NCBI GenBank assembly: GCA_020831625.1
Contig: JAFIGD010000002.1
Span: 1 to 64,000, forward strand
DNA: 64,000 nt
Direction of reading: 5' to 3'
Origin: Verrucomicrobiota bacterium
GTDB taxonomy: Bacteria > Verrucomicrobiota > Kiritimatiellia > SS1-B-03-39 > UBA6053
Shown here: piece by piece, positions 1 to 64,000 of the stretch
Numbering within the stretch: the stretch's first letter is position 1
Layout of the letters: every line of letters starts with the position of its first letter
Notes under the pieces: generated by a model
What the model was told of the DNA's origin: nothing
What the model saw: only the letters and a program-made list of their open reading frames with translations
Database searches by the model: none
Program-made: the position numbers and the translations under genes

Positions 1-566
1 ATTTCCAATTGATCGGGCACGGTTCCGCTTTCCTGGAGGTCCTCCAACTGCGCCTCGGACATGCCCAGCAGCAACAGTTTGTCCCGGGTTTCGCGGGTTT
101 GCAGATATTCGCGCTGGCCCGCGATGAGTTCGGGACTGTAGAGATCGAGCAGGGCCGTTCCTTTGGTAACGGTTTCGCCGGGCTCGAAGATATGCAGCGT
201 TTCGATCCGGCCCGCCGCACGGGCGGTGACCACACGTACGCCGGCTTCGTCGAACGCGGTGATGCCGTTCAGGCGCAGCACCCGGGTGGCCTGCACGCGG
301 CGCACGGGGGCGGTCTGCACACGCAGCAGCTCGCGGTTGCGTTCGCTCAGACGCAGACCGGCGGCGGGGGCGTCGGCATCGGCTTCGTCCTCCTCCACCA
401 GCGGCATGCCGCAGATGGGACAACTGTCCGGTCCGGGTCGCCGTACCTGCGGGTGCATGGGGCAGACGTATTCGGCGGCGAAAACGGGTAGGAAAAAAAT
501 CAGTCCGATCAGACGGATCAGTCGGATCGGTCGGATCGGTCGGAGGGGGGCGTTGGGCAGGTTCAT
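1..566 (-). CDS. CusB-like efflux RND periplasmic adaptor, partial (3' end off the left edge)
   Basis: Periplasmic adaptor of a heavy-metal RND efflux pump that would link a CusA-like pump to the TolC-like channel encoded just upstream. About 188 codons are visible. After a signal peptide the mature start holds a heavy-metal-binding domain (CPMHPQVRRPGPDSCPICGM), typical of CusB proteins that carry a Cu/Ag-binding N-terminus. A membrane-fusion barrel and hairpin region follows (AGRIETLHIFEPGETV, then a Gln/Glu/Leu-rich helix). The ATG at 564-566 overlaps the TGA of the channel gene (ATGA), so translation is probably coupled. Oddity: the positively charged part of the signal peptide (RPIRPIRLIRLIGLI) is encoded by a 9-nt repeat array. 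The pump gene itself is presumably beyond the left edge. The family call is firm; the metal specificity is inferred. Confidence 0.88.
   Translation of the reverse strand, partial: MNLPNAPLRPIRPIRLIRLIGLIFFLPVFAAEYVCPMHPQVRRPGPDSCPICGMPLVEEDEADADAPAAGLRLSERNRELLRVQTAPVRRVQATRVLRLNGITAFDEAGVRVVTARAAGRIETLHIFEPGETVTKGTALLDLYSPELIAGQREYLQTRETRDKLLLLGMSEAQLEDLQESGTVPDQLE
504..548. repeat. 9-nt periodic array, family A, translated in the CusB signal peptide
   Basis: Five consecutive 9-mers with consensus TCGGATCGG begin 18 bp past the channel-gene stop (minus direction). They lie inside the start of the adaptor gene and encode Arg-Pro-Ile and Arg-Leu-Ile triplets. Two of the units are identical. 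Confidence 0.85.
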
Positions 567-1765
567 GGTGTGGTACTCCAGTCAAAGGTGAAGCCAAGGG
601 TTTCGAGGCCCGCGGCGGCGCGGAGCGCGTCGCGGCGGGCGAAGATTTCGGAAAGGCGGAGCTGGAGGAGGCGGTCCTCGGCCTCCAGCAGGTCGGTGAA
701 AGGCGCGTTGCCGGCGCGGTAGGCGTCGCGGGTGACCGCGAGGGTGTTTTCGGCGCGGGGCAGCAAATCCTCGCGCACAAAAGTCAGGCGGCGGCGGGCG
801 TCGGCCAGATCGGCCCGGAGCATGTGCAGCTCCGCGTCCTGCATGTCCTCCATCGACAGCGCTTCCGCGGCGGCGGCGGCCTGACGGGCCTCGGCACGTT
901 CGATGCGCGCCCGGTTTTTGCCCGGCCAAAGCGGTATGGAGAGACCCACGCTGGCCATGGTGGCATCCTCTCCCATGCCCATGCCACCGGAGGGCGCAAA
1001 TTCCTGCTCGAGCATTAGCATGACCATGGGACGCCGCTCGGTCCGGACCATGCGCGCCTCGGAGTCGGCCATGGCCTGCATGGCGGAGGCGAGGCGTAGG
1101 GTTGGGGTCTGATCCGACCGATCCGACCGATCCGTCGGATCAGTCGGATCGGGCAGGGTCAGGGGGGCCCCGGGGTCGGTGCGGGCGATGCGGGTGAGGG
1201 CGGCGGCCATGCCGTTGCGGCGGGATTTCAGGGTTTCGAGGGTGTCGCCCGCCATGGCGAGACGGTCCTGAGCGCGCCAGAGGTCGCGGGCGGGGGCTCC
1301 GGCGCGGACGCGGATTTGAGCGGTGGCCAGCAGGTCTTCCCAGAGGCCGATGCGCTCCTGTTGCAGGGCGGTTTCCGCGTCCAGGGCGGCGAGATCGGCC
1401 CAGCGGCGAATGACCTCGCCGCGCAGGCGGACGCGGAGTTGATCCTGGCGGGCCCGGGCGGCGTCGGTTTCAGCGCGGGACATTTGCTGTCGGGCGTCGC
1501 GCATGCCCCGGGCGGGGAACGTTTGGCTGATGCCAATGCGGCGGAGGTCGGTTTCCCCGCCCATGGTTTCGAACATGGCCGAGACTTCGGGGTCCGGGAG
1601 GGCGCGGGCGAGAGGGCGGCCGGCGTCCGCGGCGTCCACCGAGGCGGCGGCGGCGTGGAGGTCGGGGTTGCGGGTTTCCATGAGATTGAGGAAGTCCGGC
1701 AGGGAAAGGGGCTCCGCCTGCGCAAGCAGGGGCAGGAGGCCCAGGAGGAGGGGGAGTGTTTTCAT
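563..1765 (-). CDS. TolC-like outer membrane efflux channel (CusC-type)
   Basis: Outer membrane factor that would export metal ions with the adjacent adaptor. The protein is 400 aa, within the usual family range. The start is taken at the ATG at 1763-1765 because it opens a clean signal peptide (MKTLPLLLGLLPLLAQA). An upstream in-frame ATG would only add Asp/Ser-rich residues encoded by a repeat array. Long Ala/Arg/Leu heptad helices alternate with short strands (VGLSIPLWPGKNRARIERAE, then RAGNAPFTDLLEAEDRLLQL), as in both halves of OEP-family proteins. Mid-protein there is a DPTDPTDRSDRSDQ stretch encoded by a second copy of the repeat family inserted in frame. It follows the YHS-like gene and overlaps the adaptor start by 3 bases. 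Confidence 0.88.
   Translation of the reverse strand: MKTLPLLLGLLPLLAQAEPLSLPDFLNLMETRNPDLHAAAASVDAADAGRPLARALPDPEVSAMFETMGGETDLRRIGISQTFPARGMRDARQQMSRAETDAARARQDQLRVRLRGEVIRRWADLAALDAETALQQERIGLWEDLLATAQIRVRAGAPARDLWRAQDRLAMAGDTLETLKSRRNGMAAALTRIARTDPGAPLTLPDPTDPTDRSDRSDQTPTLRLASAMQAMADSEARMVRTERRPMVMLMLEQEFAPSGGMGMGEDATMASVGLSIPLWPGKNRARIERAEARQAAAAAEALSMEDMQDAELHMLRADLADARRRLTFVREDLLPRAENTLAVTRDAYRAGNAPFTDLLEAEDRLLQLRLSEIFARRDALRAAAGLETLGFTFDWSTTP
1111..1150. repeat. 9-nt periodic array, family A, in frame inside the channel gene
   Basis: Consecutive 9-mers begin GATCCGACC, GATCCGACC, GATCCGTCG and GATCAGTCG. The array folds as an inverted repeat: a 14-base arm at 1120-1133 and its near-complement at 1137-1150 (one mismatch), with a 3-base loop. 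Because the unit is 9 nt the reading frame is kept, and the array is translated as alternating Asp with Pro, Ser, Thr and Arg. Confidence 0.85.
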
Positions 1766-1774
1766 GAGCTTCAA

Positions 1775-1842
1775 GGGGTCGGACTCGTCTGACCCGTGGG
1801 ACCCGTCGGACGGGTCGAACGAGTCGGACGGGTCCGACCGGC
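1775..1842. repeat. 9-nt periodic inverted array, family A, between the YHS-like and channel genes
   Basis: Seven 9-mers close to TCGGACGGG fill the gap between the YHS-like stop (1845) and the channel start (1765). The left half is nearly the reverse complement of the right half, so the whole spacer can fold. The centre holds the perfect hairpin GACCCGTC-G-GACGGGTC. It could act as an intra-operon attenuator or mRNA-stability element, but no U tract is present. Confidence 0.85.
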
Positions 1843-1844
1843 TT

Positions 1845-2135
1845 TCAGTCTTGCGAGGGTTTCGGAGCTTCTTCGCTGGCGTCCTCAATTAGCTTGAGGT
1901 ATTTAGCCGGGTCGCGGTTGAAGCGGGGGAGGCATCCGCGGCAGCAGAAGCGCACTTCGGTGCCCTCGTGCTGGTGGATGTATGGGCCGCCCATGGAATC
2001 GAGTTTCGCGCCGGAAATGACGCAGGTTTCCAAGGGGTAGGCTTCGGCGGCTTCGGCCGGGTCGCCGTGGTCGTGATCCTCATGCGCGAATACGGCCAAG
2101 GGCAGCAGGAGCAGGGACAAGAGTAGAATTTTCAT
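1845..2135 (-). CDS. Secreted YHS/TRASH-like metal-binding protein
   Basis: A 96-aa exported protein with a clear signal peptide (MKILLLSLLLLPLAVFA). A His/Asp-rich mature N-terminus (HEDHDHGD) is followed by a compact Cys domain (CVISGAKLDSMGG, then FCCRGCLPRFNRDPAKYL). The pattern resembles YHS/TRASH domains that bind copper or other soft metals; CCRGC plus the earlier Cys would be ligands. It sits just upstream of the channel and adaptor genes, which supports a periplasmic metal chaperone or sensor role. That role is inferred from domain likeness and context. Confidence 0.75.
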   Translation of the reverse strand: MKILLLSLLLLPLAVFAHEDHDHGDPAEAAEAYPLETCVISGAKLDSMGGPYIHQHEGTEVRFCCRGCLPRFNRDPAKYLKLIEDASEEAPKPSQD

Positions 2136-2176
2136 AATGGGTTATCTTTCGAGTTATACGTTTTTTAGGGGAATTG

Positions 2177-2200
2177 CCCGCGCCGGTTTTCCGGCGCGGG
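2177..2200 (-). terminator. Strong hairpin between the repeat-protein and YHS-like genes
   Basis: A perfect 10-bp stem (CCCGCGCCGG and its complement) closes a 4-base loop 18 bases past the stop of the repeat-protein gene. There is no U tract on the minus-strand RNA, so it may be a processing or stability hairpin that lowers downstream expression rather than a classical terminator. Confidence 0.5.
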
Positions 2201-2217
2201 CGGATTCGGGTTGGGTG

Positions 2218-2670
2218 TTAGAAGCGGCGTTTTACGCCGCCGGCCCGTCGTGTGGACGGTTCGCGGGTGTCCGGGGTCAAATCGGACGCGATTTCAGGTC
2301 TGCTCCGCTGCAACAGCCCCCGTTTCACGCCTCCGGCGCGCGGAACGGTGGCGCGGACGGGTGTGGATGAACGGGTTTCACTCCTCACGTCCCCGGGCTC
2401 TGAGGCTTGAGGGGAGCGTGCGGAATGCGAATGCAGTCGATTTCGTTTGACCCCGCCCGCTCTGCGGTCACGGGTTTCGGGACTCTCTCTCCGTTCGCGG
2501 TTCCATTGAAAGTTCCGTCTTGCGCCACCCGCGCGGCGGTATCGCACTCCGGACACGGTTTGTGTCGTGGCGGGATTTGCCGGGGATTGGGGTTGAACGG
2601 GGGAGGTCTCCGCCAGAAGAAGGGTGGCGGGTGCGAGGGCAAGAGCCCAGAGGGTGCGTTTGATTTTCAT
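2218..2670 (-). CDS. Secreted Arg-rich protein with four RRAGGVKR-type repeats, unknown function
   Basis: I do not recognise this 150-aa protein. A signal peptide (MKIKRTLWALALAPATLLLA) precedes a very basic, Ser/Pro/Glu/Thr-rich, probably disordered chain. Four copies of one motif occur: RRAGGARR at about residue 45, RRAGGVKR at 69, RAGGVKR at 111, and RRAGGVKR at 141, ending at the C-terminus (RRF). Codons for the motif differ from copy to copy (for example GGCGGCGTAAAA, GGAGGCGTGAAA and GGCGGGGTCAAA for GGVK), so the peptide and not the DNA appears conserved. Each core is bracketed by dibasic pairs, which could be protease sites. A good Shine-Dalgarno (GGAG, 7-nt spacing) supports the start. 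It lies upstream of metal-efflux genes on the same strand. Coding reality is likely; function is unknown. Confidence 0.7.
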   Translation of the reverse strand: MKIKRTLWALALAPATLLLAETSPVQPQSPANPATTQTVSGVRYRRAGGARRNFQWNRERRESPETRDRRAGGVKRNRLHSHSARSPQASEPGDVRSETRSSTPVRATVPRAGGVKRGLLQRSRPEIASDLTPDTREPSTRRAGGVKRRF

Positions 2671-2750
2671 AGGTGTCTCCTAATTTGGTTTTTGGGTTGA
2701 GGGTATAACGCAGGGGGAAAGGAAAATCCTTTCAATCAGGCCTGCTGCCG

Positions 2751-3131
2751 TCAACACCGCCAAATTTGGAGAGAGGCCGCGCCGGTGCGCGGAGTGGCGT
2801 TTCCGAGGTTCGGAAAACGCGGGAGGACTTTTTCCGAGTCTCGGAAAAGGGTGGTGGTATCCTCGCGGGTGTGGAGGAGAGCGGTCAGGGGGGCGCGCGG
2901 GGCGGCGGGCGGGGGTGTGAGGATGCCGGGCGCTTCTTCATCCGCGCTCTGTATCGTGCAGCCACATTCGTGGGCCGGTATGGCCGACGGGTCGGCGCAA
3001 CAGGTGATTTCCACTGCGGGGCTGTGGCAGCAGGTGTGCGTTGTCCATAGGGTCCCGCAATCGGAGGCCGACGCCTGACTTGCCGTCAGGCTGAGGAGGA
3101 TGCCGATTAAGATGGAGGCGAATGCTTTCAC
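2751..3131 (-). CDS. Small Cys-rich exported protein, unknown function
   Basis: With the GTG at 3129-3131 the product is about 126 aa and starts with a signal peptide (VKAFASILIGILLSLTASQA). An upstream ATG (3212) in the same frame would place a less typical leader before it. The mature N-terminus is Cys-rich (CGTLWTTHTCCHSP, CCADPSAIPAHECGC): eight Cys in about 35 residues, with His nearby, suggesting metal or disulfide chemistry. The C-terminal half is Pro/Thr/Arg-rich and low complexity. It is the first gene of the minus-strand metal locus. The start codon is uncertain and no family is recognised. Confidence 0.55.
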   Translation of the reverse strand: MKAFASILIGILLSLTASQASASDCGTLWTTHTCCHSPAVEITCCADPSAIPAHECGCTIQSADEEAPGILTPPPAAPRAPLTALLHTREDTTTLFRDSEKVLPRFPNLGNATPRTGAASLQIWRC

Positions 3132-3206
3132 TGTTTGGTTTGTAGCATGTTCCGGGTTTTGCTTACAAGCCCAAATGAAAAATCGTGTCACGGGCGGAAA
3201 ATACCT

Positions 3207-3245
3207 CATCATTAAAATACATCATTAAAATACCTGCTATTTTAA
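3207..3245. promoter_or_regulatory. Operator-like dyad with tandem half-sites (site A)
   Basis: A perfect inverted repeat TTAAAATA-N5-TATTTTAA spans 3225-3245. An extra copy of the half-site lies directly beside it because the 13-mer CATCATTAAAATA is tandemly repeated at 3207-3232. It sits between the divergent Cys-rich gene (minus) and the decarboxylase-family gene (plus). Read on the minus strand, it matches the dyad at 46466-46486 in 20 of 21 bases, which argues for one regulator. Confidence 0.65.
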
Positions 3246-3403
3246 CGATCCAACGGATGGCTTCGCCGGACAACGGATGAAGACAGGGGGGAGATCCGAT
3301 CGCGATTCATGCTTCTGGAGGGATACATTTGCGCTTGATCTCTTGAGAAACGGGGATAAAGGATGGAAGTATCTCGATACATTTAGATAAAAAAGGAAAC
3401 ATC

Positions 3404-3742
3404 ATGTCGAAAAGCTATAAAGAAATCACGGACCGGATCAGCAAAAACATGCGGGAGATTGGAAAAGAGCGTCCGGAGGTGATGCAGGGGTTTCAGGCGC
3501 TGGCCAAAGGCGCGAATGCTGAGGGCAAGCTGGACCTGAAAACCAAAGAGTATATTGCGCTGGCCATCGGCATCGCCATGCAGTGCGACGGTTGCATCGG
3601 TTTTCATGTGAAAAAGCTGGTGGAGCTGGGCTGCACCCGGGATGAGCTTGCGGAAGTGCTTGGCGTGTGCGTGTATATGGGCGGCGGTCCCAAGCTGATG
3701 TATGCTTCCGAGGCGATGCATGCTTACGACGAGTTCTCCTAA
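3404..3742 (+). CDS. Carboxymuconolactone decarboxylase family protein (AhpD-like)
   Basis: A 112-aa single-domain protein of the CMD/AhpD fold. The conserved CxxC and following His are present (QCDGCIGFHVKKLVELG), a pattern of the thiol-active peroxidase-reductant branch rather than of true decarboxylases. The length matches the family. Start: ATG preceded by AAAAGGAAAC, a good ribosome-binding site. It is transcribed divergently from the metal locus, with an operator-like dyad about 160 bp upstream. A role in oxidative stress defence is plausible; the substrate is unknown. Confidence 0.88.
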   Translation: MSKSYKEITDRISKNMREIGKERPEVMQGFQALAKGANAEGKLDLKTKEYIALAIGIAMQCDGCIGFHVKKLVELGCTRDELAEVLGVCVYMGGGPKLMYASEAMHAYDEFS

Positions 3743-3830
3743 AGAACTTGCAACCCCGGCGCATTTCTTTAAGGGGGGATGAATTTCGATTTCATCAACC
3801 GACCGCCCGATTGTACAAGGACCTCTTTTT

Positions 3831-6800
3831 ATGCCCAAACGCACGGACATCCACAAAATTCTTCTGATCGGCTCCGGCCCCATTGTTATTGGCCAGGCCT
3901 GCGAGTTTGACTATTCCGGAACCCAGGCCTGCAAAGCCCTGCGGGAGGAGGGGTACGAGATCATTCTCATCAACAGCAATCCGGCGACGATCATGACGGA
4001 TCCGGAAATTGCGGACCGCACCTACATCGAGCCGATCACGCCGGAGGCGGTGGAGAAAATCATCGCCAAGGAGCGTCCCGACGCGCTGCTGCCCACGCTG
4101 GGCGGTCAAACCGCGCTGAATACCGCGTTGAGCGTTGCGAAAATGGGGATTTTGGAGAAATACGGCGTGGAAATGATCGGGGCGAACGCGGAGGTGATCC
4201 ACCGCGCCGAGGACCGGGATGCCTTTAAAGAGGCGATGAAAATCGCGCAGGTGGAAACCCTGCCGTCGATTCAGGTGCATGATCTGGCCGGCGCGCTGGA
4301 GGCGGCGGATAAAATCGGGTATCCGGTGATTGTGCGGCCGAGTTTCACGCTGGGCGGCACCGGGGGCGGCACCGCGGAAAACGCGGAGGAACTGAAGGTG
4401 GTGGCCACCGCCGGTCTGAAGGCGAGTTTGAACACCACGGTGCTCATCGAGGAGTCGGTCTACGGCTGGAAAGAGTACGAAATGGAGGTGATGCGGGACC
4501 GCAAGGACAACGTGGTGATTATTTGCTCGATCGAAAACTTCGACCATATGGGCATTCACACCGGGGATTCGATCACGGTGGCGCCGGCGCAGACGCTGTC
4601 GGACCGGGAGTATCAGGAGCTTCGCGACGCCACCATCCGGGTGATGCGGGCGATCGGGGTGGAGACGGGCGGATCGAACGTGCAGTTTGCGGTGAATCCG
4701 AAAAACGGGCGCATTACGGTGATTGAAATGAACCCGCGGGTGTCGCGCAGTTCGGCGCTGGCCTCCAAGGCCACCGGATTTCCGATCGCCAAAATCGCCG
4801 CCAAACTGGCGGTGGGCTACACGCTGGACGAACTGCCCAACGATATCACCCGCGAAACCCCGGCCTGCTTCGAGCCGACGCTGGATTACTGTGTGGTGAA
4901 AATTCCGCGGTTCGCGTTCGAAAAATTTGTCAGCACCCCCGCCCGGCTGGGCGTGAGCATGAAGTCCGTGGGGGAAACCATGGCCATTGGCCGCAACATG
5001 AAGGAGGCGTTCCAGAAAGCGCTTCGCGGTCTGGAGCGGGGCATCGACGGCTATGATCTGAAGTGCGAGGAGATTGTGGCGGATCAGCCGCTGGAGGGCA
5101 GCTTCGCCATCGCGTCGCCGGACCGCGTGTTCCGCATCAAGACGGAACTGAAAAACGGGATGTCGATTGAGGAGCTGTATGAGCGCACCCACATCGATCC
5201 CTGGTTCCTGGACATGCTGCTGCAGATTGTGGAGCTGGAGAAAGAGATTCTGGACGCGCCCGAACTGACCCCGGCGCTGATGAAGCAGGCCAAGGACGAC
5301 GGGTTTTCGGATGCGCAAATCGGCGCGCTGCGCGGCAAAACCACCATGGAGATCCGCGAACTGCGCAAAGGCATGGGCATCATTCCGAATTACCGGCTGG
5401 TGGACACCTGCGCGGGCGAATTCGAGGCCTACACCCCTTATTTTTACTCCAGTTACGGCGATACCGATGAAACCCGCCCGAGCACCAAGCCCAAGATTAT
5501 GATTCTGGGCAGCGGTCCCAACCGGATCGGGCAGGGGATTGAATTCGACTACTGCTGCGTGCACACGGTGATGGCCCTGCGGGACATGGGCTATGAGACC
5601 ATCATGGTCAACAGCAATCCTGAGACCGTCTCCACCGACTACGACACCTCGGACAAGCTGTATTTCGAGCCGCTGACCTTTGAGGATGTGATGAACATCT
5701 ATGAAAAGGAGAAACCCGAGGGGGTGGTGGTGCAGATGGGTGGTCAGACCCCGCTGAACCTGTCGGTGCCGCTGGCGCAGGCGGGCGTTCCGGTGCTGGG
5801 CACCCCGGCGGAGAGCATCGACCAGGCGGAGGACCGCGAGCGGTGCCGGGTGCTGCTGGACAAACTGGGCCTCAAACAGCCGCAGAGCGCCACCGCGATG
5901 TCGGTGGATCAGGCGGTCGAGGTGGCTAAAACGATCGGTTTGCCGGTGATGATCCGTCCCTCGTACGTGCTCGGCGGCCGGGCGATGATGGTGGCCTATG
6001 AGGAAAAAGACGTGATTCCGTATGTGAAGGAGGCCTTCAAGGCGGGTCCGGGCATGCCGGTGTTGATCGACCGTTTTCTGGACAACGCCATCGAGGCGGA
6101 TGTGGATGTGCTTTGCGACACCGAGGATGTGTACGTGGGCGGGGTGATGGAGCACGTGGAGGCGGCCGGGATTCACTCGGGCGACAGCGCCTGCTGCACG
6201 CCGCCGTATTCGCTTTCGCCGCTGATCGTGGACCGGATCAAAGATTCCTGCGGTAAAATCGCCTTGGAATTGAAGGTGAAAGGTCTGTTGAACGTGCAGA
6301 TCGCGGTGCACGAGGGTGAGATTTACATCATTGAAATCAATCCGCGGGCTTCGCGGACGGTGCCGTATTTGAGCAAAGCCACGGGGATTCCGCTGGCGAA
6401 GCTGGCGGCGCAGGTGTCGGTGGGGCGTTCGATCCGCGAACTGAATCTGCCGGCGCTGGGGAGTCCGAATTATCACTGGTACGCGGTGAAAGAGGCGGTG
6501 TTCCCGTTCAACCGCTTTGCGGGTGTGGATCCGATTCTGAGTCCGGAAATGAAATCCACCGGAGAAGTGATGGGCATGGATTACGTGTTTGAGACCGCGT
6601 TCTGGAAAGCGCAGATTGCGGCGGGTCAGGCGCTGCCCACCGAGGGCACGGTGTTCCTGAGCGCGAATGACGAGTCGAAAGACTGGATGACCGATCTGGG
6701 CAAAACGCTGTACGACATTGGATTTTCGATCATCGCCACCGAAGGCACCGCGAGTGTGCTGGAGGAAAAAGGGGTGCCCGCCGGGCGGCTGCACAAGCTT

Positions 6801-7067
6801 GCCGAAGGTCAGCACCCCAACGTGCAGGACTACATGGCCGACGGCAAGGTGCAGTTGATCATCAACACGCCGAGCAGCGCGGTGTCTCGCAAGGATGAGG
6901 TGAAAATCCGCTCCGAGGCGATTCTGCGCGGGATTCCGATCATCACCACCAAGTGGGGGGCGCTGCCGACGATTGCCGCCATGGATTACATCAACAAGCG
7001 GGGCTGGTCGGTGACCTCTCTGCAGGAGTATTTCCTGGCCTCGCCCAGCGGAGCCCGGTTCCGGTAG
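3831..7067 (+). CDS. carB: Carbamoyl-phosphate synthase large subunit
   Basis: Catalyses carbamoyl phosphate formation from bicarbonate, ATP and glutamine-derived ammonia for pyrimidine and arginine synthesis, working with the small subunit CarA (not in this window). 1078 aa, the usual full length. The N-terminal half opens with [20 protein letters not shown]; the second ATP-grasp half begins near residue 555 ([19 protein letters not shown]). Both halves carry the ATP-grasp signatures ([16 protein letters not shown] and [16 protein letters not shown]). The C-terminal 140 residues form the MGS-like allosteric domain ([10 protein letters not shown]). An AAGGA ribosome site lies upstream. The metallophosphoesterase gene starts 5 bp after the stop. 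Confidence 0.98.
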
Positions 7068-7072
7068 GTTCG

Positions 7073-7942
7073 ATGAAATTTGTTCACTTCGGGGACCTGC
7101 ACGTCTGGAGCCGCTGTTTTGTCTGGCGCGAGCTGCAGTACCCCAAACGCTGGATCGGTCCGGTCAACCTCCGGTTGAACCGGCGAAAACGCTTTCCGCC
7201 CGGCTATCGGCTGCCGGCGATTGAGGCGGTGATCAAAGAGAAGACCGACATCGCGGTGTACACGGGCGATTTCACCACCTTTGCGCTGCGGGAGGAGTTC
7301 GTGATGGCCTCGGCGCTGTTTGAACGGATTTTTGAAAAAGTCGGTGACGGCCTGATTGCGCTTCCCGGAAATCATGACCGGTATACCGAGGCCTCGGTTC
7401 AAAAGGGGCATATGGAGCACTATCTCGCCTTTCTGCCGAAGGAGCGGGTGTTCACCCGGCAGCTCGCGCCCCGCATCACCGTGGTGGGCGTGGACCACGC
7501 CTATCCTTTCCGGCTGCGCTCCAACGGTATCGTGAAGGACGATGTGCATGAACAACTGGTGGAAACGATGGAGCGGATGAAGCGCACCAATCAGATTGTG
7601 ATTCTGGCCGGGCATTTCCCCTTTATTACACCCCCGGAGCATCCGGAGAGTTGGCATCACAAGCTGATCGGCGAAGAGAAAATGCTGGAGCTGGTGCGGA
7701 CGTACAAACCCAGGCTGTATTTGCACGGCCACAAGCATGTGCGCTGGAGCTTGCGGGATGAGCGCTGTCCGGACACGCTGTGCCTGAACTGCGGCAGCAT
7801 CGGCATGAAAAGTGATTCCCGGGAAAAACAGGCCGGCTATATCACCTGGGACATGGATGACCGCGGGGAAATCCGGAATCTCACCGCGAAAGTCTTCGAC
7901 GGCCGCTCGACCTGGGTGCCGCACGATCTTTCGCAAGATTGA
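7073..7942 (+). CDS. Calcineurin-like metallophosphoesterase
   Basis: A 289-aa cytoplasmic metal-dependent phosphoesterase. All five family motifs are visible: FGDLHVW (D-x-H), YTGDFT (GD), LPGNHDRY (GNHD), AGHFPF (H), and LHGHKHVRW (GHxH). The start is the ATG at 7073, five bases after the carB stop; it directly opens the first beta strand (MKFVHFGDLH). The substrate cannot be told from sequence; Icc-like cyclic-nucleotide phosphodiesterases and phospholipid pyrophosphatases share this layout. Likely cotranscribed with carB. Confidence 0.9.
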   Translation: MKFVHFGDLHVWSRCFVWRELQYPKRWIGPVNLRLNRRKRFPPGYRLPAIEAVIKEKTDIAVYTGDFTTFALREEFVMASALFERIFEKVGDGLIALPGNHDRYTEASVQKGHMEHYLAFLPKERVFTRQLAPRITVVGVDHAYPFRLRSNGIVKDDVHEQLVETMERMKRTNQIVILAGHFPFITPPEHPESWHHKLIGEEKMLELVRTYKPRLYLHGHKHVRWSLRDERCPDTLCLNCGSIGMKSDSREKQAGYITWDMDDRGEIRNLTAKVFDGRSTWVPHDLSQD

Positions 7943-8037
7943 TCGAAGACCGTCAAAAACCGGCGCAGGCCAGAGCGGCATCGCTTCCGTAATCGGGAAC
8001 CGCGGCGGGAAAAGCGTTAAATTCGCCGGGTCCGGGA

Positions 8038-8065
8038 TTGACAGCAAATTCTTTTCGGATAGAGT
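8038..8065 (+). promoter_or_regulatory. Probable sigma-70-type promoter of the aldolase gene
   Basis: TTGACA (8038-8043) is followed after 16 bp by TAGAGT (8060-8065), about 50 bp upstream of the aldolase ATG, in a spacer without other genes. The -35 is consensus and the -10 matches 4 of 6 bases. Confidence 0.5.
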
Positions 8066-8113
8066 GTGTCCGCTTTCGAAAACATCTAATCACCCCCTAA
8101 ACAGGATTTATCT

Positions 8114-9139
8114 ATGCCCATCGCAACCACTGAACAGTACAAAGAAATGCTGGTGAACGCCAAAGCCAAGGGCTTCGCGTATCCGGCCATCAACATTGTG
8201 AACCTCGAAGGTGTCAACGCCGCTCTGCAGGCCTTTACGGAATGCGGATGTGACGGAATGATTCAGGTCTCCACCGGCGGTGGCGCCCATGCCTCCGGTC
8301 CGCTGGCCGATTCGGCCACCGGCGCGATTGTTCTGGCCGAGGCCGCCCACCGTCTGGCCGAAAAGCATCCCGGTCTGGTCGTGCTGCACACCGACCACTG
8401 CATCAAAGGCAAAGTGGACAGCTTCATGGTTCCGCTGATCGAAGAGTCCGAGCGCCGGGTGAAAGCCGGTCTGAAGCCCCTGTTCAACAGCCACATGTTC
8501 GACGGCTCAGAGCTTCCCCTCGAGGAAAACCTCGAAATCGGCCTGAAACTGGCCCGCCGCCTGAAAGACATCGGCATGTTCATCGAAGTGGAATCCGGCG
8601 TGGTCGGCGGTGAGGAAGACGGGATCGACAACTCACACGTCAAAGCTGAAAAGCTCTACACCACCCCCGACGAAATGTGTCTGGTGTACGAAACCCTCAA
8701 AGAAGTGGACACCTTCATGTACGCCGCCACCTTTGGCAATGTGCACGGGGTCTACAAGCCCGGTAACGTCAAACTGACCCCCAAGATTCTGCGCGACGGC
8801 CAGAAAGCGGTTCAGGAAAAATTCGGCACCGGCGCCAACCCGCTGGATCTGGTGTTCCACGGCGGTTCCGGTTCGGATCCGGCGGAAATCGCCGAAACCC
8901 TCGGCTACGGTGTCATCAAAATGAACGTCGACACCGACACCCAGTACGCCTTCACCCGTCCGATCGCTGATCACATGATGAAGAACTACGACGGCGTGCT
9001 CCGCATCGAAGGCGAAATGGGCAATAAGAAGGTGTATGATCCCCGCGCCTACCTGAAAAAAGGCACCGACAGCATGAAAGAGCGCATCAAACGCGCCGTT
9101 CGTGAACTCAATGCCGAAGGCAAAGGGCTGAAAGCCTGA
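8114..9139 (+). CDS. fba: Class II fructose-bisphosphate aldolase
   Basis: Zinc-dependent aldolase that interconverts fructose 1,6-bisphosphate with dihydroxyacetone phosphate and glyceraldehyde 3-phosphate in glycolysis and gluconeogenesis. 341 aa. Metal and active-site motifs are visible: LHTDHCIKG (catalytic Asp and Zn His), EVESGVVGGEEDG, TFGNVHGVYKPG (Zn His), and the phosphate loops FHGGSGS and KMNVDTDTQYA. An AGGA site lies 8 bases before the ATG. It stands alone between a consensus-like promoter and a strong terminator, so it is probably monocistronic and well expressed. The heptamer array starts inside its stop codon. Confidence 0.97.
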   Translation: MPIATTEQYKEMLVNAKAKGFAYPAINIVNLEGVNAALQAFTECGCDGMIQVSTGGGAHASGPLADSATGAIVLAEAAHRLAEKHPGLVVLHTDHCIKGKVDSFMVPLIEESERRVKAGLKPLFNSHMFDGSELPLEENLEIGLKLARRLKDIGMFIEVESGVVGGEEDGIDNSHVKAEKLYTTPDEMCLVYETLKEVDTFMYAATFGNVHGVYKPGNVKLTPKILRDGQKAVQEKFGTGANPLDLVFHGGSGSDPAEIAETLGYGVIKMNVDTDTQYAFTRPIADHMMKNYDGVLRIEGEMGNKKVYDPRAYLKKGTDSMKERIKRAVRELNAEGKGLKA

Positions 9140-9172
9140 CGAGTGACGAATGACGAGTGACGAGTGACGAGT
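9138..9172. repeat. Heptamer tandem array starting in the fba stop codon
   Basis: Five consecutive 7-mers (GACGAGT, with one GACGAAT) begin at the second base of the fba TGA. The array carries further in-frame stops. It lies upstream of the terminator and is not coding. Confidence 0.9.
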
Positions 9173-9191
9173 AACTCGAATTCGAACCCAT

Positions 9192-9225
9192 AAACCGCCG
9201 CGCCTTCGGGTTCGGCGGTTTTTTT
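9192..9225 (+). terminator. Rho-independent terminator of fba
   Basis: The 9-bp stem AAACCGCCG / CGGCGGTTT closes a 12-base loop and runs into seven T residues, 53 bases after the fba stop. Confidence 0.88.
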
Positions 9226-9270
9226 GCAGCTGAGATGGAAGTGTTTTTCCGAAAACCTGCCGGGGCCTTT

Positions 9271-9771
9271 TTAAAACGTCTCAAGGGATTCGGAAATTTT
9301 TTGATACAGTTCGATGGATATGCGGTATTGATGTTTTGAAACGGCTTCATCCAGAAGCACCTTCGCGGCTGCAGAGGACAACTGACCCCGCCGGGTTTGC
9401 TGGATAAGCAATCCCGGAAACCCCAAAACCCTGAGCCCGGCAGCACTTGCCGCACGACGCAGAAGGCGGTCATCCGCGAGAAGCCATGCGCCCGGTTGAG
9501 AACGGGCCCAGGCCAGGGAATCCAAATCACACTGGCTCAGACTCCCGGAAGCTGACGGGTTTCCTGAATGGACTTGAACCGGAATTTTCCCGAGCAAACT
9601 GCGCAGTCGATCTTCTTCTCCCGGTTGAAAAGGTCCTCTCAGGATTTCATCTGCCACACAACGCAGGATGACCGGCTGAAACTTCGGTTCCCTAAGAATC
9701 AGATTTAGTTGATCCAGCTTTGCCATCAAAATCAGCGGGCCTGCATCACAGACGAGGGGAACAGGGTTCAC
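9271..9771 (-). CDS. PIN-like toxin, DUF3368 type
   Basis: A 166-aa protein with PIN-nuclease features: an N-terminal acidic residue in VCDAGPLILMAKLDQL, a mid-protein QCDLDSLAWAR helix with acidic residues, and LLADDRLLRRAA followed by GLRVLGFPGLL. This order is that of DUF3368-type predicted ribonucleases. The ATG overlaps the stop of the upstream small gene by 4 bases, the usual toxin-antitoxin arrangement. By family, it would cleave RNA when free of its antitoxin. Confidence 0.8.
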   Translation of the reverse strand: MNPVPLVCDAGPLILMAKLDQLNLILREPKFQPVILRCVADEILRGPFQPGEEDRLRSLLGKIPVQVHSGNPSASGSLSQCDLDSLAWARSQPGAWLLADDRLLRRAASAAGLRVLGFPGLLIQQTRRGQLSSAAAKVLLDEAVSKHQYRISIELYQKISESLETF

Positions 9772-10076
9772 GCCAGTCCCAGGGTTTGCAAATCTTCTTC
9801 AAACTCCTCAACACCGTACGTGAGTTCCAGGCGGTTTATAGGCATGCGGATCATGAAATCCTGAAGGGAGACCCCTGCCATTTCGGCCGCACGGGACAAA
9901 CTGACCCGCTCTTCGGCATAGGCCTTTACGGCCAGGTCCATTTTCATTTGTCGGATTCCTGTGCGCAGAAAAAGTTTCATCAAATTCGCACGGTCCAAGC
10001 CTGCTTCTCTGGATAAGAATTCCAGATCATCGTTCTCGCATTTTGTGACACGTGTGGAAAGGGTGGAGGTTTTCAT
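9768..10076 (-). CDS. UPF0175-family antitoxin
   Basis: A 102-aa protein starting MKTSTLSTRVTKCEND. The N-terminal part resembles a ribbon-helix-helix DNA-binding region (ARTxR-like strand, LSREAGLDRANLMKLFL). The C-terminal half has the UPF0175 motif (YAEERVSLSRAAEMAGVSL followed by RMPINRLELTYG). It overlaps the PIN gene by 4 bases (ATGA). The ATG at 10074-10076 is chosen over one nine codons upstream because a palindromic operator lies directly against it. Likely neutralises the toxin and represses the operon. Confidence 0.8.
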   Translation of the reverse strand: MKTSTLSTRVTKCENDDLEFLSREAGLDRANLMKLFLRTGIRQMKMDLAVKAYAEERVSLSRAAEMAGVSLQDFMIRMPINRLELTYGVEEFEEDLQTLGLA

Positions 10077-10101
10077 GTTTACAATATTAGCAATTGTAGA
10101 C
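10077..10101 (-). promoter_or_regulatory. Operator-like dyad at the antitoxin start
   Basis: GTTTACAAT-N7-ATTGTAGAC: 9-base arms with one mismatch, abutting the antitoxin ATG. The position fits autorepression by the antitoxin or antitoxin-toxin complex. Confidence 0.6.
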
Positions 10102-10164
10102 AACCTGTCAAGCGAAGCAATAAATCATTTCCTCCTATGTGCAGTTCTGCTATGGATAGGTGCG

Positions 10165-12096
10165 ATGCCTAACTCTTCCCGCATTCATGCCCGCAACCTC
10201 GCCGAGCTGTACCGCCTGGCGGCGGAGCGTTTTGAAACGTTGCCGGCGTTCGCGACCCGTCAGCGCGGAGGCGTCTGGAAGCCGGTGTCATTCCGGGAGT
10301 TGTACGACCGGGGGCGCCGGATCGGGGCGGGGCTGATCGACCTGGGGGTTGAGGCCCGGGAACCGGTGGGGCTGTTCAGCGACAACCGGGTGGAGTGGAT
10401 GCTGGCGGATTATGGGATTCAACTCGCTGCGGCGGTGAATTGTCCGCGGGGAATTGATCTCACCGATGAGGAGCTGGTACACATTGTGAATCACTCCGGC
10501 ATGAAGGTCGCGTTTGTGGAGAGCCGGGGCATGGCGGAGCGCTGTCTGCGGATGCGCGACCGTTTGCCGGCGCTGGCGCAACTGGTGTTGCTGGACGACG
10601 GCAAGGGCATCCCCGACGGCGTGATTTCGCTGGAGGGGCTGGCGCAACGGGGACAGGCCCGGTTGGATGCGGGGGATGCGGACGTGGATGCGCGGGCGGC
10701 GTCCATTGACGCGGGGGATTTGTTCACCCTGATTTACACCTCCGGCACCACCGGCAAACCCAAGGGGGTCATGCTGACCCATGCGAACATGATGTCGCAG
10801 GTGGACCATGTCCCGATTCAGTTGAACTGCACCGACCGGGTGCTGTCGATTTTGCCGATCTGGCATATTTTCGAGCGGATGTTCGAGGTGTTCGCGATCA
10901 GTCACGGAGCCTGCAATTATTACACCAGTGCGCGGACGCTGGGGGATGATCTCAAGCAGGTGGAGCCGACGTTTATGGGGTCGGCCCCGCGCTTGTGGGA
11001 AAGTCTGCATCACCGCATCCTCAACGGCGTGCGGCAGGCGCATCCGGTGCGGCGGGGCCTGTTTCATATCGGGCTGTTTTTGGGAACCCATTACCGGGAG
11101 GCGCTGTTTGTTCTGCGCGACAATGATCTAAGGCTTGAACCGGTTCATTCGCTTAAGGCCGCGTTGAGGAAACTCCGCTATGCGCTGCAATGGCTGGTGC
11201 TGCTGCCCTGGTACGGGTTTTTCAACGCGGCGGTTCTGGAGTCGGTCCGTTTGAAAGCGGGCGGATCGTTGAAAGGCACCATTTCCGGGGGCGGCGCGCT
11301 GCCGCCGGCGATCGACCGGTTTTTCAACGCCATCGGCATTCCGGTGCTGGAGGGCTACGGGCTGACCGAGACCACGCCGGTGGTGGCGGTGCGCACGCCG
11401 GAGAATCTGGTGCGGGGAACGGTGGGGCCGATGATCCCGCAAACGGAGGTGCGGATTGTGGATTTTGACAGCGGTGAATTGCTGTATCCGAATGCCGGAC
11501 ATCCCGGAGAGGGGCGGGGACTGCGCGGGGAAATTCAGTTGCGGGGACCGCAAATCATGAAGGGCTATTACAAGGATTCCGAAACCACGGCGGCGGTGCT
11601 CAGTGATGACGGCTGGTTCCGGACCGGGGACATCGGCATGGTCACCTACAATGACTGTCTGAAGATTCTCGGCCGCCGCAAAGCGACGCTGGTGCTGCGG
11701 AACGGGGAGAACGTGGAGCCGGAGCCGATTGAAATGCGGCTGAAACTCAGCCGGTTTATTGACCAGTGCGCGGCTGTGGGTCAGGATGAAAAATTTGTGG
11801 GGGCGCTGATTGTGCCGGATTTGGAGGCGTTCCGGGACGAGGGAATCGAGGCGGAAACGCTGGAGGCGCTGAACCGCCTGCCGGAGGTTCGTCAAAAAAT
11901 TCAAAAAGAAATCCGCGCCGCCATGGCCGATGCCGCCGACTTTAAACGCTATGAGGTGGTGAAGGATTTCCGGCTGTTGGATAAACCCTTTGAGGTGGGC
12001 GAAGAAGTGACCAATCTGTTTAAACTCAAACGGCATGTGATTCACGAGCGGTATGCGGACGTGATCGCGGGCATGTATTCCAAGGAGCGCGCATGA
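10165..12096 (+). CDS. Long-chain acyl-CoA synthetase (AMP-forming, FadD15/FACS type)
   Basis: Activates a fatty or related carboxylic acid to its acyl-CoA via an acyl-adenylate. 643 aa from ATG 10165 (MPNSSRIHARNLAEL); upstream codons in the frame belong to the antitoxin promoter region. Signature motifs: P-loop-like LIYTSGTTGKPKGVML, motif LEGYGLTETTPV, GWFRTGDIG, and the hinge/adenylate segment LGRRKATLVLRNGENVEPE. The length and the insertion after the first domain match the bacterial long-chain branch. First gene of a five-gene operon; the next gene starts within its stop (ATGA). Confidence 0.92.
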   Translation: MPNSSRIHARNLAELYRLAAERFETLPAFATRQRGGVWKPVSFRELYDRGRRIGAGLIDLGVEAREPVGLFSDNRVEWMLADYGIQLAAAVNCPRGIDLTDEELVHIVNHSGMKVAFVESRGMAERCLRMRDRLPALAQLVLLDDGKGIPDGVISLEGLAQRGQARLDAGDADVDARAASIDAGDLFTLIYTSGTTGKPKGVMLTHANMMSQVDHVPIQLNCTDRVLSILPIWHIFERMFEVFAISHGACNYYTSARTLGDDLKQVEPTFMGSAPRLWESLHHRILNGVRQAHPVRRGLFHIGLFLGTHYREALFVLRDNDLRLEPVHSLKAALRKLRYALQWLVLLPWYGFFNAAVLESVRLKAGGSLKGTISGGGALPPAIDRFFNAIGIPVLEGYGLTETTPVVAVRTPENLVRGTVGPMIPQTEVRIVDFDSGELLYPNAGHPGEGRGLRGEIQLRGPQIMKGYYKDSETTAAVLSDDGWFRTGDIGMVTYNDCLKILGRRKATLVLRNGENVEPEPIEMRLKLSRFIDQCAAVGQDEKFVGALIVPDLEAFRDEGIEAETLEALNRLPEVRQKIQKEIRAAMADAADFKRYEVVKDFRLLDKPFEVGEEVTNLFKLKRHVIHERYADVIAGMYSKERA

Positions 12097-13151
12097 TCGA
12101 TCCAGACATTGAACTGCTGTATGCGATCGACAAAGCGCTGCTGGCCGTGATGATTCTGGTCATCATGTTCGGGATGGGCGCGAGTCTGACCCTGGATGAC
12201 TTCAAGGCGGTGGGCCGCCGGCCGCGGATGATTCTGATCGGTTTTTTGTCCCAGTTCGGATTCATGCCGCTGATTGCGCTGGGGCTTGCGCACCTGTTGC
12301 GGCTGGAGCCGGCGCTGGCGATCGCGCTGATTATGATCGGATGTCTGCCGGGGGGAACCACCTCGAACATGTTCGCCTATTTCGCCCGCGGACATGTGGC
12401 CCTCAGTATTTCCATGACCACCGCGTCGACGATTATGGCACTGTTGATGACCCCGGTTCTGCTGAACCTCTACACGGCTCCGTTCACGCGGGTGATTGCC
12501 GATCAAATGGCGGAGGAGGGGAGTTTTTTCATTCCGACGAAAGATATTGTGCTGTCGCTGGTGCTGGTGCTGGTGCCGGTTTGCGGCGGGCTGATCCTGA
12601 GGAAATGCTCGCGCGGCTGGGCGAAAGTGGCGGAGGACACGGCCGGCTTTATGGGGATGATCGTGATTGTGTTTTTGATCGTTACCACGCTGGGGCGTCA
12701 TTTCCGGCTGGTGCTGGGTACGCCCTGGCAACTTTACGCGGCATCCATTTCGCTGGGGCTGATCGGATTTCTGTTCGGCTACTGGGTGTCGCGGCTGTTT
12801 GGGGCGCATCCGATTCAGCAGCGGGCGATCAGTCTCGAAACCGGGATTCAGAACACCCCGGTGGCGTTCGCGATTATTTTGATGAGCTTTCCGCAGCCCC
12901 AGGTGCAGAACGACATGCTCTGGCTGGCGGTGATGTACTCTATTTTCATTGTGGTCAGTTCCTCCTGCATCACCCTCTGGCTGCGAAAACACGGTCAATT
13001 TGACTGGGAGGTGTATAAAAACACGCTGATCCACGGGCGGCTTTTTGGCGAGGCCTATCAAACCCGGTATCCCGACGATTTTCTTCCCGCCCGGATCGCC
13101 GCCGATCCGTCCCAGGGCGCGCTCAGCGGAGAGCAGTTGCGGAAGGATTAA
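12093..13151 (+). CDS. Bile acid:sodium symporter family (BASS) transporter
   Basis: A 352-aa inner membrane protein with about nine or ten hydrophobic helices. It resembles BASS/SBF transporters: LAVMILVIMFGMGASLTLDD at the start, MIGCLPGGTTSNMFAYFARG (the Na+-site GGxxSN-type motif), and ETGIQNTPVAFAI (the second crossover motif ExGxQNxxLA). It overlaps the acyl-CoA synthetase by 4 bases. The substrate is probably an organic anion such as a keto acid, steroid or pantoate; pairing with an acyl-CoA synthetase suggests uptake followed by CoA activation. That pairing is inference. Confidence 0.88.
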   Translation: MIDPDIELLYAIDKALLAVMILVIMFGMGASLTLDDFKAVGRRPRMILIGFLSQFGFMPLIALGLAHLLRLEPALAIALIMIGCLPGGTTSNMFAYFARGHVALSISMTTASTIMALLMTPVLLNLYTAPFTRVIADQMAEEGSFFIPTKDIVLSLVLVLVPVCGGLILRKCSRGWAKVAEDTAGFMGMIVIVFLIVTTLGRHFRLVLGTPWQLYAASISLGLIGFLFGYWVSRLFGAHPIQQRAISLETGIQNTPVAFAIILMSFPQPQVQNDMLWLAVMYSIFIVVSSSCITLWLRKHGQFDWEVYKNTLIHGRLFGEAYQTRYPDDFLPARIAADPSQGALSGEQLRKD

Positions 13152-13161
13152 AATAAACGGT

Positions 13162-14109
13162 ATGAAATCTTATGCTATCTTTACGGCCTGTGACGCCAAG
13201 TTCGGCGATTTTCTGATAGATCACTGGTTGAAATCGCTTTGCGACAATGTGGACCTTCGGAATCTGGAGCCGGTGGTATTGGACTATGGATTGAGCACCG
13301 CCCAGCGATTTTTTCTGGAGCAGCACGAAACCCGGGTTGTGCCCTGCAAGCGCGACGGGCATGTGGTGAATCTCCGCTTCCGCGACATGGCTTCGGTTTT
13401 GGAGGAGACGCCATATGAGCAGGTGGTTTTGAGCGACAGCGGAGACATTATTTTTCAAACCGACTTCACGTCGATTTTCCAGGATCATCCCGGCATGTTC
13501 CGGGGCGTGACCGAGGAGTTGAAGCCGGGGTTTGATCATTATGTGAACGAGGAGTTTTTCTCCAAAGAGGACTGTAAACGCTTACAAGTGGTTTTGAGAG
13601 AGAAAGATATGGTGAACGCAGGCTTTATCGCCGGACCGGGGGCGGCGATGCGGGATCTGGGCCGGGAACTGATGAAGCGGCTGAAATCTCCGGCAAAATT
13701 CGGTCCTGATCAGATCATTGTGAATGACGTGTTTTACCGGGAGGGCTTCCGCGAACTGGACCGCCGGTACAACTATGTCATTGCCACCTCAACTGCGGAT
13801 CTGGAGATCCGGAACGGGAGGTTTTTTGTCGACGGGGATCTGGTTTCCGTGGTGCACAACACCGGCAATGTCTCGTTTTTGCGTCCGGTGGAGAATTTCG
13901 GATACGGTGAGAACCGAAACCAGTTGAAGAAGGAACTGGCCCAGGCGTTAAAGGTGCTGTACACCACCACGGACGGCATCTCTTCTTCGCGCACAGAACT
14001 CCAAAAGCGGGTGGATGCGTTCACCAAAGACATGTCGAACAGCTACACCAGTTCTGTGAAGCAACTGGAAGCCGCCTGGAACCGACTGCTTGAGCAACTC
14101 CCTAAATGA
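13162..14109 (+). CDS. Glycosyltransferase-like protein (GT-A-like), unassigned
   Basis: A 315-aa soluble protein. The start is the ATG at 13162 (MKSYAIFTACDAKFG), ten bases past the transporter stop. Features suggest a GT8-like nucleotide-sugar transferase fold: YEQVVLSDSGDIIFQTDF, where a DxGD resembles a DxD metal site; NAGFIAGPGAAMRDL, like the acceptor-side NxG loop; FGPDQIIVNDVFY; and VVHNTG near the end of the domain. The C-terminal 60 residues look helical and charged. No clear close family comes to mind, so the call rests on motif order only. It shares a 4-base overlap with the next gene. Confidence 0.5.
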   Translation: MKSYAIFTACDAKFGDFLIDHWLKSLCDNVDLRNLEPVVLDYGLSTAQRFFLEQHETRVVPCKRDGHVVNLRFRDMASVLEETPYEQVVLSDSGDIIFQTDFTSIFQDHPGMFRGVTEELKPGFDHYVNEEFFSKEDCKRLQVVLREKDMVNAGFIAGPGAAMRDLGRELMKRLKSPAKFGPDQIIVNDVFYREGFRELDRRYNYVIATSTADLEIRNGRFFVDGDLVSVVHNTGNVSFLRPVENFGYGENRNQLKKELAQALKVLYTTTDGISSSRTELQKRVDAFTKDMSNSYTSSVKQLEAAWNRLLEQLPK

Positions 14110-14690
14110 AATCCCGGATTTCTTCTCTTACAGGTGTCGGTCTGTTCCTCCTGCTGTTGGCGGGAGCGGGCCTTTTCCGTTGTGCCGGCATGCGGGGTGT
14201 GGATTCTGCGGAACTCAATATGCTGCCCGAACGGGTGCTGGAGGTGTTCACGCTGCGGCCGGACGAGCTGCCGCCCGAATATGCGCTTTTGACAGATCAG
14301 GTGGTGCTCAAGCAAATCGGCTTGGAACGCAACCCCGCCTTCGTCTCCCGTAACGCCGACCGCAAGCTGCAAGTGCAGGTAAACGCGTTCGGGGGCTTTG
14401 TGGGACTTTACGGAACGGCGGATGAGGTGTTGCTGTTGATGAAGGGATATTTTTTTCCGGATGTGGAGGCCGCCGACACCTATTTGAGAATTCAGGAAGG
14501 CCAGGACCGTCGAATCAACGCCTACGAAGTGCCGACCCCGGGGGGCGGATGGTATCTCTTTTTTGCCTTGGACCCCGAGCGGGAATACAGCCCGGAGGAG
14601 ATTACCGCGATTCGAAGAGGGTTGCAACGCTTCAAATCCCGACTGAATGCCGTTCCGCATTTCAGTCAGATCGGAGTTGAAGACCTGTGA
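14106..14690 (+). CDS. Exported or membrane-anchored protein, unknown function
   Basis: A 194-aa protein with an N-terminal hydrophobic helix (LTGVGLFLLLLAGAGLFRCAG) that serves as a signal or anchor. The Cys is not in a good lipobox. The rest is a small mixed alpha/beta domain (RKLQVQVNAFGGFVGLYGTADEV...) with no recognised motif. Short overlaps with both neighbours (ATGA and GTGA) tie it to the operon. It may work in the envelope with the following beta-barrel-like protein; function unknown. Confidence 0.65.
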   Translation: MKSRISSLTGVGLFLLLLAGAGLFRCAGMRGVDSAELNMLPERVLEVFTLRPDELPPEYALLTDQVVLKQIGLERNPAFVSRNADRKLQVQVNAFGGFVGLYGTADEVLLLMKGYFFPDVEAADTYLRIQEGQDRRINAYEVPTPGGGWYLFFALDPEREYSPEEITAIRRGLQRFKSRLNAVPHFSQIGVEDL

Positions 14691-15682
14691 CCCGTTCGCT
14701 GCGACTCTATTTTGGGCTGGTTCTGCTTTCGGGAACGGCGGGGTTTGCCGGGGAAGAGGCGGAGGAAACGTTTACGGACAAACAGCACCGGGGGCTGAGC
14801 CGGTTTGTGATTCGTCAGGCGGAGCGGCTGAACGAGCGCCTGGCCGATGTCGTGCTGGATGAAGAGGAGCGGGAGACGCAATTATACCGACAGTTTTACG
14901 GGGACCGTGATTCCGCCTATCACGCGCTCGGCTCGTATATTGAGATTGCCCCCCGTCTGGACTGGAGTGAACGGGACGGAGTGCGCGCCGATGTGGATTT
15001 CTCCGCGCGCCTGCGGCTGAGGGGCCTTTCGGACCGTTTCCGCTTCTTTCTGGACAGTCAGGACAGTGATCAGGAGCTGATAGACGAACTCTTCGTGGAC
15101 CGGTACCGTTCCGCGAGCCAACGTGAATTGAGGCAGGACACGTCCGCAGGATTGATCTACCAGATTTCCGACCGCGTCTCGCGGAGAGTTTCGGTTTCCG
15201 GCGGGCTGCGCTTCCGTCCCTCGCCCACGCCGCGGCTGCGGACCGACGCGCGTTTTTTCACCGACCTCGGGTCCTGGCGCGCGGAGTTCGGACAGCGGCT
15301 GTTTTGGGATATGGAGGACGGGTTCGGCGAACGCAGTCAGTTGCAGTTCACCCGGCCGTTTGCGGATGCGCACACACTGCGCCTCACGTCCTCCGCCGTG
15401 TGGTCCGAGACCAGCCAGGGGGTGGATCTCGCGCACATCATCTCCTGGAAGACGGACTTCAGTCCGCAGCGCTTTGTTTTTCTTCGGGCCGGCGTCCTGG
15501 GGTATTCCGAGCCGCAGGTTGAGAGCGATCAATATTTTGCGCGGGTGGTTTATCGGCAGCGCGCCTCGCGGGACTGGCTGTTTATCGAACTGGAGACCGG
15601 ACTGGATTTTTATCGGGAGGATGATTTTGAAGCCTCTCCGGTGGCGGGCATAAAACTCATTTGTCTGTTCGGGTCATATTAA
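14687..15682 (+). CDS. Outer-membrane beta-barrel-like protein, unknown function
   Basis: A 331-aa exported protein starting with GTG that overlaps the previous stop. The signal peptide reads RLYFGLVLLSGTAGFAG. After a helical N-terminal region (about residues 30-75), alternating amphipathic strands run to the end (IEIAPRLDWSERDGVRADVD, RVSVSGGLRFRPSP, HTLRLTSSAVWSETSQG), typical of an outer-membrane barrel. The C-terminus ends in an aromatic residue (LFGSY), common for BAM-targeted barrels. Last gene of the overlapping operon. The barrel call is from strand pattern only. Confidence 0.6.
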   Translation: MTRSLRLYFGLVLLSGTAGFAGEEAEETFTDKQHRGLSRFVIRQAERLNERLADVVLDEEERETQLYRQFYGDRDSAYHALGSYIEIAPRLDWSERDGVRADVDFSARLRLRGLSDRFRFFLDSQDSDQELIDELFVDRYRSASQRELRQDTSAGLIYQISDRVSRRVSVSGGLRFRPSPTPRLRTDARFFTDLGSWRAEFGQRLFWDMEDGFGERSQLQFTRPFADAHTLRLTSSAVWSETSQGVDLAHIISWKTDFSPQRFVFLRAGVLGYSEPQVESDQYFARVVYRQRASRDWLFIELETGLDFYREDDFEASPVAGIKLICLFGSY

Positions 15683-15734
15683 ACCTGGGTGAATTTCACT
15701 TGCACTGAAAGCGTAATGCGGGCATGATTTAACC

Positions 15735-16070
15735 ATGCAGCAAAAAATAACCGTTCCTGTTTTGATCATCACTGTGGGTGTCGCCTGGTTGTTGAACACG
15801 CTCAAGGTGGTTCCGGATGTGGATTGGGTGTGGAGTCTGGGTTTGATGGCGGCGGGCGTTTTGACGCTGACCATCGGGGGAATCACCAAAACCACGCTGG
15901 TGGTCGGGCCGCTGCTGCTGGTGGGCTCGGTGTTTTCGGTGCTGCGCCAAACCGGGCGTTTGCAGGAGCCGCATGAAATTCCGCTGCTGGTGATTATTCT
16001 CGGGGCGCTTATGCTTTGGGTGCAGCTCCGTCCGCCGGGGAACGCGAAAGAGGCGGGTAAAGAATTTTAA
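15735..16070 (+). CDS. Small membrane protein with LiaF-like transmembrane region
   Basis: A 111-aa protein with three hydrophobic segments (VPVLIITVGVAWLLNTL, SLGLMAAGVLTLTIGGI, TLVVGPLLLVGSVFSVL) plus a fourth short one near the C-terminus (IPLLVIILGALMLW). The pattern resembles the DUF5668/LiaF-type transmembrane module found in envelope-stress proteins. No soluble domain follows. Its TAA stop forms part of a dispersed spacer repeat. Confidence 0.65.
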   Translation: MQQKITVPVLIITVGVAWLLNTLKVVPDVDWVWSLGLMAAGVLTLTIGGITKTTLVVGPLLLVGSVFSVLRQTGRLQEPHEIPLLVIILGALMLWVQLRPPGNAKEAGKEF

Positions 16071-16209
16071 CCACGGATGGACACGGATGAACACGAATCT
16101 TTGGGGCAGGGTTGTGTTTTAACAGAAGGGAAGGAAGGCTTTGAGGCAGAGAATAATTTAACCACGGATGGATACGGATGAACACGGATTCTATGGGGCA
16201 GGGTTGTGT
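16066..16209. repeat. Pair of 52-53-bp direct repeats containing CACGGATG units
   Basis: Copy 1 (16066-16117) and copy 2 (16157-16209) both run from TTTAACCACGGATGG through ACACGGATGAACACG to GGGGCAGGGTTGTGT, with a few differences and one indel. The first copy supplies the TAA stop of the preceding gene. A related fragment (ACCACGGATGAAAGACC) recurs near 33512. The intervening spacer has no gene. Confidence 0.85.
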
Positions 16210-16219
16210 GAGGAGGCGG

Positions 16220-18799
16220 TCAGGCCGGGAGGACGAGGCGGAGGGATTCGAGGCGGGGTTTGGCGCTGCGGAGGGCGGTGAGGATGTGGTCTTTTTCGGT
16301 TTCCAGGGCCTCGATTTCGGATTCGCGGATGTGGTCGTTGATTTCGCGGAGGTCGCGCAGGCGTTTGATCTCTTTGTCCAGGGTTTCGGTGGCGGAGGCG
16401 AGGGCCTGCTGCCGGAGGCGTTCGCCGCGGAATTTCGCGAGTCCGGCGGTGTTTTCGATGCGGGCGGGAAGCCAGTCGGTTCGGAAACTGGCGTTGTTCA
16501 GGAGTGCGGAGGGATCGCCTTCGCCGCTGAGTTCGAGCGGGGTTTTGTGCTCGCGTCCGAGGGCGTCCACGGTGAAGAGGAGCGGGGTGGGTGGTAGAAA
16601 GCGGTGGGCGGGAACACCGGCCGGGGCCATGGGGTCGAGAATGTAGAGGGCCTGCAGGCAGGGATACTCGAGGGCTTCGGCTTTCACGCAGCCGACGGTG
16701 CCGGCGCGGGCGCTCAGCAGGGCTTCGATTCCGTCCCGGATCAAAGGATGATCCCAGGTCAGCAGATCGAGGTCCTCGCGCTCCAGGGCCCGGGTGCGCG
16801 ACGGGGTGAAGCGCAGGCCCTCCTCGCGCAGGGGCAGTTCGCCGGTGTAGAATTGTCCGGCGTGGAGGTGGTAATCCTGATCGCGCAGAGGCTCGATGTT
16901 GAGTCCGAAGTGCTCCCAGAGCTTTTCCGCGAAGGGCAGGAGGTCGGGATCTTGATCGGAACTCCGCAACAGGGCGAGATCGCGATCCGGCGAGGTCTCG
17001 AGTTCGTGTTTCCAGCGCAGGAGACGGTGGTGACCCTCCCTCAGTTCGGTTTCCCATCGTTCGACGGCCGCGCGGGTCTCCTGAATCAGGCCGTCATCGA
17101 CCTGTTCAAGCCGGTCTTCGAAAGCCTCCAGACAGCGGTGCCCGCATTGGAGCGGCCGGTGGAACATGTCCAGACCCTCGTGCAGCCAGCGCAGAAGCCC
17201 GGCTTCGGGCGTGTTTTCCCGCACGGGGAGATGAATGTGGATGTCGGATTTCTGCCCGATGCGGTCGAGGCGGCCGATGCGCTGCTCGATGCGTTCGGGA
17301 TCGGCGGGCAGGTCGAGGAGCACGAGATGGCGGACAAACTGAAAATTGCGTCCCTCGCCGCCGATGTCGGAGGCGATCATGAGGCGGGCGCCCTCGGGGT
17401 CGGCAAACCAGGCCGCCTGCCGGTCGCGTTCAATTAAGGTCTGGCCTTCATGGAAGAGAACCATGGACGGATCGGTGCGCTTTTGCAGTTCGCTTTGCAG
17501 CGCGAGCACCGCTTCCGGGCTTTGGGTCATGACCAGCACTTTTTCGTCCGGGTTGTCTTCCAGAAATGCGGCCAGCCAGTCGGTTTTGGCTTCGGGGGTG
17601 TCGGGAAGGAGCACCGGGCAGGGGAGCCGCCGGGGAAAGCCGGGAACGACATCGCGGGTGTTTCGGAACATGACCCGTCCGGGACCGTGGCGGCGGAGCA
17701 GGGCCTTGAGGGCGTCGGTGTCGCCTTCCGCCCGCAGGGTTTCGGCGGTTTTGGCCGCCTCGGCGTATCCGCTTTGTTCGGCGGTGAAGGTGTCCAGGTC
17801 TGGATAGCGGTCGGGATCGAGCAGGCGCAGGTGGGCGAAGTGGGATTCGAGTCCGCGCTGTTCGGGGGTGGCGGTGAGGAGAATGACGCTGTCCACGGCG
17901 GCGGCCAGGGCCTCGACGGCGGTGTAGGCGGGGCTGGGGGCGTCTTTCGCCCAGGCGAGGTGATGGGCCTCGTCGACAATGAGCAGATCCCATCCGGCCT
18001 CGACGGCGGCGTCGCGGTGTTTGTCGGATTCGGCCAGCAGGGACAGCGGGGCCAAGACACATTGTTCCTCGAGGAAGGGATTCCGGTCGCCGGCGGCTTC
18101 GCAGCGTTCGGTGTCGTAGAGACTGAAGGAGAGGTTGAAGCGGCGGAGGAGTTCGACGAACCACTGATGGATCAGGGCTTCGGGCACGAGGATGAGTGCC
18201 CGCCGGATGCGGCCGGTGAGGATGCCGTGGTGGAGGATGAGACAGGCCTCGATGGTTTTGCCCAGGCCCACTTCGTCGGCCAGCAGCACCCGGGGATGCA
18301 TGCGGCGGCTGACCTCGCGGGCAATGGCGATTTGATGCTGAATCCAGTCGATGCGGCCGCCCATGAGGCCGAGGCCGGGGTGCTGCCAGAGGCGGTGAAG
18401 CTGCTGCCAGACTTCGATGCGGGTTTGAAAGGCTTCGGCGGGATCGGTTTCGCCCATCAACAGCCGCTCTTTGGGGCCCTGGTCGGTGAGTGAGTCGGCG
18501 AGACGGGATTCGGGCAGGCTTTGCCCCTCGCCGCGGTAGGTCAAGAGCCCGTTTTGATCCTCGACGGTTTCGACCCGAAAACGGTCGCCGTCGGGGGATT
18601 CGACGGTGTCGCCGATTGCGAAGCGGACGCGGACGAGGGGGGCGCTTTCGAGGGCGTAGTTGCGCATTTCCTGCGATCCTGGAAAGAGGATGCGGACGCG
18701 GGTGGGGTCGGCTTCGAGCACCAGCCCGAGGCCGAGTTCGGGTTCGGAGGCGGACATCCAGCGCTGGCCGGGACGGGGGAGTTCTTTGGCGGGCGGCAT
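16220..18799 (-). CDS. rapA: RapA-like SNF2-family ATPase (RNA polymerase recycling)
   Basis: An 859-aa Swi2/Snf2 ATPase, somewhat shorter than the roughly 970-aa enterobacterial RapA. The N-terminal 120 residues form Tudor-like strands. The helicase core has motif I VLLADEVGLGKTIEA near residue 170, motif II DEAHH, motif III LLTATPEQ, motif V ASDIGGEGRNFQFVRHLVL, and motif VI IGRLDRIGQ. A long charged C-terminal region ends in a coiled coil. By family it rescues stalled or post-termination RNA polymerase. It starts one base after the aroA stop, so the two are cotranscribed. Confidence 0.92.
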   Translation of the reverse strand: MPPAKELPRPGQRWMSASEPELGLGLVLEADPTRVRILFPGSQEMRNYALESAPLVRVRFAIGDTVESPDGDRFRVETVEDQNGLLTYRGEGQSLPESRLADSLTDQGPKERLLMGETDPAEAFQTRIEVWQQLHRLWQHPGLGLMGGRIDWIQHQIAIAREVSRRMHPRVLLADEVGLGKTIEACLILHHGILTGRIRRALILVPEALIHQWFVELLRRFNLSFSLYDTERCEAAGDRNPFLEEQCVLAPLSLLAESDKHRDAAVEAGWDLLIVDEAHHLAWAKDAPSPAYTAVEALAAAVDSVILLTATPEQRGLESHFAHLRLLDPDRYPDLDTFTAEQSGYAEAAKTAETLRAEGDTDALKALLRRHGPGRVMFRNTRDVVPGFPRRLPCPVLLPDTPEAKTDWLAAFLEDNPDEKVLVMTQSPEAVLALQSELQKRTDPSMVLFHEGQTLIERDRQAAWFADPEGARLMIASDIGGEGRNFQFVRHLVLLDLPADPERIEQRIGRLDRIGQKSDIHIHLPVRENTPEAGLLRWLHEGLDMFHRPLQCGHRCLEAFEDRLEQVDDGLIQETRAAVERWETELREGHHRLLRWKHELETSPDRDLALLRSSDQDPDLLPFAEKLWEHFGLNIEPLRDQDYHLHAGQFYTGELPLREEGLRFTPSRTRALEREDLDLLTWDHPLIRDGIEALLSARAGTVGCVKAEALEYPCLQALYILDPMAPAGVPAHRFLPPTPLLFTVDALGREHKTPLELSGEGDPSALLNNASFRTDWLPARIENTAGLAKFRGERLRQQALASATETLDKEIKRLRDLREINDHIRESEIEALETEKDHILTALRSAKPRLESLRLVLPA

Positions 18800-18800
18800 G

Positions 18801-20003
18801 TCAGACCGTCAACTCCCAATCCCGCCAGAAGTCCGGATAGGATTTGGCGACGACTCCGGGTTCGTCGAGCGACAGCGGGCCGAGGGCGGCCAGGGGCGCG
18901 AAGGCCATGGCCATGCGGTGATCGTCGTAGGTGTGCACGCACTGACCGGAGACGTCGAGGGGGCCGCCGGGCAGGTCCATGGCCTCGTCGCCCTCGACCC
19001 GCGCGGTGCAGCCGAATTTGGCGAGTTCGGTTTCGAGGGCGGCAATGCGGTCGGTTTCTTTGATGCGCAGGCTTTTGAGGCCGGTGAGCCGGGCGGGAAT
19101 GCCGAGGCCGGCGCAGCAGACGGCGAAGGTCTGGGCCTGATCGGGGATGTGGGTGAAGTCGGCCTCGAAGCGGTCCGCGCGGGGGCCGGGGGTGAGAATG
19201 ACGCGGTCGGCTTCGAAGCGGCTCTGCACACCGAGGGGCACGAACAGATCCGCGAGGGCGCGGTCGCCCTGAAGACTGGCGTCGCGGAGGTGCATGAGGT
19301 CGAGTTGGCCCTCTCCGGTGAGGGCCATGAGGGAATACCAGTAGCCGGCGCCGGACCAGTCGGATTCGATGGCGTAGCGGCCGCCCCGCGCGGTTTGCGG
19401 GGCCACGGCGTAGCCGCTTGCGGTTTCCTCCACCCGCAGACCGAAGCGCGACATCCATTCGAGGGTCATGTGAATGTAGGGTTTGGAGGCGACGTCGCCG
19501 AGGAGGGTGAGGTCCAGGCCCATGGGCAGAAAGGGTCCGATCAGCAGCAGGGCGGAGATGTATTGGGAGCTGACATCGCCGCGGACACTGACGGCGGCGG
19601 TTTTTTGTTCAAAGGAGACGACGCGGTGTGGCGGGAAGCCCTCCTGGCCCTCGTAGCGGATGTCGGCGCCGAGTTCCCGCAGGGCGTCCACGAGGATGCC
19701 GACGGGGCGCTGGCACATGCGCGGGGTGCCGGTGATGAGAGCGGGACGGCGGGCGGCGGCGCACCAGGCGGTGAGAAAGCGGAGGGTGGTGCCGGCGTCG
19801 CGGGCATCGAGGACCTCATCGGAACTCGCGAGCAGGGCCTCCATGAGGCGGGTGTCGCGGGCGTTGGAGAGATTCTCCAGTTCGATGGAAGGGCCGGCCA
19901 GCGCCCGCAGGATGAGGGCGCGGTTGCTTTCGCTTTTGCTGGCCTCCATGGGGATAATCGCCCGGAGCGGTCGCCGGGGGGAAGGAATAGAGAAATTCGG
20001 CAT
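18801..20003 (-). CDS. aroA: 3-phosphoshikimate 1-carboxyvinyltransferase (EPSP synthase)
   Basis: Transfers enolpyruvyl from PEP to shikimate 3-phosphate, the sixth step of chorismate synthesis. 400 aa from ATG 20003, slightly shorter than typical. Substrate residues are visible: KSESNRALI, DAGTTLRFLTA, VSSQYISALLL, HIPDQAQTFAV (catalytic Asp), IKETDRIAALE, DDHRMAMAFA, and KSYPDFW at the C-terminus. Upstream in-frame codons lack a better start. Cotranscribed with rapA. The divergent thiD lies about 280 bp away. Confidence 0.95.
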   Translation of the reverse strand: MPNFSIPSPRRPLRAIIPMEASKSESNRALILRALAGPSIELENLSNARDTRLMEALLASSDEVLDARDAGTTLRFLTAWCAAARRPALITGTPRMCQRPVGILVDALRELGADIRYEGQEGFPPHRVVSFEQKTAAVSVRGDVSSQYISALLLIGPFLPMGLDLTLLGDVASKPYIHMTLEWMSRFGLRVEETASGYAVAPQTARGGRYAIESDWSGAGYWYSLMALTGEGQLDLMHLRDASLQGDRALADLFVPLGVQSRFEADRVILTPGPRADRFEADFTHIPDQAQTFAVCCAGLGIPARLTGLKSLRIKETDRIAALETELAKFGCTARVEGDEAMDLPGGPLDVSGQCVHTYDDHRMAMAFAPLAALGPLSLDEPGVVAKSYPDFWRDWELTV

Positions 20004-20105
20004 GCGCGCTCTCCAATCACGTTTCCGACCCTTTCGCAAGCCCCGAACCCTTGGATATACCCTGTTTTGAAAGAATCATGCTTGTCGGATATACATTTAT
20101 TTTAG

Positions 20106-20139
20106 ACAGGATTACAGGATCGTCCGGATCTTATCCTGT
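20106..20139. repeat. ACAGGATT-type spacer dyad upstream of aroA and thiD
   Basis: The tandem units ACAGGATT and ACAGGAT (20106-20120) are followed by an inverted counterpart ATCTTATCCTGT (20128-20139). The rest of the 280-bp divergent spacer shows no gene. I looked for a thiamine riboswitch core upstream of thiD and saw none. Confidence 0.6.
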
Positions 20140-20286
20140 AGAATCCCGTTATCATGTCAACGTTCTATGCTGCGCCTGGCGCGCCTTTCTTCTCCGGGGG
20201 AGGCCAGAGCGCATGATCCCCCAGAAAAAACCGTTTGGCTTCGAATCGTCTCGACCTTTCGTAGATTTTAGGGCTAAATGCCCCCC

Positions 20287-21096
20287 ATGACAGCTTTTGA
20301 TTTTGCCAATTCCGACGTGCCCGTGGTTCTGACCCTGGCCAGTTCCGACAGCGGGGCCGGCTCCGGGGTGCAGGCTGATTTAAAAACCTTTTCGTTCCTG
20401 GATGTTTTCGGGACGTGTGCAATCACCGCGGTGACCGCGCAAACGCCCAGTGAACTCCGCAGTGTGCATCCGGTTCCGGGACGGGTGCTTATGGAGCAGA
20501 TTATGGCGGTGAGCGACGGGTTTCCGATTTCCGCCGCCAAAACCGGGATGCTGCCCACCCGCGAACTGGTTGAAATTGCCTGTGAAGCGGATCATGTCTG
20601 CGGGATTCCGGTTCTGGTGGTTGATCCCCGAATGATTTCCTCCACCGGTGCGCGGCTGATGGACAGTGATGCGGTGGACGCGTTGAAATCCATGCTGCTG
20701 CCGCTGGCCCGGGTGGTGACCCCCAATCTGCATGAGGCCGAGATTCTCGCTGGCTTCCCCATCGGCAACCTCGAGGATCTGCGCAAAGCCACCCGGGTGA
20801 TTTCCGAAAAATTCGATGTGGCCTGCGTCACCAAGGGCGGAGATCTGCGCGGAGACGATGTGGTGGATATTCTCTGTGATGAAGGCGAACTGACCGAGTT
20901 TGTGCTGCCCCGCCTGCCGGTTTCAGAAAATCACGGAGCCGGCTGCACCTTTAGCGCCGCACTGACGGCCAATATCGCCAAGGGTCTACTGATGACCGAT
21001 GCGGTCGATCAGGCCAAAAAGCTGGTCTATCAGGGGCTGAAAAACTCCTGGCACATCGGGCATCACAGTCCGATGAATTTCGGCGCCGCCGTCTGA
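20287..21096 (+). CDS. thiD: Hydroxymethylpyrimidine/phosphomethylpyrimidine kinase
   Basis: Two-step kinase that makes HMP pyrophosphate for thiamine synthesis. 269 aa from ATG 20287 (an ATG three codons earlier is also possible). Ribokinase-fold motifs: ASSDSGAGSGVQADLKTF at the N-terminus, AVTAQTPSELRSVHPVP, AAKTGML, VVDPRM, VTPNLHEAEILAG, and the anion hole NHGAGCTFSAALTANIAKG near the end. The length matches ThiD. The comEC gene begins 10 bases past its stop. No other thiamine genes are in view. Confidence 0.93.
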   Translation: MTAFDFANSDVPVVLTLASSDSGAGSGVQADLKTFSFLDVFGTCAITAVTAQTPSELRSVHPVPGRVLMEQIMAVSDGFPISAAKTGMLPTRELVEIACEADHVCGIPVLVVDPRMISSTGARLMDSDAVDALKSMLLPLARVVTPNLHEAEILAGFPIGNLEDLRKATRVISEKFDVACVTKGGDLRGDDVVDILCDEGELTEFVLPRLPVSENHGAGCTFSAALTANIAKGLLMTDAVDQAKKLVYQGLKNSWHIGHHSPMNFGAAV

Positions 21097-21106
21097 GCTG
21101 TCCGCC

Positions 21107-23395
21107 GTGAGGCTGTTGGCGCGAATTCGGGCTCCGGACCTGGCAGCCGCCATGACGGCGGCCGCGCTCGCGGCCCGGTGGGTTCCCTTTCATCCTTTTC
21201 TCCTGCTTTTTCCGGCGCTGACCGTCCTGCTGATGCGGCGGTTTCCGCTCAGGTCCCTTTTTCTGTTCTCCCTTTTTCTGGTTTCCGCCACCTGGCGGCT
21301 GCATCCACCCGCCAACGATTTGCGGCGGGTGATTCCGCTTCAGCCCGCAAATATGGCCGTTGAATTTGATGTGGCCGGCGATGTGGTGACGACTTCATAC
21401 GGCTCCCGGGTGCCGGTCCGGATTCGCAGGGTTCAATATGTGCCCGAATGGCAGGAGGTGACCGCGCGCGTCCAGCTTCGGTTTGACGGCCCCCCGCCGG
21501 ACGGATTCCTGCCGGGCACGCGCTGGCGGACCCAGGGCCGTCTGGATCCCCGCCCGCTTACCTTCACCGGCCTGCGGCGCGCGGATTGGCTCCTGCGGGC
21601 GGATGCCCGGCAATTCACGCCACTGGCGTACTCCCGGACCCGGTTTTTTCAGCGGGGGTTTTATAGAATCCGGGAGGATCTCTCCCGTCGGCTGGCCCGG
21701 GCCGCCGCCGCCGATCCGGAGGCGGGCGATGTGCTGCAGGCGCTGCTGCTGGCCCGCCGCGGGGATGTGGATGATGTCTGGACCACCGCGTTCGCGCGTA
21801 CAGGCTTAATTCACATTTTTGCGGTTTCCGGGCTCCACCTGGGCATCTTGACGGTCATGCTGCTGTGGGTCTGCAAACGGATCGGGGTGCCGTATCGGTA
21901 TCGCGCGTTTGCGGTGATTCCGGTGCTGTTTTTGTTCACCGCCGCCACCGGATTCCGGGCCTCGGCCCTGCGGGCGCTGCTGATGGCCTCGTGCCTGATC
22001 TCCGCGCCGCTGTTTTATCGGCGGTCGGATCCCCGCAACGCGTTCGCGCTTGCGCTGTTTCTCTTGTTGGCCTGGGCCCCTGAACAGTTGTTCGACATCG
22101 GGTTTCAGTTTTCATTTTTGCTTGTGGGAGGTCTGCTGGCGGTGGGCGCGCTGTTTCAAACCCGACTGGCGGCAGCATTGCGCGGCGATCCCTGGTCTCC
22201 GCCCGAGGTGCAGTGGCCCTGGTGGAAAGAAAAACTGCTTTGGCCGGTTTGTGACACTTTTGCGGTCTCGTTTTTATGTTTTCTGTTTTCCGCTCCGTTG
22301 ACCGCGCACACCTTCAATCTCTTTTCGCCGGTGGCACTGCTGGGAAATCTTCTGGCGGTGCCGCTGGCGTTCCTGCTGCTGGCCTGCGGATTTCCGGGGC
22401 TTTTCTTTTTGGCGGGACCGGCCCCGCTGGCGGCGGCGGCGCTGCTGCCGGCGCGGCTGACCGCCCGGGCGCTGCTGGAATGGGTGTCGCTGCTGGAGGC
22501 GGTTCCCGGCGGGGTGCTGTGGGTCCGTTCTCCGGCGGTCTGGCAGGTGGCCGCGCTGTATGGCCTGCCTTTTGTAGCGTTCCGTTTTGCTAAATGCCGC
22601 AAGATCTGCCTCGCGGCGGGATTGATCGCGATCGGGTTCAGTGTGACCCGCTGGACGCAGCATCAGACCCGAAGTGAACTGCTGGTGCTGGATGCGGACC
22701 GGGGTCAGTCGGCGATGTTGCGGGCGGGAGCGCGGGGAACGGTTCTGATCGACGCCGGGTCGGACTGGAGCGGCCGCACCGTGGCCGACGCCCTCAAGTC
22801 GGAAGGGGTGAACCGGGTGGAGGCGTTGTTTCTGACCCATCCGAACCGGGCGCATGTTGAGGGGGTGGCTTCCTTTCTGGACACGCATCCTCCCCGGCGG
22901 ATTTATGTCGCGCAACCGGATGCGGATCATGCCTTGTATGCGGGTCTGGATGCTGTTCCGCTGCAGGCGGGGGACCGGTTTTTGCTGGCCGGGTGGCAGG
23001 TGGATGTGCTGTGGCCGCCGGCGGACTGGCCGGCGCGGGCGGCGGGGAACCGGAGTCTGGTGCTGCGGTTCAGCCGCGGGCGCGCGTCTGTGACGGTCAT
23101 GGGCGGGGCGGACGAGCGGGTGGAGGCGGAGATGCTTGCCCGGGATGGGGTGTTGCCGACCCGGCTGCTTCTGGCGGCGAACAGTCCGCGGGTGCCTTCG
23201 GCTTCGCAGGCGTTTCTACGCGGGCTGCGGCCAGAGGCGGCGGTGTTTGCCGGGCAGGAATTCGGAGGGCCCGGCGAGGCCCGTCAGCTCAGCGAAACCC
23301 GTGTGCGACGCGAAAACATTGCACTGTGGACGGTTTTGCCACATCAGCCTCTGCGTCTGGATGTGCAGAGAGGGACACAGATTCCCGCCCGGTAA
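21107..23395 (+). CDS. comEC: ComEC/Rec2-family DNA-uptake channel with degenerate metallo-beta-lactamase domain
   Basis: A 762-aa inner-membrane protein starting with GTG. An N-terminal hydrophobic region and OB-like domain (about 80-180) precede the competence core, with the signature FARTGLIHIFAVSGLHLGIL near residue 235 and about ten transmembrane helices. The C-terminal 240 residues form a metallo-beta-lactamase-like domain (LLVLDADRGQSAML, VLIDAGSDWSG). The metal motif normally written HxDxDH reads THPNRAHVEG, and no HHG-like motif follows, so nuclease chemistry is probably lost. By family it moves single-stranded DNA into the cytoplasm. Confidence 0.92.
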   Translation: MRLLARIRAPDLAAAMTAAALAARWVPFHPFLLLFPALTVLLMRRFPLRSLFLFSLFLVSATWRLHPPANDLRRVIPLQPANMAVEFDVAGDVVTTSYGSRVPVRIRRVQYVPEWQEVTARVQLRFDGPPPDGFLPGTRWRTQGRLDPRPLTFTGLRRADWLLRADARQFTPLAYSRTRFFQRGFYRIREDLSRRLARAAAADPEAGDVLQALLLARRGDVDDVWTTAFARTGLIHIFAVSGLHLGILTVMLLWVCKRIGVPYRYRAFAVIPVLFLFTAATGFRASALRALLMASCLISAPLFYRRSDPRNAFALALFLLLAWAPEQLFDIGFQFSFLLVGGLLAVGALFQTRLAAALRGDPWSPPEVQWPWWKEKLLWPVCDTFAVSFLCFLFSAPLTAHTFNLFSPVALLGNLLAVPLAFLLLACGFPGLFFLAGPAPLAAAALLPARLTARALLEWVSLLEAVPGGVLWVRSPAVWQVAALYGLPFVAFRFAKCRKICLAAGLIAIGFSVTRWTQHQTRSELLVLDADRGQSAMLRAGARGTVLIDAGSDWSGRTVADALKSEGVNRVEALFLTHPNRAHVEGVASFLDTHPPRRIYVAQPDADHALYAGLDAVPLQAGDRFLLAGWQVDVLWPPADWPARAAGNRSLVLRFSRGRASVTVMGGADERVEAEMLARDGVLPTRLLLAANSPRVPSASQAFLRGLRPEAAVFAGQEFGGPGEARQLSETRVRRENIALWTVLPHQPLRLDVQRGTQIPAR

Positions 23396-23432
23396 TTAGT
23401 TTAGCCAACAAAAACGCATCGCCCCGCTTAAA

Positions 23433-23464
23433 TTTCATATATGAAATTTGTTTCATATATGAAA
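23433..23464. repeat. Two perfect 14-bp palindromes between convergent genes
   Basis: TTTCATATATGAAA occurs twice (23433-23446 and 23451-23464), separated by 4 bp, between the converging ends of comEC and the DUF2017-like gene. They could be a protein-binding pair or a weak bidirectional terminator. Confidence 0.75.
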
Positions 23465-23471
23465 TATCGGA

Positions 23472-23966
23472 TCACATTTTCATGAGCATGAGTTCCTGCA
23501 GTTCGGACAGGAAGAAATACATGCGGTGTTCGAGGAGCCAGTCGTCGGGGTCGAGTTCGTCGAGCCGTTGCGGATTGTCGGGGGTGAGACCGAGGACCAT
23601 GCCGAGGAGGAGGCGGAGATCGGTGATCCAGGCCAGCCAGATGTCGGCGCGTTCCGGACTGAGGGTGAGGGTGAGGCCCTCCTCTCCGACCTCCTCGTCG
23701 CCGATGAGTTCGTCCTCGACGGATTCGAGGCGGTCCAGACGATAGAGCATGATCTCGCGGTCCATTTCCTCCTCGAGACCGCCTTGTACTGAATCGGGAT
23801 CGTTGTTGCGCTGCAGGGCGGGGGAGAAACCGGTCATTTCGGGCCGGTCGGTGTCGCCGTGTTCGAGCAGCCTCCGCAGTTCGCGGGCGAGAAACTGCAG
23901 GAGCCCCACCTCCCGCTCGTGGAGGTGAAGGAGGAGTCCTTCAGGATGACGTCGACACCAGGCCAT
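23472..23966 (-). CDS. DUF2017-like protein
   Basis: A 164-aa soluble acidic protein from ATG 23966, 16 bases after the speA stop. A predicted helical region (EVGLLQFLARELRRLLEH) is followed by an acidic linker and the segment WLAWITDLRLLLGMVLGL, which resembles the conserved end of DUF2017 proteins. Function unknown. Position at the end of the speA transcript suggests coexpression. Confidence 0.55.
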   Translation of the reverse strand: MAWCRRHPEGLLLHLHEREVGLLQFLARELRRLLEHGDTDRPEMTGFSPALQRNNDPDSVQGGLEEEMDREIMLYRLDRLESVEDELIGDEEVGEEGLTLTLSPERADIWLAWITDLRLLLGMVLGLTPDNPQRLDELDPDDWLLEHRMYFFLSELQELMLMKM

Positions 23967-23982
23967 GAATGCTGTGACCGGC

Positions 23983-25902
23983 TCAGGTTTCGAAGTAGGT
24001 GTAGCCCTGCATGCCGAGGGTGTAGGTCTCGACAATGGTGCGGCGCTCGGCGGCGGTGATGCGTCCGCGGCGGACGGCGCGCTCGGCGAGCTTGCGGAAG
24101 CGTTCGATCAGTTCCTTGGGTTCGTATTCCACGTAGGAAAGCACGTCGGCGACGGTGTCGCCCTGCACCTCGTGGGAGAAGGCGAGTTCGCCGTCCTCAT
24201 CGAGTTCGACGCTGACGACGTTGGTGTCGCCGAAGAGGTTGTGGAGATCGCCGAGGGTTTCCTGGTAGGCACCGACGAGAAAGACGCCGATATGGTAGGG
24301 GCTGTTTTCGTCCCATTCGTGCAGCGGCAGGGAGCGGCGCTCGCCTTCTGGATCGATAAAGCGGTCGATTTTGCCGTCGCAGTCGCAGGTGATGTCGGCG
24401 AAGACCGCCTCGCGGGTGGGTTCCTCGTCGAGGCGGTGGATGGGCATGATGGGAAAGAGCTGATCGATGGCCCAGGAGTCCGGGAGCGACTGAAAGAGGC
24501 TGAAGTTGCCGTAGTAGATGTCGGGAATGGAGGTGACGAGATCGCGGAGGCCTTCGGGCGCTTTTTCGAGCTGCCGGGCGCGGTCGGCGATGAGGCGGAC
24601 GGTGGTGCTGAAGATTTGTTCGGCGAGGCCTCGTTCGCGGAGGGTGATGACCCCGTGAGTGAACATGGAGCGGAGTTCGTCGCGGTAATAGACGGCGTCG
24701 TTGTAGCATTCCTGCAGGTTTTTGGGCATAATCTGTCCGGGAAGGTCGTACAGATTTTTGAGCATTTGCGGGGCCTGCTCGGGGAGCGAGTCCGGGAGGG
24801 CGGCGGGGCTGTATTCGCCGACATCGAGGATGTTGAAGACGAGCACGCCGTAGTGGGCCACGGTGGCGCGGCCCGATTCGCTGACGAGGGTGGGGTGGGG
24901 AACGCCGGTCTGGTTGCAGGTGGCCATGACCGCCTCGACCACATCGATGCAGTATTCCTCGACGGCGTAGTTGCGGCTGCTGATGCAGCTGGACTGAGTG
25001 CCGTCGTAATCGACCGCGAGTCCGCCGCCGATGTCGAGGAAGCCCATTTTGGCGCCTTCGCGGACGAGATCGGTGTAGACCCGCGCGGCTTCGGAGGCAC
25101 CGGCGCGGATGGTGCGGATGTTGGGGATTTGCGATCCGAGATGATAGTGGAGCAGTTCGAGGCAGTCGAGGGCGTCGGCCGCGCGGAGGGTGTCGACTAC
25201 TTGAATGACCTGGGCGGCGTTGAGGCCGAAGACGCTGCGGTCGCCGCCGGATTCGAGCCACTGGCCGCTGCCGGGCGTTGAGAGGCGCATGCGCACGCCG
25301 AGGCGGGGTTTGACGCCGATGGCGGCGGCCCTCTCCAGGACCAGATCCACTTCGCTGGGAATTTCGGCCACGAGAAGGATTTGCAGGCCCATTTTGAGGC
25401 CGAAGAGGGCGAGGTCGACGAATTCGGCGTCTTTGTAGCCGTTGCAGATGATGACCGCCTCGGGATCGTGCATGTAGCTGATGGCGGCGATGAGTTCGGG
25501 TTTGCTGCCGGCCTCCAGGCCGTGGTGATAGCGTTTGCCGAAGCGGCAGATTTCCTCGATCACCTGTTGCTGCTGGTTCACTTTGATGGGGAACACGCCG
25601 CGGTACTCCCCCTGATAGCTCATGTCGGCGATGGCTTTTCGGAAGGATTCGTTGATGAGGGTGATGCGGTGGTCGAGAATGTTGCCGAAACGGAGCATGA
25701 CCGGCGAGGTGATGCCGCGTTCCTCAAGTTCGCCGATGATTTCCGGCATGCTGATCCAGTGAGGGCTTCCGGGTTCGCCAAGGTTGACCTGCGTCTCGCC
25801 TTTTTCGGAAATGGAAAAGTAGGGGGTGCCCCAGTTTCGGATGCCGTAGAGATCTTCGGCGTCGGACACGGACCAGGGTTTCGGGGAAGTCTTCTTGTTC
25901 AT
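23983..25902 (-). CDS. speA: Biosynthetic arginine decarboxylase
   Basis: PLP-dependent decarboxylase that turns arginine into agmatine for polyamine synthesis. 639 aa, the usual length. Motifs: GVFPIKVNQQQQVIEEI (PLP Lys within the KVNQ motif), GLEAGSKPELIAAI, CNGYKDAEFVDLAL, LHYHLGSQI, FLDIGGGLAVDYDGTQS (phosphate-binding Gly-rich turn), and SESGRATVAHY. The N-terminus matches the family (WSVSDAEDLYGIRNWG). Sits in a minus-strand run with a secreted protein upstream (20-bp gap) and a DUF2017-like gene downstream. Confidence 0.96.
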   Translation of the reverse strand: MNKKTSPKPWSVSDAEDLYGIRNWGTPYFSISEKGETQVNLGEPGSPHWISMPEIIGELEERGITSPVMLRFGNILDHRITLINESFRKAIADMSYQGEYRGVFPIKVNQQQQVIEEICRFGKRYHHGLEAGSKPELIAAISYMHDPEAVIICNGYKDAEFVDLALFGLKMGLQILLVAEIPSEVDLVLERAAAIGVKPRLGVRMRLSTPGSGQWLESGGDRSVFGLNAAQVIQVVDTLRAADALDCLELLHYHLGSQIPNIRTIRAGASEAARVYTDLVREGAKMGFLDIGGGLAVDYDGTQSSCISSRNYAVEEYCIDVVEAVMATCNQTGVPHPTLVSESGRATVAHYGVLVFNILDVGEYSPAALPDSLPEQAPQMLKNLYDLPGQIMPKNLQECYNDAVYYRDELRSMFTHGVITLRERGLAEQIFSTTVRLIADRARQLEKAPEGLRDLVTSIPDIYYGNFSLFQSLPDSWAIDQLFPIMPIHRLDEEPTREAVFADITCDCDGKIDRFIDPEGERRSLPLHEWDENSPYHIGVFLVGAYQETLGDLHNLFGDTNVVSVELDEDGELAFSHEVQGDTVADVLSYVEYEPKELIERFRKLAERAVRRGRITAAERRTIVETYTLGMQGYTYFET

Positions 25903-25922
25903 GAAAGCGGAATGCCTTTGGG

Positions 25923-26984
25923 TTAGCGTTGTTCACCGGGGGATTGAATTTCCCGGACCTCAATATCGTCAATCAGAAATTCACCCTCGCCCCGGGAGGC
26001 TTCGATGAACAGCTGGTTCATGTTCGGGCCGGCCTCCAGAACCACCGCGTGATGATCCCAGGCGGAGCCGGGCGGGGGTTCGAGCGAGTGGGTGGCTCTG
26101 CGGGACAGGAGAGCCCGATCCTGTTCATTCAACAGGCTAAATTGAGTGTCGTCAATTTGAAAGCCGATCTGATAGCGGCCTTTCCCCCGGAGTTCGATGC
26201 CGCTCCGCCAGGGGCGGGCCATGCTCACACGCCAGGAGACTTTATAGCGCCGGCCCTCTTCGAGAGAAAGGGGGTGGCCGAAAAAAATTGAACTCCGCTC
26301 ATCCTGATGAATGCGCAGAACGGTGTTGCGGTCTCGGCTTTGGCCCGCGCGGGTGTCGATGTGAAACCCGCTGCGGTTGGTGTCGCCTCCGGGAATGCGC
26401 CGCACCCAGTTTTCGGCCCGGACCTGATCAAACCCGCCCTGGGGAAAAAGGTTGGGCCCGAGATTGGCGGGGTTCACGCCGTCCGCGCCCGCGGTGAGAC
26501 CGGCCAGTTGTTCGCGCACCTCCTCCATGCGGTTCCAGGCCGCAATCGCTTGTTCCAGCTCGTCGGCGCGGGTGTGGTCCCGGACCCGCTGCTCGAGTCG
26601 CTCCAGATAAATGTCGGCCATGTTGCGCAGTTCCTCATTCCGCGCACCTTCCATTTGTTCACGCTGCGTGTCCAGGGCGGCCCGGGCCATTTCGAGCGCG
26701 GGCGTGGGGGGCTGGGTGCCGGGCTCCTCTTTTTCGTCGAGGTAGATCGCAATGGATTCGATGTCGCCGCGGGGTTGCGATTCGGCAATCAGACGGTCGA
26801 GGAGATTCCGATAGCTGACCAGGAGTTGTTCCCAGCGCTCGTTGTGCTGGTCGTGAATACGGTCTACCGCCGCCTGGTACTGCGCATCCAGGCTGTCGGC
26901 ATGAAGCGTGGAGGGAGCAAGTGCGGCGAGAAGGGTTATAAGAAGCGGGGCAACCGCCCGTCCGGCGAATCTGATGGACATCAT
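25923..26984 (-). CDS. Secreted protein with coiled coil and C-terminal jelly-roll-like domain
   Basis: A 353-aa exported protein. The start is taken at one of two adjacent ATG codons (26984 or 26981), which open a signal peptide (APLLITLLAALAPSTLHA). Residues about 30-165 are strongly helical and charged (coiled coil: NEELRNMADIYLERLEQRVR). The C-terminal 170 residues read like a carbohydrate-binding jelly roll (FPQGGFDQVRAENWV, YKVSWRVSMARP, FLIDDIEVREIQ). The layout resembles envelope or extracellular proteins common in polysaccharide-degrading bacteria. Function unknown. Confidence 0.65.
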   Translation of the reverse strand: MMSIRFAGRAVAPLLITLLAALAPSTLHADSLDAQYQAAVDRIHDQHNERWEQLLVSYRNLLDRLIAESQPRGDIESIAIYLDEKEEPGTQPPTPALEMARAALDTQREQMEGARNEELRNMADIYLERLEQRVRDHTRADELEQAIAAWNRMEEVREQLAGLTAGADGVNPANLGPNLFPQGGFDQVRAENWVRRIPGGDTNRSGFHIDTRAGQSRDRNTVLRIHQDERSSIFFGHPLSLEEGRRYKVSWRVSMARPWRSGIELRGKGRYQIGFQIDDTQFSLLNEQDRALLSRRATHSLEPPPGSAWDHHAVVLEAGPNMNQLFIEASRGEGEFLIDDIEVREIQSPGEQR

Positions 26985-27022
26985 GTCTGCATTGCTACAC
27001 CCGCGGGGAAGGGTGTGCAATC

Positions 27023-28390
27023 TTATTTTCCGCCGGGATTGGGCGTGTCGAGTTCGGCCAGGGACGCGTCAATGGCGGCCTGGGTCAGCTCGTGGTCCTC
27101 GAGTTTTCCGGTGAGGAAACTCTCGTAACTTGCCAGATCGAAGTGCCCGTGGCCGCAGAGGTTGAGCAGAATGACCTTGCTTTCGCCCGCCTCTTTGGCG
27201 GCTTTCGCCTCGCGGATCGCGGTTGCGATGCCGTGGGTGGCCTCGGGGGCGGGCAGGATGCCTTCGGTTTTGGCGAACAAAATTCCCGCCTCGAAACATT
27301 CTTTTTGCGGATGGGCGATGGCCTCGATGAGCTTGTCTTTGAGCAGCTGGCTGACCACCACTCCGGCGCCGTGATAGCGCAGGCCGCCGGCGTGAATGGG
27401 GGCGGGCACGAAGTTGTGGCCGAGGGTGTACATCGGCAGCAGCGGGGTCATGCCGGCGGTGTCGCCGAAGTCGTAGCGGAACACCCCGCGGGTGAGTTTG
27501 GGGCAGCTGGCGGGTTCGCTGGCGACGCAGCGGACCTTGCCGCCGCTGCGCAGGTTGTCGCGCAGGAAGGGGAAGGTGAGTCCGGCGAAATTGGAGCCGC
27601 CGCCGAAGGGGGCGATGATGACATCGGGATATTCCCCGGCGATTTCCATCTGCTTTTTGGCCTCCTGGCCCATGATGGTCTGATGCAGCAGCACATGGTT
27701 GAGCACACTGCCGAGGGCATAGTGGGCGTCGTCATGCTGCGCGGCGATTTCGATGGCTTCGGAGATGGCGATGCCGAGGCTGCCGGAGCAGTCGGGATCT
27801 TTGGCGAGAATATCGCGCCCGGCCTTGGTGCGGGTGGAGGGGGAGGAGAAGACCTCCGCGCCCCAGGTGTTCATGAGCAGCTTGCGGTAGGGCTTGCTGT
27901 CGTAACTGGTGCGGACCATGTAGACTTCGCAGGTGAGGCCGAAGAGCTGGCAGGCATAGCTCAGGGCGGAGCCCCACTGGCCGGCGCCGGTTTCGGTGGT
28001 GATGCGTTTGATGCCCTCCTGCTTGTTGTACCAGGCCTGGGGAATGGCGGTGTTGGGCTTGTGGGAGCCGGCGTAGCTGACGCCCTCGTATTTGTAATAG
28101 ATATGGGCGGGGGTATCGAGGGCCTTTTCGAGTCCGAAGGCGCGGAACATCGGGGTGGGGCGCCATTGCGAATAAATGTCGCGGACCTCGTCGGGAATCT
28201 CGATATCCGGCTCGGTGCTGACCTCCTGTTTGATCAGTTCCATGGGAAACAGCGGGGCCAGGGCCTCGGGTCCGATCGGCTCGCCGGTCGCCGGATTCAG
28301 CGGCGGCATCGGCTTGTTGGGCATGTCCGCGACGATGTTGGTCCAATGGGTCGGGATCTCGGATTCGGGGAGCAGGATTTTTCGGTTCAT
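27023..28390 (-). CDS. TrpB2-type tryptophan synthase beta-like enzyme
   Basis: A 455-aa PLP enzyme of the TrpB2 branch, longer than TrpB1 (about 400 aa). Motifs: WRPTPMFRAFGLEKALD; the PLP Lys in GVSYAGSHKPNTA; ETGAGQWGSALSYACQLFG; the phosphate-binding APFGGGSNFAGLTFPFL; and HATHG-like EATHGIATAIREAK. TrpB2 proteins make tryptophan from indole and serine or O-phosphoserine, often without TrpA, and none is seen nearby. The stop lies 38 bp before the secreted-protein gene, so they are probably cotranscribed. Confidence 0.92.
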   Translation of the reverse strand: MNRKILLPESEIPTHWTNIVADMPNKPMPPLNPATGEPIGPEALAPLFPMELIKQEVSTEPDIEIPDEVRDIYSQWRPTPMFRAFGLEKALDTPAHIYYKYEGVSYAGSHKPNTAIPQAWYNKQEGIKRITTETGAGQWGSALSYACQLFGLTCEVYMVRTSYDSKPYRKLLMNTWGAEVFSSPSTRTKAGRDILAKDPDCSGSLGIAISEAIEIAAQHDDAHYALGSVLNHVLLHQTIMGQEAKKQMEIAGEYPDVIIAPFGGGSNFAGLTFPFLRDNLRSGGKVRCVASEPASCPKLTRGVFRYDFGDTAGMTPLLPMYTLGHNFVPAPIHAGGLRYHGAGVVVSQLLKDKLIEAIAHPQKECFEAGILFAKTEGILPAPEATHGIATAIREAKAAKEAGESKVILLNLCGHGHFDLASYESFLTGKLEDHELTQAAIDASLAELDTPNPGGK

Positions 28391-28442
28391 GTCTGTTTTC
28401 TATACCAACGAAAGGTTTTGTCCAGTGAAAGTGACCTCATGT

Positions 28443-31229
28443 TTAGCCGTTTAAGCGCCAGACGGCCTGTAGATCGCGCAGGAGATTCAACGCGGTGGCG
28501 CAGTCGGCTTCCTGTGGGTCGGGGATGTTGAGAAATTCACTGGCCCGGGTGATGAGGAAGCGGTGCGGCGGTTCCGGATGTTCGGGAATGCCGTCGGGCT
28601 TGCCGGTATAGAAAAGGTTCAGCGATTCGATGCCGGTTTTGAGGGCGTGACGCAGGTGGGGCACGGCGGGCTCCCACAAATGGAGGGGGAGCAGGGCGGA
28701 GGCGGCTTTCCGTTCCTGTTCTCCGGTTTGCCAGTGGGCGAGGCCTTCTTTGGGGAAGCGTTTCGGCGGGGCCGGAGGGGTTTTGTTTTTGGCTTGGGTT
28801 TGAAGCGGCGGACAGCTTTTGTCGCTGTGGAGGGCTTCAAAATCGGCGGACAGGGTGAGGAGGCCCAGTTCCTGAAGCTTGCGGATCGCCAGGAGCGTTT
28901 CGGTGTGGATGGCCACGACCGGCGCCTCCTGCATCCGTCCGGCGCGGGTTTCGATGTCGCGCAGGTTGCCGTCGGGGCGGGCGACGATAACGGCGGCTCC
29001 GCTGGTTTTGTCGCGTTCGATCGCCTGAATCTGCTCGGGATGGCGCACCAGCAATTCGCCGGCCAGCGAGGGTTTCCGGGCGGACGAGCCGCCGGAGGCT
29101 TTCTGTTTGGGTTCGCCCAACAGGGCCCGAACCTGGCTGAGGAAGGCATCCTGGCCCGCTTTGCTGTCCAGGGAGGTGTCGAAGGCTTTGCCGTCCAGCA
29201 CCGAATCCGCCAGCGCGGTTTTGTAGGCCAGTTTGCCGATCATGGCCTCTTCAAGGGAATTTTCGGTGACCAGGTTGATCACCTGAACGCTTCGGGTCTG
29301 CTGCTTGCGCCAGGCCCGGGCGATGCGCTGCTCCAGCTTGGCCGGATTCCAGGGCAGGTCCATGTTGATCACCACATTGGCGTTTTGCAGGTTCAGACCC
29401 ACCCCTCCCGATTCGGAGGAAAGGAACACCCGGCAGTCGGGATCGTTTTTAAAGCGGCGGATGTGTTCGCGCCGCTTCTGTTGCGGAATGCTCCCGGTGT
29501 GTTCGGTGTAACCGACACCCTCCTTCTCCAGCAGCTCCTTCACCAGATCGAGCATTTTCACCCATTCTGAAAAGAGGATGATTTTGGTATCCGGGTCATC
29601 GAGGACTTCATCCAGGATATCACGCAATTCCTCGAGTTTGGGGCAGTCCCGACAGGTTTGATCCAGGATATACGGCGTGTCGCAGAGCATCCGCATACAC
29701 CCGAGCAGAATTTGCAGGCGTTCCAGTTCCTCTTTGCGGAGGCGGCGAACGTTCAGGCGGTTAAGAATGAGGGACGCCTGGTACGCGTAATCATCGTACC
29801 GGAGGCGCTGTTCGGGGGTCATGCCGACAAAAAACGTTTTTTCGGTGCGGTCCGGCAGGTTCTCTTCGATATCCTTTTTGCGGCGGCGGAGCATGACCGG
29901 GGTGACGCGGCGGTGGAGGCCGGGCACGTCTTTGGGGACCATCCGCTTCCGCTCATCATCCCAGGCCATGAACTCCCGGTGAAAGCGGTCCAGTTCGCCG
30001 AAGACCAGCGGATCCACAAACTCCACCAGCGAATAGAGTTCCTCGACCCGGTTTTCAAGGGGTGTGCCGGTGAGGACAAAGGCATACGGACTGCGCAGCC
30101 GTTTAATGGTTTTGGCGGTTTTGGTCGGCCAGTTCTTGATGCGCTGGGCCTCGTCGAGAATGACCAGGTCCGGGGCGAAGAGGCGGTTGATGTCGTCCAC
30201 ATCGCCGCGGACCTGTTCGTAGTTGGCCAGCAGCCAGGTGTGGGGTTGCGCGTAGACCTTGAGCCGTTCCGCCCGGGGGCCGAACAGCAGGGTGCCTTTT
30301 TGACCGGTGAACAATTCGAGTTGATCCTCCCACTCGCCTTTAAGGGAGGCGGGGGAAACGACCAACACTCTTTGAACCAGACCTGATTCGCGCAGCAGCG
30401 CGGCGGCGGCGATGGCCTGCACGGTTTTGCCGAGACCCATTTCATCCGCCAGCATGGCCCGGCCGTTGAACGCCAGGTGTTTCATTCCCTCTTTCTGATA
30501 GGGGTAGAGCGGAAGGTTGACCGGATTGTCTCCCCGTTTTCCGGCGGCGACATCGCGTTCAAACTGACCGCGCAGGCGTTCAAGATTCGCTTTGGCCGCT
30601 TCTTTTTCGATCCAAAAATCAATATGCCGCGAAAAGCGGATGCGATTCCGGAGGAGAGCGGACGCGGAGGCCACCGCCTCGCGCAGCACCGGCACGGTTT
30701 CGTGCAGCGGACCCGGGGAAACGCCTTCTTCGTTGAAGAAAGGATATAAAAGGTCACGTATTTTCGGGGAAACCGACACGGACCGCAGCCACCGCAGACG
30801 CGGAGACCCGGTGACGGTTTCCACAAAAATCTCTTCATGCGTTCCGCCCTCTTTGGCGGCCTCCCGGAAGGCCCGTTTTTTGCCCTGCGTGATCACCTGA
30901 AAGACCCGTTCAATGTGTTTGCAGGTCTGCAGGCGGTTCATTTGAAAATCCATACAGGAGCAGGCGTTAAACCCGGGATGCCGCAGATCCCGGATTTCCA
31001 CCAGATACGACTCGTCCCATTGGGAGGACGAGACCTCGTACACGCCCCGGAAGTCATCCGTTTTCTCCACGACCGCCACCGAGGCTTTTTCCTCCAGAGC
31101 GGACCGCCGCCGGGCCTCACGCGATTCCGACTCCGACAAAATCGGAGGCAACGCCGGCAGTTTCGCCTGTTTGCTTTTCCTGCGTTTCCGGGCAGGGGGT
31201 TTGGTGGACTTGCTCATGGGTTTGTTCAT
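28443..31229 (-). CDS. SNF2-family helicase with N-terminal SWIM zinc finger
   Basis: A 928-aa Swi2/Snf2 ATPase. The start is ATG 31229 (MNKPMSKSTK) or the ATG four codons later; farther upstream codons overlap the divergent methyltransferase region. The basic N-terminus is followed by a SWIM zinc finger near residue 90 (CSCMDFQMN then CKHIERVF). The helicase core has motif I LADEMGLGKTVQA, motif II VILDEAQRIKN, VLTGTPLENRVEELY, IILFSEW, GVGLNLQNANVVI, and motif VI QRIARAWRKQQT. The C-terminal region is degenerate and charged. The role is unknown; such proteins remodel nucleoprotein complexes. Confidence 0.9.
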   Translation of the reverse strand: MNKPMSKSTKPPARKRRKSKQAKLPALPPILSESESREARRRSALEEKASVAVVEKTDDFRGVYEVSSSQWDESYLVEIRDLRHPGFNACSCMDFQMNRLQTCKHIERVFQVITQGKKRAFREAAKEGGTHEEIFVETVTGSPRLRWLRSVSVSPKIRDLLYPFFNEEGVSPGPLHETVPVLREAVASASALLRNRIRFSRHIDFWIEKEAAKANLERLRGQFERDVAAGKRGDNPVNLPLYPYQKEGMKHLAFNGRAMLADEMGLGKTVQAIAAAALLRESGLVQRVLVVSPASLKGEWEDQLELFTGQKGTLLFGPRAERLKVYAQPHTWLLANYEQVRGDVDDINRLFAPDLVILDEAQRIKNWPTKTAKTIKRLRSPYAFVLTGTPLENRVEELYSLVEFVDPLVFGELDRFHREFMAWDDERKRMVPKDVPGLHRRVTPVMLRRRKKDIEENLPDRTEKTFFVGMTPEQRLRYDDYAYQASLILNRLNVRRLRKEELERLQILLGCMRMLCDTPYILDQTCRDCPKLEELRDILDEVLDDPDTKIILFSEWVKMLDLVKELLEKEGVGYTEHTGSIPQQKRREHIRRFKNDPDCRVFLSSESGGVGLNLQNANVVINMDLPWNPAKLEQRIARAWRKQQTRSVQVINLVTENSLEEAMIGKLAYKTALADSVLDGKAFDTSLDSKAGQDAFLSQVRALLGEPKQKASGGSSARKPSLAGELLVRHPEQIQAIERDKTSGAAVIVARPDGNLRDIETRAGRMQEAPVVAIHTETLLAIRKLQELGLLTLSADFEALHSDKSCPPLQTQAKNKTPPAPPKRFPKEGLAHWQTGEQERKAASALLPLHLWEPAVPHLRHALKTGIESLNLFYTGKPDGIPEHPEPPHRFLITRASEFLNIPDPQEADCATALNLLRDLQAVWRLNG

Positions 31230-31393
31230 GGGTTTGATACGTTCCGGGGGCTTCGATTCTGATTTTCTGTATGGACAGCCTGAAAAATGTAAATTTTTTT
31301 TGAAAAAACTTTCTTTAAATATATTCTTTTGTATACTGACATCATGACGTGAATAAGTTTGTAAAAATTGGCATAAACTGGCAGGAGATTTCT

Positions 31394-32635
31394 GTGAACA
31401 ATTTACCGGACAATTTGATAAGCGCGCATTTTCCCGACGAGCCGGGAAAATCGTATGCTGTGGTGGATCTTTTTTCCGGAGGCGGTGGTATGAGTTTCGG
31501 TTTCCACCGACATCCGCGGTTTCGGCTGATCGCGGCCGCGGACGCGGAGATCGGCAAGCCAAGTATGGGCCGGGGCAGCCTTCAATGCAACCGGACCTAT
31601 GAGGCAAACATGGGAATCAAACCCGCGGCGGTGGATCTTGGGCGCATCGAGCCGGGGGAACTTCGCCAGGCGCTGGGCCTAGGCGCTCAAAAAGTGACTG
31701 TTTTGTCTGTTTGCCCCCCGTGCACCGGTTTCAGCCGCGCAAATCCCTTGAATCATGTTCGTGACGATCATCGAAACAGTCTGGTGGGGCGCGCGGCCGA
31801 ATTCGCGACCGCACTGGATGTGGATATTGTGGTCATGGAAAACGCAAGAGAGCTGTTGACAGGGAATTTCAAGGGCCACTTTCTTTCATTCAGTCGGCAT
31901 CTTGAGGAAAACGGCTACAGGGTTCATGCGGCCGGGCATATGTTGACCCGGTTTGGTCTGCCTCAAATTAGGGAACGCGCTCTGGCAATTGGCGTAAAGA
32001 AAAATCTGCCCCTTCGGACCATGGCGGATTTGTGGGAAGGTCTGGAGGTCAGACCGGAGGCCTGCACGGTCCGGGCGGCGCTTGGTGCAATTCCGGCGGA
32101 TTGTCCGGGGATGGATGTTTATCCGAAATTTTCGGATAAACAGGTCCTGAACCGACTGAAGGCTATACCGCCCGACGGGGGATCCTGGACGGATTTGTTG
32201 ACGTTTCCGGGCGGTTGTAAATTGCTGACGGACGCTATGAAACGCCGAATCGAGCAGAACCGTCTGGGCTCTCATCCCGATGTTTACGGGCGCATGCCCT
32301 GGGACAAACCGGCTCCCACGATTAAGCGAGAATGCTCCCACATCGGAAACGGCCGCTATGCGCATCCGGTTGAAAACCGTTTATGTAGTGTGCGGGAGAT
32401 GGCCGTTTTGCAGGGATTCCCTGTTGATTTCCAGTTTTCGGGATCTTCAGTCTCCAATCATTATCGACATATCGGCGATGCGGTTCCGCCCCTGGTGTCC
32501 CATCAGATCGCCTGGCTTTGTGATTGGATTCTGGGGAATTCCAAACCCCGTCCGGATGAATGGATTCTGAAGGGAACGCATTTGCAACCGGATGATGTCG
32601 TTGAAACCGGATCAACACTTTTCGCTTATGCATAA
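31394..32635 (+). CDS. Orphan DNA (cytosine-5) methyltransferase
   Basis: A 413-aa C5 cytosine methyltransferase. The start is GTG 31394, chosen for the strong AGGAG site 6 bases upstream; an earlier GTG (31349) lacks one. Conserved motifs: I VDLFSGGGGMSFGF, IV VCPPCTGFSRANP (catalytic Cys), VI VVMENARELL (ENA rather than the common ENV), VIII PQIRERALAIG, and C-terminal VREMAVLQGFP with IGDAVPPLVSHQIA. The target-recognition region is short. No restriction endonuclease or Vsr gene is adjacent. A TATACT (31332-31337) upstream could be its -10. Divergent from the SNF2 gene. Confidence 0.92.
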   Translation: MNNLPDNLISAHFPDEPGKSYAVVDLFSGGGGMSFGFHRHPRFRLIAAADAEIGKPSMGRGSLQCNRTYEANMGIKPAAVDLGRIEPGELRQALGLGAQKVTVLSVCPPCTGFSRANPLNHVRDDHRNSLVGRAAEFATALDVDIVVMENARELLTGNFKGHFLSFSRHLEENGYRVHAAGHMLTRFGLPQIRERALAIGVKKNLPLRTMADLWEGLEVRPEACTVRAALGAIPADCPGMDVYPKFSDKQVLNRLKAIPPDGGSWTDLLTFPGGCKLLTDAMKRRIEQNRLGSHPDVYGRMPWDKPAPTIKRECSHIGNGRYAHPVENRLCSVREMAVLQGFPVDFQFSGSSVSNHYRHIGDAVPPLVSHQIAWLCDWILGNSKPRPDEWILKGTHLQPDDVVETGSTLFAYA

Positions 32636-33249
32636 ATTCGCTCTCCCTGCCTAAAAAACAATTCGCGGCGGAAGGGCCTTCTATCAATATTCCCGTAGGA
32701 GCAAATCCCCCTGATTTCACGCTGAAACTGGATCGCTCCGATGCCAAGATCACGTTGGCGAATATACAGAAGGCGAAGTGTCTTACATGAATGATCAGGC
32801 ATTTTGGTTTTACACCAGCGCATCGCAAGATGTACGCCGGCCAGGCAGGCTCCTCCTCCGAGGATAACACAGACTCCGTACAGAAATTGTGGGAAGCCGC
32901 CGACGAAGGAGGTGCTGACGATACCCGCTCCCGAAGCCATGATGGCGAAGGCTCCAAAATGAGGGAATAGAAGCGGATTTCTGAAATTCAGGGGGTTCGA
33001 GAAATGGTCGGGCCGGGTCCAGGTTTGATCCGACAAGGCGTTGATGGCTAGAAAAGAAATCACGGTGGCCACCATGAAAGGGAACAGCAAAATCGACAGC
33101 AGTATAAAACCGCCGATAATCCAGACCACCTCTGCCGGGAAATCTTCAAAGAGGGACTCGTTCGGATCAAAAAGATATACGAGTCCGGTAAAGATTGCCG
33201 ATACAGCAATCACAGCCGCGCGAATTATAAAGATGGTGTTGGGTTGCAT
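32626..33249 (-). CDS. Membrane protein, unknown function
   Basis: A 207-aa protein from ATG 33249 (MQPNTIFII). Four hydrophobic helices are visible (IFIIRAAVIAVSAIFTGLVY; VVWIIGGFILLSILLFPFMV; FAIMASGAGIVSTSFVGG; FLYGVCVILGGGACLAGVHL). The Arg-rich C-terminal 60 residues read unlike a natural domain and overlap the methyltransferase end by 10 bases on the other strand, so the true stop may have been lost by frameshift. GC is lower than in the neighbours. Confidence 0.5.
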   Translation of the reverse strand: MQPNTIFIIRAAVIAVSAIFTGLVYLFDPNESLFEDFPAEVVWIIGGFILLSILLFPFMVATVISFLAINALSDQTWTRPDHFSNPLNFRNPLLFPHFGAFAIMASGAGIVSTSFVGGFPQFLYGVCVILGGGACLAGVHLAMRWCKTKMPDHSCKTLRLLYIRQRDLGIGAIQFQREIRGICSYGNIDRRPFRRELFFRQGERIYA

Positions 33250-33650
33250 GGTCTTCTTCGTCAATTTTTGTGATGGAGATGATCCATCCACAATGTTGTG
33301 TCAAACCCCTCCGGGGTTATAAAACCCCTTAGGTTCGCCCATAAAAACAAAGAAAAAAAAGAGCAAATTCAACCATTTCCCCTCTGCGCTCTCCGTTATA
33401 ACTCCTGTTTAAAAAATGTGTATACTCGTCAGGGCGCTGCCACTGGCTTGCGGGTGTGATGCTGTTGGCATCCAGGAGAGGCAGAGGGCTGTGGGGCAGG
33501 ATTAGGGTGAGACCACGGATGAAAGACCACGGATGCTGAGGGGCAAGGGCGCCCGTTTCGCCTCTTTGCATTCTTTGCTCTTTTTCAAATCCTCGAAAAA
33601 ATCGCTGATTTGTATTTTTGTTTGTAAATACTTGTGCTATAATGGCCTGT
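33250..33650. other. Non-coding spacer with short repeats
   Basis: No convincing gene is seen. The spacer holds a three-armed palindrome near 33304-33328 (AACCCC, GGGGTT, AACCCC), a poly-A stretch near 33351, a fragment of the CACGGATG repeat family (about 33512-33536), and the promoter of the next gene. Confidence 0.6.
33615..33643 (+). promoter_or_regulatory. Promoter of the DUF4143 ATPase gene, apparently leaderless
   Basis: TATAAT (33638-33643) lies 7 bases before the ATG at 33651, with TTTTTG (33615-33620) 17 bp upstream as a weak -35. The transcript would start at or next to the ATG. Confidence 0.5.
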
Positions 33651-34844
33651 ATGAAACAAAGTAAGTTCATACCCCGTAAAATGGCGGAGGTGATTCAATC
33701 TTCCGCCCGGCAGTATCCGGTTGTGACTGTGGTGGGTCCGCGTCAGTCTGGAAAGACCACGCTGGTAAGAAATTGTTTTCCGGACAAGCCGTATGTCACG
33801 CTGGAAGCTCCGGATATCCGTGCCTTTGCCCGCGAGGATCCCAGGGGATTTCTGGCCAGATATCCGGATGGCGCCATTCTGGACGAATTTCAGCGGGTGC
33901 CGGACTTGCTTTCCTACCTGCAGGGCCTTGTGGACGAGGACAACCGGGCCGGTCGGTTTATTCTGACCGGATCCCAGCATTTTCTCATGATGCGCGACGT
34001 TTCCCAGTCGCTTGCGGGTCGAACCGCCGTGTTGACCTTATGGCCCCTGTCTCTGGATGAACTTCCGGAGGGTTGGCGGTCACAGGCCAACACCCGTCTG
34101 ATTCACAGCGGATTTTATCCCCGCGTTCATGCGGACGGCTTAAACCCCAGAGAAGCCTATCGGGATTATTTCGCCACCTATGTCGAGCGGGATGTCCGGA
34201 GCCTCCTGAAAGTGCATGACCTGCAGCTCTTCGAAACCTTCGTGCGCCTCTGCGCCGGACGGGTGGGGCAACTTCTCAATTTGACCTCTCTGGGAAATGA
34301 TATCGGACTGGCTGCAAGCACCGTGCGGGAATGGCTGAACCTTTTGGAAACCAGTTTCATTCTCTACCGCCTGCCCCCTTACCACACCAACCTCGGGAAA
34401 CGCCTGGTGAAAACCCCGAAACTGTATTTTGTGGACACCGGGCTTGCCGCCCACCTGAACGGGATCGAAGAGGCCTCACAGCTAAACACCCATCCTTTGC
34501 GCGGACAGCTGTTTGAGAATCTGGTGGTGTCGGAGCTGACCAAATACCGAATTCACCGCGGCCGGGAACCCCGCCTCTATTTCTATCGGGACAGCACCGG
34601 CAACGAGGTCGATGTTCTTTATCCCTCGGGACCGGACTGGCTGCCCGTGGAAATCAAATCCGGGCAAACCATCTCCTCGGACGCATTTAAAGGGCTCAAT
34701 GTTTTTCAGTCTGTCCGCCCCGATGCCGGCCCGCCCGGGTTGCTGGTGTACGGCGGCACCGAAAATCAGAGCCGTTCTGCGGGCCGGGTCACCGGCCTGC
34801 CCACCCTGCACGGGTGCCTTCCGGAATTGAACGCGGACGTGTAG
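33651..34844 (+). CDS. AAA_14/DUF4143 ATPase
   Basis: A 397-aa P-loop ATPase of the AAA_14 plus DUF4143 family. Walker A is VVGPRQSGKTTLVRN near residue 28; Walker B is GAILDEFQRVP; the sensor-like FILTGSQHFLMM follows. The C-terminal half (SELTKYRIHRGREPRLYFYR, DSTGNEVDVLYPSG, LPVEIKSGQT) has the PD-(D/E)xK-like signature of DUF4143. These proteins are common, often horizontally moved, and of unknown role. The start is the ATG just after a TATAAT box; an upstream in-frame start would lie inside that promoter. Confidence 0.9.
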   Translation: MKQSKFIPRKMAEVIQSSARQYPVVTVVGPRQSGKTTLVRNCFPDKPYVTLEAPDIRAFAREDPRGFLARYPDGAILDEFQRVPDLLSYLQGLVDEDNRAGRFILTGSQHFLMMRDVSQSLAGRTAVLTLWPLSLDELPEGWRSQANTRLIHSGFYPRVHADGLNPREAYRDYFATYVERDVRSLLKVHDLQLFETFVRLCAGRVGQLLNLTSLGNDIGLAASTVREWLNLLETSFILYRLPPYHTNLGKRLVKTPKLYFVDTGLAAHLNGIEEASQLNTHPLRGQLFENLVVSELTKYRIHRGREPRLYFYRDSTGNEVDVLYPSGPDWLPVEIKSGQTISSDAFKGLNVFQSVRPDAGPPGLLVYGGTENQSRSAGRVTGLPTLHGCLPELNADV

Positions 34845-34920
34845 ATATCCTTCATACCACAATCCCAATACTGAAACTTCGCACTTGCATGAGAAGTGTG
34901 TCTCATATCATACTTAAAGA

Positions 34921-35406
34921 ATGAACTTGCAATTGTCTCCATCATTGGTGCCTCGGTGGGTAAAAGGATTGAGAATCCTGCGGGTCATCTTGTGTGTGCA
35001 TCTGGTCGTGAGCCTCTTATTGGGCCTTTTTGTTTTCCGACCCCGAACGGCTGATTGGGTGGATTACAAGGTCGGCGAGGACTATTACCAAATGTCCGTC
35101 ATGTATCATTATCCTGACTGGTTTGAATACAGGTTAAAAGAAGGAACCATCCCCTCAGGATTCAGACGCGGCTTGCACCGTGTATATCTCTGGCCGGTTG
35201 GAAAGATCTGGCACCGACTTCTTTCGGAAAAGCGGTGGGAGCCAGAACACATTCAGAACATGGAGGCTTTTGCCCGAAAGCATGATTTGCAGGAAGGTGT
35301 CCGGTGTTTTTTCAAGGATATTCGTCTGAAGGAGGTTGTAATTCAAACCCCGGAGGGTGATTTTTCGCTTACAGAGCATGGAACGTTCAGGAGAATATCC
35401 AAGTAA
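34921..35406 (+). CDS. Single-pass membrane protein, unknown function
   Basis: A 161-aa protein with one transmembrane helix near the N-terminus (ILRVILCVHLVVSLLLGLFV) and a basic, aromatic soluble part (YYQMSVMYHYPDWFEYRLKE). No family recognised. GC is lower than the region average. It converges on alaS with a 15-bp gap. Confidence 0.5.
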   Translation: MNLQLSPSLVPRWVKGLRILRVILCVHLVVSLLLGLFVFRPRTADWVDYKVGEDYYQMSVMYHYPDWFEYRLKEGTIPSGFRRGLHRVYLWPVGKIWHRLLSEKRWEPEHIQNMEAFARKHDLQEGVRCFFKDIRLKEVVIQTPEGDFSLTEHGTFRRISK

Positions 35407-35421
35407 GGCTTCAAGAAGCGA

Positions 35422-38244
35422 TCAGCCGAGGAGATCTCCTATGGTGGCGAGGGCGTCGTCGAGTTTGGCGGGGTCTTTGCCGCCGGCCTGGGCGCGGTCG
35501 GCTTTGCCGCCGCCGCCGCCGCCGCATTGCTTGGCGAGGGCGCCGGCGAGCTTGCCGGCGTGAACGCCGCTGGCCTGGCAGGCTTCGGCGACTGAGACGT
35601 TGAAGAAGACTTTGCCGTCCTCACTTCCGGCAAGGACGATGACGGCGGGATCGAGTTGGACGCGCAGACCGTCCATGGCTTCGCGGAGTCCGTTGGCGTC
35701 GACGCCGTCGAGGCGGGCGGCGAGGACCTTCATGCCGTTGATGTCCTGCACCTGCGAGGTGAGGTCGGCGGCTTTGCCGCGCGCGGCGGCGGACTTGAGG
35801 TCTTTGAGTTCTTTTTCGAGGTCGCGGACTTTGGCCAGAAGGGTGTCGAGCCGGGCGGGAGCCTCTTCGGGTTTGACGCTGAGGCTGCCGGCGATGCGGC
35901 TGAGGAGGGCGTGCTCGCGGGCGGTGACCTCGCGGGCGGGACTGCCGCAGACGGCTTCGATGCGGCGCACCCCGGCGGAAATGCTACTTTCGGCGACGAG
36001 GCGGATCTGGCCGATCTCCCCGACGCGCTCAACATGGGTGCCGCCGCAGAGTTCTTTGCTCCAGCCGCCGATGTCGACGACGCGCACGGTGTTGCCGTAT
36101 TTCTCGCCGAAGACGGCGATGACATCGTCGGGCTTGTCTTCGAAGGCGGTTTCGAAGGTGATCACGGGCTGATCGGCGAAGAGCTGTTCGTTGACGAGGC
36201 GTTCGATCTCCTGAAGCTGGTCGGCGCCAAGGGCTTCGAAGTGGTTGAAGTCGAAGCGGAGGCGGTCGGGCCCCACAAAGGAGCCGGCCTGGCGGACGTG
36301 GTCGCCGAGGGTTTCGCGCAGGGCCCAGTTGAGAATGTGGGTGGCGGAGTGATGGCGCTGGATGTCGCGGCGGCGGGGAATGTCGAGGCTGAGGAAAACC
36401 TCCTGTCCGGGTTCAAAGGCGGTGTCGCCCTCGATGCGGTGCAGGTGGCGGTCGGAAGCGTCTTTGACGCAGTCGAGCAGGCGGGTGACGGTTCTGCCGG
36501 CGTCGACCTGACCCCGGTCGCCAATCTGTCCGCCCATTTCGGCGTAAAAGGGGGTGGATTCGGTGACGAGGAAGCGCTTGCCGTCGTTGGCTTCGACGAC
36601 GGTGACGACGCGGGTGGCGTGGCGGGTCCAGTTGGCGGGATCGAAACCGATAAATTCGGTGGCGTCGCCCTCATCGCCGGCGACGGTGATGACGCTTTTC
36701 TTCTGAGCGTCGCGGGCGCGCTGGCGTTGATCCGCCATAGCATCTTCAAAAGCTGCATGGTCCACGGCCAAACCGTGTTCACGCGCTATAATATCTGTTA
36801 AATCCAACGGAAATCCATATGTATCATATAGAGTAAATGCAAGGCTGCCGGAAACCTTGGATGCGGGTTTATTTCCTTCAATCCATAATGATTTAAGGCC
36901 TCTCAGCTCTTCGGTAGCTCCGTTTTCGTATTCAACTACCATTAAATTGGCATACTCTTCAGGACAATCTGGGTAAATTGCTGCAGCTTGATCGATTCTA
37001 TGCATTTCATTTTCGCGTTCGCGGAAATTAATGAAATCCAAAAACATTTTCATTCCTTGATCCAAGGTTCGATCGAAGGCTGCTTCCTCGGCGGCGATGA
37101 CCTTGCGGATGATGTCTTCGTTTTTCCGAAGTTCGGAAAAGGTGCCGCCGAGATTTCCGAGGGTCGGAACGACGAGTTCGGCGAAGAATCCGGGTTTGAG
37201 ATTGAGGCGGCGGCCGTACATGACGGCGCGGCGGAGGATGCGGCGGAGGACGTAGTTGCGGCCCTCGTTGCCGGGGAGAATGCCGTCGGCGATGGCGCAG
37301 CAGAGAGTGCGGATGTGGTCGCCGAGTACGCGGAACACGATATCGCGCTCTTCTTCGGGAGTGGGTTTCGACGGGTCCACAGGGAGGGTGGCTCCGTAGC
37401 TTAGACCGGAGAGTTCCTCAATGACGGCGAAGATGCCGTGGAAGAGGTCGGCGTTGTAGTTGCTGGGCGGTTTGGAGAAATCGGTGAAGTTTTGGGTGGT
37501 GGCGAGGATGCCGGCGACGCGTTCGAAGCCCATGCCGGTGTCCACATGTTTGGCGGCGAGGGGCACAAAGCGTCCGTCTTCGGTGGCGTTGTACTGCATG
37601 AAGACGAGGTTCCAGATTTCGATGCACCAGGGGGAGTCGGCGTTGACGAGTTTGCCGCCGGAGTCGCCGTTGGGGGTGAGGTCGATGTGGATTTCGGAGC
37701 AGGGGCCGCAGGGGCCGGTGTCGCCCATCATCCAGAAGTTGTCTTTTTTGTTGCCGAAGACGATGCGTTCGGCGGGGTCGAGACCCTCTTTTTCGAAGAG
37801 GTTTTTCCAGAGGTCGTAGGCTTCCTGATCGAATTCGGCGGGGTCGCCTTCGCCGGGTTTGTAGACAGAGGCGTAGAGGCGGTTTTTGGGGAAGCCCCAG
37901 ACGGTGGTGAGGAGTTCCCAGGCCCATTCGATGGCTTCGGCCTTGAAATAGTCGCCGAAGGACCAGTTGCCGAGCATTTCGAAGAAGGTTTGGTGGTAGG
38001 TGTCGTAACCGACGTCATCGAGGTCGTTGTGTTTGCCGCCGGCGCGGATGCACTTCTGGGTGTCGGCGACGCGGGGGTGGGGGGCGTCGCGTTCACCGAG
38101 GAAGTAGGGCACGAAGGGGTTCATGCCGGCGTTGGTGAAGAGCAGGTTGGGGGAGGAGGGCAGCAGCGGGGCGGAGGGGACGATGTGGTGTCCCTTGGCG
38201 GCGAAGAAATCGAGAAAGCTTTGGCGGACGTCGTTGGAGGTCAT
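35422..38244 (-). CDS. alaS: Alanine--tRNA ligase
   Basis: Charges tRNA-Ala and edits mis-acylated tRNA. 940 aa, slightly longer than the usual 870-880. Class II catalytic core at the N-terminus (FLDFFAAKGHHIVPSAPLLP; TNAGMNPFVPYFLG), tRNA-binding region, editing domain with zinc/active-site His and Cys (RHHSATHILNWAL; KELCGGTHVERVGEIGQ), and C-Ala domain ending in a Gly-rich stretch (CGGGGGGKADRAQAGGKDP). Oddity: residues about 390-490 are encoded by DNA of about 40% GC in a gene otherwise near 60-70%. Much of the extra length lies there. Single-copy housekeeping gene; the call is firm. Confidence 0.97.
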   Translation of the reverse strand: MTSNDVRQSFLDFFAAKGHHIVPSAPLLPSSPNLLFTNAGMNPFVPYFLGERDAPHPRVADTQKCIRAGGKHNDLDDVGYDTYHQTFFEMLGNWSFGDYFKAEAIEWAWELLTTVWGFPKNRLYASVYKPGEGDPAEFDQEAYDLWKNLFEKEGLDPAERIVFGNKKDNFWMMGDTGPCGPCSEIHIDLTPNGDSGGKLVNADSPWCIEIWNLVFMQYNATEDGRFVPLAAKHVDTGMGFERVAGILATTQNFTDFSKPPSNYNADLFHGIFAVIEELSGLSYGATLPVDPSKPTPEEERDIVFRVLGDHIRTLCCAIADGILPGNEGRNYVLRRILRRAVMYGRRLNLKPGFFAELVVPTLGNLGGTFSELRKNEDIIRKVIAAEEAAFDRTLDQGMKMFLDFINFRERENEMHRIDQAAAIYPDCPEEYANLMVVEYENGATEELRGLKSLWIEGNKPASKVSGSLAFTLYDTYGFPLDLTDIIAREHGLAVDHAAFEDAMADQRQRARDAQKKSVITVAGDEGDATEFIGFDPANWTRHATRVVTVVEANDGKRFLVTESTPFYAEMGGQIGDRGQVDAGRTVTRLLDCVKDASDRHLHRIEGDTAFEPGQEVFLSLDIPRRRDIQRHHSATHILNWALRETLGDHVRQAGSFVGPDRLRFDFNHFEALGADQLQEIERLVNEQLFADQPVITFETAFEDKPDDVIAVFGEKYGNTVRVVDIGGWSKELCGGTHVERVGEIGQIRLVAESSISAGVRRIEAVCGSPAREVTAREHALLSRIAGSLSVKPEEAPARLDTLLAKVRDLEKELKDLKSAAARGKAADLTSQVQDINGMKVLAARLDGVDANGLREAMDGLRVQLDPAVIVLAGSEDGKVFFNVSVAEACQASGVHAGKLAGALAKQCGGGGGGKADRAQAGGKDPAKLDDALATIGDLLG
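36781..37080 (-). other. Low-GC patch inside alaS
   Basis: By hand count, 36781-37080 is about 40% GC, against 62-70% in the 60-base blocks I counted on either side. The reading frame is intact. It encodes an Asn/Glu/Ile-rich segment (EEYANLMVVEYENGATEEL) that joins smoothly to the conserved KVSGSLAFTLYDTYGFPLD. Confidence 0.75.
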
Positions 38245-38447
38245 AAGGATTCGGTCCCGGGATTGAAATTCAATAATTAGAGGCCGTTCTTTAGGCGATT
38301 TTGGGGGGATCTGTCAATGTTGGGCGGGTAAAATGATGGAGCGTGTGCTTGATTTTCACTGAAAAACGCACCAAGGTCTGCTTTTAACCTAAAATCTTTA
38401 CGTATGACACCCCTGGCTGATTTATTCCTGAAGTCCTGGAGGCTTTG

Positions 38448-39335
38448 ATGAACCGTACCCGTGTTTTTCTGGTGGGGGCTCCCCGTTCCGGCCCGTCGAT
38501 CCTGTTGGATCTGCTGACGGCGCAGCCGGAATTTTCGTATGTGACGACCGCGGTGGAGGCGGACCCGGCGAACCTCCGGCCTTCGGGAAAGACCTGGATG
38601 TATGATGTGCCCTTGCTGGGGGATTTCTGGTTTGAGCGGCGGTACTGGAAGAAGAAACTGCCCGCGCCGGCGGAATCTCCGGCGTTTTGGGAATATTATT
38701 TGCCGTCGTTCCGATACCGCCACGAGGAGCCGAAGCTGCATACAGGAGAGGATCTGGAGGAGAAGGATCTTACCCGGTGCCGCGAGGTGGTGGAGGAAAT
38801 CCAGGATTTGCAGCGGCGGGATTTGTTTCTGGGGCAGTATACAGGTCCGTCGCGGGTGGCGATGCTGCGGAAGGTGTTCCCGGAGGCGAAATTTATTCAG
38901 ATGCAGCGGGATCCGCGGTCGGTGGCGATCCATTTGTCGATGCGAATGAAGCAGGACCGGTCGGCCAACGCACTGTGGGAGAACCGGGAGGAATGGCGGG
39001 CGTTGATGCCGGAGGAATTGCGGGGGCGGCTGGAGGATCTGCCGGAAACGCCTCTGAATTTTGCGGGGGTGATGGTGCGTTGGTGGCATGTGCAGTACCG
39101 CACGGAGCTGTCGGCGCTGCCGGAATCAGACCGGCTGTCGCTGGCGTACGCTGATTTGCTGTCCAAGCCGGATGTGACCCTGAAACGGGCCTTGAAATTT
39201 TTGGGGCTGAAGCCCGCGAAGCGGCTGGAGCGGTATGTGAAGTATCACAACGTAAAGCATTCAAACAAACGGCTGAGCAAAAATCTTCCCGATGACGCCG
39301 CCGCGCAGTTGGAGCGGGCGATTCAGAAGGTTTGA
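38448..39335 (+). CDS. Sulfotransferase-family protein
   Basis: A 295-aa cytoplasmic sulfotransferase that would use PAPS to sulfate a glycan or small acceptor. The 5'-phosphosulfate loop is VGAPRSGPSILLDLLT at residue 8, and the 3'-phosphate site is IQMQRDPRSVAIHLSMRMK. A later WWHVQYRTEL and LAYADLLSKPD match the C-terminal strands. ATG 38448 is used; a TTG directly upstream is also in frame. No obvious acceptor glycosyltransferase lies next to it. The paired sulfatase is 7 kb away. Confidence 0.85.
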   Translation: MNRTRVFLVGAPRSGPSILLDLLTAQPEFSYVTTAVEADPANLRPSGKTWMYDVPLLGDFWFERRYWKKKLPAPAESPAFWEYYLPSFRYRHEEPKLHTGEDLEEKDLTRCREVVEEIQDLQRRDLFLGQYTGPSRVAMLRKVFPEAKFIQMQRDPRSVAIHLSMRMKQDRSANALWENREEWRALMPEELRGRLEDLPETPLNFAGVMVRWWHVQYRTELSALPESDRLSLAYADLLSKPDVTLKRALKFLGLKPAKRLERYVKYHNVKHSNKRLSKNLPDDAAAQLERAIQKV

Positions 39336-39352
39336 GGAGGGGGGGGGACGTT

Positions 39353-39396
39353 GTGGACAGGAGTGGACAGGGTGGACGGAGTGGACAACGGTGGAA
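39353..39396. repeat. GTGGAC array, left of the four-helix-bundle gene
   Basis: GTGGAC recurs at 39353, 39363, 39372 and 39381, with a partial copy at about 39391 (spacing 9-10), starting 18 bp after the sulfotransferase stop. Confidence 0.85.
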
Positions 39397-39416
39397 AAAT
39401 GTGGTTGGGGTGAGGG

Positions 39417-40007
39417 ATGTCTGAATTGATTACAAAACATGGCGGGTATCGGAGCCTGAAGAGTTTTCAGGTTGCGCAGTTGGTGTATGATCTTACGGTT
39501 CGATTTTGCGACCGGTATGTGGACCGGTTCAGCCGCACGAAGGATCAAATGGTTCAGGCGGCGCGCAGTGGGGTTCAAAATATTGCGGAGGGTTCTCAGG
39601 CTTCCGCGACTTCAAAGAAAACCGAGCTGAAATTGACCCAGGTGGCGCGGGCGAGCCTGGAGGAGCTGAAGCTGGATTATGAGGATTTTTTGCGGCAACA
39701 TGACTTGGAGCGATGGCAAAGAGACAATCCTTTACGTCAGTCGTTGATTGATTGCCGGTGCAAGACTGCGGATGAGGTGGGGCGGTGGATTGTTGAGACG
39801 GTGAAGGGGTGCGGGAAGGGCGTGGGAAAAGAGGTGCTTTTGCAGAAAACCTACCCGGAATTTTCCGCGAATGCGGCTCTGGTGCTAATTACGGTGGCCT
39901 GCGCCTTGCTGGATCGGCAGGTCGAGGCGCTGGCGCGGAATTTTGAGAAGGAGGGCGGGTTTACGGAGCGTCTGTACCGCGTGCGGACGCAGAAGCGGCG
40001 GGGGTAG
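39417..40007 (+). CDS. Four-helix-bundle protein (S23/Avd-like)
   Basis: A 196-aa all-helical protein. The core resembles the 23S-rRNA-intervening-sequence (S23) and Avd-like four-helix bundle: LVYDLTVRFCDRYVDRFSRT, QMVQAARSGVQNIAEGSQAS, ELKLTQVARASLEELKLDYEDF. A C-terminal extension (LITVACALLDRQVEALARNFE) fits the four-helix-bundle suffix type. Function unknown; homologs in other contexts bind nucleic acids or accompany reverse transcriptases, none of which is seen here. GTGGAC arrays lie on both sides and its TAG stop is the first base of the right array. Confidence 0.82.
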   Translation: MSELITKHGGYRSLKSFQVAQLVYDLTVRFCDRYVDRFSRTKDQMVQAARSGVQNIAEGSQASATSKKTELKLTQVARASLEELKLDYEDFLRQHDLERWQRDNPLRQSLIDCRCKTADEVGRWIVETVKGCGKGVGKEVLLQKTYPEFSANAALVLITVACALLDRQVEALARNFEKEGGFTERLYRVRTQKRRG

Positions 40008-40096
40008 TGGACTTGGTGGACGTGGTGGACGCTGTGGACTAAGCCCGGTACGCTGTCCACTGTGTCCACCACGTCCACTCAGTCCACAAGGTCCAC
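40007..40096. repeat. Inverted GTGGAC/GTCCAC array spanning two convergent stop codons
   Basis: GTGGAC starts at 40007, 40016, 40025 and 40034; GTCCAC starts at 40055, 40064, 40073, 40082 and 40091. Both arms keep an exact 9-bp period and can pair across a 15-base centre. The array begins in the TAG of the four-helix-bundle gene and covers the TGA (40079-40081) and last codons of the GH20-like gene. It may work as a bidirectional terminator. Confidence 0.9.
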
Positions 40097-41728
40097 AGCC
40101 CCCGGGTAGGCCGCCAGGCTCTCCGCCAATCCGCCTTCGAGGTTGTGTTTTAGCCAGAGGCGGGCGTGTTCGGATTTGGCTTCGGGGAGGGTGTTGAGGG
40201 GGGCTTTCAGGCCGATGCGGATGGCGAGGTCGAGGTTGCGGCGGGTTTGACGCCAGGCATCGGTTTCGCGGTCGGCTTCAGGCAGCGCGTGGAGGTGGTC
40301 GAGGGCTTGGTGGAGCTGCGCGTCAGTGAGGTCGGGGGGGCGTTTGCCGAGGAAGCACTTAAAGAGGGCGTTGCTGTTGTTGGGGCGGATGCCGGTGGTT
40401 TCGCTGACGCGGCCGAGGGCGAGCCAGCGTTCGGTGGTGCCGGGTGTGTTGTCGAAGGCGCACTGATCGCACCAGCGGGCGGCGGCCTCGGGGGTGGCGG
40501 TGTCGGGGTTCCAGGCGCAGAGCCCGGCCCAGGCGAGGGCGGGTCCGGTGACCGGCTCCTGCTGGAGGTGGCCGCAGTCGCCCCAGTCGGTGAGCAGCAG
40601 GCCGGCGGCACCGCGGGCGGCGGCGTGTTCGGCGGCCTGGCGGATGTTGGCGAGCATGTTGTCGGTGCGGCCGCCGAAACTGCGCCAGGAGGAGGAGCCG
40701 GGGCAGACGAGGAAGTCGAGGTCGGAGTCCGCGAAGGTGCGGAGATGCGCGTCGAAGGGATGACCGTCCTCATAGCCCCATTCGAGGGCGACGGCTTCGG
40801 GGGGCAGGCCGTGGAGCTGTTCGGGATGGGTGTTGAGGATATCGCCCCAGAACTCGGGACGCTTGCCGTGATGTTCAAGAACGTGATCCATGATCTTCCG
40901 GACGAAACCGGTGTAAACGGCGGCGGCGCCTTCGCGTTCGCAGCGGGTTTTACTCGCACCCTGGCCGAGTTCAAAGGTTTCATCGCAGCCGATGTTGACG
41001 CGGGGGGCCTTGAAAAGCGGCAGGAGTTCGTCCAGGAGGCCGAGGACAAGATCGAGGGAGGCCTGATCGGGTTTCAGCACGGAGCCGCAGGTGCGGCGGT
41101 CTCCCCAGGGGGTGACGAAACCATCGGGGCTTTCGGCGTACTGACGGTAGGCGGGGTGCTTGATCCAGCGTTCGAAGTGGCCGAAGCAGTTCTGGTTGGG
41201 CACGAGGGTGATGCCGCGGGCGGCGCAGCGGTCCTGCAGCCAGAGGATGTCTTCGGGGGTCATGGGCGAACTGTCCGCCCAGACGGTGCGGTGGTCGCGG
41301 TAGGCGAAGGTGTGTTCGGTGTAGAGCTGGAGTTCGTTGAAGCGGAAGGCGGCGAGGAGATCGACCCAGCGGGCGAGCCCCCCGCGGGTGGGGACTTTGC
41401 AGCGGCTGATGTCGAGCATGAAGCCGCGGCGGGCGAGCGCGGGGGCGTCTTCGAGCATGCCGGCGGGCGTGGCTTCGGGGGCATTGCCCTGCCATTGACG
41501 GAGATGATCCAGCGCATACGGCAGGGCGGCTTCGCCGCCGATTTCGAGGGTTTTCCGATGTTCGGAAAGTTCGATGCGGTAGGCTTCCGAACTTCGGAAA
41601 ACGCCGGCGGCGTCGAAGGGACGGGCGATTGCGCGCAGGGCCTCGGGGTCGGCGAGGCTGCGGGTGTCGACGGTGCCGGGAAGGGGCTGGAAGCTGCGGG
41701 GTTTCGGGGAAAAGACCAGCATAGACAT
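40079..41728 (-). CDS. Glycoside hydrolase family 20-like enzyme
   Basis: A 549-aa cytoplasmic (no signal peptide) beta-hexosaminidase-like protein. The catalytic (beta/alpha)8 domain shows strands typical of GH20: RRGFMLDISRCKVPTRGGL, NELQLYTEHTFAYRDH, GITLVPNQNCFGHFERW, and the acidic pair in VNIGCDETFELGQG, where Asp-Glu would be the catalytic dyad. Further on, EFWGDILNTHPE and LLLTDWGDCGHLQQ line the pocket. An N-terminal 100-residue domain precedes it. Start: ATG 41728 or 41722; longer readings overlap the divergent lipoprotein. The last residues (VDLVD) come from the GTGGAC array. Confidence 0.8.
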   Translation of the reverse strand: MSMLVFSPKPRSFQPLPGTVDTRSLADPEALRAIARPFDAAGVFRSSEAYRIELSEHRKTLEIGGEAALPYALDHLRQWQGNAPEATPAGMLEDAPALARRGFMLDISRCKVPTRGGLARWVDLLAAFRFNELQLYTEHTFAYRDHRTVWADSSPMTPEDILWLQDRCAARGITLVPNQNCFGHFERWIKHPAYRQYAESPDGFVTPWGDRRTCGSVLKPDQASLDLVLGLLDELLPLFKAPRVNIGCDETFELGQGASKTRCEREGAAAVYTGFVRKIMDHVLEHHGKRPEFWGDILNTHPEQLHGLPPEAVALEWGYEDGHPFDAHLRTFADSDLDFLVCPGSSSWRSFGGRTDNMLANIRQAAEHAAARGAAGLLLTDWGDCGHLQQEPVTGPALAWAGLCAWNPDTATPEAAARWCDQCAFDNTPGTTERWLALGRVSETTGIRPNNSNALFKCFLGKRPPDLTDAQLHQALDHLHALPEADRETDAWRQTRRNLDLAIRIGLKAPLNTLPEAKSEHARLWLKHNLEGGLAESLAAYPGAVDLVD

Positions 41729-41803
41729 ACCCGAATCTATGGCATAGTTAAAACACGGAATAAAGAGAGTTGTTATTTTTAATCCTGCAATTAGAGTGAG
41801 CAC

Positions 41804-42211
41804 ATGATTCAGAAGATGCTCATGCTTTGTGTCGTATGCTTCTTGTTCGTCGGGTGCGCTGCGTCCAAGGAGGACAATGTTCATAATGAAGTTTTGAACT
41901 TGATCATGCGTTTGGTTCCAGAGGATCTTGAAGAAAAAGCCGGAGAGGAAGAAATTGATCAGGCCATACGCCAAATGTTGGAGGGAGCGGACGAGTCGCT
42001 TCTAAATCTGCGGCCAGATAAAGCAGAGTTCAACAAAAGATATAGCCGCTGGGCCAATCAGTTTGCCGAGTCGGGACTTCCGATGCCCGTGATTGGTCAA
42101 GAGCTGGTGGAGCGCATCGAAAATCGGCAACTGCGGAAAAAGGATTTTCGGGCGGCACTGCTGATTATGAATTATTATGAGCGCCTAGTGGTAAGGCAAT
42201 TAGAGAACTGA
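41804..42211 (+). CDS. Small lipoprotein, unknown function
   Basis: A 135-aa protein with a lipoprotein signal (MLCVVCFLFVGCAASK; lipobox LFVGC, residue about 18). The mature part is helical and acidic (DLEEKAGEEEIDQAIRQMLE) with no recognised domain. GC is clearly below the neighbours. Divergent from the GH20-like gene. Confidence 0.65.
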   Translation: MIQKMLMLCVVCFLFVGCAASKEDNVHNEVLNLIMRLVPEDLEEKAGEEEIDQAIRQMLEGADESLLNLRPDKAEFNKRYSRWANQFAESGLPMPVIGQELVERIENRQLRKKDFRAALLIMNYYERLVVRQLEN

Positions 42212-42276
42212 ACTCGTCCCAATTAACAGGTCATTTAAAGATTCCCGGGAGGTTCCTCCTTGAACCTTTCCGGAAA

Positions 42277-42312
42277 TTGACAAAATTTCAATATTTGTGT
42301 ATGCATGAACTA
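42277..42312 (+). promoter_or_regulatory. Leaderless consensus promoter P1
   Basis: TTGACA (42277-42282), 17-bp spacer, TATGCA (42300-42305), then ATG at 42312. The predicted start site coincides with the ATG. The block matches P2 at 43191 in 33 of 38 bases. Confidence 0.72.
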
Positions 42313-42491
42313 TGCCTGTCACGCCCTCTTTCGACACCTTTCCCGTTGCCCGTCCCAGTGCCTCTGCGGAGGCCTCCCGCGTGGCGGAAGAATCCCGGAT
42401 ACGGTCGATGACCGTGGCGGAGCGCATGCGTTTGGCCTTGTCGCTCCATCGGCGGCTCCGTAACTTCAACCCTCAACCCGTGGAGCGGTAA
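42312..42491 (+). CDS. 59-aa putative partner of the adjacent nucleotidyltransferase
   Basis: Short reading frame starting MPVTPSFDTFPVARPSASAE. The second half is helical and basic (TVAERMRLALSLHRRLRNF). Its ATG sits at the predicted start of a consensus promoter, and its TAA touches the next ATG with no gap, so it is probably translated and coupled to the nucleotidyltransferase. I recognise no family; size and position suit an antitoxin or adaptor. Confidence 0.6.
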   Translation: MPVTPSFDTFPVARPSASAEASRVAEESRIRSMTVAERMRLALSLHRRLRNFNPQPVER

Positions 42492-43046
42492 ATGGGCGGG
42501 GAGCCTGATCTTTTGGCGGAGGCGGAACGAATTGCGGAGTTGGCGTTTGAGGAGGGGTGCGAGCTTCTGGTGATTGGCGCGCTTGCCCTGGCCGCGCACC
42601 GGTATGTCCGCACCACTGCGGATATTGATCTGGCGGGCGATGTGGATCTTTCCCTGCTGGAAACGCTGGCGGGACGCCTGCGGGAGAACGGGTATGAGGT
42701 GGAACTCAGAACACCTGACGCGGCGGATCCTTTGGGCGGCGTGTTGGATATCCACAGCACTGCTGGACTCGTGCAAATTATCAGTTTTGCCGACCGGTTC
42801 CCTGCGGTGATCCGGGACGGATTGCGGGATGCCGATCTTCTGGTGCATGAGAAAAGCCGGCTGAGAATTCTGCCGCTTCGGTATCTGGTGGTCCTGAAAC
42901 TCTATGCGGGCGGATTGAAATCGAAAGCGGATATTCTCGAGGTGCTGTCCCGGAATCCCGAAGAGGATCTCGATGAAATCGAAACGCTTTGTCAACAGTA
43001 TCGGCTTCCGGGTTTTCAAGAGATCCGCCGTGAACTGAAGCGCTGA
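42492..43046 (+). CDS. Nucleotidyltransferase (AbiEii/DUF6036-like)
   Basis: A 184-aa protein of the minimal nucleotidyltransferase fold. It starts MGGEPDLLAEAERIAE; the active-site region reads LLVIGALALAAHRYVRTTADIDLAGD, where the usual GG becomes IGA and the two Asp of T-x-D-I-D are kept. LRILPLRYLVVLKLYAGG follows as in AbiEii-like toxins. Preceded without gap by a 59-aa gene, suggesting a two-gene module. Whether it is a toxin or a house enzyme is open. Confidence 0.75.
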   Translation: MGGEPDLLAEAERIAELAFEEGCELLVIGALALAAHRYVRTTADIDLAGDVDLSLLETLAGRLRENGYEVELRTPDAADPLGGVLDIHSTAGLVQIISFADRFPAVIRDGLRDADLLVHEKSRLRILPLRYLVVLKLYAGGLKSKADILEVLSRNPEEDLDEIETLCQQYRLPGFQEIRRELKR

Positions 43047-43082
43047 ATCTGGAAGGTAAAGCCGGAGGTTAAAAAAAAGGAG

Positions 43083-43146
43083 GTCAGGCTTTCCAGCCTG
43101 ACATGGGGCGGAGGGAGGGGCACCGCGACAGCCTGGAAAGGCTGAC
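43083..43146. repeat. REP-like inverted repeat with nested hairpins
   Basis: The 20-base arms at 43083-43102 (GTCAGGCTTTCCAGCCTGAC) and 43127-43146 are complementary in 17 of 20 positions. The left arm also folds alone (GTCAGGCT-TTCC-AGCCTGAC, perfect). It lies in the spacer before the VapBC-like module. Confidence 0.75.
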
Positions 43147-43190
43147 CCCCGCGCGTGATGCGTCCACGTAGACCCTTGGGTTTTTGTGTT

Positions 43191-43226
43191 TTGACAAAAT
43201 TTGCTTACTCGTGTATGCATGAACTA
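43191..43226 (+). promoter_or_regulatory. Leaderless consensus promoter P2
   Basis: TTGACA (43191-43196), 17-bp spacer, TATGCA (43214-43219), ATG at 43226. Same geometry and nearly the same sequence as P1, including the shared tail GTGTATGCATGAACTATG. Confidence 0.72.
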
Positions 43227-43456
43227 TGAAAACGATTACGTTGGATGAAGAAGCGTATGCCCGGCTGAAGTCTTGGAAGCGAAAACCGAAAGATTCCTTT
43301 TCTTCGGTGGTGAAACAGGTTGTCCCCCTTCCGGGAACGATGGGTGCTTTGTTAAGTTACCTTGACGCGTCCGCCCCGGAAGATGCGGATAAAGACCGGG
43401 TGCTGGAGGAAACGGTGCGGGAGCGCTCCGAAGTGAAGGAAGATCCATGGACCTGA
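43226..43456 (+). CDS. VapB-like antitoxin
   Basis: A 76-aa protein with the typical start MKTITLDEEAYARLKSWKR, a short strand then helix of the VapB/ribbon-helix-helix antitoxin family (putative archaeal-type VapB). The acidic C-terminus (DADKDRVLEETVRERSEVKE) would wrap the toxin. It overlaps the PIN gene by 10 bases. Transcribed from a leaderless promoter. Confidence 0.82.
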   Translation: MKTITLDEEAYARLKSWKRKPKDSFSSVVKQVVPLPGTMGALLSYLDASAPEDADKDRVLEETVRERSEVKEDPWT

Positions 43457-43842
43457 TTGCGGACACAAGTTTTTTGGTGGGGCTTTGGCGGCGACAACCT
43501 TGGGCGATGTCTTTTGCACGTGAAAATGCAGGGTGCTCTTTGGGGTTTCCATGGGTGGTGTTGGGGGAATTCTGGCATGGGGCCACGCGTGCCGGACATG
43601 ATCCGGCGAGGGTTCGCGCTTTTTTGGATATGGGGATTCCGTTATTGGACCCTTCCCCGGTCATTCGGGTTTACGCGCGGCTTTGCACGGAACTTCAGGA
43701 CCAGGGCGGCTACAAAAAAATCGGCCAGAATGATCTTTGGATCGCGGCGGTTGCCGTGGAGGCGGACCTGCCGCTGGTGAGTCGGAATCAGCGGCATTTT
43801 CGGGAGATACCCAATCTCGAACTTCGGGTATTGGATAAATAA
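43447..43842 (+). CDS. VapC-like PIN-domain toxin
   Basis: A 131-aa PIN ribonuclease. Acidic active-site residues: MDLIADTSFLVGLW (Asp near position 6), VVLGEFWHGA (Glu), GQNDLWIAAVAVE (Asp in the NDLWIAA motif), and LVSRNQRHF. The length is normal for VapC. Overlaps the antitoxin. By family it would cleave tRNA or rRNA when free. Confidence 0.88.
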   Translation: MDLIADTSFLVGLWRRQPWAMSFARENAGCSLGFPWVVLGEFWHGATRAGHDPARVRAFLDMGIPLLDPSPVIRVYARLCTELQDQGGYKKIGQNDLWIAAVAVEADLPLVSRNQRHFREIPNLELRVLDK

Positions 43843-43848
43843 AACAGG

Positions 43849-45194
<1,346 letters not shown>

Positions 45195-45198
<4 letters not shown>

Positions 45199-46397
45199 GC
45201 GGATTCCTCCGGTGCAGCAGGTGCGGGTGACGCGTTGAGCAGGCGGATGCGGCGGTCGTCGCGGGGAAGCACCAGAGTGACGGTGGTGCCTTTTTCGGGG
45301 CGGGTTTCGATTTCGATCTGGCCGCCGTGGTCGCGGAGGATGCGCTGGACGATCATGAGCCCCAGTCCGGTGCCCTCCTGCTTGGTTGTGTGGAAGGGTT
45401 CGAAGACGGCGCCGAGATCCTCGGGTTTGATGCCGGAGCCGGAGTCGCGGAAGGAGAGGAGGACATCGCTGTCGGTGATGCGGATCTCGATGCGGAGGAG
45501 GCCGCCGTCGGACATGGCCTGGACGGCGTTGCGGAGGAGATTGTAGAAGGCCTGCTGCATCTGGCCTTTGTCGAGGGAGAGGATCGGAACAGTTTTGGGG
45601 ATGTCGGTTTCGACCCAGACGCCCCGGTCCTCAATTTCCCGCTCCATGCTTTTGAGGGTTTCTTTGAGGAGTTTTTCGACGCGGACGGGTTCGCGTTTGG
45701 GCTGGGAGGGACGCAGGGCGCGTAGGAAGGAGTGAATGATCTGGTCGAGGCGGGAGATTTCGTTGTGGGAGACTTCGACGAGTTCGCGGAGGGACTGCTT
45801 AAGGTCGCCGTCTTCGATGTCCTCGAGTTCCCGCTCCATGAGTTGCATGTGAATGTGCAGGGAATTGAGGGGATTGCCGATTTCGTGGGCGACCCCGGCG
45901 GCGAGCAGGGTGATGGCCTCGAGGCGTTTGGATTCTACGGTGGATTCCTGACGGGCGCGGTCGCCGGTGACATCGCGCAGGAGGATCAGAGCACCGTCCA
46001 CATCGTCTTCGGCTCCCTCCACGACCTGAAGGGGAACCACGTAGAATTCCAGAAAGCGGTGCTCGGGGTAGGTGACTTCGATTTCGCGGTTGACCATTTG
46101 TGTCCAGGCCTCGGGATCGAGCCCCATGAGACCCTCCCAGTCCAGCGAGGGCACGGCCTCGTCGAGGGTGCGGTTGATCATGGACTCGGCGCTGTAGCCG
46201 ATGAGGCGGGCCACGGCTTCGTTGGCGTAGGTGACGTTGCCCTTGCCATCCACGACGATGAGCCCTTCGCGGATGGTTTGGAGAATCGTTTCCAGCAGGC
46301 CCTTTTCCCGGGCGAGCCGGAGAAAGTGGGTCTGGAGGCTGCCGGGATCGATGCGGTCAATGCGGCGCAGCAGTTGGTCAAGAAATCCTGATTTCAT
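45195..46397 (-). CDS. PAS-domain sensor histidine kinase (NtrB-like)
   Basis: A 400-aa kinase with no transmembrane helix, so probably cytoplasmic. PAS domain about 45-150 (GLIVVDGKGNVTYANEAVARLIGY), HisKA with LLAAGVAHEIGNPLNSLHIH (His phosphorylated), then HATPase boxes (LLRNAVQAMSDGG; FRDSGSGIKPEDLG; EGTGLGLMIVQ). ATG 46397 is preferred over a TTG four codons earlier. Partner of the adjacent NtrC-type regulator. The operator-like dyad lies about 70 bp upstream, shared with the divergent sulfatase. Confidence 0.93.
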
Positions 46398-46465
46398 AAG
46401 GGGATTCAATCAAATCCCGAGAACAGATGCGAGACAAAATGACGCAAACTTTGCCGGTTTATCTC

Positions 46466-46486
46466 TTAAAATAACAGGTATTTTAA
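46466..46486. promoter_or_regulatory. Operator-like dyad (site B)
   Basis: TTAAAATA-N5-TATTTTAA, a perfect 8-base inverted repeat in the divergent spacer between the histidine kinase and the sulfatase. Compared with site A read on the other strand, only one base differs. Followed by AGATCC, as site A is by CGATCC. Confidence 0.65.
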
Positions 46487-46571
46487 AGATCCTTCTTCAT
46501 AAGGCGTGACGTTTCCGGGGCGGCTTGTTAGGAAGTCGGTTTCTTTTAATTTAGTCGCCCGGAGGCTTTTG

Positions 46572-48092
46572 ATGATGATGAAACCGAATATCCTGTTTTT
46601 GATTTCCGACCAGCAGCGCGCGGACACGCTGGGGGTTTTGAATCCGGCCATCCGCACTCCGAATCTGGATCGGCTCGCGGGGCGGGGCACGGTGTACACC
46701 CGCTGTTATCCGACCACGCCGGTGTGTCTGCCCTGCCGCGCCTCGCTGTTGAGCGGCCGCTATCCCTCGGCCCACGGGGCGATGCATAATTTCACCGGGT
46801 TGCGGCCCTCGCTTTCGCCGATGGTCGCGGACCGGTTCCGGGAGAGCGGGTATTACACGCACATGATCGGGAAGAGCCATGTGCATCCCTGTCATCAGGA
46901 GGGCAGTCCCGAGAGCGCGCCGCATATTCACGACCGCGATTACTTCCGAAATTGGCGCGGGCCCTGGTACGGATTCGAGCACGCGGATCTGAACATCGGC
47001 CACAGCACGGAAAAACATGCCTGCGGAATGCACTACGGGGTCTGGCTGGAGGAGAAGGGGATCGATACGGATCAATATTTCGGTCACACGCGGTATGATC
47101 AGTATGGGGCCTGGGATCTGCCGGAGGAGGTTCACAATTCGGCGTGGATCGCGGAAACCACGATTGAGGCGATGCGGCGGTCGAAGTCTGAGAACCGTCC
47201 GTTTTATATTTCCGCGAATTTTCAGGATCCGCACAATCCCTGCATGCTGCCGGAGCCCTGGGCCTCAATGTATGATCCGAAGGAGATGCCGGACTTCGGC
47301 TTCAAGCCCGGCGAGCCGGAATGCTTTGCCGACAAGCCGCCGTTTTATCAGGAAATTTTTATGACGAACGGTCCGTATGCCGCCGAATACAGTGAGGGGG
47401 GGCCGGCCAAGCCCACCAATGCGGCCCATTTGGCGTTCACACCGGAGCAGGCCCGCGAAAACGCGGCCTGTTATTATGGAATGGTGAGCCTGATGGATCA
47501 TCATATCGGCCGGATTCTGGACGAACTGGAGGCGATGGGGGAGTTGGAAAACACGATCGTGGTGTTTACCTCGGATCACGGGGATTTCCTGGGGGATCAC
47601 GGTCTCTGGTGGAAAGAACTGTATCCGTATGAGGAATCCCTGCGGGTGCCCTGTATTGTGAGTTGGCCGGGACAGCTTCCGGAAAACCGTCAGAGCGACG
47701 CGCTGGTGGGGTTGATCGATTTCGCGCCCACCTGGCTGAAGCTGGCGGGGCTGGAGCCGGAGCAGACCTTTCAGGGGGTGGATCAGACCGCGGTGTGGAC
47801 GGGGGAGCGGGAGCGGCTGCGCGAGGCGATTGTGGTGGAGGACCGTCCCGGGGACAGCGCCTTCAATCAGCGGGTGTACATCACCGACCGTTACAAACTG
47901 GTGGCCTACACTCAACCGGCCTGGGGGGAGTTGTATGATATGGAGAACGATCCGCATCAGGTCCGCAATCTCTGGTCGGTTCCAGACTACAGCGATCTGC
48001 GGTTCCGTTTGATGCAGGGGCTGCTGGCGGAGGAAATGAACCGGAATGCTCCCTACCATCCGGTGTATCCGCAAGACACGCCGGGGACGTGA
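46572..48092 (+). CDS. Sulfatase (formylglycine-dependent)
   Basis: A 506-aa sulfatase; start at the first of three ATG codons from 46572. No signal peptide, so cytoplasmic. Active site: metal Asp in LFLISDQQRADTLG; the Cys to be converted to formylglycine in TPVCLPCRASLLSGRYP (CxPCR, where CxPSR is commoner); MIGKSHVHP; FTSDHGDFLGDHG; and WWKELYPYEESLRVPCIV. Would release sulfate from sugars. Directly followed by a MarR regulator and sugar ABC importer; the anaerobic or FGE maturase is not in the window. Confidence 0.93.
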   Translation: MMMKPNILFLISDQQRADTLGVLNPAIRTPNLDRLAGRGTVYTRCYPTTPVCLPCRASLLSGRYPSAHGAMHNFTGLRPSLSPMVADRFRESGYYTHMIGKSHVHPCHQEGSPESAPHIHDRDYFRNWRGPWYGFEHADLNIGHSTEKHACGMHYGVWLEEKGIDTDQYFGHTRYDQYGAWDLPEEVHNSAWIAETTIEAMRRSKSENRPFYISANFQDPHNPCMLPEPWASMYDPKEMPDFGFKPGEPECFADKPPFYQEIFMTNGPYAAEYSEGGPAKPTNAAHLAFTPEQARENAACYYGMVSLMDHHIGRILDELEAMGELENTIVVFTSDHGDFLGDHGLWWKELYPYEESLRVPCIVSWPGQLPENRQSDALVGLIDFAPTWLKLAGLEPEQTFQGVDQTAVWTGERERLREAIVVEDRPGDSAFNQRVYITDRYKLVAYTQPAWGELYDMENDPHQVRNLWSVPDYSDLRFRLMQGLLAEEMNRNAPYHPVYPQDTPGT

Positions 48093-48160
48093 ACCGGAGC
48101 GTGAAAACTTGGGTGGGAATTGGTTTTGTGCCTTGTGGCGGATCGTGATAGGGTGATCCC

Positions 48161-48601
48161 ATGTACGAACTTGCCGCGCCCTATCAGGAATTATACGAAG
48201 AGATCCGGAAACTGCATAACCGGCTACGGTGGCTGGGGGATCAGGTGCATGCGGAGGACGGGCAGACGAGCGCGAAGCGGAGTCTGCTGATCAGTCTGCA
48301 CCGCGACGGGCCGACGCCGGTGCCGGATCTGGCGCGGGAGCGGCTGGTGTCGCGTCAGATTATTCAGACACAGATGAATCTGCTGCAGGAGGAGGGCCTG
48401 GTCGCGCCGCGGGCGAATCCGAAACACAAGCGGAGCAAGTGTCTGGCGCTGACCCGGAAGGGGCGGGATGTGGTGGAGCGGATGCTGGCGCGGGAGGCGG
48501 CCCTGCTGGAGGATATCGGCTCGCCGCTCACGGCGGAACAGGTCCTGGTGACCGCGAATCATCTGTCGACGATTCGGAAGCATTTGGAAACCGGATTTTA
48601 G
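48161..48601 (+). CDS. MarR-family transcriptional regulator
   Basis: A 146-aa winged-helix regulator. The HTH is about residues 50-75 (TPVPDLARERLVSRQIIQTQ) and the wing and following strand are in VAPRANPKHKRSKCLALTRKGRDVVERML. N- and C-terminal helices would dimerise. Lies between the sulfatase and the ABC importer and probably controls one or both, with a sugar ligand possible. Confidence 0.88.
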   Translation: MYELAAPYQELYEEIRKLHNRLRWLGDQVHAEDGQTSAKRSLLISLHRDGPTPVPDLARERLVSRQIIQTQMNLLQEEGLVAPRANPKHKRSKCLALTRKGRDVVERMLAREAALLEDIGSPLTAEQVLVTANHLSTIRKHLETGF

Positions 48602-48612
48602 GTGAGATACAC

Positions 48613-50025
48613 ATGAAGCTGTTTCAGAGTTTGCGCGAGCGTTTAAGCGATTTGCCCATGGGGCCGGCTCCGTTGTTGGTGTTTGGGGTTGCGGTGGTGA
48701 GCGCGGGACTTCTCTTTCTCGCGCCGGCGCAGCGGAGTGGTGCCAATCTGGTGTTCTGGACCTTTTCGCCGGATCATCACAACGCCTATTTGCGGGTGGT
48801 GCCGGCATTCGAGGAGGCGCACGGGGTGAGTGCGGATGTGCTGCTGGTGCACGGCACCGCCATCAACCAGCGCTTGAGTTCGGCGTTTTGGGCCCGGGCG
48901 AATGTTCCGGACATGGTGGAGGTGGAAAACACCCAGTCGGGTCAGTTTTTCCGGGGGCCGATCGATCAGGTGGGCTTTCGCGATCTGCGCCCCTGGCTGG
49001 AGGCCTCCGGCATGCTGGACCGGATTCCGGAAAACCGCTTGGCGCCGTATACGCATCAGGGGCGTATTTTCGGGATTCCGCACGATGTGCATCCGATGAT
49101 GCTGGCCTACCGCGCCGATTTGCTGGATCCGCTTTTGGAACAGGCCGGTTTGACCATTGATGATTTGGACACCTGGGACGCCTACATCGCCTTTGCGCGG
49201 GACCACGTCCGCCCGACCGGCCGGTACATGCTGCAATTGGAGGATGCCGCCGGATACAATTTCGAACCGTTTCTGTATCAGGCAGGCGGCGATTTCTTTA
49301 ATGCCGACGGAGAAGTGATTTTTGACAGCGACCTGGTGGTGGAAACCCTGATGTGGTGGCTGCCGCTGGTGGCGGGGGAGGATGCGATCGCGGTGAATTT
49401 CGGGAGTTGGGGCGCGCCGTTTTTCCGCGGACTGGAGGAGGGGGACTATATCATGGTGGTGGCTCCGGACTGGCGGACCGCGGGGATTGAGCGCAATCTG
49501 CCCCAGCTTTCCGGCAAAATGCGGCTGATGCCGCTGCCGGCGTTTGGGCCCGGGGGACGGCGGACCTCAACCTGGGGCGGAACCATGCTGGGGATCACCA
49601 CCGCCACCCCGGATCCGGATTTGGCCTTTGCCTTTGCAATGCATTTATATGCGGATCTTGATATTCTGGAGGAGAAATTTCAGACCACCAATATCCTCCC
49701 CGCGGACCGTACCGCCTGGAGCCGTCCCGCGTTTCAGGCGGAGCGGCCTTATTGGCAGGGGCAGCGGCTGGGGGCTGAATTCGCGGCGCTGGCGGATGAC
49801 ATTCCGGTGCAGACGGGGCATCCGTTTTTGCAACTGGCGAAAGATCAGGTCGGGAATGTGGTGGCGGCGTCGGTGTCGCGCTGGCGGCGCCAGGGACCGG
49901 AGGGCATGGAGGATTTTGTCCGGGAGCGCCTGCATCAGGCGGCGGACTATGTGCGACTGCAACTGCGTCGGATGCCGGACTGGGAGGCGGGTGCGCTTCC
50001 CGCATTTGAGGAGGGGCAACCATGA
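48613..50025 (+). CDS. Extracellular solute-binding protein of a sugar ABC importer
   Basis: A 470-aa family-1-type binding protein starting 12 bases after the MarR stop. An N-terminal transmembrane anchor (PAPLLVFGVAVVSAGLLFLAP) replaces a typical lipobox. The rest shows the alpha/beta sugar-binding pattern: NLVFWTFSPDHHNAY, PDMVEVENTQSGQFF, GIPHDVHPMMLAYRADL, FLYQAGGDFFNADG. Overlaps the next gene by 4 bases. Its ligand is unknown; context suggests a desulfated sugar. Confidence 0.85.
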   Translation: MKLFQSLRERLSDLPMGPAPLLVFGVAVVSAGLLFLAPAQRSGANLVFWTFSPDHHNAYLRVVPAFEEAHGVSADVLLVHGTAINQRLSSAFWARANVPDMVEVENTQSGQFFRGPIDQVGFRDLRPWLEASGMLDRIPENRLAPYTHQGRIFGIPHDVHPMMLAYRADLLDPLLEQAGLTIDDLDTWDAYIAFARDHVRPTGRYMLQLEDAAGYNFEPFLYQAGGDFFNADGEVIFDSDLVVETLMWWLPLVAGEDAIAVNFGSWGAPFFRGLEEGDYIMVVAPDWRTAGIERNLPQLSGKMRLMPLPAFGPGGRRTSTWGGTMLGITTATPDPDLAFAFAMHLYADLDILEEKFQTTNILPADRTAWSRPAFQAERPYWQGQRLGAEFAALADDIPVQTGHPFLQLAKDQVGNVVAASVSRWRRQGPEGMEDFVRERLHQAADYVRLQLRRMPDWEAGALPAFEEGQP

Positions 50026-50921
50026 AACTGAATGATCCGAAAATCGCTCCCTATGTGTTTTTGACCCCGTTTGCGGTCATTTTCAGTGTGTTCATCGCCT
50101 GGCCGCTCTTCCGGAGTCTGCTGCTGTCGTTCACCATCACCAGCGGTCCCGGCGCCCAGGTGTTTGTGGGAACCGCGAATTACCGCTTTTTGTTGCAGGA
50201 TCCTGATTTCTGGATCGCGGTCCGGAATACCTTTACCTTTGTGTTCTTTTCCCTGGTGATTCAGGTGCCGCTGAGTCTGGGGCTCGCAATGTTTTTAAAC
50301 CGGAAAGGACTTTGGATGCGCAACGCGCTCCGTTTCGCCTTTTTCTCACCGCATTTAATGGGGCTCGTGTTCGCGTCGATTTTGTTCACGCTGCTGTTCG
50401 CGCCGCGGTTCGGTCTGGTGAACGAGGGGCTGCATGCGGTCACTGGTGGACACTGGTCGATGGACACCCGCTGGCTGAGCGATGCCCGCCGGGTGATGCC
50501 GGCGCTGGTGATGGTGAATTTATGGCTGTATGTGGGCTACAGCATGATCTATTTCCTGGCGGCGCTTCAGGGAGTGGACCCGCAACTCTACGAGGCGGCG
50601 CGGGTCGACGGCGCGGGCCCGTTCGCGCGCTTTTGGAATGTCACGATTCCGGGAATCCGGCATGTGTTGATTTTTGTGGTGGTGATTTCCACGATTGGCG
50701 GGTTTCAGTTGTTTGAACTGCCCTGGCTCTTGCTGAACAATACCCCCGGACCGGAAAAATCGGGGCTGACGATTGTGATGTATCTGTATCAGAACGGGTT
50801 TGTGAGCGGGGACCTGGGATACGCCTCCGCCATTGGCTGGACGCTGCTGTTGCTGGTGTTTTGCGTGAGCGCGCTTCAATTGAAGCTCAGCGGATCGCTT
50901 CGGAAGGAGAGTATGGCATGA
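50022..50921 (+). CDS. ABC sugar permease, MalF/UgpA type
   Basis: A 299-aa inner-membrane permease with six predicted helices (FLTPFAVIFSVFIAWPLFRS first). The EAA loop reads LYEAARVDGAGPFARFWNVTIPGI, the family contact for the ATPase. Overlaps the binding-protein gene and the second permease by 4 bases each. Confidence 0.93.
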   Translation: MKLNDPKIAPYVFLTPFAVIFSVFIAWPLFRSLLLSFTITSGPGAQVFVGTANYRFLLQDPDFWIAVRNTFTFVFFSLVIQVPLSLGLAMFLNRKGLWMRNALRFAFFSPHLMGLVFASILFTLLFAPRFGLVNEGLHAVTGGHWSMDTRWLSDARRVMPALVMVNLWLYVGYSMIYFLAALQGVDPQLYEAARVDGAGPFARFWNVTIPGIRHVLIFVVVISTIGGFQLFELPWLLLNNTPGPEKSGLTIVMYLYQNGFVSGDLGYASAIGWTLLLLVFCVSALQLKLSGSLRKESMA

Positions 50922-51781
50922 AAAAGAAACCCTTCATGAAAACACCCTCCGGCGGACTGGACCGCGAGGCCTGGACGACGGTGATGATCTGGTTGACCCT
51001 GGTGTCGGTGGCGATGATTTTTCTCGCGCCCATTGTGTATCTGGTCGCGGCTTCCGTGAAAACCATGGAGGATTTTCACCGCTACAGTTTTTTCCCTCCG
51101 CCGGACCGGATGACGCTGAGCAATTTCGCGAGTTTGTTCTCACAGGTGAATTTCAGCCGTTTTCTGCTGAACAGTCTGTTCGTGACCTGCACAACGGTAA
51201 CGCTTCAATTATTGATGGCCAGTCTCGGGGGGTACGCGCTCGCGTGCTACCGCTTCCGGGGGCAGCAGGGGCTGATGCTGATGCTGTTGGTTTCGATGAT
51301 GATCCCGGCCCCGGTGATGCTGGCCCCGCTCTACGAGCTGCTGTTTCATATGCGGTTGATCGACACCCATGCGGGGCTCATTATTCCCGGACTGGTGAAT
51401 GTGCTCGGCGTGTTTCTGTTTCGTCAGGCGATGCTGAATATTCCGGCGGACCTGGTTCATGCCGGGCGGGTGGACGGCGCGGGCGAATTCGGCATTTACT
51501 GGCATGTGGCGCTGCCGGTGGTGCGGCCCACGATCGGCGCGTTCACCCTGATCGCGTTCATGGGCACCTGGAACAGCTTCCTCTGGCCGCAGGTGGTTCT
51601 GCAGTCCAATGAGCTGTTCACCCTGCCGATCGCCCTCAATCAACTGGTGGGATTGTACAACGACGACTACGGTGCATTGATGGCCGGAACGCTGCTGGCG
51701 GTCCTGCCGGTGGTGCTGCTTTTCTTCCTGTTACAGAAGGAATTCATCAGCGGCCTGACCGAGGGCGCGGTGAAGGGCTGA
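50918..51781 (+). CDS. ABC sugar permease, MalG/UgpE type
   Basis: A 287-aa second permease (ATG 50918). Helix AMIFLAPIVYLVAASVKTM opens it; the EAA loop is in LVHAGRVDGAGEFGIYWHVALPVV, where Glu-Ala-Ala is relaxed to HAG. It pairs with the upstream permease. No ATPase gene follows in the window, so a shared MsmK-like ATPase elsewhere is likely. Its TGA lies inside a 12-bp tandem array. Confidence 0.93.
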   Translation: MKKKPFMKTPSGGLDREAWTTVMIWLTLVSVAMIFLAPIVYLVAASVKTMEDFHRYSFFPPPDRMTLSNFASLFSQVNFSRFLLNSLFVTCTTVTLQLLMASLGGYALACYRFRGQQGLMLMLLVSMMIPAPVMLAPLYELLFHMRLIDTHAGLIIPGLVNVLGVFLFRQAMLNIPADLVHAGRVDGAGEFGIYWHVALPVVRPTIGAFTLIAFMGTWNSFLWPQVVLQSNELFTLPIALNQLVGLYNDDYGALMAGTLLAVLPVVLLFFLLQKEFISGLTEGAVKG

Positions 51782-51812
51782 GTCTTCGGCTGAGTCTTCG
51801 GCTGAGTCTTCG
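51777..51812. repeat. Three perfect 12-bp tandem copies over the permease stop codon
   Basis: GCTGAGTCTTCG is repeated at 51777, 51789 and 51801. The first copy contains the permease TGA. Each later copy could supply another in-frame stop, so changes in copy number would not affect the protein. Confidence 0.92.
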
Positions 51813-52022
51813 GGATGAATAATCGCGAATAGGTATACCCTATGTCCGAATTATTGCTTCTATCTTTCTGTCAATCTTTGCGCTTTTTCCGTTTGACGAA
51901 CGCGGATTCGTAGGGTTAAGAGAATGATTCTGAAAAAGTGAAATTTTTAACGATTTCGGTGATTTCCGCAGAATTCCTGGGGTTCCCCGTGATCATTTCT
52001 TCTGTGTCGACTCAAACTTTAC

Positions 52023-52690
52023 ATGCTCATGTCATCGCAACTCTTTACCTCCAAGCATAATACGCTGGCCCGACTGACTCTGCTGATCTTCGTGCTCGGC
52101 GGCGCGGGCTTTCTGGGTCTCATGGATATGATTCACCGGTCCCCGTACGTTCGTTACACCAAAGTGCGGCGCGAGCAGCCGGTTCCTTTTAGCCACAAGC
52201 ATCACAGCAACCTCGGGATTGACTGCCGGTACTGTCATACTTCGGTGGAAGTCAGCGGTTTCGCGAATATTCCGCCGACCCAGACCTGTATGAACTGCCA
52301 CAACGTCATGTGGAACGAGTCGCCGATGCTTGAGCCGGTGCGGGAGAGCTGGGCGACGGGCGAGTCCCTGGAATGGACCCGGGTGCATGATTTGCCGGAT
52401 TTTGTGTATTTCAACCATGCGATTCACGTGAACAAGGGCATCGGCTGCGCGACCTGTCACGGACGGGTGGATCAGATGCCGTTGACGTGGAAAGAGAAGC
52501 CGCTGTACATGAAGTGGTGTCTGGAATGTCACCGCGATCCGGCGGCCAATGTGCGGCCCAAGGATAAAATTTTCGATATGGCGTTTGATCCGGCGAGTCT
52601 GTCGCGCGAGGAGCGGGAAGCCCTTGTCGAGGAATACGGAATTGATCACGCCGACCACCGTCTCACCAACTGCTGGATATGCCACCGCTA

Positions 52691-52691
<1 letters not shown>
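52023..52691 (+). CDS. actA: Alternative complex III subunit ActA (pentaheme cytochrome c)
   Basis: A 222-aa membrane-anchored multiheme cytochrome that passes electrons from quinol oxidation towards cytochrome c or the oxidase. One N-terminal helix (LARLTLLIFVLGGAGFLGLM), then five CxxCH sites: CRYCH, CMNCH, CATCH, CLECH and CWICH. Several extra His (SHKHHSN, FNHAIH) can be distal ligands. ATG 52023 or 52029. The AT-rich 240-bp spacer upstream should hold the operon promoter (weak TTGACG near 51893). First gene of the respiratory operon; its TAA overlaps the actB ATG by one base. Confidence 0.93.
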
Positions 52692-55837
<3,146 letters not shown>

Positions 55838-55858
55838 GAGTTTCGGAGAAGCCATCCC

Positions 55859-57256
55859 ATGTCATCAGAAGTGAAACGAGATCCTGACGGACAACTGCCC
55901 TACATCAGCGGGCATGATCTGGCGTCGGTGAGTGCAAAGATTTCCGAAGTCACCCTGCGTCCGATGAAGAACCTGCCGCTGTTCTGGTACGGTGGTCTGG
56001 CGCTGGGCGTGACCCTGCTGCAACTGCTTTTCCTGGCGATTTACATGCTGGTGACCCGCGGGACGGGGATCTGGGGACTGAACGTACCCGTGGCCTGGGG
56101 ATTCGCGATCATTAACTTCGTGTGGTGGATCGGTATCGGTCACGCCGGAACCCTGATTTCCGCGATTTTGTTTCTTTTCAAGCAGGACTGGCGGACCTCG
56201 ATCAGCCGGTTTGCGGAAGCGATGACGCTTTTCGCGGTGGTCTGCGCGGGGCTGTTCCCGCTGCTGCACGTCGGGCGTCCCTGGCTGGTGTACTGGCTGT
56301 TCCCCTATCCGAACACCCTGGGCATGTGGCCGCAGTTCCGCTCCCCGCTGCTTTGGGACGTGTTCGCGGTTTCGACCTACGCCACCGTGTCGATCATGTT
56401 CTGGTTCACCGGACTGGTGCCCGACCTGGCGACCATGCGGGCCAAGGCCAAAGATGTCTGGGCGAAGAAATTCTATCACGGTCTTTCTCTGGGCTGGACC
56501 GGTTCCGCCCGTCATTGGCACCGTTATGAAGTCGCCTACCTGCTCCTCGCGGGCCTTTCCACGCCGCTGGTGCTGTCCGTGCACTCCATCGTGTCTCTGG
56601 ACTTCGCGGTTTCGCTTGAGCCCGGCTGGCACACCACCATTTTTCCGCCTTACTTCGTGGCCGGCGCGATTTTCGCGGGCTTCGCCATGGTGCTGACGTT
56701 CATGATTCCGGTGCGGTCCATTTTCGGCATGAAGGATCTGCTCACCGACCGCCACCTCAACAACATGGCCAAAGTGATGCTCTTCTCGGGGTTGATTGTC
56801 GCCTACGGATACATGATGGAGCTGTTCTTCGGCTGGTACAGCGCCTCGGTGTTCGAACGCTTCATGGTCTTGAACCGGTTGACCGGACCGTATGACGTCA
56901 GCTACTGGATGCTGATTCTCTGCAACGTGCTGGTGCCGCAGGCGCTGTGGTCCTACAAGGTGCGGACCAATCCGGTGCTGCTGTTTATCATTTGCCAGTT
57001 CATCAGTGTCGGCATGTGGCTGGAGCGTTTTGTAATTGTGGTCATCTCGCTGCACCGTGACTTCCTCGACTCCAGTTGGGCGATGTACGCCGGAACCAAG
57101 TGGGACTGGGCGATGTACATCGGCACGATGGGCCTCTTTTTGACTTTGGTGTTTCTGTTCATCCGCACGCTGCCGTTCATCGCGATCTTCGAGATGCGGG
57201 AACTGATCCACAAGGATGAACACAAGCATGACGATCATTCGGATGAAAAGCATTAA
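55859..57256 (+). CDS. actC: Alternative complex III subunit ActC (NrfD-like quinol-oxidising membrane protein)
   Basis: A 465-aa polytopic protein of the NrfD/PsrC family with about ten helices; it contributes the quinol site and possibly proton translocation. Visible segments: LPLFWYGGLALGVTLLQLLF, WWIGIGHAGTLISAILFLF, LLHVGRPWLVYWLFPYPN, VHSIVSLDFAVSLEPGWHTT. The His-rich C-terminus (DEHKHDDHSDEKH) is cytoplasmic or periplasmic depending on topology. Spacing to actD is 6 bases. Confidence 0.94.
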   Translation: MSSEVKRDPDGQLPYISGHDLASVSAKISEVTLRPMKNLPLFWYGGLALGVTLLQLLFLAIYMLVTRGTGIWGLNVPVAWGFAIINFVWWIGIGHAGTLISAILFLFKQDWRTSISRFAEAMTLFAVVCAGLFPLLHVGRPWLVYWLFPYPNTLGMWPQFRSPLLWDVFAVSTYATVSIMFWFTGLVPDLATMRAKAKDVWAKKFYHGLSLGWTGSARHWHRYEVAYLLLAGLSTPLVLSVHSIVSLDFAVSLEPGWHTTIFPPYFVAGAIFAGFAMVLTFMIPVRSIFGMKDLLTDRHLNNMAKVMLFSGLIVAYGYMMELFFGWYSASVFERFMVLNRLTGPYDVSYWMLILCNVLVPQALWSYKVRTNPVLLFIICQFISVGMWLERFVIVVISLHRDFLDSSWAMYAGTKWDWAMYIGTMGLFLTLVFLFIRTLPFIAIFEMRELIHKDEHKHDDHSDEKH

Positions 57257-57262
57257 CGGTGA

Positions 57263-57817
57263 ATGAACATGGAAAATCCTCTCGAACCTAAAACATACGG
57301 TGTGGTTGCGGAATTCGCGGACGCGGATTCGGTCTTGGCCGCGGCGAACAAAGCCGTTGAAGCCGGCTACACGGTCATGGACGCCTACAGCCCGGTGCCC
57401 GTGCACGGCCTCGACGCCGCGCTGGGCCGCAAACCGACCAAACTGCCCTGGATGGTGTTCGCCGGCGGGCTGACCGGCTGCCTGGTCGGTTTCGGCATGC
57501 AGGTCTGGATGGCCCATGTGGACTACCCCTGGAACGTCGGCGGCCGCCCCACCATCAGTTGGCCGGCCTTCATTCCGGTCACCTTTGAGCTGACCATTCT
57601 GTTCTCCGCGCTGACCACCGTGATCGGCATGTTCGCGCTCAACGGGCTGCCCCGCCCGCATCACCCGATTTTCAATACCCCTGATTTCGACCGCTCCGCC
57701 ATCGATCACTATTTTCTGTGCATCGAGGCCGCGGATCCCCGATTCAATGAAGCCGACGTGACCGCGTTTCTTCAGGAACTGGGTCCGGAAGCCGTAAACA
57801 CCATCACCGACGCATGA
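57263..57817 (+). CDS. actD: Alternative complex III subunit ActD (DUF3341)
   Basis: A 184-aa protein with an N-terminal soluble domain (YGVVAEFADADSVLAAANKA; DAYSPVPVHGLDAALG) and two transmembrane helices (WMVFAGGLTGCLVGFGMQVW; IPVTFELTILFSALTTVIGM). This matches DUF3341, always found in these clusters. ATG 57263 used; a second ATG two codons on is possible. Sits between actC and actE. Confidence 0.93.
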   Translation: MNMENPLEPKTYGVVAEFADADSVLAAANKAVEAGYTVMDAYSPVPVHGLDAALGRKPTKLPWMVFAGGLTGCLVGFGMQVWMAHVDYPWNVGGRPTISWPAFIPVTFELTILFSALTTVIGMFALNGLPRPHHPIFNTPDFDRSAIDHYFLCIEAADPRFNEADVTAFLQELGPEAVNTITDA

Positions 57818-57827
57818 CGGAACGCAT

Positions 57828-58457
57828 ATGACCCGCCGCATCTCTTTTCTACTCTTCACCGCCGCCCTGCTGCTCACCAGCGGGTGCAAACCCCTGTTTG
57901 AAATCCGCAAGGCCATGTATGACCAGCCCAAGTATGAGGCGCTGGAAGTCTCGGACTTCTTCGGCGACCGCCGCTCCGCGCGTCCGCTGATCGAAGGCAC
58001 GGTGGCGCAGGGCCAGCTTCGTCTTGACGATCACCTGTATCTGGCGCTGGAGGAGATTGACGGCGATATCCTGCAGGCGCGGACGTATCCCTTCGAGATC
58101 ACCATGGCCGATCTGGAACGCGGCCGCGAGCGCTACGACATTTACTGCTCCGTCTGTCACGGCCTTTCCGGGCACGGCGAAGGCATGGTGGTCCGCCGCG
58201 GGTACAAAGCGGCACCGGGATATCATTCCGAAAAACTCCGCGACATGCCGCCGGGGTATTTTTACAGTGTGATCACCAACGGATACGGGCAGATGAGCAG
58301 CTATGCCGCTCAAATTCCGGTGGAGGACCGCTGGCGCATCACCGCTTACATTCAGGCGCTTCAGCGCAGTCAATTTGCCAGCATCGAAGATTACGAGGCT
58401 GTGAAAGCACGCAGTTCCCACGACGAAACTTTGGAAAGTCCGCATGAGCACCACTGA
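57828..58457 (+). CDS. actE: Alternative complex III subunit ActE (monoheme cytochrome c lipoprotein)
   Basis: A 209-aa lipoprotein (LLLTSGCKPLF lipobox) with one class I cytochrome c domain: heme CSVCHGLSGHGEG near residue 105 and distal Met region DMPPGYFYSVITNGYGQMSSYA. Overlaps actF by 14 bases. Confidence 0.92.
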   Translation: MTRRISFLLFTAALLLTSGCKPLFEIRKAMYDQPKYEALEVSDFFGDRRSARPLIEGTVAQGQLRLDDHLYLALEEIDGDILQARTYPFEITMADLERGRERYDIYCSVCHGLSGHGEGMVVRRGYKAAPGYHSEKLRDMPPGYFYSVITNGYGQMSSYAAQIPVEDRWRITAYIQALQRSQFASIEDYEAVKARSSHDETLESPHEHH

Positions 58458-59691
58458 AACCGATTATCTTCCCGCTAAACTCAAGGACATGCAATCCGGA
58501 GCCCTGCTGGGCGGCGGAGTCGGCCTGGCGGTCCTGCTGGTCTGCTGGTTTGCCGGCGTGGCCAATTTTTACCAGGCCTATCTGATCGGCTGGCTGTTCG
58601 CCTTCGGGTTCGCCATGGGCGGTCTTTTGATTCTTTGTATCCACAATCTGGCCCACGGCGGCTGGGGCTTTCTGCTCCGCCGGATCGCCGAGGCCTCGGC
58701 GATGACCATCACCCCGCTGATGATTCTGTTTCTGCCGATCATGTTTTCACTGGACCGGGTCTATCCCTGGGCGATTCGTGACGCCTCCGGCGTTTCCGTA
58801 TATGCGACGGATCCCATTGTCGGCGCCAAACTGCACTATCTCAACCACAGCTTTTTCTGGCTCCGGTATTTGATCATGGCGGTGATTTGGAGTTACGGCG
58901 CCCGGTTGTTCTGGACGTACAGCGGCAAGCAGGACGAAACCGGGGATATCGTCTGGCGTCAAAAAATGCGGTTCATTGCCGGCCCCATGGCCTTGATTTA
59001 CATTCTGACGGTAACCATCGCCTCCGTGGACTGGCTCATGTCGTTGGAGCCGCAGTGGTTCTCCTCGATTTACGGGGTGATGCTCGCCTCCGGCCATATG
59101 TTGACCATGCTCACGTTCGGGATCGTTTTCCTGTGCTGGCTGGCGAAATGGGAGCCGGTCAAAACCGCGTTCACTCTGACCCGTCAGCATGACCTCGGCA
59201 AACTGCTGTTCGCCTTCGTGGTGTTCTGGACCTATATCCAGGTTTCCCAGTTCATCATTTACTGGCACGCCAACCTGCCGGAGGAAATCACCTGGTACAT
59301 GAACCGCTGGTCGCCCGGTTTTAACGCGGTCTCCTGGTTTCTGATCTCCTCGCAGTTCTTTGTGCCGTTCCTGGTGCTGCTGTCGCAGACCACCAAGAAA
59401 AACCGGAGCGCGCTGGTCAAAATCGCGGCGATTCTCCTCGGGATCCGCGTGGTGGATCTCTTCTGGATGGTCGCGCCCAGCATCAACATGCCCGAAACCC
59501 GCGAGCTGTACCCGGTGGCCACCCGCGCCATGAGCGGATCCGGTTTCTCGATCCTCGATATTCTCTCGCCGGTCAGCTTCGGTTTACTTTGGTTCGGGAT
59601 GTTCCTTTACTATTTCAGGCAACGCCCGATACTACCCGTCAACGACCCCTATTTTTCTTTGGGAACTGAAATCAAGGAAGCCCAGTCATGA
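58444..59691 (+). CDS. actF: Alternative complex III subunit ActF (NrfD-like membrane protein)
   Basis: A 415-aa membrane protein with about ten helices, a second NrfD-like half-partner of ActC. Segments: GVGLAVLLVCWFAGVANFYQ; GFLLRRIAEASAMTITPLMI; DLGKLLFAFVVFWTYIQVSQ; WYMNRWSPGFNAVSWFLISS. Overlaps the next gene (ATGA). Confidence 0.93.
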   Translation: MSTTETDYLPAKLKDMQSGALLGGGVGLAVLLVCWFAGVANFYQAYLIGWLFAFGFAMGGLLILCIHNLAHGGWGFLLRRIAEASAMTITPLMILFLPIMFSLDRVYPWAIRDASGVSVYATDPIVGAKLHYLNHSFFWLRYLIMAVIWSYGARLFWTYSGKQDETGDIVWRQKMRFIAGPMALIYILTVTIASVDWLMSLEPQWFSSIYGVMLASGHMLTMLTFGIVFLCWLAKWEPVKTAFTLTRQHDLGKLLFAFVVFWTYIQVSQFIIYWHANLPEEITWYMNRWSPGFNAVSWFLISSQFFVPFLVLLSQTTKKNRSALVKIAAILLGIRVVDLFWMVAPSINMPETRELYPVATRAMSGSGFSILDILSPVSFGLLWFGMFLYYFRQRPILPVNDPYFSLGTEIKEAQS

Positions 59692-60845
59692 GTGAAAACG
59701 AAAAGCCCGTAGATCCTGAAACCCCGGAAACCCCGAAGCCGGACGCTTCTGCTGAAGCCTCCGCCTCCAAGCAAGCCGATCCAAAACCCGCTGCGAAGGG
59801 GCATGGCGCCCCCGTTGATCCTGACCAGCCGGTCAACCCCGACTTCCAGGACAACGATATCCAACTGGACACCGTGCGCCGCTTCATGTTCGGTTCCCTG
59901 GGCGTGACCCTGGTGTTTTTTGTGTTGATGCTGATTGTGCACCGGGTGTACACCGGCCGGTTCGTGTCCGAGCGCGGCACGCCTGAAGTGCGTCAAATAC
60001 CGACCGAGGGGCCGATTCTTCAGACCCAGCCGCTGGTGGATTTGGCCGAGTACAAGGCGCTTGAAGCCGAGCGTTTGAACACCACCACCAATGTTGGTGC
60101 CCACGCCGTGATTCCGATTGAGGAAGCCATGCGGCTTATGAAAGAAGAGGGAGCATTCCCAACACCTGAAAGCAAGCCCGAAGTGGCGGTGCCTTCCGTT
60201 CTGGAAGAAGTTCCCGCTGTGGTCCGCACCGAAGCCCCGGCTCCCGCGCCTGAAATGGCCTCCGCCGCCCCCGCGGCGCCCGCCCGCGAGCCGCTGGATC
60301 CGGAAATGGTCGCCGCCGGTAAAGCGATTTGGGAACGCCATTGCATGGTTTGCCACAGCGGTCAGGCCAACGCCATCGGTCCCAACATCCGCAACGCCTA
60401 TGGCACCATGCGGGAACTGGAGGATCATGAACCCATCCTGATGGACGACTGGTATATTCGCAACTCGCTGAACAACCCCAACGAGCATATCGCCAAGGGA
60501 TACGGCGCGGTGATGATGAATTTCAAAAACGTGCTCACCAAAAAAGAAAAAGATCAGGTGATTGCCTTCCTGCGCTCCGAGGGAGTGCAGCCCGAGGCGG
60601 AGGAAGTCGCCGAACCCGCGCCCGAGCCCGAACCCGCGCCGGTTCCCGAAGCGCCGGCTCCGGTGGTTGAACCGGCTCCGGCCCCTGCACCAGCTCCGAC
60701 TCCGGCTCCGGCCCCTGCACCGGCTCCGGCTCCGGCCCCCGCGCCTGCACAGGCACCGACTCCCGCTCCCGCCGCCCCGGCGCAACCCGAAGCTCCGGCT
60801 GAACCCGAACCCGCGCCGACCCGTCCGGCTCCGATCTTCATCTAA
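59688..60845 (+). CDS. Membrane-anchored monoheme cytochrome c with long Pro/Ala-rich tail
   Basis: A 385-aa protein. The acidic Pro-rich N-terminus (about 70 residues) leads to one transmembrane helix (FMFGSLGVTLVFFVLMLIVH). A linker is followed by a cytochrome c domain near residue 205 (RHCMVCHSGQANAIGPNIR). The last 85 residues are a low-complexity Ala/Pro tail of PAPAP units. The heme domain closely resembles the C-terminal heme domain of CoxB four genes on, including GTMRELE and NPNEHIAKGY, so one probably arose from the other. Likely an electron shuttle between complex III and the oxidase. Confidence 0.85.
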   Translation: MSENEKPVDPETPETPKPDASAEASASKQADPKPAAKGHGAPVDPDQPVNPDFQDNDIQLDTVRRFMFGSLGVTLVFFVLMLIVHRVYTGRFVSERGTPEVRQIPTEGPILQTQPLVDLAEYKALEAERLNTTTNVGAHAVIPIEEAMRLMKEEGAFPTPESKPEVAVPSVLEEVPAVVRTEAPAPAPEMASAAPAAPAREPLDPEMVAAGKAIWERHCMVCHSGQANAIGPNIRNAYGTMRELEDHEPILMDDWYIRNSLNNPNEHIAKGYGAVMMNFKNVLTKKEKDQVIAFLRSEGVQPEAEEVAEPAPEPEPAPVPEAPAPVVEPAPAPAPAPTPAPAPAPAPAPAPAPAQAPTPAPAAPAQPEAPAEPEPAPTRPAPIFI

Positions 60846-61735
60846 TGAAAATCCTCATCCGATTTTTCCTGACGGGTTGGCTCGCATGTTCCGCGTTGCA
60901 TGCGGAGAGCGAAGCGGGTGGGCCGGTGATTGACGGGACCCCGCCCGAACTGGAGAATCCCTGGGTTCCCCGGGACCCAAGGGCCGAACCGTTTCTGCGC
61001 GTCTCCTTCCGTCCAGAACTGGACACTCCAGTTCCGCTGGACCTCGAATTCATGGGCGATGACGGGATGCGGACCACGCTTCGCGAGCGCATGATCCCCG
61101 GCAAGCCCATGGTGCTGCTGCTCATGTATTACCGGTGCCCCACCATGTGCGGCCTTTCGCTGAACGGCATGGTGAACGGATTCATCGACATCAATCTTGA
61201 GCCCGGTCAGGATTTTACGGTGATGGCCCTGAGTTTTGATCATGAAGAGACCCACGTCACCGCCGCCGGAAAAAAATTCAGCGCGATGGAGGCGTATGGG
61301 AGCCATGACCACGCGGACGGCTGGCATTTCATGGTCGGCAATGAGCCCGAGATTCTGGAACTCACCCGGGCGGTCAATTTCGGCTTCAAATACGATCCGG
61401 CGGACAACCAGTACGCGCACGGAAGCGGTCTGCTGGTTCTGACCCCCGACGGGCGTCTTTCACGCTTTCTTCCCGGGGTTGTCTATCCCCGCACGGATCT
61501 CCAGCTCGCGCTGGTCGAGGCGGGGGAGGGCCGTATCGGCAGGCTGGCGGACCGGCTCGCATTGCTTTGTTACGAATACAATCCGGAAACCGGGCGGTAC
61601 GGCCTGTTGATTAACCGTATTGTTTTGGTGGCCTGTCTGATCACCATCGCCGCCGTGGCCTGGCTGATTATCGGTTTGTTGCGGATGGAGCGCCGCCGGG
61701 AAACCGCAACCGCCGCCTCGCAACCCTCCGCCTGA
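60845..61735 (+). CDS. SCO1/SenC-family copper chaperone
   Basis: A 296-aa exported thioredoxin-fold protein that would deliver copper to the CuA site of the oxidase. Signal peptide MKILIRFFLTGWLACSALHA. Copper ligands: RCPTMCGLSLN (CxxxC) near residue 98, and a distal His in the segment SHDHADGWHFMVGNE. A C-terminal transmembrane helix (VLVACLITIAAVAWLIIGLL) anchors it. Its ATG overlaps the previous TAA by one base. Confidence 0.92.
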   Translation: MKILIRFFLTGWLACSALHAESEAGGPVIDGTPPELENPWVPRDPRAEPFLRVSFRPELDTPVPLDLEFMGDDGMRTTLRERMIPGKPMVLLLMYYRCPTMCGLSLNGMVNGFIDINLEPGQDFTVMALSFDHEETHVTAAGKKFSAMEAYGSHDHADGWHFMVGNEPEILELTRAVNFGFKYDPADNQYAHGSGLLVLTPDGRLSRFLPGVVYPRTDLQLALVEAGEGRIGRLADRLALLCYEYNPETGRYGLLINRIVLVACLITIAAVAWLIIGLLRMERRRETATAASQPSA

Positions 61736-61766
61736 TCCTCTCCTTTTCACTCACTCCTCTGAACCT

Positions 61767-62732
61767 ATGAACTTTTTTGCTATTAAAACCTCACCGATCG
61801 CCGCCTCGGAATACGCCCGGGAGTGGGACAAGCTTTACGCATACCTCATGGCGGTTTCCGTTTTCTTCACGGTGGCGATCTGCGGAGTGATCATTTTCTT
61901 CGCCGTCCGGTACCGCCGCCGTTCCGACGCGGACCGGCCCGCGCCCACCAAAGACGGGAAACTGCTGGAAATTCTGGGATCCGTGATTCCGTTCATTTTG
62001 GTGATGGTCATGTTCTTCTGGGGCGCCAAGCTTTATTTCGACGCCCGGATTCCGCCGAAAGACGCCATTGAGATTCTGGTGACCGGCAAGCAGTGGATGT
62101 GGAAGATGCAGCATCCCAACGGCAAGCGTGAAATCAACGACCTGCATGTTCCGGTCGGGGTTCCCATTAAGCTCACCATGACCTCCGAGGACGTGATCCA
62201 CAGTTTTTATCTGCCGGACTTCCGGAAAAAAATGGACGTGTTGCCCGGGAAATACACCCAGATGTGGTTTTTGCCGGAGCAGGAAGGCCGGTATCACCTC
62301 TTCTGCGCCGAGTATTGCGGCACCGAGCACGCTCTGATGATCGGAAATCTGCATGTCGTGAGTCAGGCGGAGTATGAGCGCTGGCTGTCCACCGGCGGAA
62401 CCGGCGGCATGGCCGCCGCCGCGAACGCGGACGATCCGGTCGCGGCCGGGCAGGCACTCTGGGAAGTGCACTGTATGATGGCCTGTCATACCGGCAGACC
62501 CGGCGCCATCGGCCCGAACATCCATCACGCCTTCGGCACCATGCGGGAACTGGAGACCGGCGAGTTTGTTCTGATGGACGAGAATTACGTGCGGAATTCC
62601 ATGATCAACCCCAACGACGATATTGCCAAGGGATATCCGGCGGCAATGACCTCTTTCCGCGGCACGCTGAACAACAACCAGATGAATCAAATTATCGCCT
62701 ACCTCAAGTCGGTGGCGGAAGACGCGCCTTAA
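61767..62732 (+). CDS. coxB: Cytochrome c oxidase subunit II with fused cytochrome c domain (caa3 type)
   Basis: A 321-aa subunit. Two N-terminal helices (LMAVSVFFTVAICGVIIFF; ILGSVIPFILVMVMFFWGAK) precede the CuA cupredoxin domain, whose ligands are complete (DVIHSFYLPDFR; FCAEYCGTEHALM). A C-terminal cytochrome c domain starts near residue 225. Its heme motif reads HCMMACHTG: C-x3-C-H rather than C-x2-C-H, with one residue more than in the sister cytochrome. The codons are clear (TGT ATG ATG GCC TGT CAT). The distal Met may lie in AAMTSF. Confidence 0.94.
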   Translation: MNFFAIKTSPIAASEYAREWDKLYAYLMAVSVFFTVAICGVIIFFAVRYRRRSDADRPAPTKDGKLLEILGSVIPFILVMVMFFWGAKLYFDARIPPKDAIEILVTGKQWMWKMQHPNGKREINDLHVPVGVPIKLTMTSEDVIHSFYLPDFRKKMDVLPGKYTQMWFLPEQEGRYHLFCAEYCGTEHALMIGNLHVVSQAEYERWLSTGGTGGMAAAANADDPVAAGQALWEVHCMMACHTGRPGAIGPNIHHAFGTMRELETGEFVLMDENYVRNSMINPNDDIAKGYPAAMTSFRGTLNNNQMNQIIAYLKSVAEDAP

Positions 62733-62756
62733 GTTTGAACGTTTCGGACACGATAC

Positions 62757-64000
62757 ATGAACGACAACAACACAACACCCCCTTTAAACTACCTGACCAA
62801 CGGTCACACCGTCAAATCCTGGCTGCTGACCGTGGATCACAAGCGGATCGGCATTCTGTATTTGATTGCCATGACCTGTTTTTTTCTGATCGGCGCCACC
62901 GCGGCCACCCTGTTCCGTCTGGAACTGGCCACGCATAACGCCAACGTGCTGGCGAACGACACCTACAACCGTCTGTTCACCATGCACGGGATCATCATGG
63001 TGTTCTTCTTCCTGATTCCCGCCGTGCCCGGCGTGCTGGGGAACTTTTTCGTGCCGCTGATGATCGGGGCGAAGGATGTCGCGTTTCCGCGGCTGAATCT
63101 GGCGTCATGGTACATCTACATGGCCGGCGGTCTGTTCACGCTGGCGGCGATTATCGGCGGCGGCATCGACACCGGCTGGACCTTTTACACGCCGTACAGT
63201 TCGGTGTATGCCGATTCGCACGTGATCCTGGCCGGAACCGGGGTGTTTATCACCGGGTTCAGTTCGATTTTGACCGGTCTGAATTTCATTGTCACGATTC
63301 ACAAAATGCGGGCACCGGGCCTCACCTGGATGCGTCTGCCGCTGTTTATCTGGGCGCAATACTCCACCGCGATCATCAACGTCCTCGGCACCCCCGTGCT
63401 GGCCATCACGCTTCTGCTGGTTCTGGCCGAGCGCGTGCTGGGTTTCGGCATTTTCGATCCGCAAAAGGGCGGGGACCCGGTGCTGTATCAGCACATGTTC
63501 TGGTTCTATTCCCACCCGGCGGTGTACATTATGATTCTACCCGGATTCGGGGTGGTATCCGAAGTACTGGCCTGCTTCTCCCGCAAGCGGATTTACGGAT
63601 ATGAGTTTGTGGCGTTCTCCAGCCTCGCGATCGCCGCGATCGGATTCTTTGTGTGGGGACATCACATGTTCACCAGCAGCCAGTCCCCCTACGCCGGGTT
63701 GATCTTTTCGATTCTGACCTATCTGGTGGGCATCCCCACCGCGATTAAGATCTTCAACTGGACCGCCACCCTTTACAAGGGCTCCGTGCAGTTGTCCGCG
63801 CCCATGCTTTACACCCTCGGGTTTATCGGGCTGTTCCTCGTCGGCGGCCTCACCGGCCTGTTTCTGGCCACCAAAGCGATCAATGTTCACCTGCACGACA
63901 CCTATTTCGTGGTGGCGCATTTCCACTACGTGATGGTGGGCGGGATGATGATGGCCTGGCTGGCCGGCCTGCATTTCTGGTGGCCCAAAATGTTCGGCAA
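62757..64000 (+). CDS. coxA: Cytochrome c oxidase subunit I, partial (3' end off the right edge)
   Basis: The heme-copper oxidase catalytic subunit; about 414 codons are visible, open at the window end. Start ATG 62757 ([14 protein letters not shown]). The low-spin heme His is in [19 protein letters not shown]. The CuB region reads [20 protein letters not shown], with YSHP and Ala where A1-type enzymes have Glu (HPE), the mark of A2-type oxidases such as caa3. [13 protein letters not shown] supplies two further CuB His, and [20 protein letters not shown] holds heme a3 and heme a His. Subunit III should follow beyond the edge. Confidence 0.96.

Follow-up and report, generated by a model that had tools for sequence, protein, structure and literature searches.

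A repeat-containing, arginine-rich and probably exported protein, with a conserved stem-loop behind its gene, in a metal-efflux operon of a Verrucomicrobiota bacterium

Some of the small exported proteins encoded in bacterial metal operons, such as CutF and CruR, are nascent-chain metal sensors. Here, we ask what a small protein with four RAGGVKR-type motifs, encoded among metal-efflux genes of a Verrucomicrobiota bacterium, might do in such a position. The stretch of DNA analyzed, referred to as the window, comprises 64,000 nucleotides of contig JAFIGD010000002.1.

The RAGGVKR protein and selection on its motifs

The RAGGVKR gene (2218..2670, minus strand) is an ORF for 150 amino acids that starts with an ATG preceded by a GGAG Shine-Dalgarno sequence (TTAGGAGACACCTATG). 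A single ortholog is present at L051:10001-10456 in G001, another genome of this genus (contig JAFIGC010000047.1, Verrucomicrobia bacterium isolate BM_Day0_Bin.15), and start site and Shine-Dalgarno sequence are conserved between the two genes. Both proteins have, as judged by eye, a signal-like N-terminus (MKIK.T.WALAL...A|E), from which export appears probable. With this stretch taken off, also by eye, the mature protein has a pI of about 12, 26 Arg among 129 residues, no Cys and no Met, and contains two His residues in the window protein and one in the ortholog. AlphaFold2, run on the alignment of the two sequences, gave a mean pLDDT of 48, a pTM of 0.10 and no residue above 70; the protein is predicted to be disordered, although a prediction from two sequences is weak. 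These predictions support the description, in the initial annotation, of a signal-bearing and otherwise disordered chain. The aromatic C-terminus (RRF/SRW) was considered as an outer-membrane beta-signal and rejected as such, the hydrophobic residue expected at -2 being absent and the chain too short.

The four copies of RAGG(V/A)(K/R)R in the window protein are encoded by differing codons on the minus strand and read RRAGGARR (2515..2538; residues 45-52), RRAGGVKR (2443..2466; residues 69-76), PRAGGVKR (2320..2343; residues 110-117) and RRAGGVKR (2227..2250; residues 141-148). Summed over all pairs, the copies show 33 synonymous and 11 nonsynonymous differences, and copies 2 and 4 differ by seven synonymous and no nonsynonymous changes, confirming that the same residues are written in different codons. 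Two details reported earlier are corrected: the spacings are 24, 41 and 31 residues rather than 24, 42 and 30, and the last copy does not end the chain, being followed by RF before the stop codon. A degenerate DNA pattern for the motif, with one mismatch allowed, matched three times in the window, always within the RAGGVKR gene, against an expectation of 0.09. The exact pattern occurred outside the gene once in genome G000 and once in G001, similar to the reversed control. Because motif DNA is thus not above background elsewhere in the genome, and the window matches are confined to the gene, an interspersed DNA repeat was rejected as the source of the motifs.

The ortholog also has four motifs (RLAGGAKR, RRAGGVKS, RRAGGVKR and RRAGGVKS), and the ends of the proteins, RRAGGVKRRF in the window and RRAGGVKSRW in the ortholog, conform to a conserved RAGGVK[RS]R[FW]. 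Between the two genes, pS is near saturation in motifs (0.655) and linkers (0.678), while pN rises from 0.078 in motifs to 0.246 in the signal region and 0.547 in linkers; the motif dN/dS is about 0.05. Judged by this difference in pN at near-saturated pS, the motif peptide is under selection; the frame is selected, and the selection is seated on the motifs. The earlier proposal that selection acts on the peptide is therefore borne out by these rates, which are not those of an unselected frame, one of the two outcomes named as refuting it. The other, a lack of repeat-bearing homologs in related genomes, did not occur either: one clear ortholog with four motifs was found, although the protein is confined to two genomes of one genus.

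The two genes seem to have arrived at four copies by separate routes. In G001, two stretches of 162 nucleotides are 92.6% identical (150/162), suggesting a recent internal duplication or homogenization after the split from the window lineage, whereas the halves of the window gene are about 49% identical. Because the G001 halves are near-identical while the genes of the two genomes are near saturation, the repeat number was apparently rebuilt or homogenized separately. We read the presence of four copies in both genes as a sign of selection for several copies, which two genes cannot prove.

Within the sets searched, the RAGGVKR protein is confined to two genomes of one genus. A single-protein query against 97 relatives, a two-row profile against 346 genomes of the class and a repeat-unit profile against 388 genomes of the phylum (three overlapping sets) gave only weak matches outside the genus, and those inspected lacked the repeat. 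A peptide-pattern scan of 84,980 species genomes found no relative outside the genus, exact patterns being of a kind that would miss diverged relatives. There was likewise no relative in IMG/VR, PLSDB (plasmids), PHROGs, NCBIfam, Pfam or the PDB sequences; a Pfam scan up to E = 1 had MPDZ_u10 as its sole match, at E = 0.039 and short of that family's cut-off, and a literature search for the motif string found nothing. The absence from named families noted in the initial annotation is thus supported (Pfam, NCBIfam, PHROGs). The protein and its ortholog form a new family of two members within a known positional class, the small exported proteins of metal operons, and no named family has defining features that are all found in it.

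The metal-efflux operon and the stem-loop

In the window, the order on the coding strand is a Cys-rich exported protein (2751..3131), the RAGGVKR protein, an exported YHS-like metal-binding protein (1845..2135), an outer-membrane efflux protein of the OEP/TolC type (563..1888, with a true start probably near 1765) and a CusB-type adaptor with an HMBD domain (3..566), which is cut by the contig end; all are on the minus strand. In G001, the order is Cys-rich protein, RAGGVKR protein, DUF3347, YHS-DUF2231, a second Cys-rich paralogue, YHS, TolC, CusB and CusA/CzcA. A Cus-type operon therefore accompanies the RAGGVKR gene in both genomes that carry it, with the gene at the same position in each, in agreement with the proposed link to metal efflux. 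The gene does not open the run, as had been stated; because the Cys-rich gene lies ahead of it on the same strand, it is the second. Metal responsiveness, also raised earlier, is a guess from the association with the operon; the mature protein is devoid of Cys and Met and has one or two His residues. In G005, which belongs to a different genus of this family, the YHS gene directly adjoins the Cys-rich gene and no RAGGVKR gene separates the two. The G003 contig starts within a DUF2231-like gene that immediately precedes YHS; the head of the operon can therefore not be read there. G002 gave no YHS match. Short tandem stretches resembling GATCCGACCGATCCGAC occur within and between the efflux genes (window 1110-1155, 1776-1840 and 505-545); they encode Asp/Ser/Pro-rich runs (DPTDPTDRSDRSD) of the TolC-type protein, and similar runs are found in G001 and G003.

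For the Cys-rich gene, a GTG start at 3131, which yields a signal-like VKAFASILIGILLSLTASQASA matching the L051 paralogue, is preferred over the ATG at 3212, which is probably wrong. The 3' part of the gene holds one of three pairs of perfect TTCCGANNNTCGGAA palindromes in the window (2801-2846, 37124-37169 and 41553-41599), which have a period of 31-32 bp and variable spacers. Matches to such pairs number 122, 167, 88 and 59 in the four genomes of the genus (G000-G003), and two further family members have 17 and 3; a reversed-pattern control gave 0 matches. They also fall within coding sequence, one inside alaS and another inside the Cys-rich gene. One pair shares its G002 contig with a Y1_Tnp (RAYT-like) gene, so that the pairs may be REP/REPIN elements, for which a location inside conserved coding sequence would be unusual. 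In four Cys-rich exported protein genes (window 2751-3131, L051:11949-12305, L082:5950-6351 and L081:2276-2698), the paired palindrome sits in the same place and encodes a C-terminal part (FRxSE....FPxxGK/N) followed by a conserved ending, LQ(I/M)WRC, which looks as though the proteins had taken up the repeat. The Cys-rich proteins are possible candidates for CutF-like metal sensors.

Behind the RAGGVKR gene lies a stem-loop, GCCCGCGCCGG-AAAA-CCGGCGCGGGC (2176..2201, minus strand), with an 11-bp stem and a four-base loop. Its distance from the stop codon is 16 nt in the window and 13 nt in G001, where it reads GCUCGCGCCGG-GAAA-CCGGCGCGGGC; in this comparison of two sequences, the changes are one loop base and one C-G to U-G exchange that keeps the pair. 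Both genomes with the RAGGVKR gene contain the core a single time, and G002, G003 and G005 do not contain it. The stem-loop is kept although the next gene is YHS in the window and DUF3347 in G001; because the next gene differs, we assign the stem-loop to the RAGGVKR gene and not to the neighbor. In predicted folds, it does not pair with the ribosome-binding region or Shine-Dalgarno sequence of the next gene. Being tied to the RAGGVKR gene whatever follows, it fits better with 3' protection or partial termination than with a Shine-Dalgarno switch. Considered as an intrinsic terminator, it was rejected, having no U-tract and no call from the terminator scanner. An Rfam search gave nothing at the gathering cut-off and weak sub-threshold matches only.

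Explanations for the RAGGVKR protein

The explanation that we favor, with a probability of roughly 0.4, is that the RAGGVKR protein is a lineage-specific, disordered envelope (periplasmic) protein that is expressed with the Cus-type efflux operon and is multivalent via its motifs. The protein would be exported to the periplasm, where four short linear motifs, spaced by fast-evolving linkers of acidic, Ser, Thr and Pro residues, would dock multivalently on an anionic partner. Candidate partners are the acidic CusB, TolC or YHS protein as well as lipopolysaccharide, a sulfated polymer or another anionic surface. The YHS, TolC and CusB proteins have pI values of 4.9, 5.2 and 4.8, respectively; however, such values are common for proteins of the periplasm and are not specific. 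The stem-loop, in turn, would most simply shield the 3' end of the transcript of the two small leading genes, or partly terminate that transcript, so that their two proteins would be made in excess over the pump. This reading draws on the low pN of the motifs relative to the linkers, the retained signal-like N-terminus, the lack of confident structure in AlphaFold2, the shared operon position and the stem-loop that stays with the gene. That a copy number of four was kept through what looks like separate rebuilding or homogenization is as expected if multivalency matters. Against the multivalent envelope protein, it counts that there are two genomes only, that the disorder prediction is weak and that the hairpin and the C-terminal motif would also fit a leader peptide.

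A nascent-chain regulator is the strongest alternative, albeit an unlikely one. By analogy with CutF and CruR, the RAGGVKR gene would be a leader ORF, and translation or export of its chain would be coupled through the stem-loop to the downstream metal genes. In Rhodobacter capsulatus, CutF is a small Sec-exported protein whose gene is followed by an intergenic mRNA stem-loop and copper genes (PMC9973294), and the present locus, with its probably exported protein, has the same layout. Similarly, CruR heads a copper-regulated operon, and its C-terminal RAPP arrest motif resembles RAGP of SecM (PMC9426467). A leader function would also agree with a hairpin that is unique in the genome and is kept at a distance of 16/13 nt from the stop codon, and with the conservation of a motif at the extreme C-terminus, the last copy lying two residues before the stop. 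However, the motif contains no Pro, the protein has no Cys pair, and the motif is present in four copies rather than in a single C-terminal one. Moreover, the failure of the hairpin to pair with the next Shine-Dalgarno sequence in predicted folds and the different downstream genes in the two genomes argue against this coupling, and the Cys-rich gene in front is a better CutF-like candidate.

Less likely still is the reading of the initial annotation, in which cleavage at dibasic pairs would free short peptides from the protein as their precursor. Multi-copy precursors are usually built in this way, as disordered exported chains in which conserved units recur between linkers free of constraint, and basic pairs flank most copies of AGGV. 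Nevertheless, these brackets are not strictly kept, as is evident from RLAGGAKR in copy 1 and KS as second pair in two copies of the ortholog, and from PR...KR in window copy 3. Furthermore, AGGV is four residues only, the operon showed neither a protease nor a modifying enzyme, and the analysis identified no dibasic-processing system of such a kind in bacteria. Finally, a spurious ORF, or an interspersed DNA repeat read as protein, is a most improbable source of the pattern: high G+C does give long spurious ORFs on both strands and the neighboring gene does contain a true DNA repeat, the paired palindrome, but the motif dN/dS at near-saturated synonymous sites, the background frequency of motif DNA elsewhere and the conserved start site and Shine-Dalgarno sequence all stand against it.

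Comparison with known systems

Disordered chains in which a short basic motif recurs between fast-evolving linkers are found among AT-hook/HMGA-like and heparin-binding motif proteins. The RAGGVKR protein shares this arrangement of a repeated short basic motif in a disordered chain; however, it has no sequence match and is predicted to be exported rather than nuclear or nucleoid-associated. SilE is repetitive and disordered, and SilE and CusF bind metal via Met, His and Trp residues. CusF and SilE of the Cus/Sil operons are small accessory proteins that serve Cu/Ag RND efflux in the periplasm; the RAGGVKR protein would be another, but its mature part is without Met or Cys, has one or two His residues and matches neither Pfam nor NCBIfam.

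The closest likeness in position is to CutF of the cutFOG operon of R. capsulatus and other CutF-like proteins, including CzcI, which are small Sec-exported proteins encoded near the head of a metal operon with a stem-loop directly behind. The RAGGVKR protein shares the size, the position and the stem-loop, and the signal-like N-terminus of both orthologs points to probable export. In contrast to these CutF-like proteins, the RAGGVKR protein has no CxxxC motif, the mature part of both orthologs being free of Cys, and no proline-rich C-terminus, ending instead in RRAGGVKRRF or RRAGGVKSRW after four repeats; and its stem-loop, while present and conserved, leaves the next Shine-Dalgarno sequence uncovered in predicted folds. 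With the CruR/DUF2946 uORFs and the RAGP/RAPP motifs of SecM and ApdA, it has in common an R-A-G close to the C-terminal end of a chain, here probably exported, that is unconserved apart from it and has operon genes downstream. By contrast with SecM and ApdA, RAGGV lacks Pro at the position that is essential in RAGP of YwcI (PMC10987492), and the motif is repeated along the chain; in contrast to CruR/DUF2946, there is no CXXC and, up to E = 1 in the Pfam scan, no DUF2946 match. It is conceivable, with the odds clearly against it, that the protein and its private stem-loop represent a new kind of repeat-based cis-regulator coupled to export, or of multivalent accessory, in RND metal efflux, built on a motif not used by described arrest peptides, metal chaperones or peptide precursors. 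Altogether, the RAGGVKR protein occupies the genomic position of CutF and CruR without their metal ligands or stall motifs, and has in their stead a repeated peptide that is strongly selected and a private, conserved hairpin.
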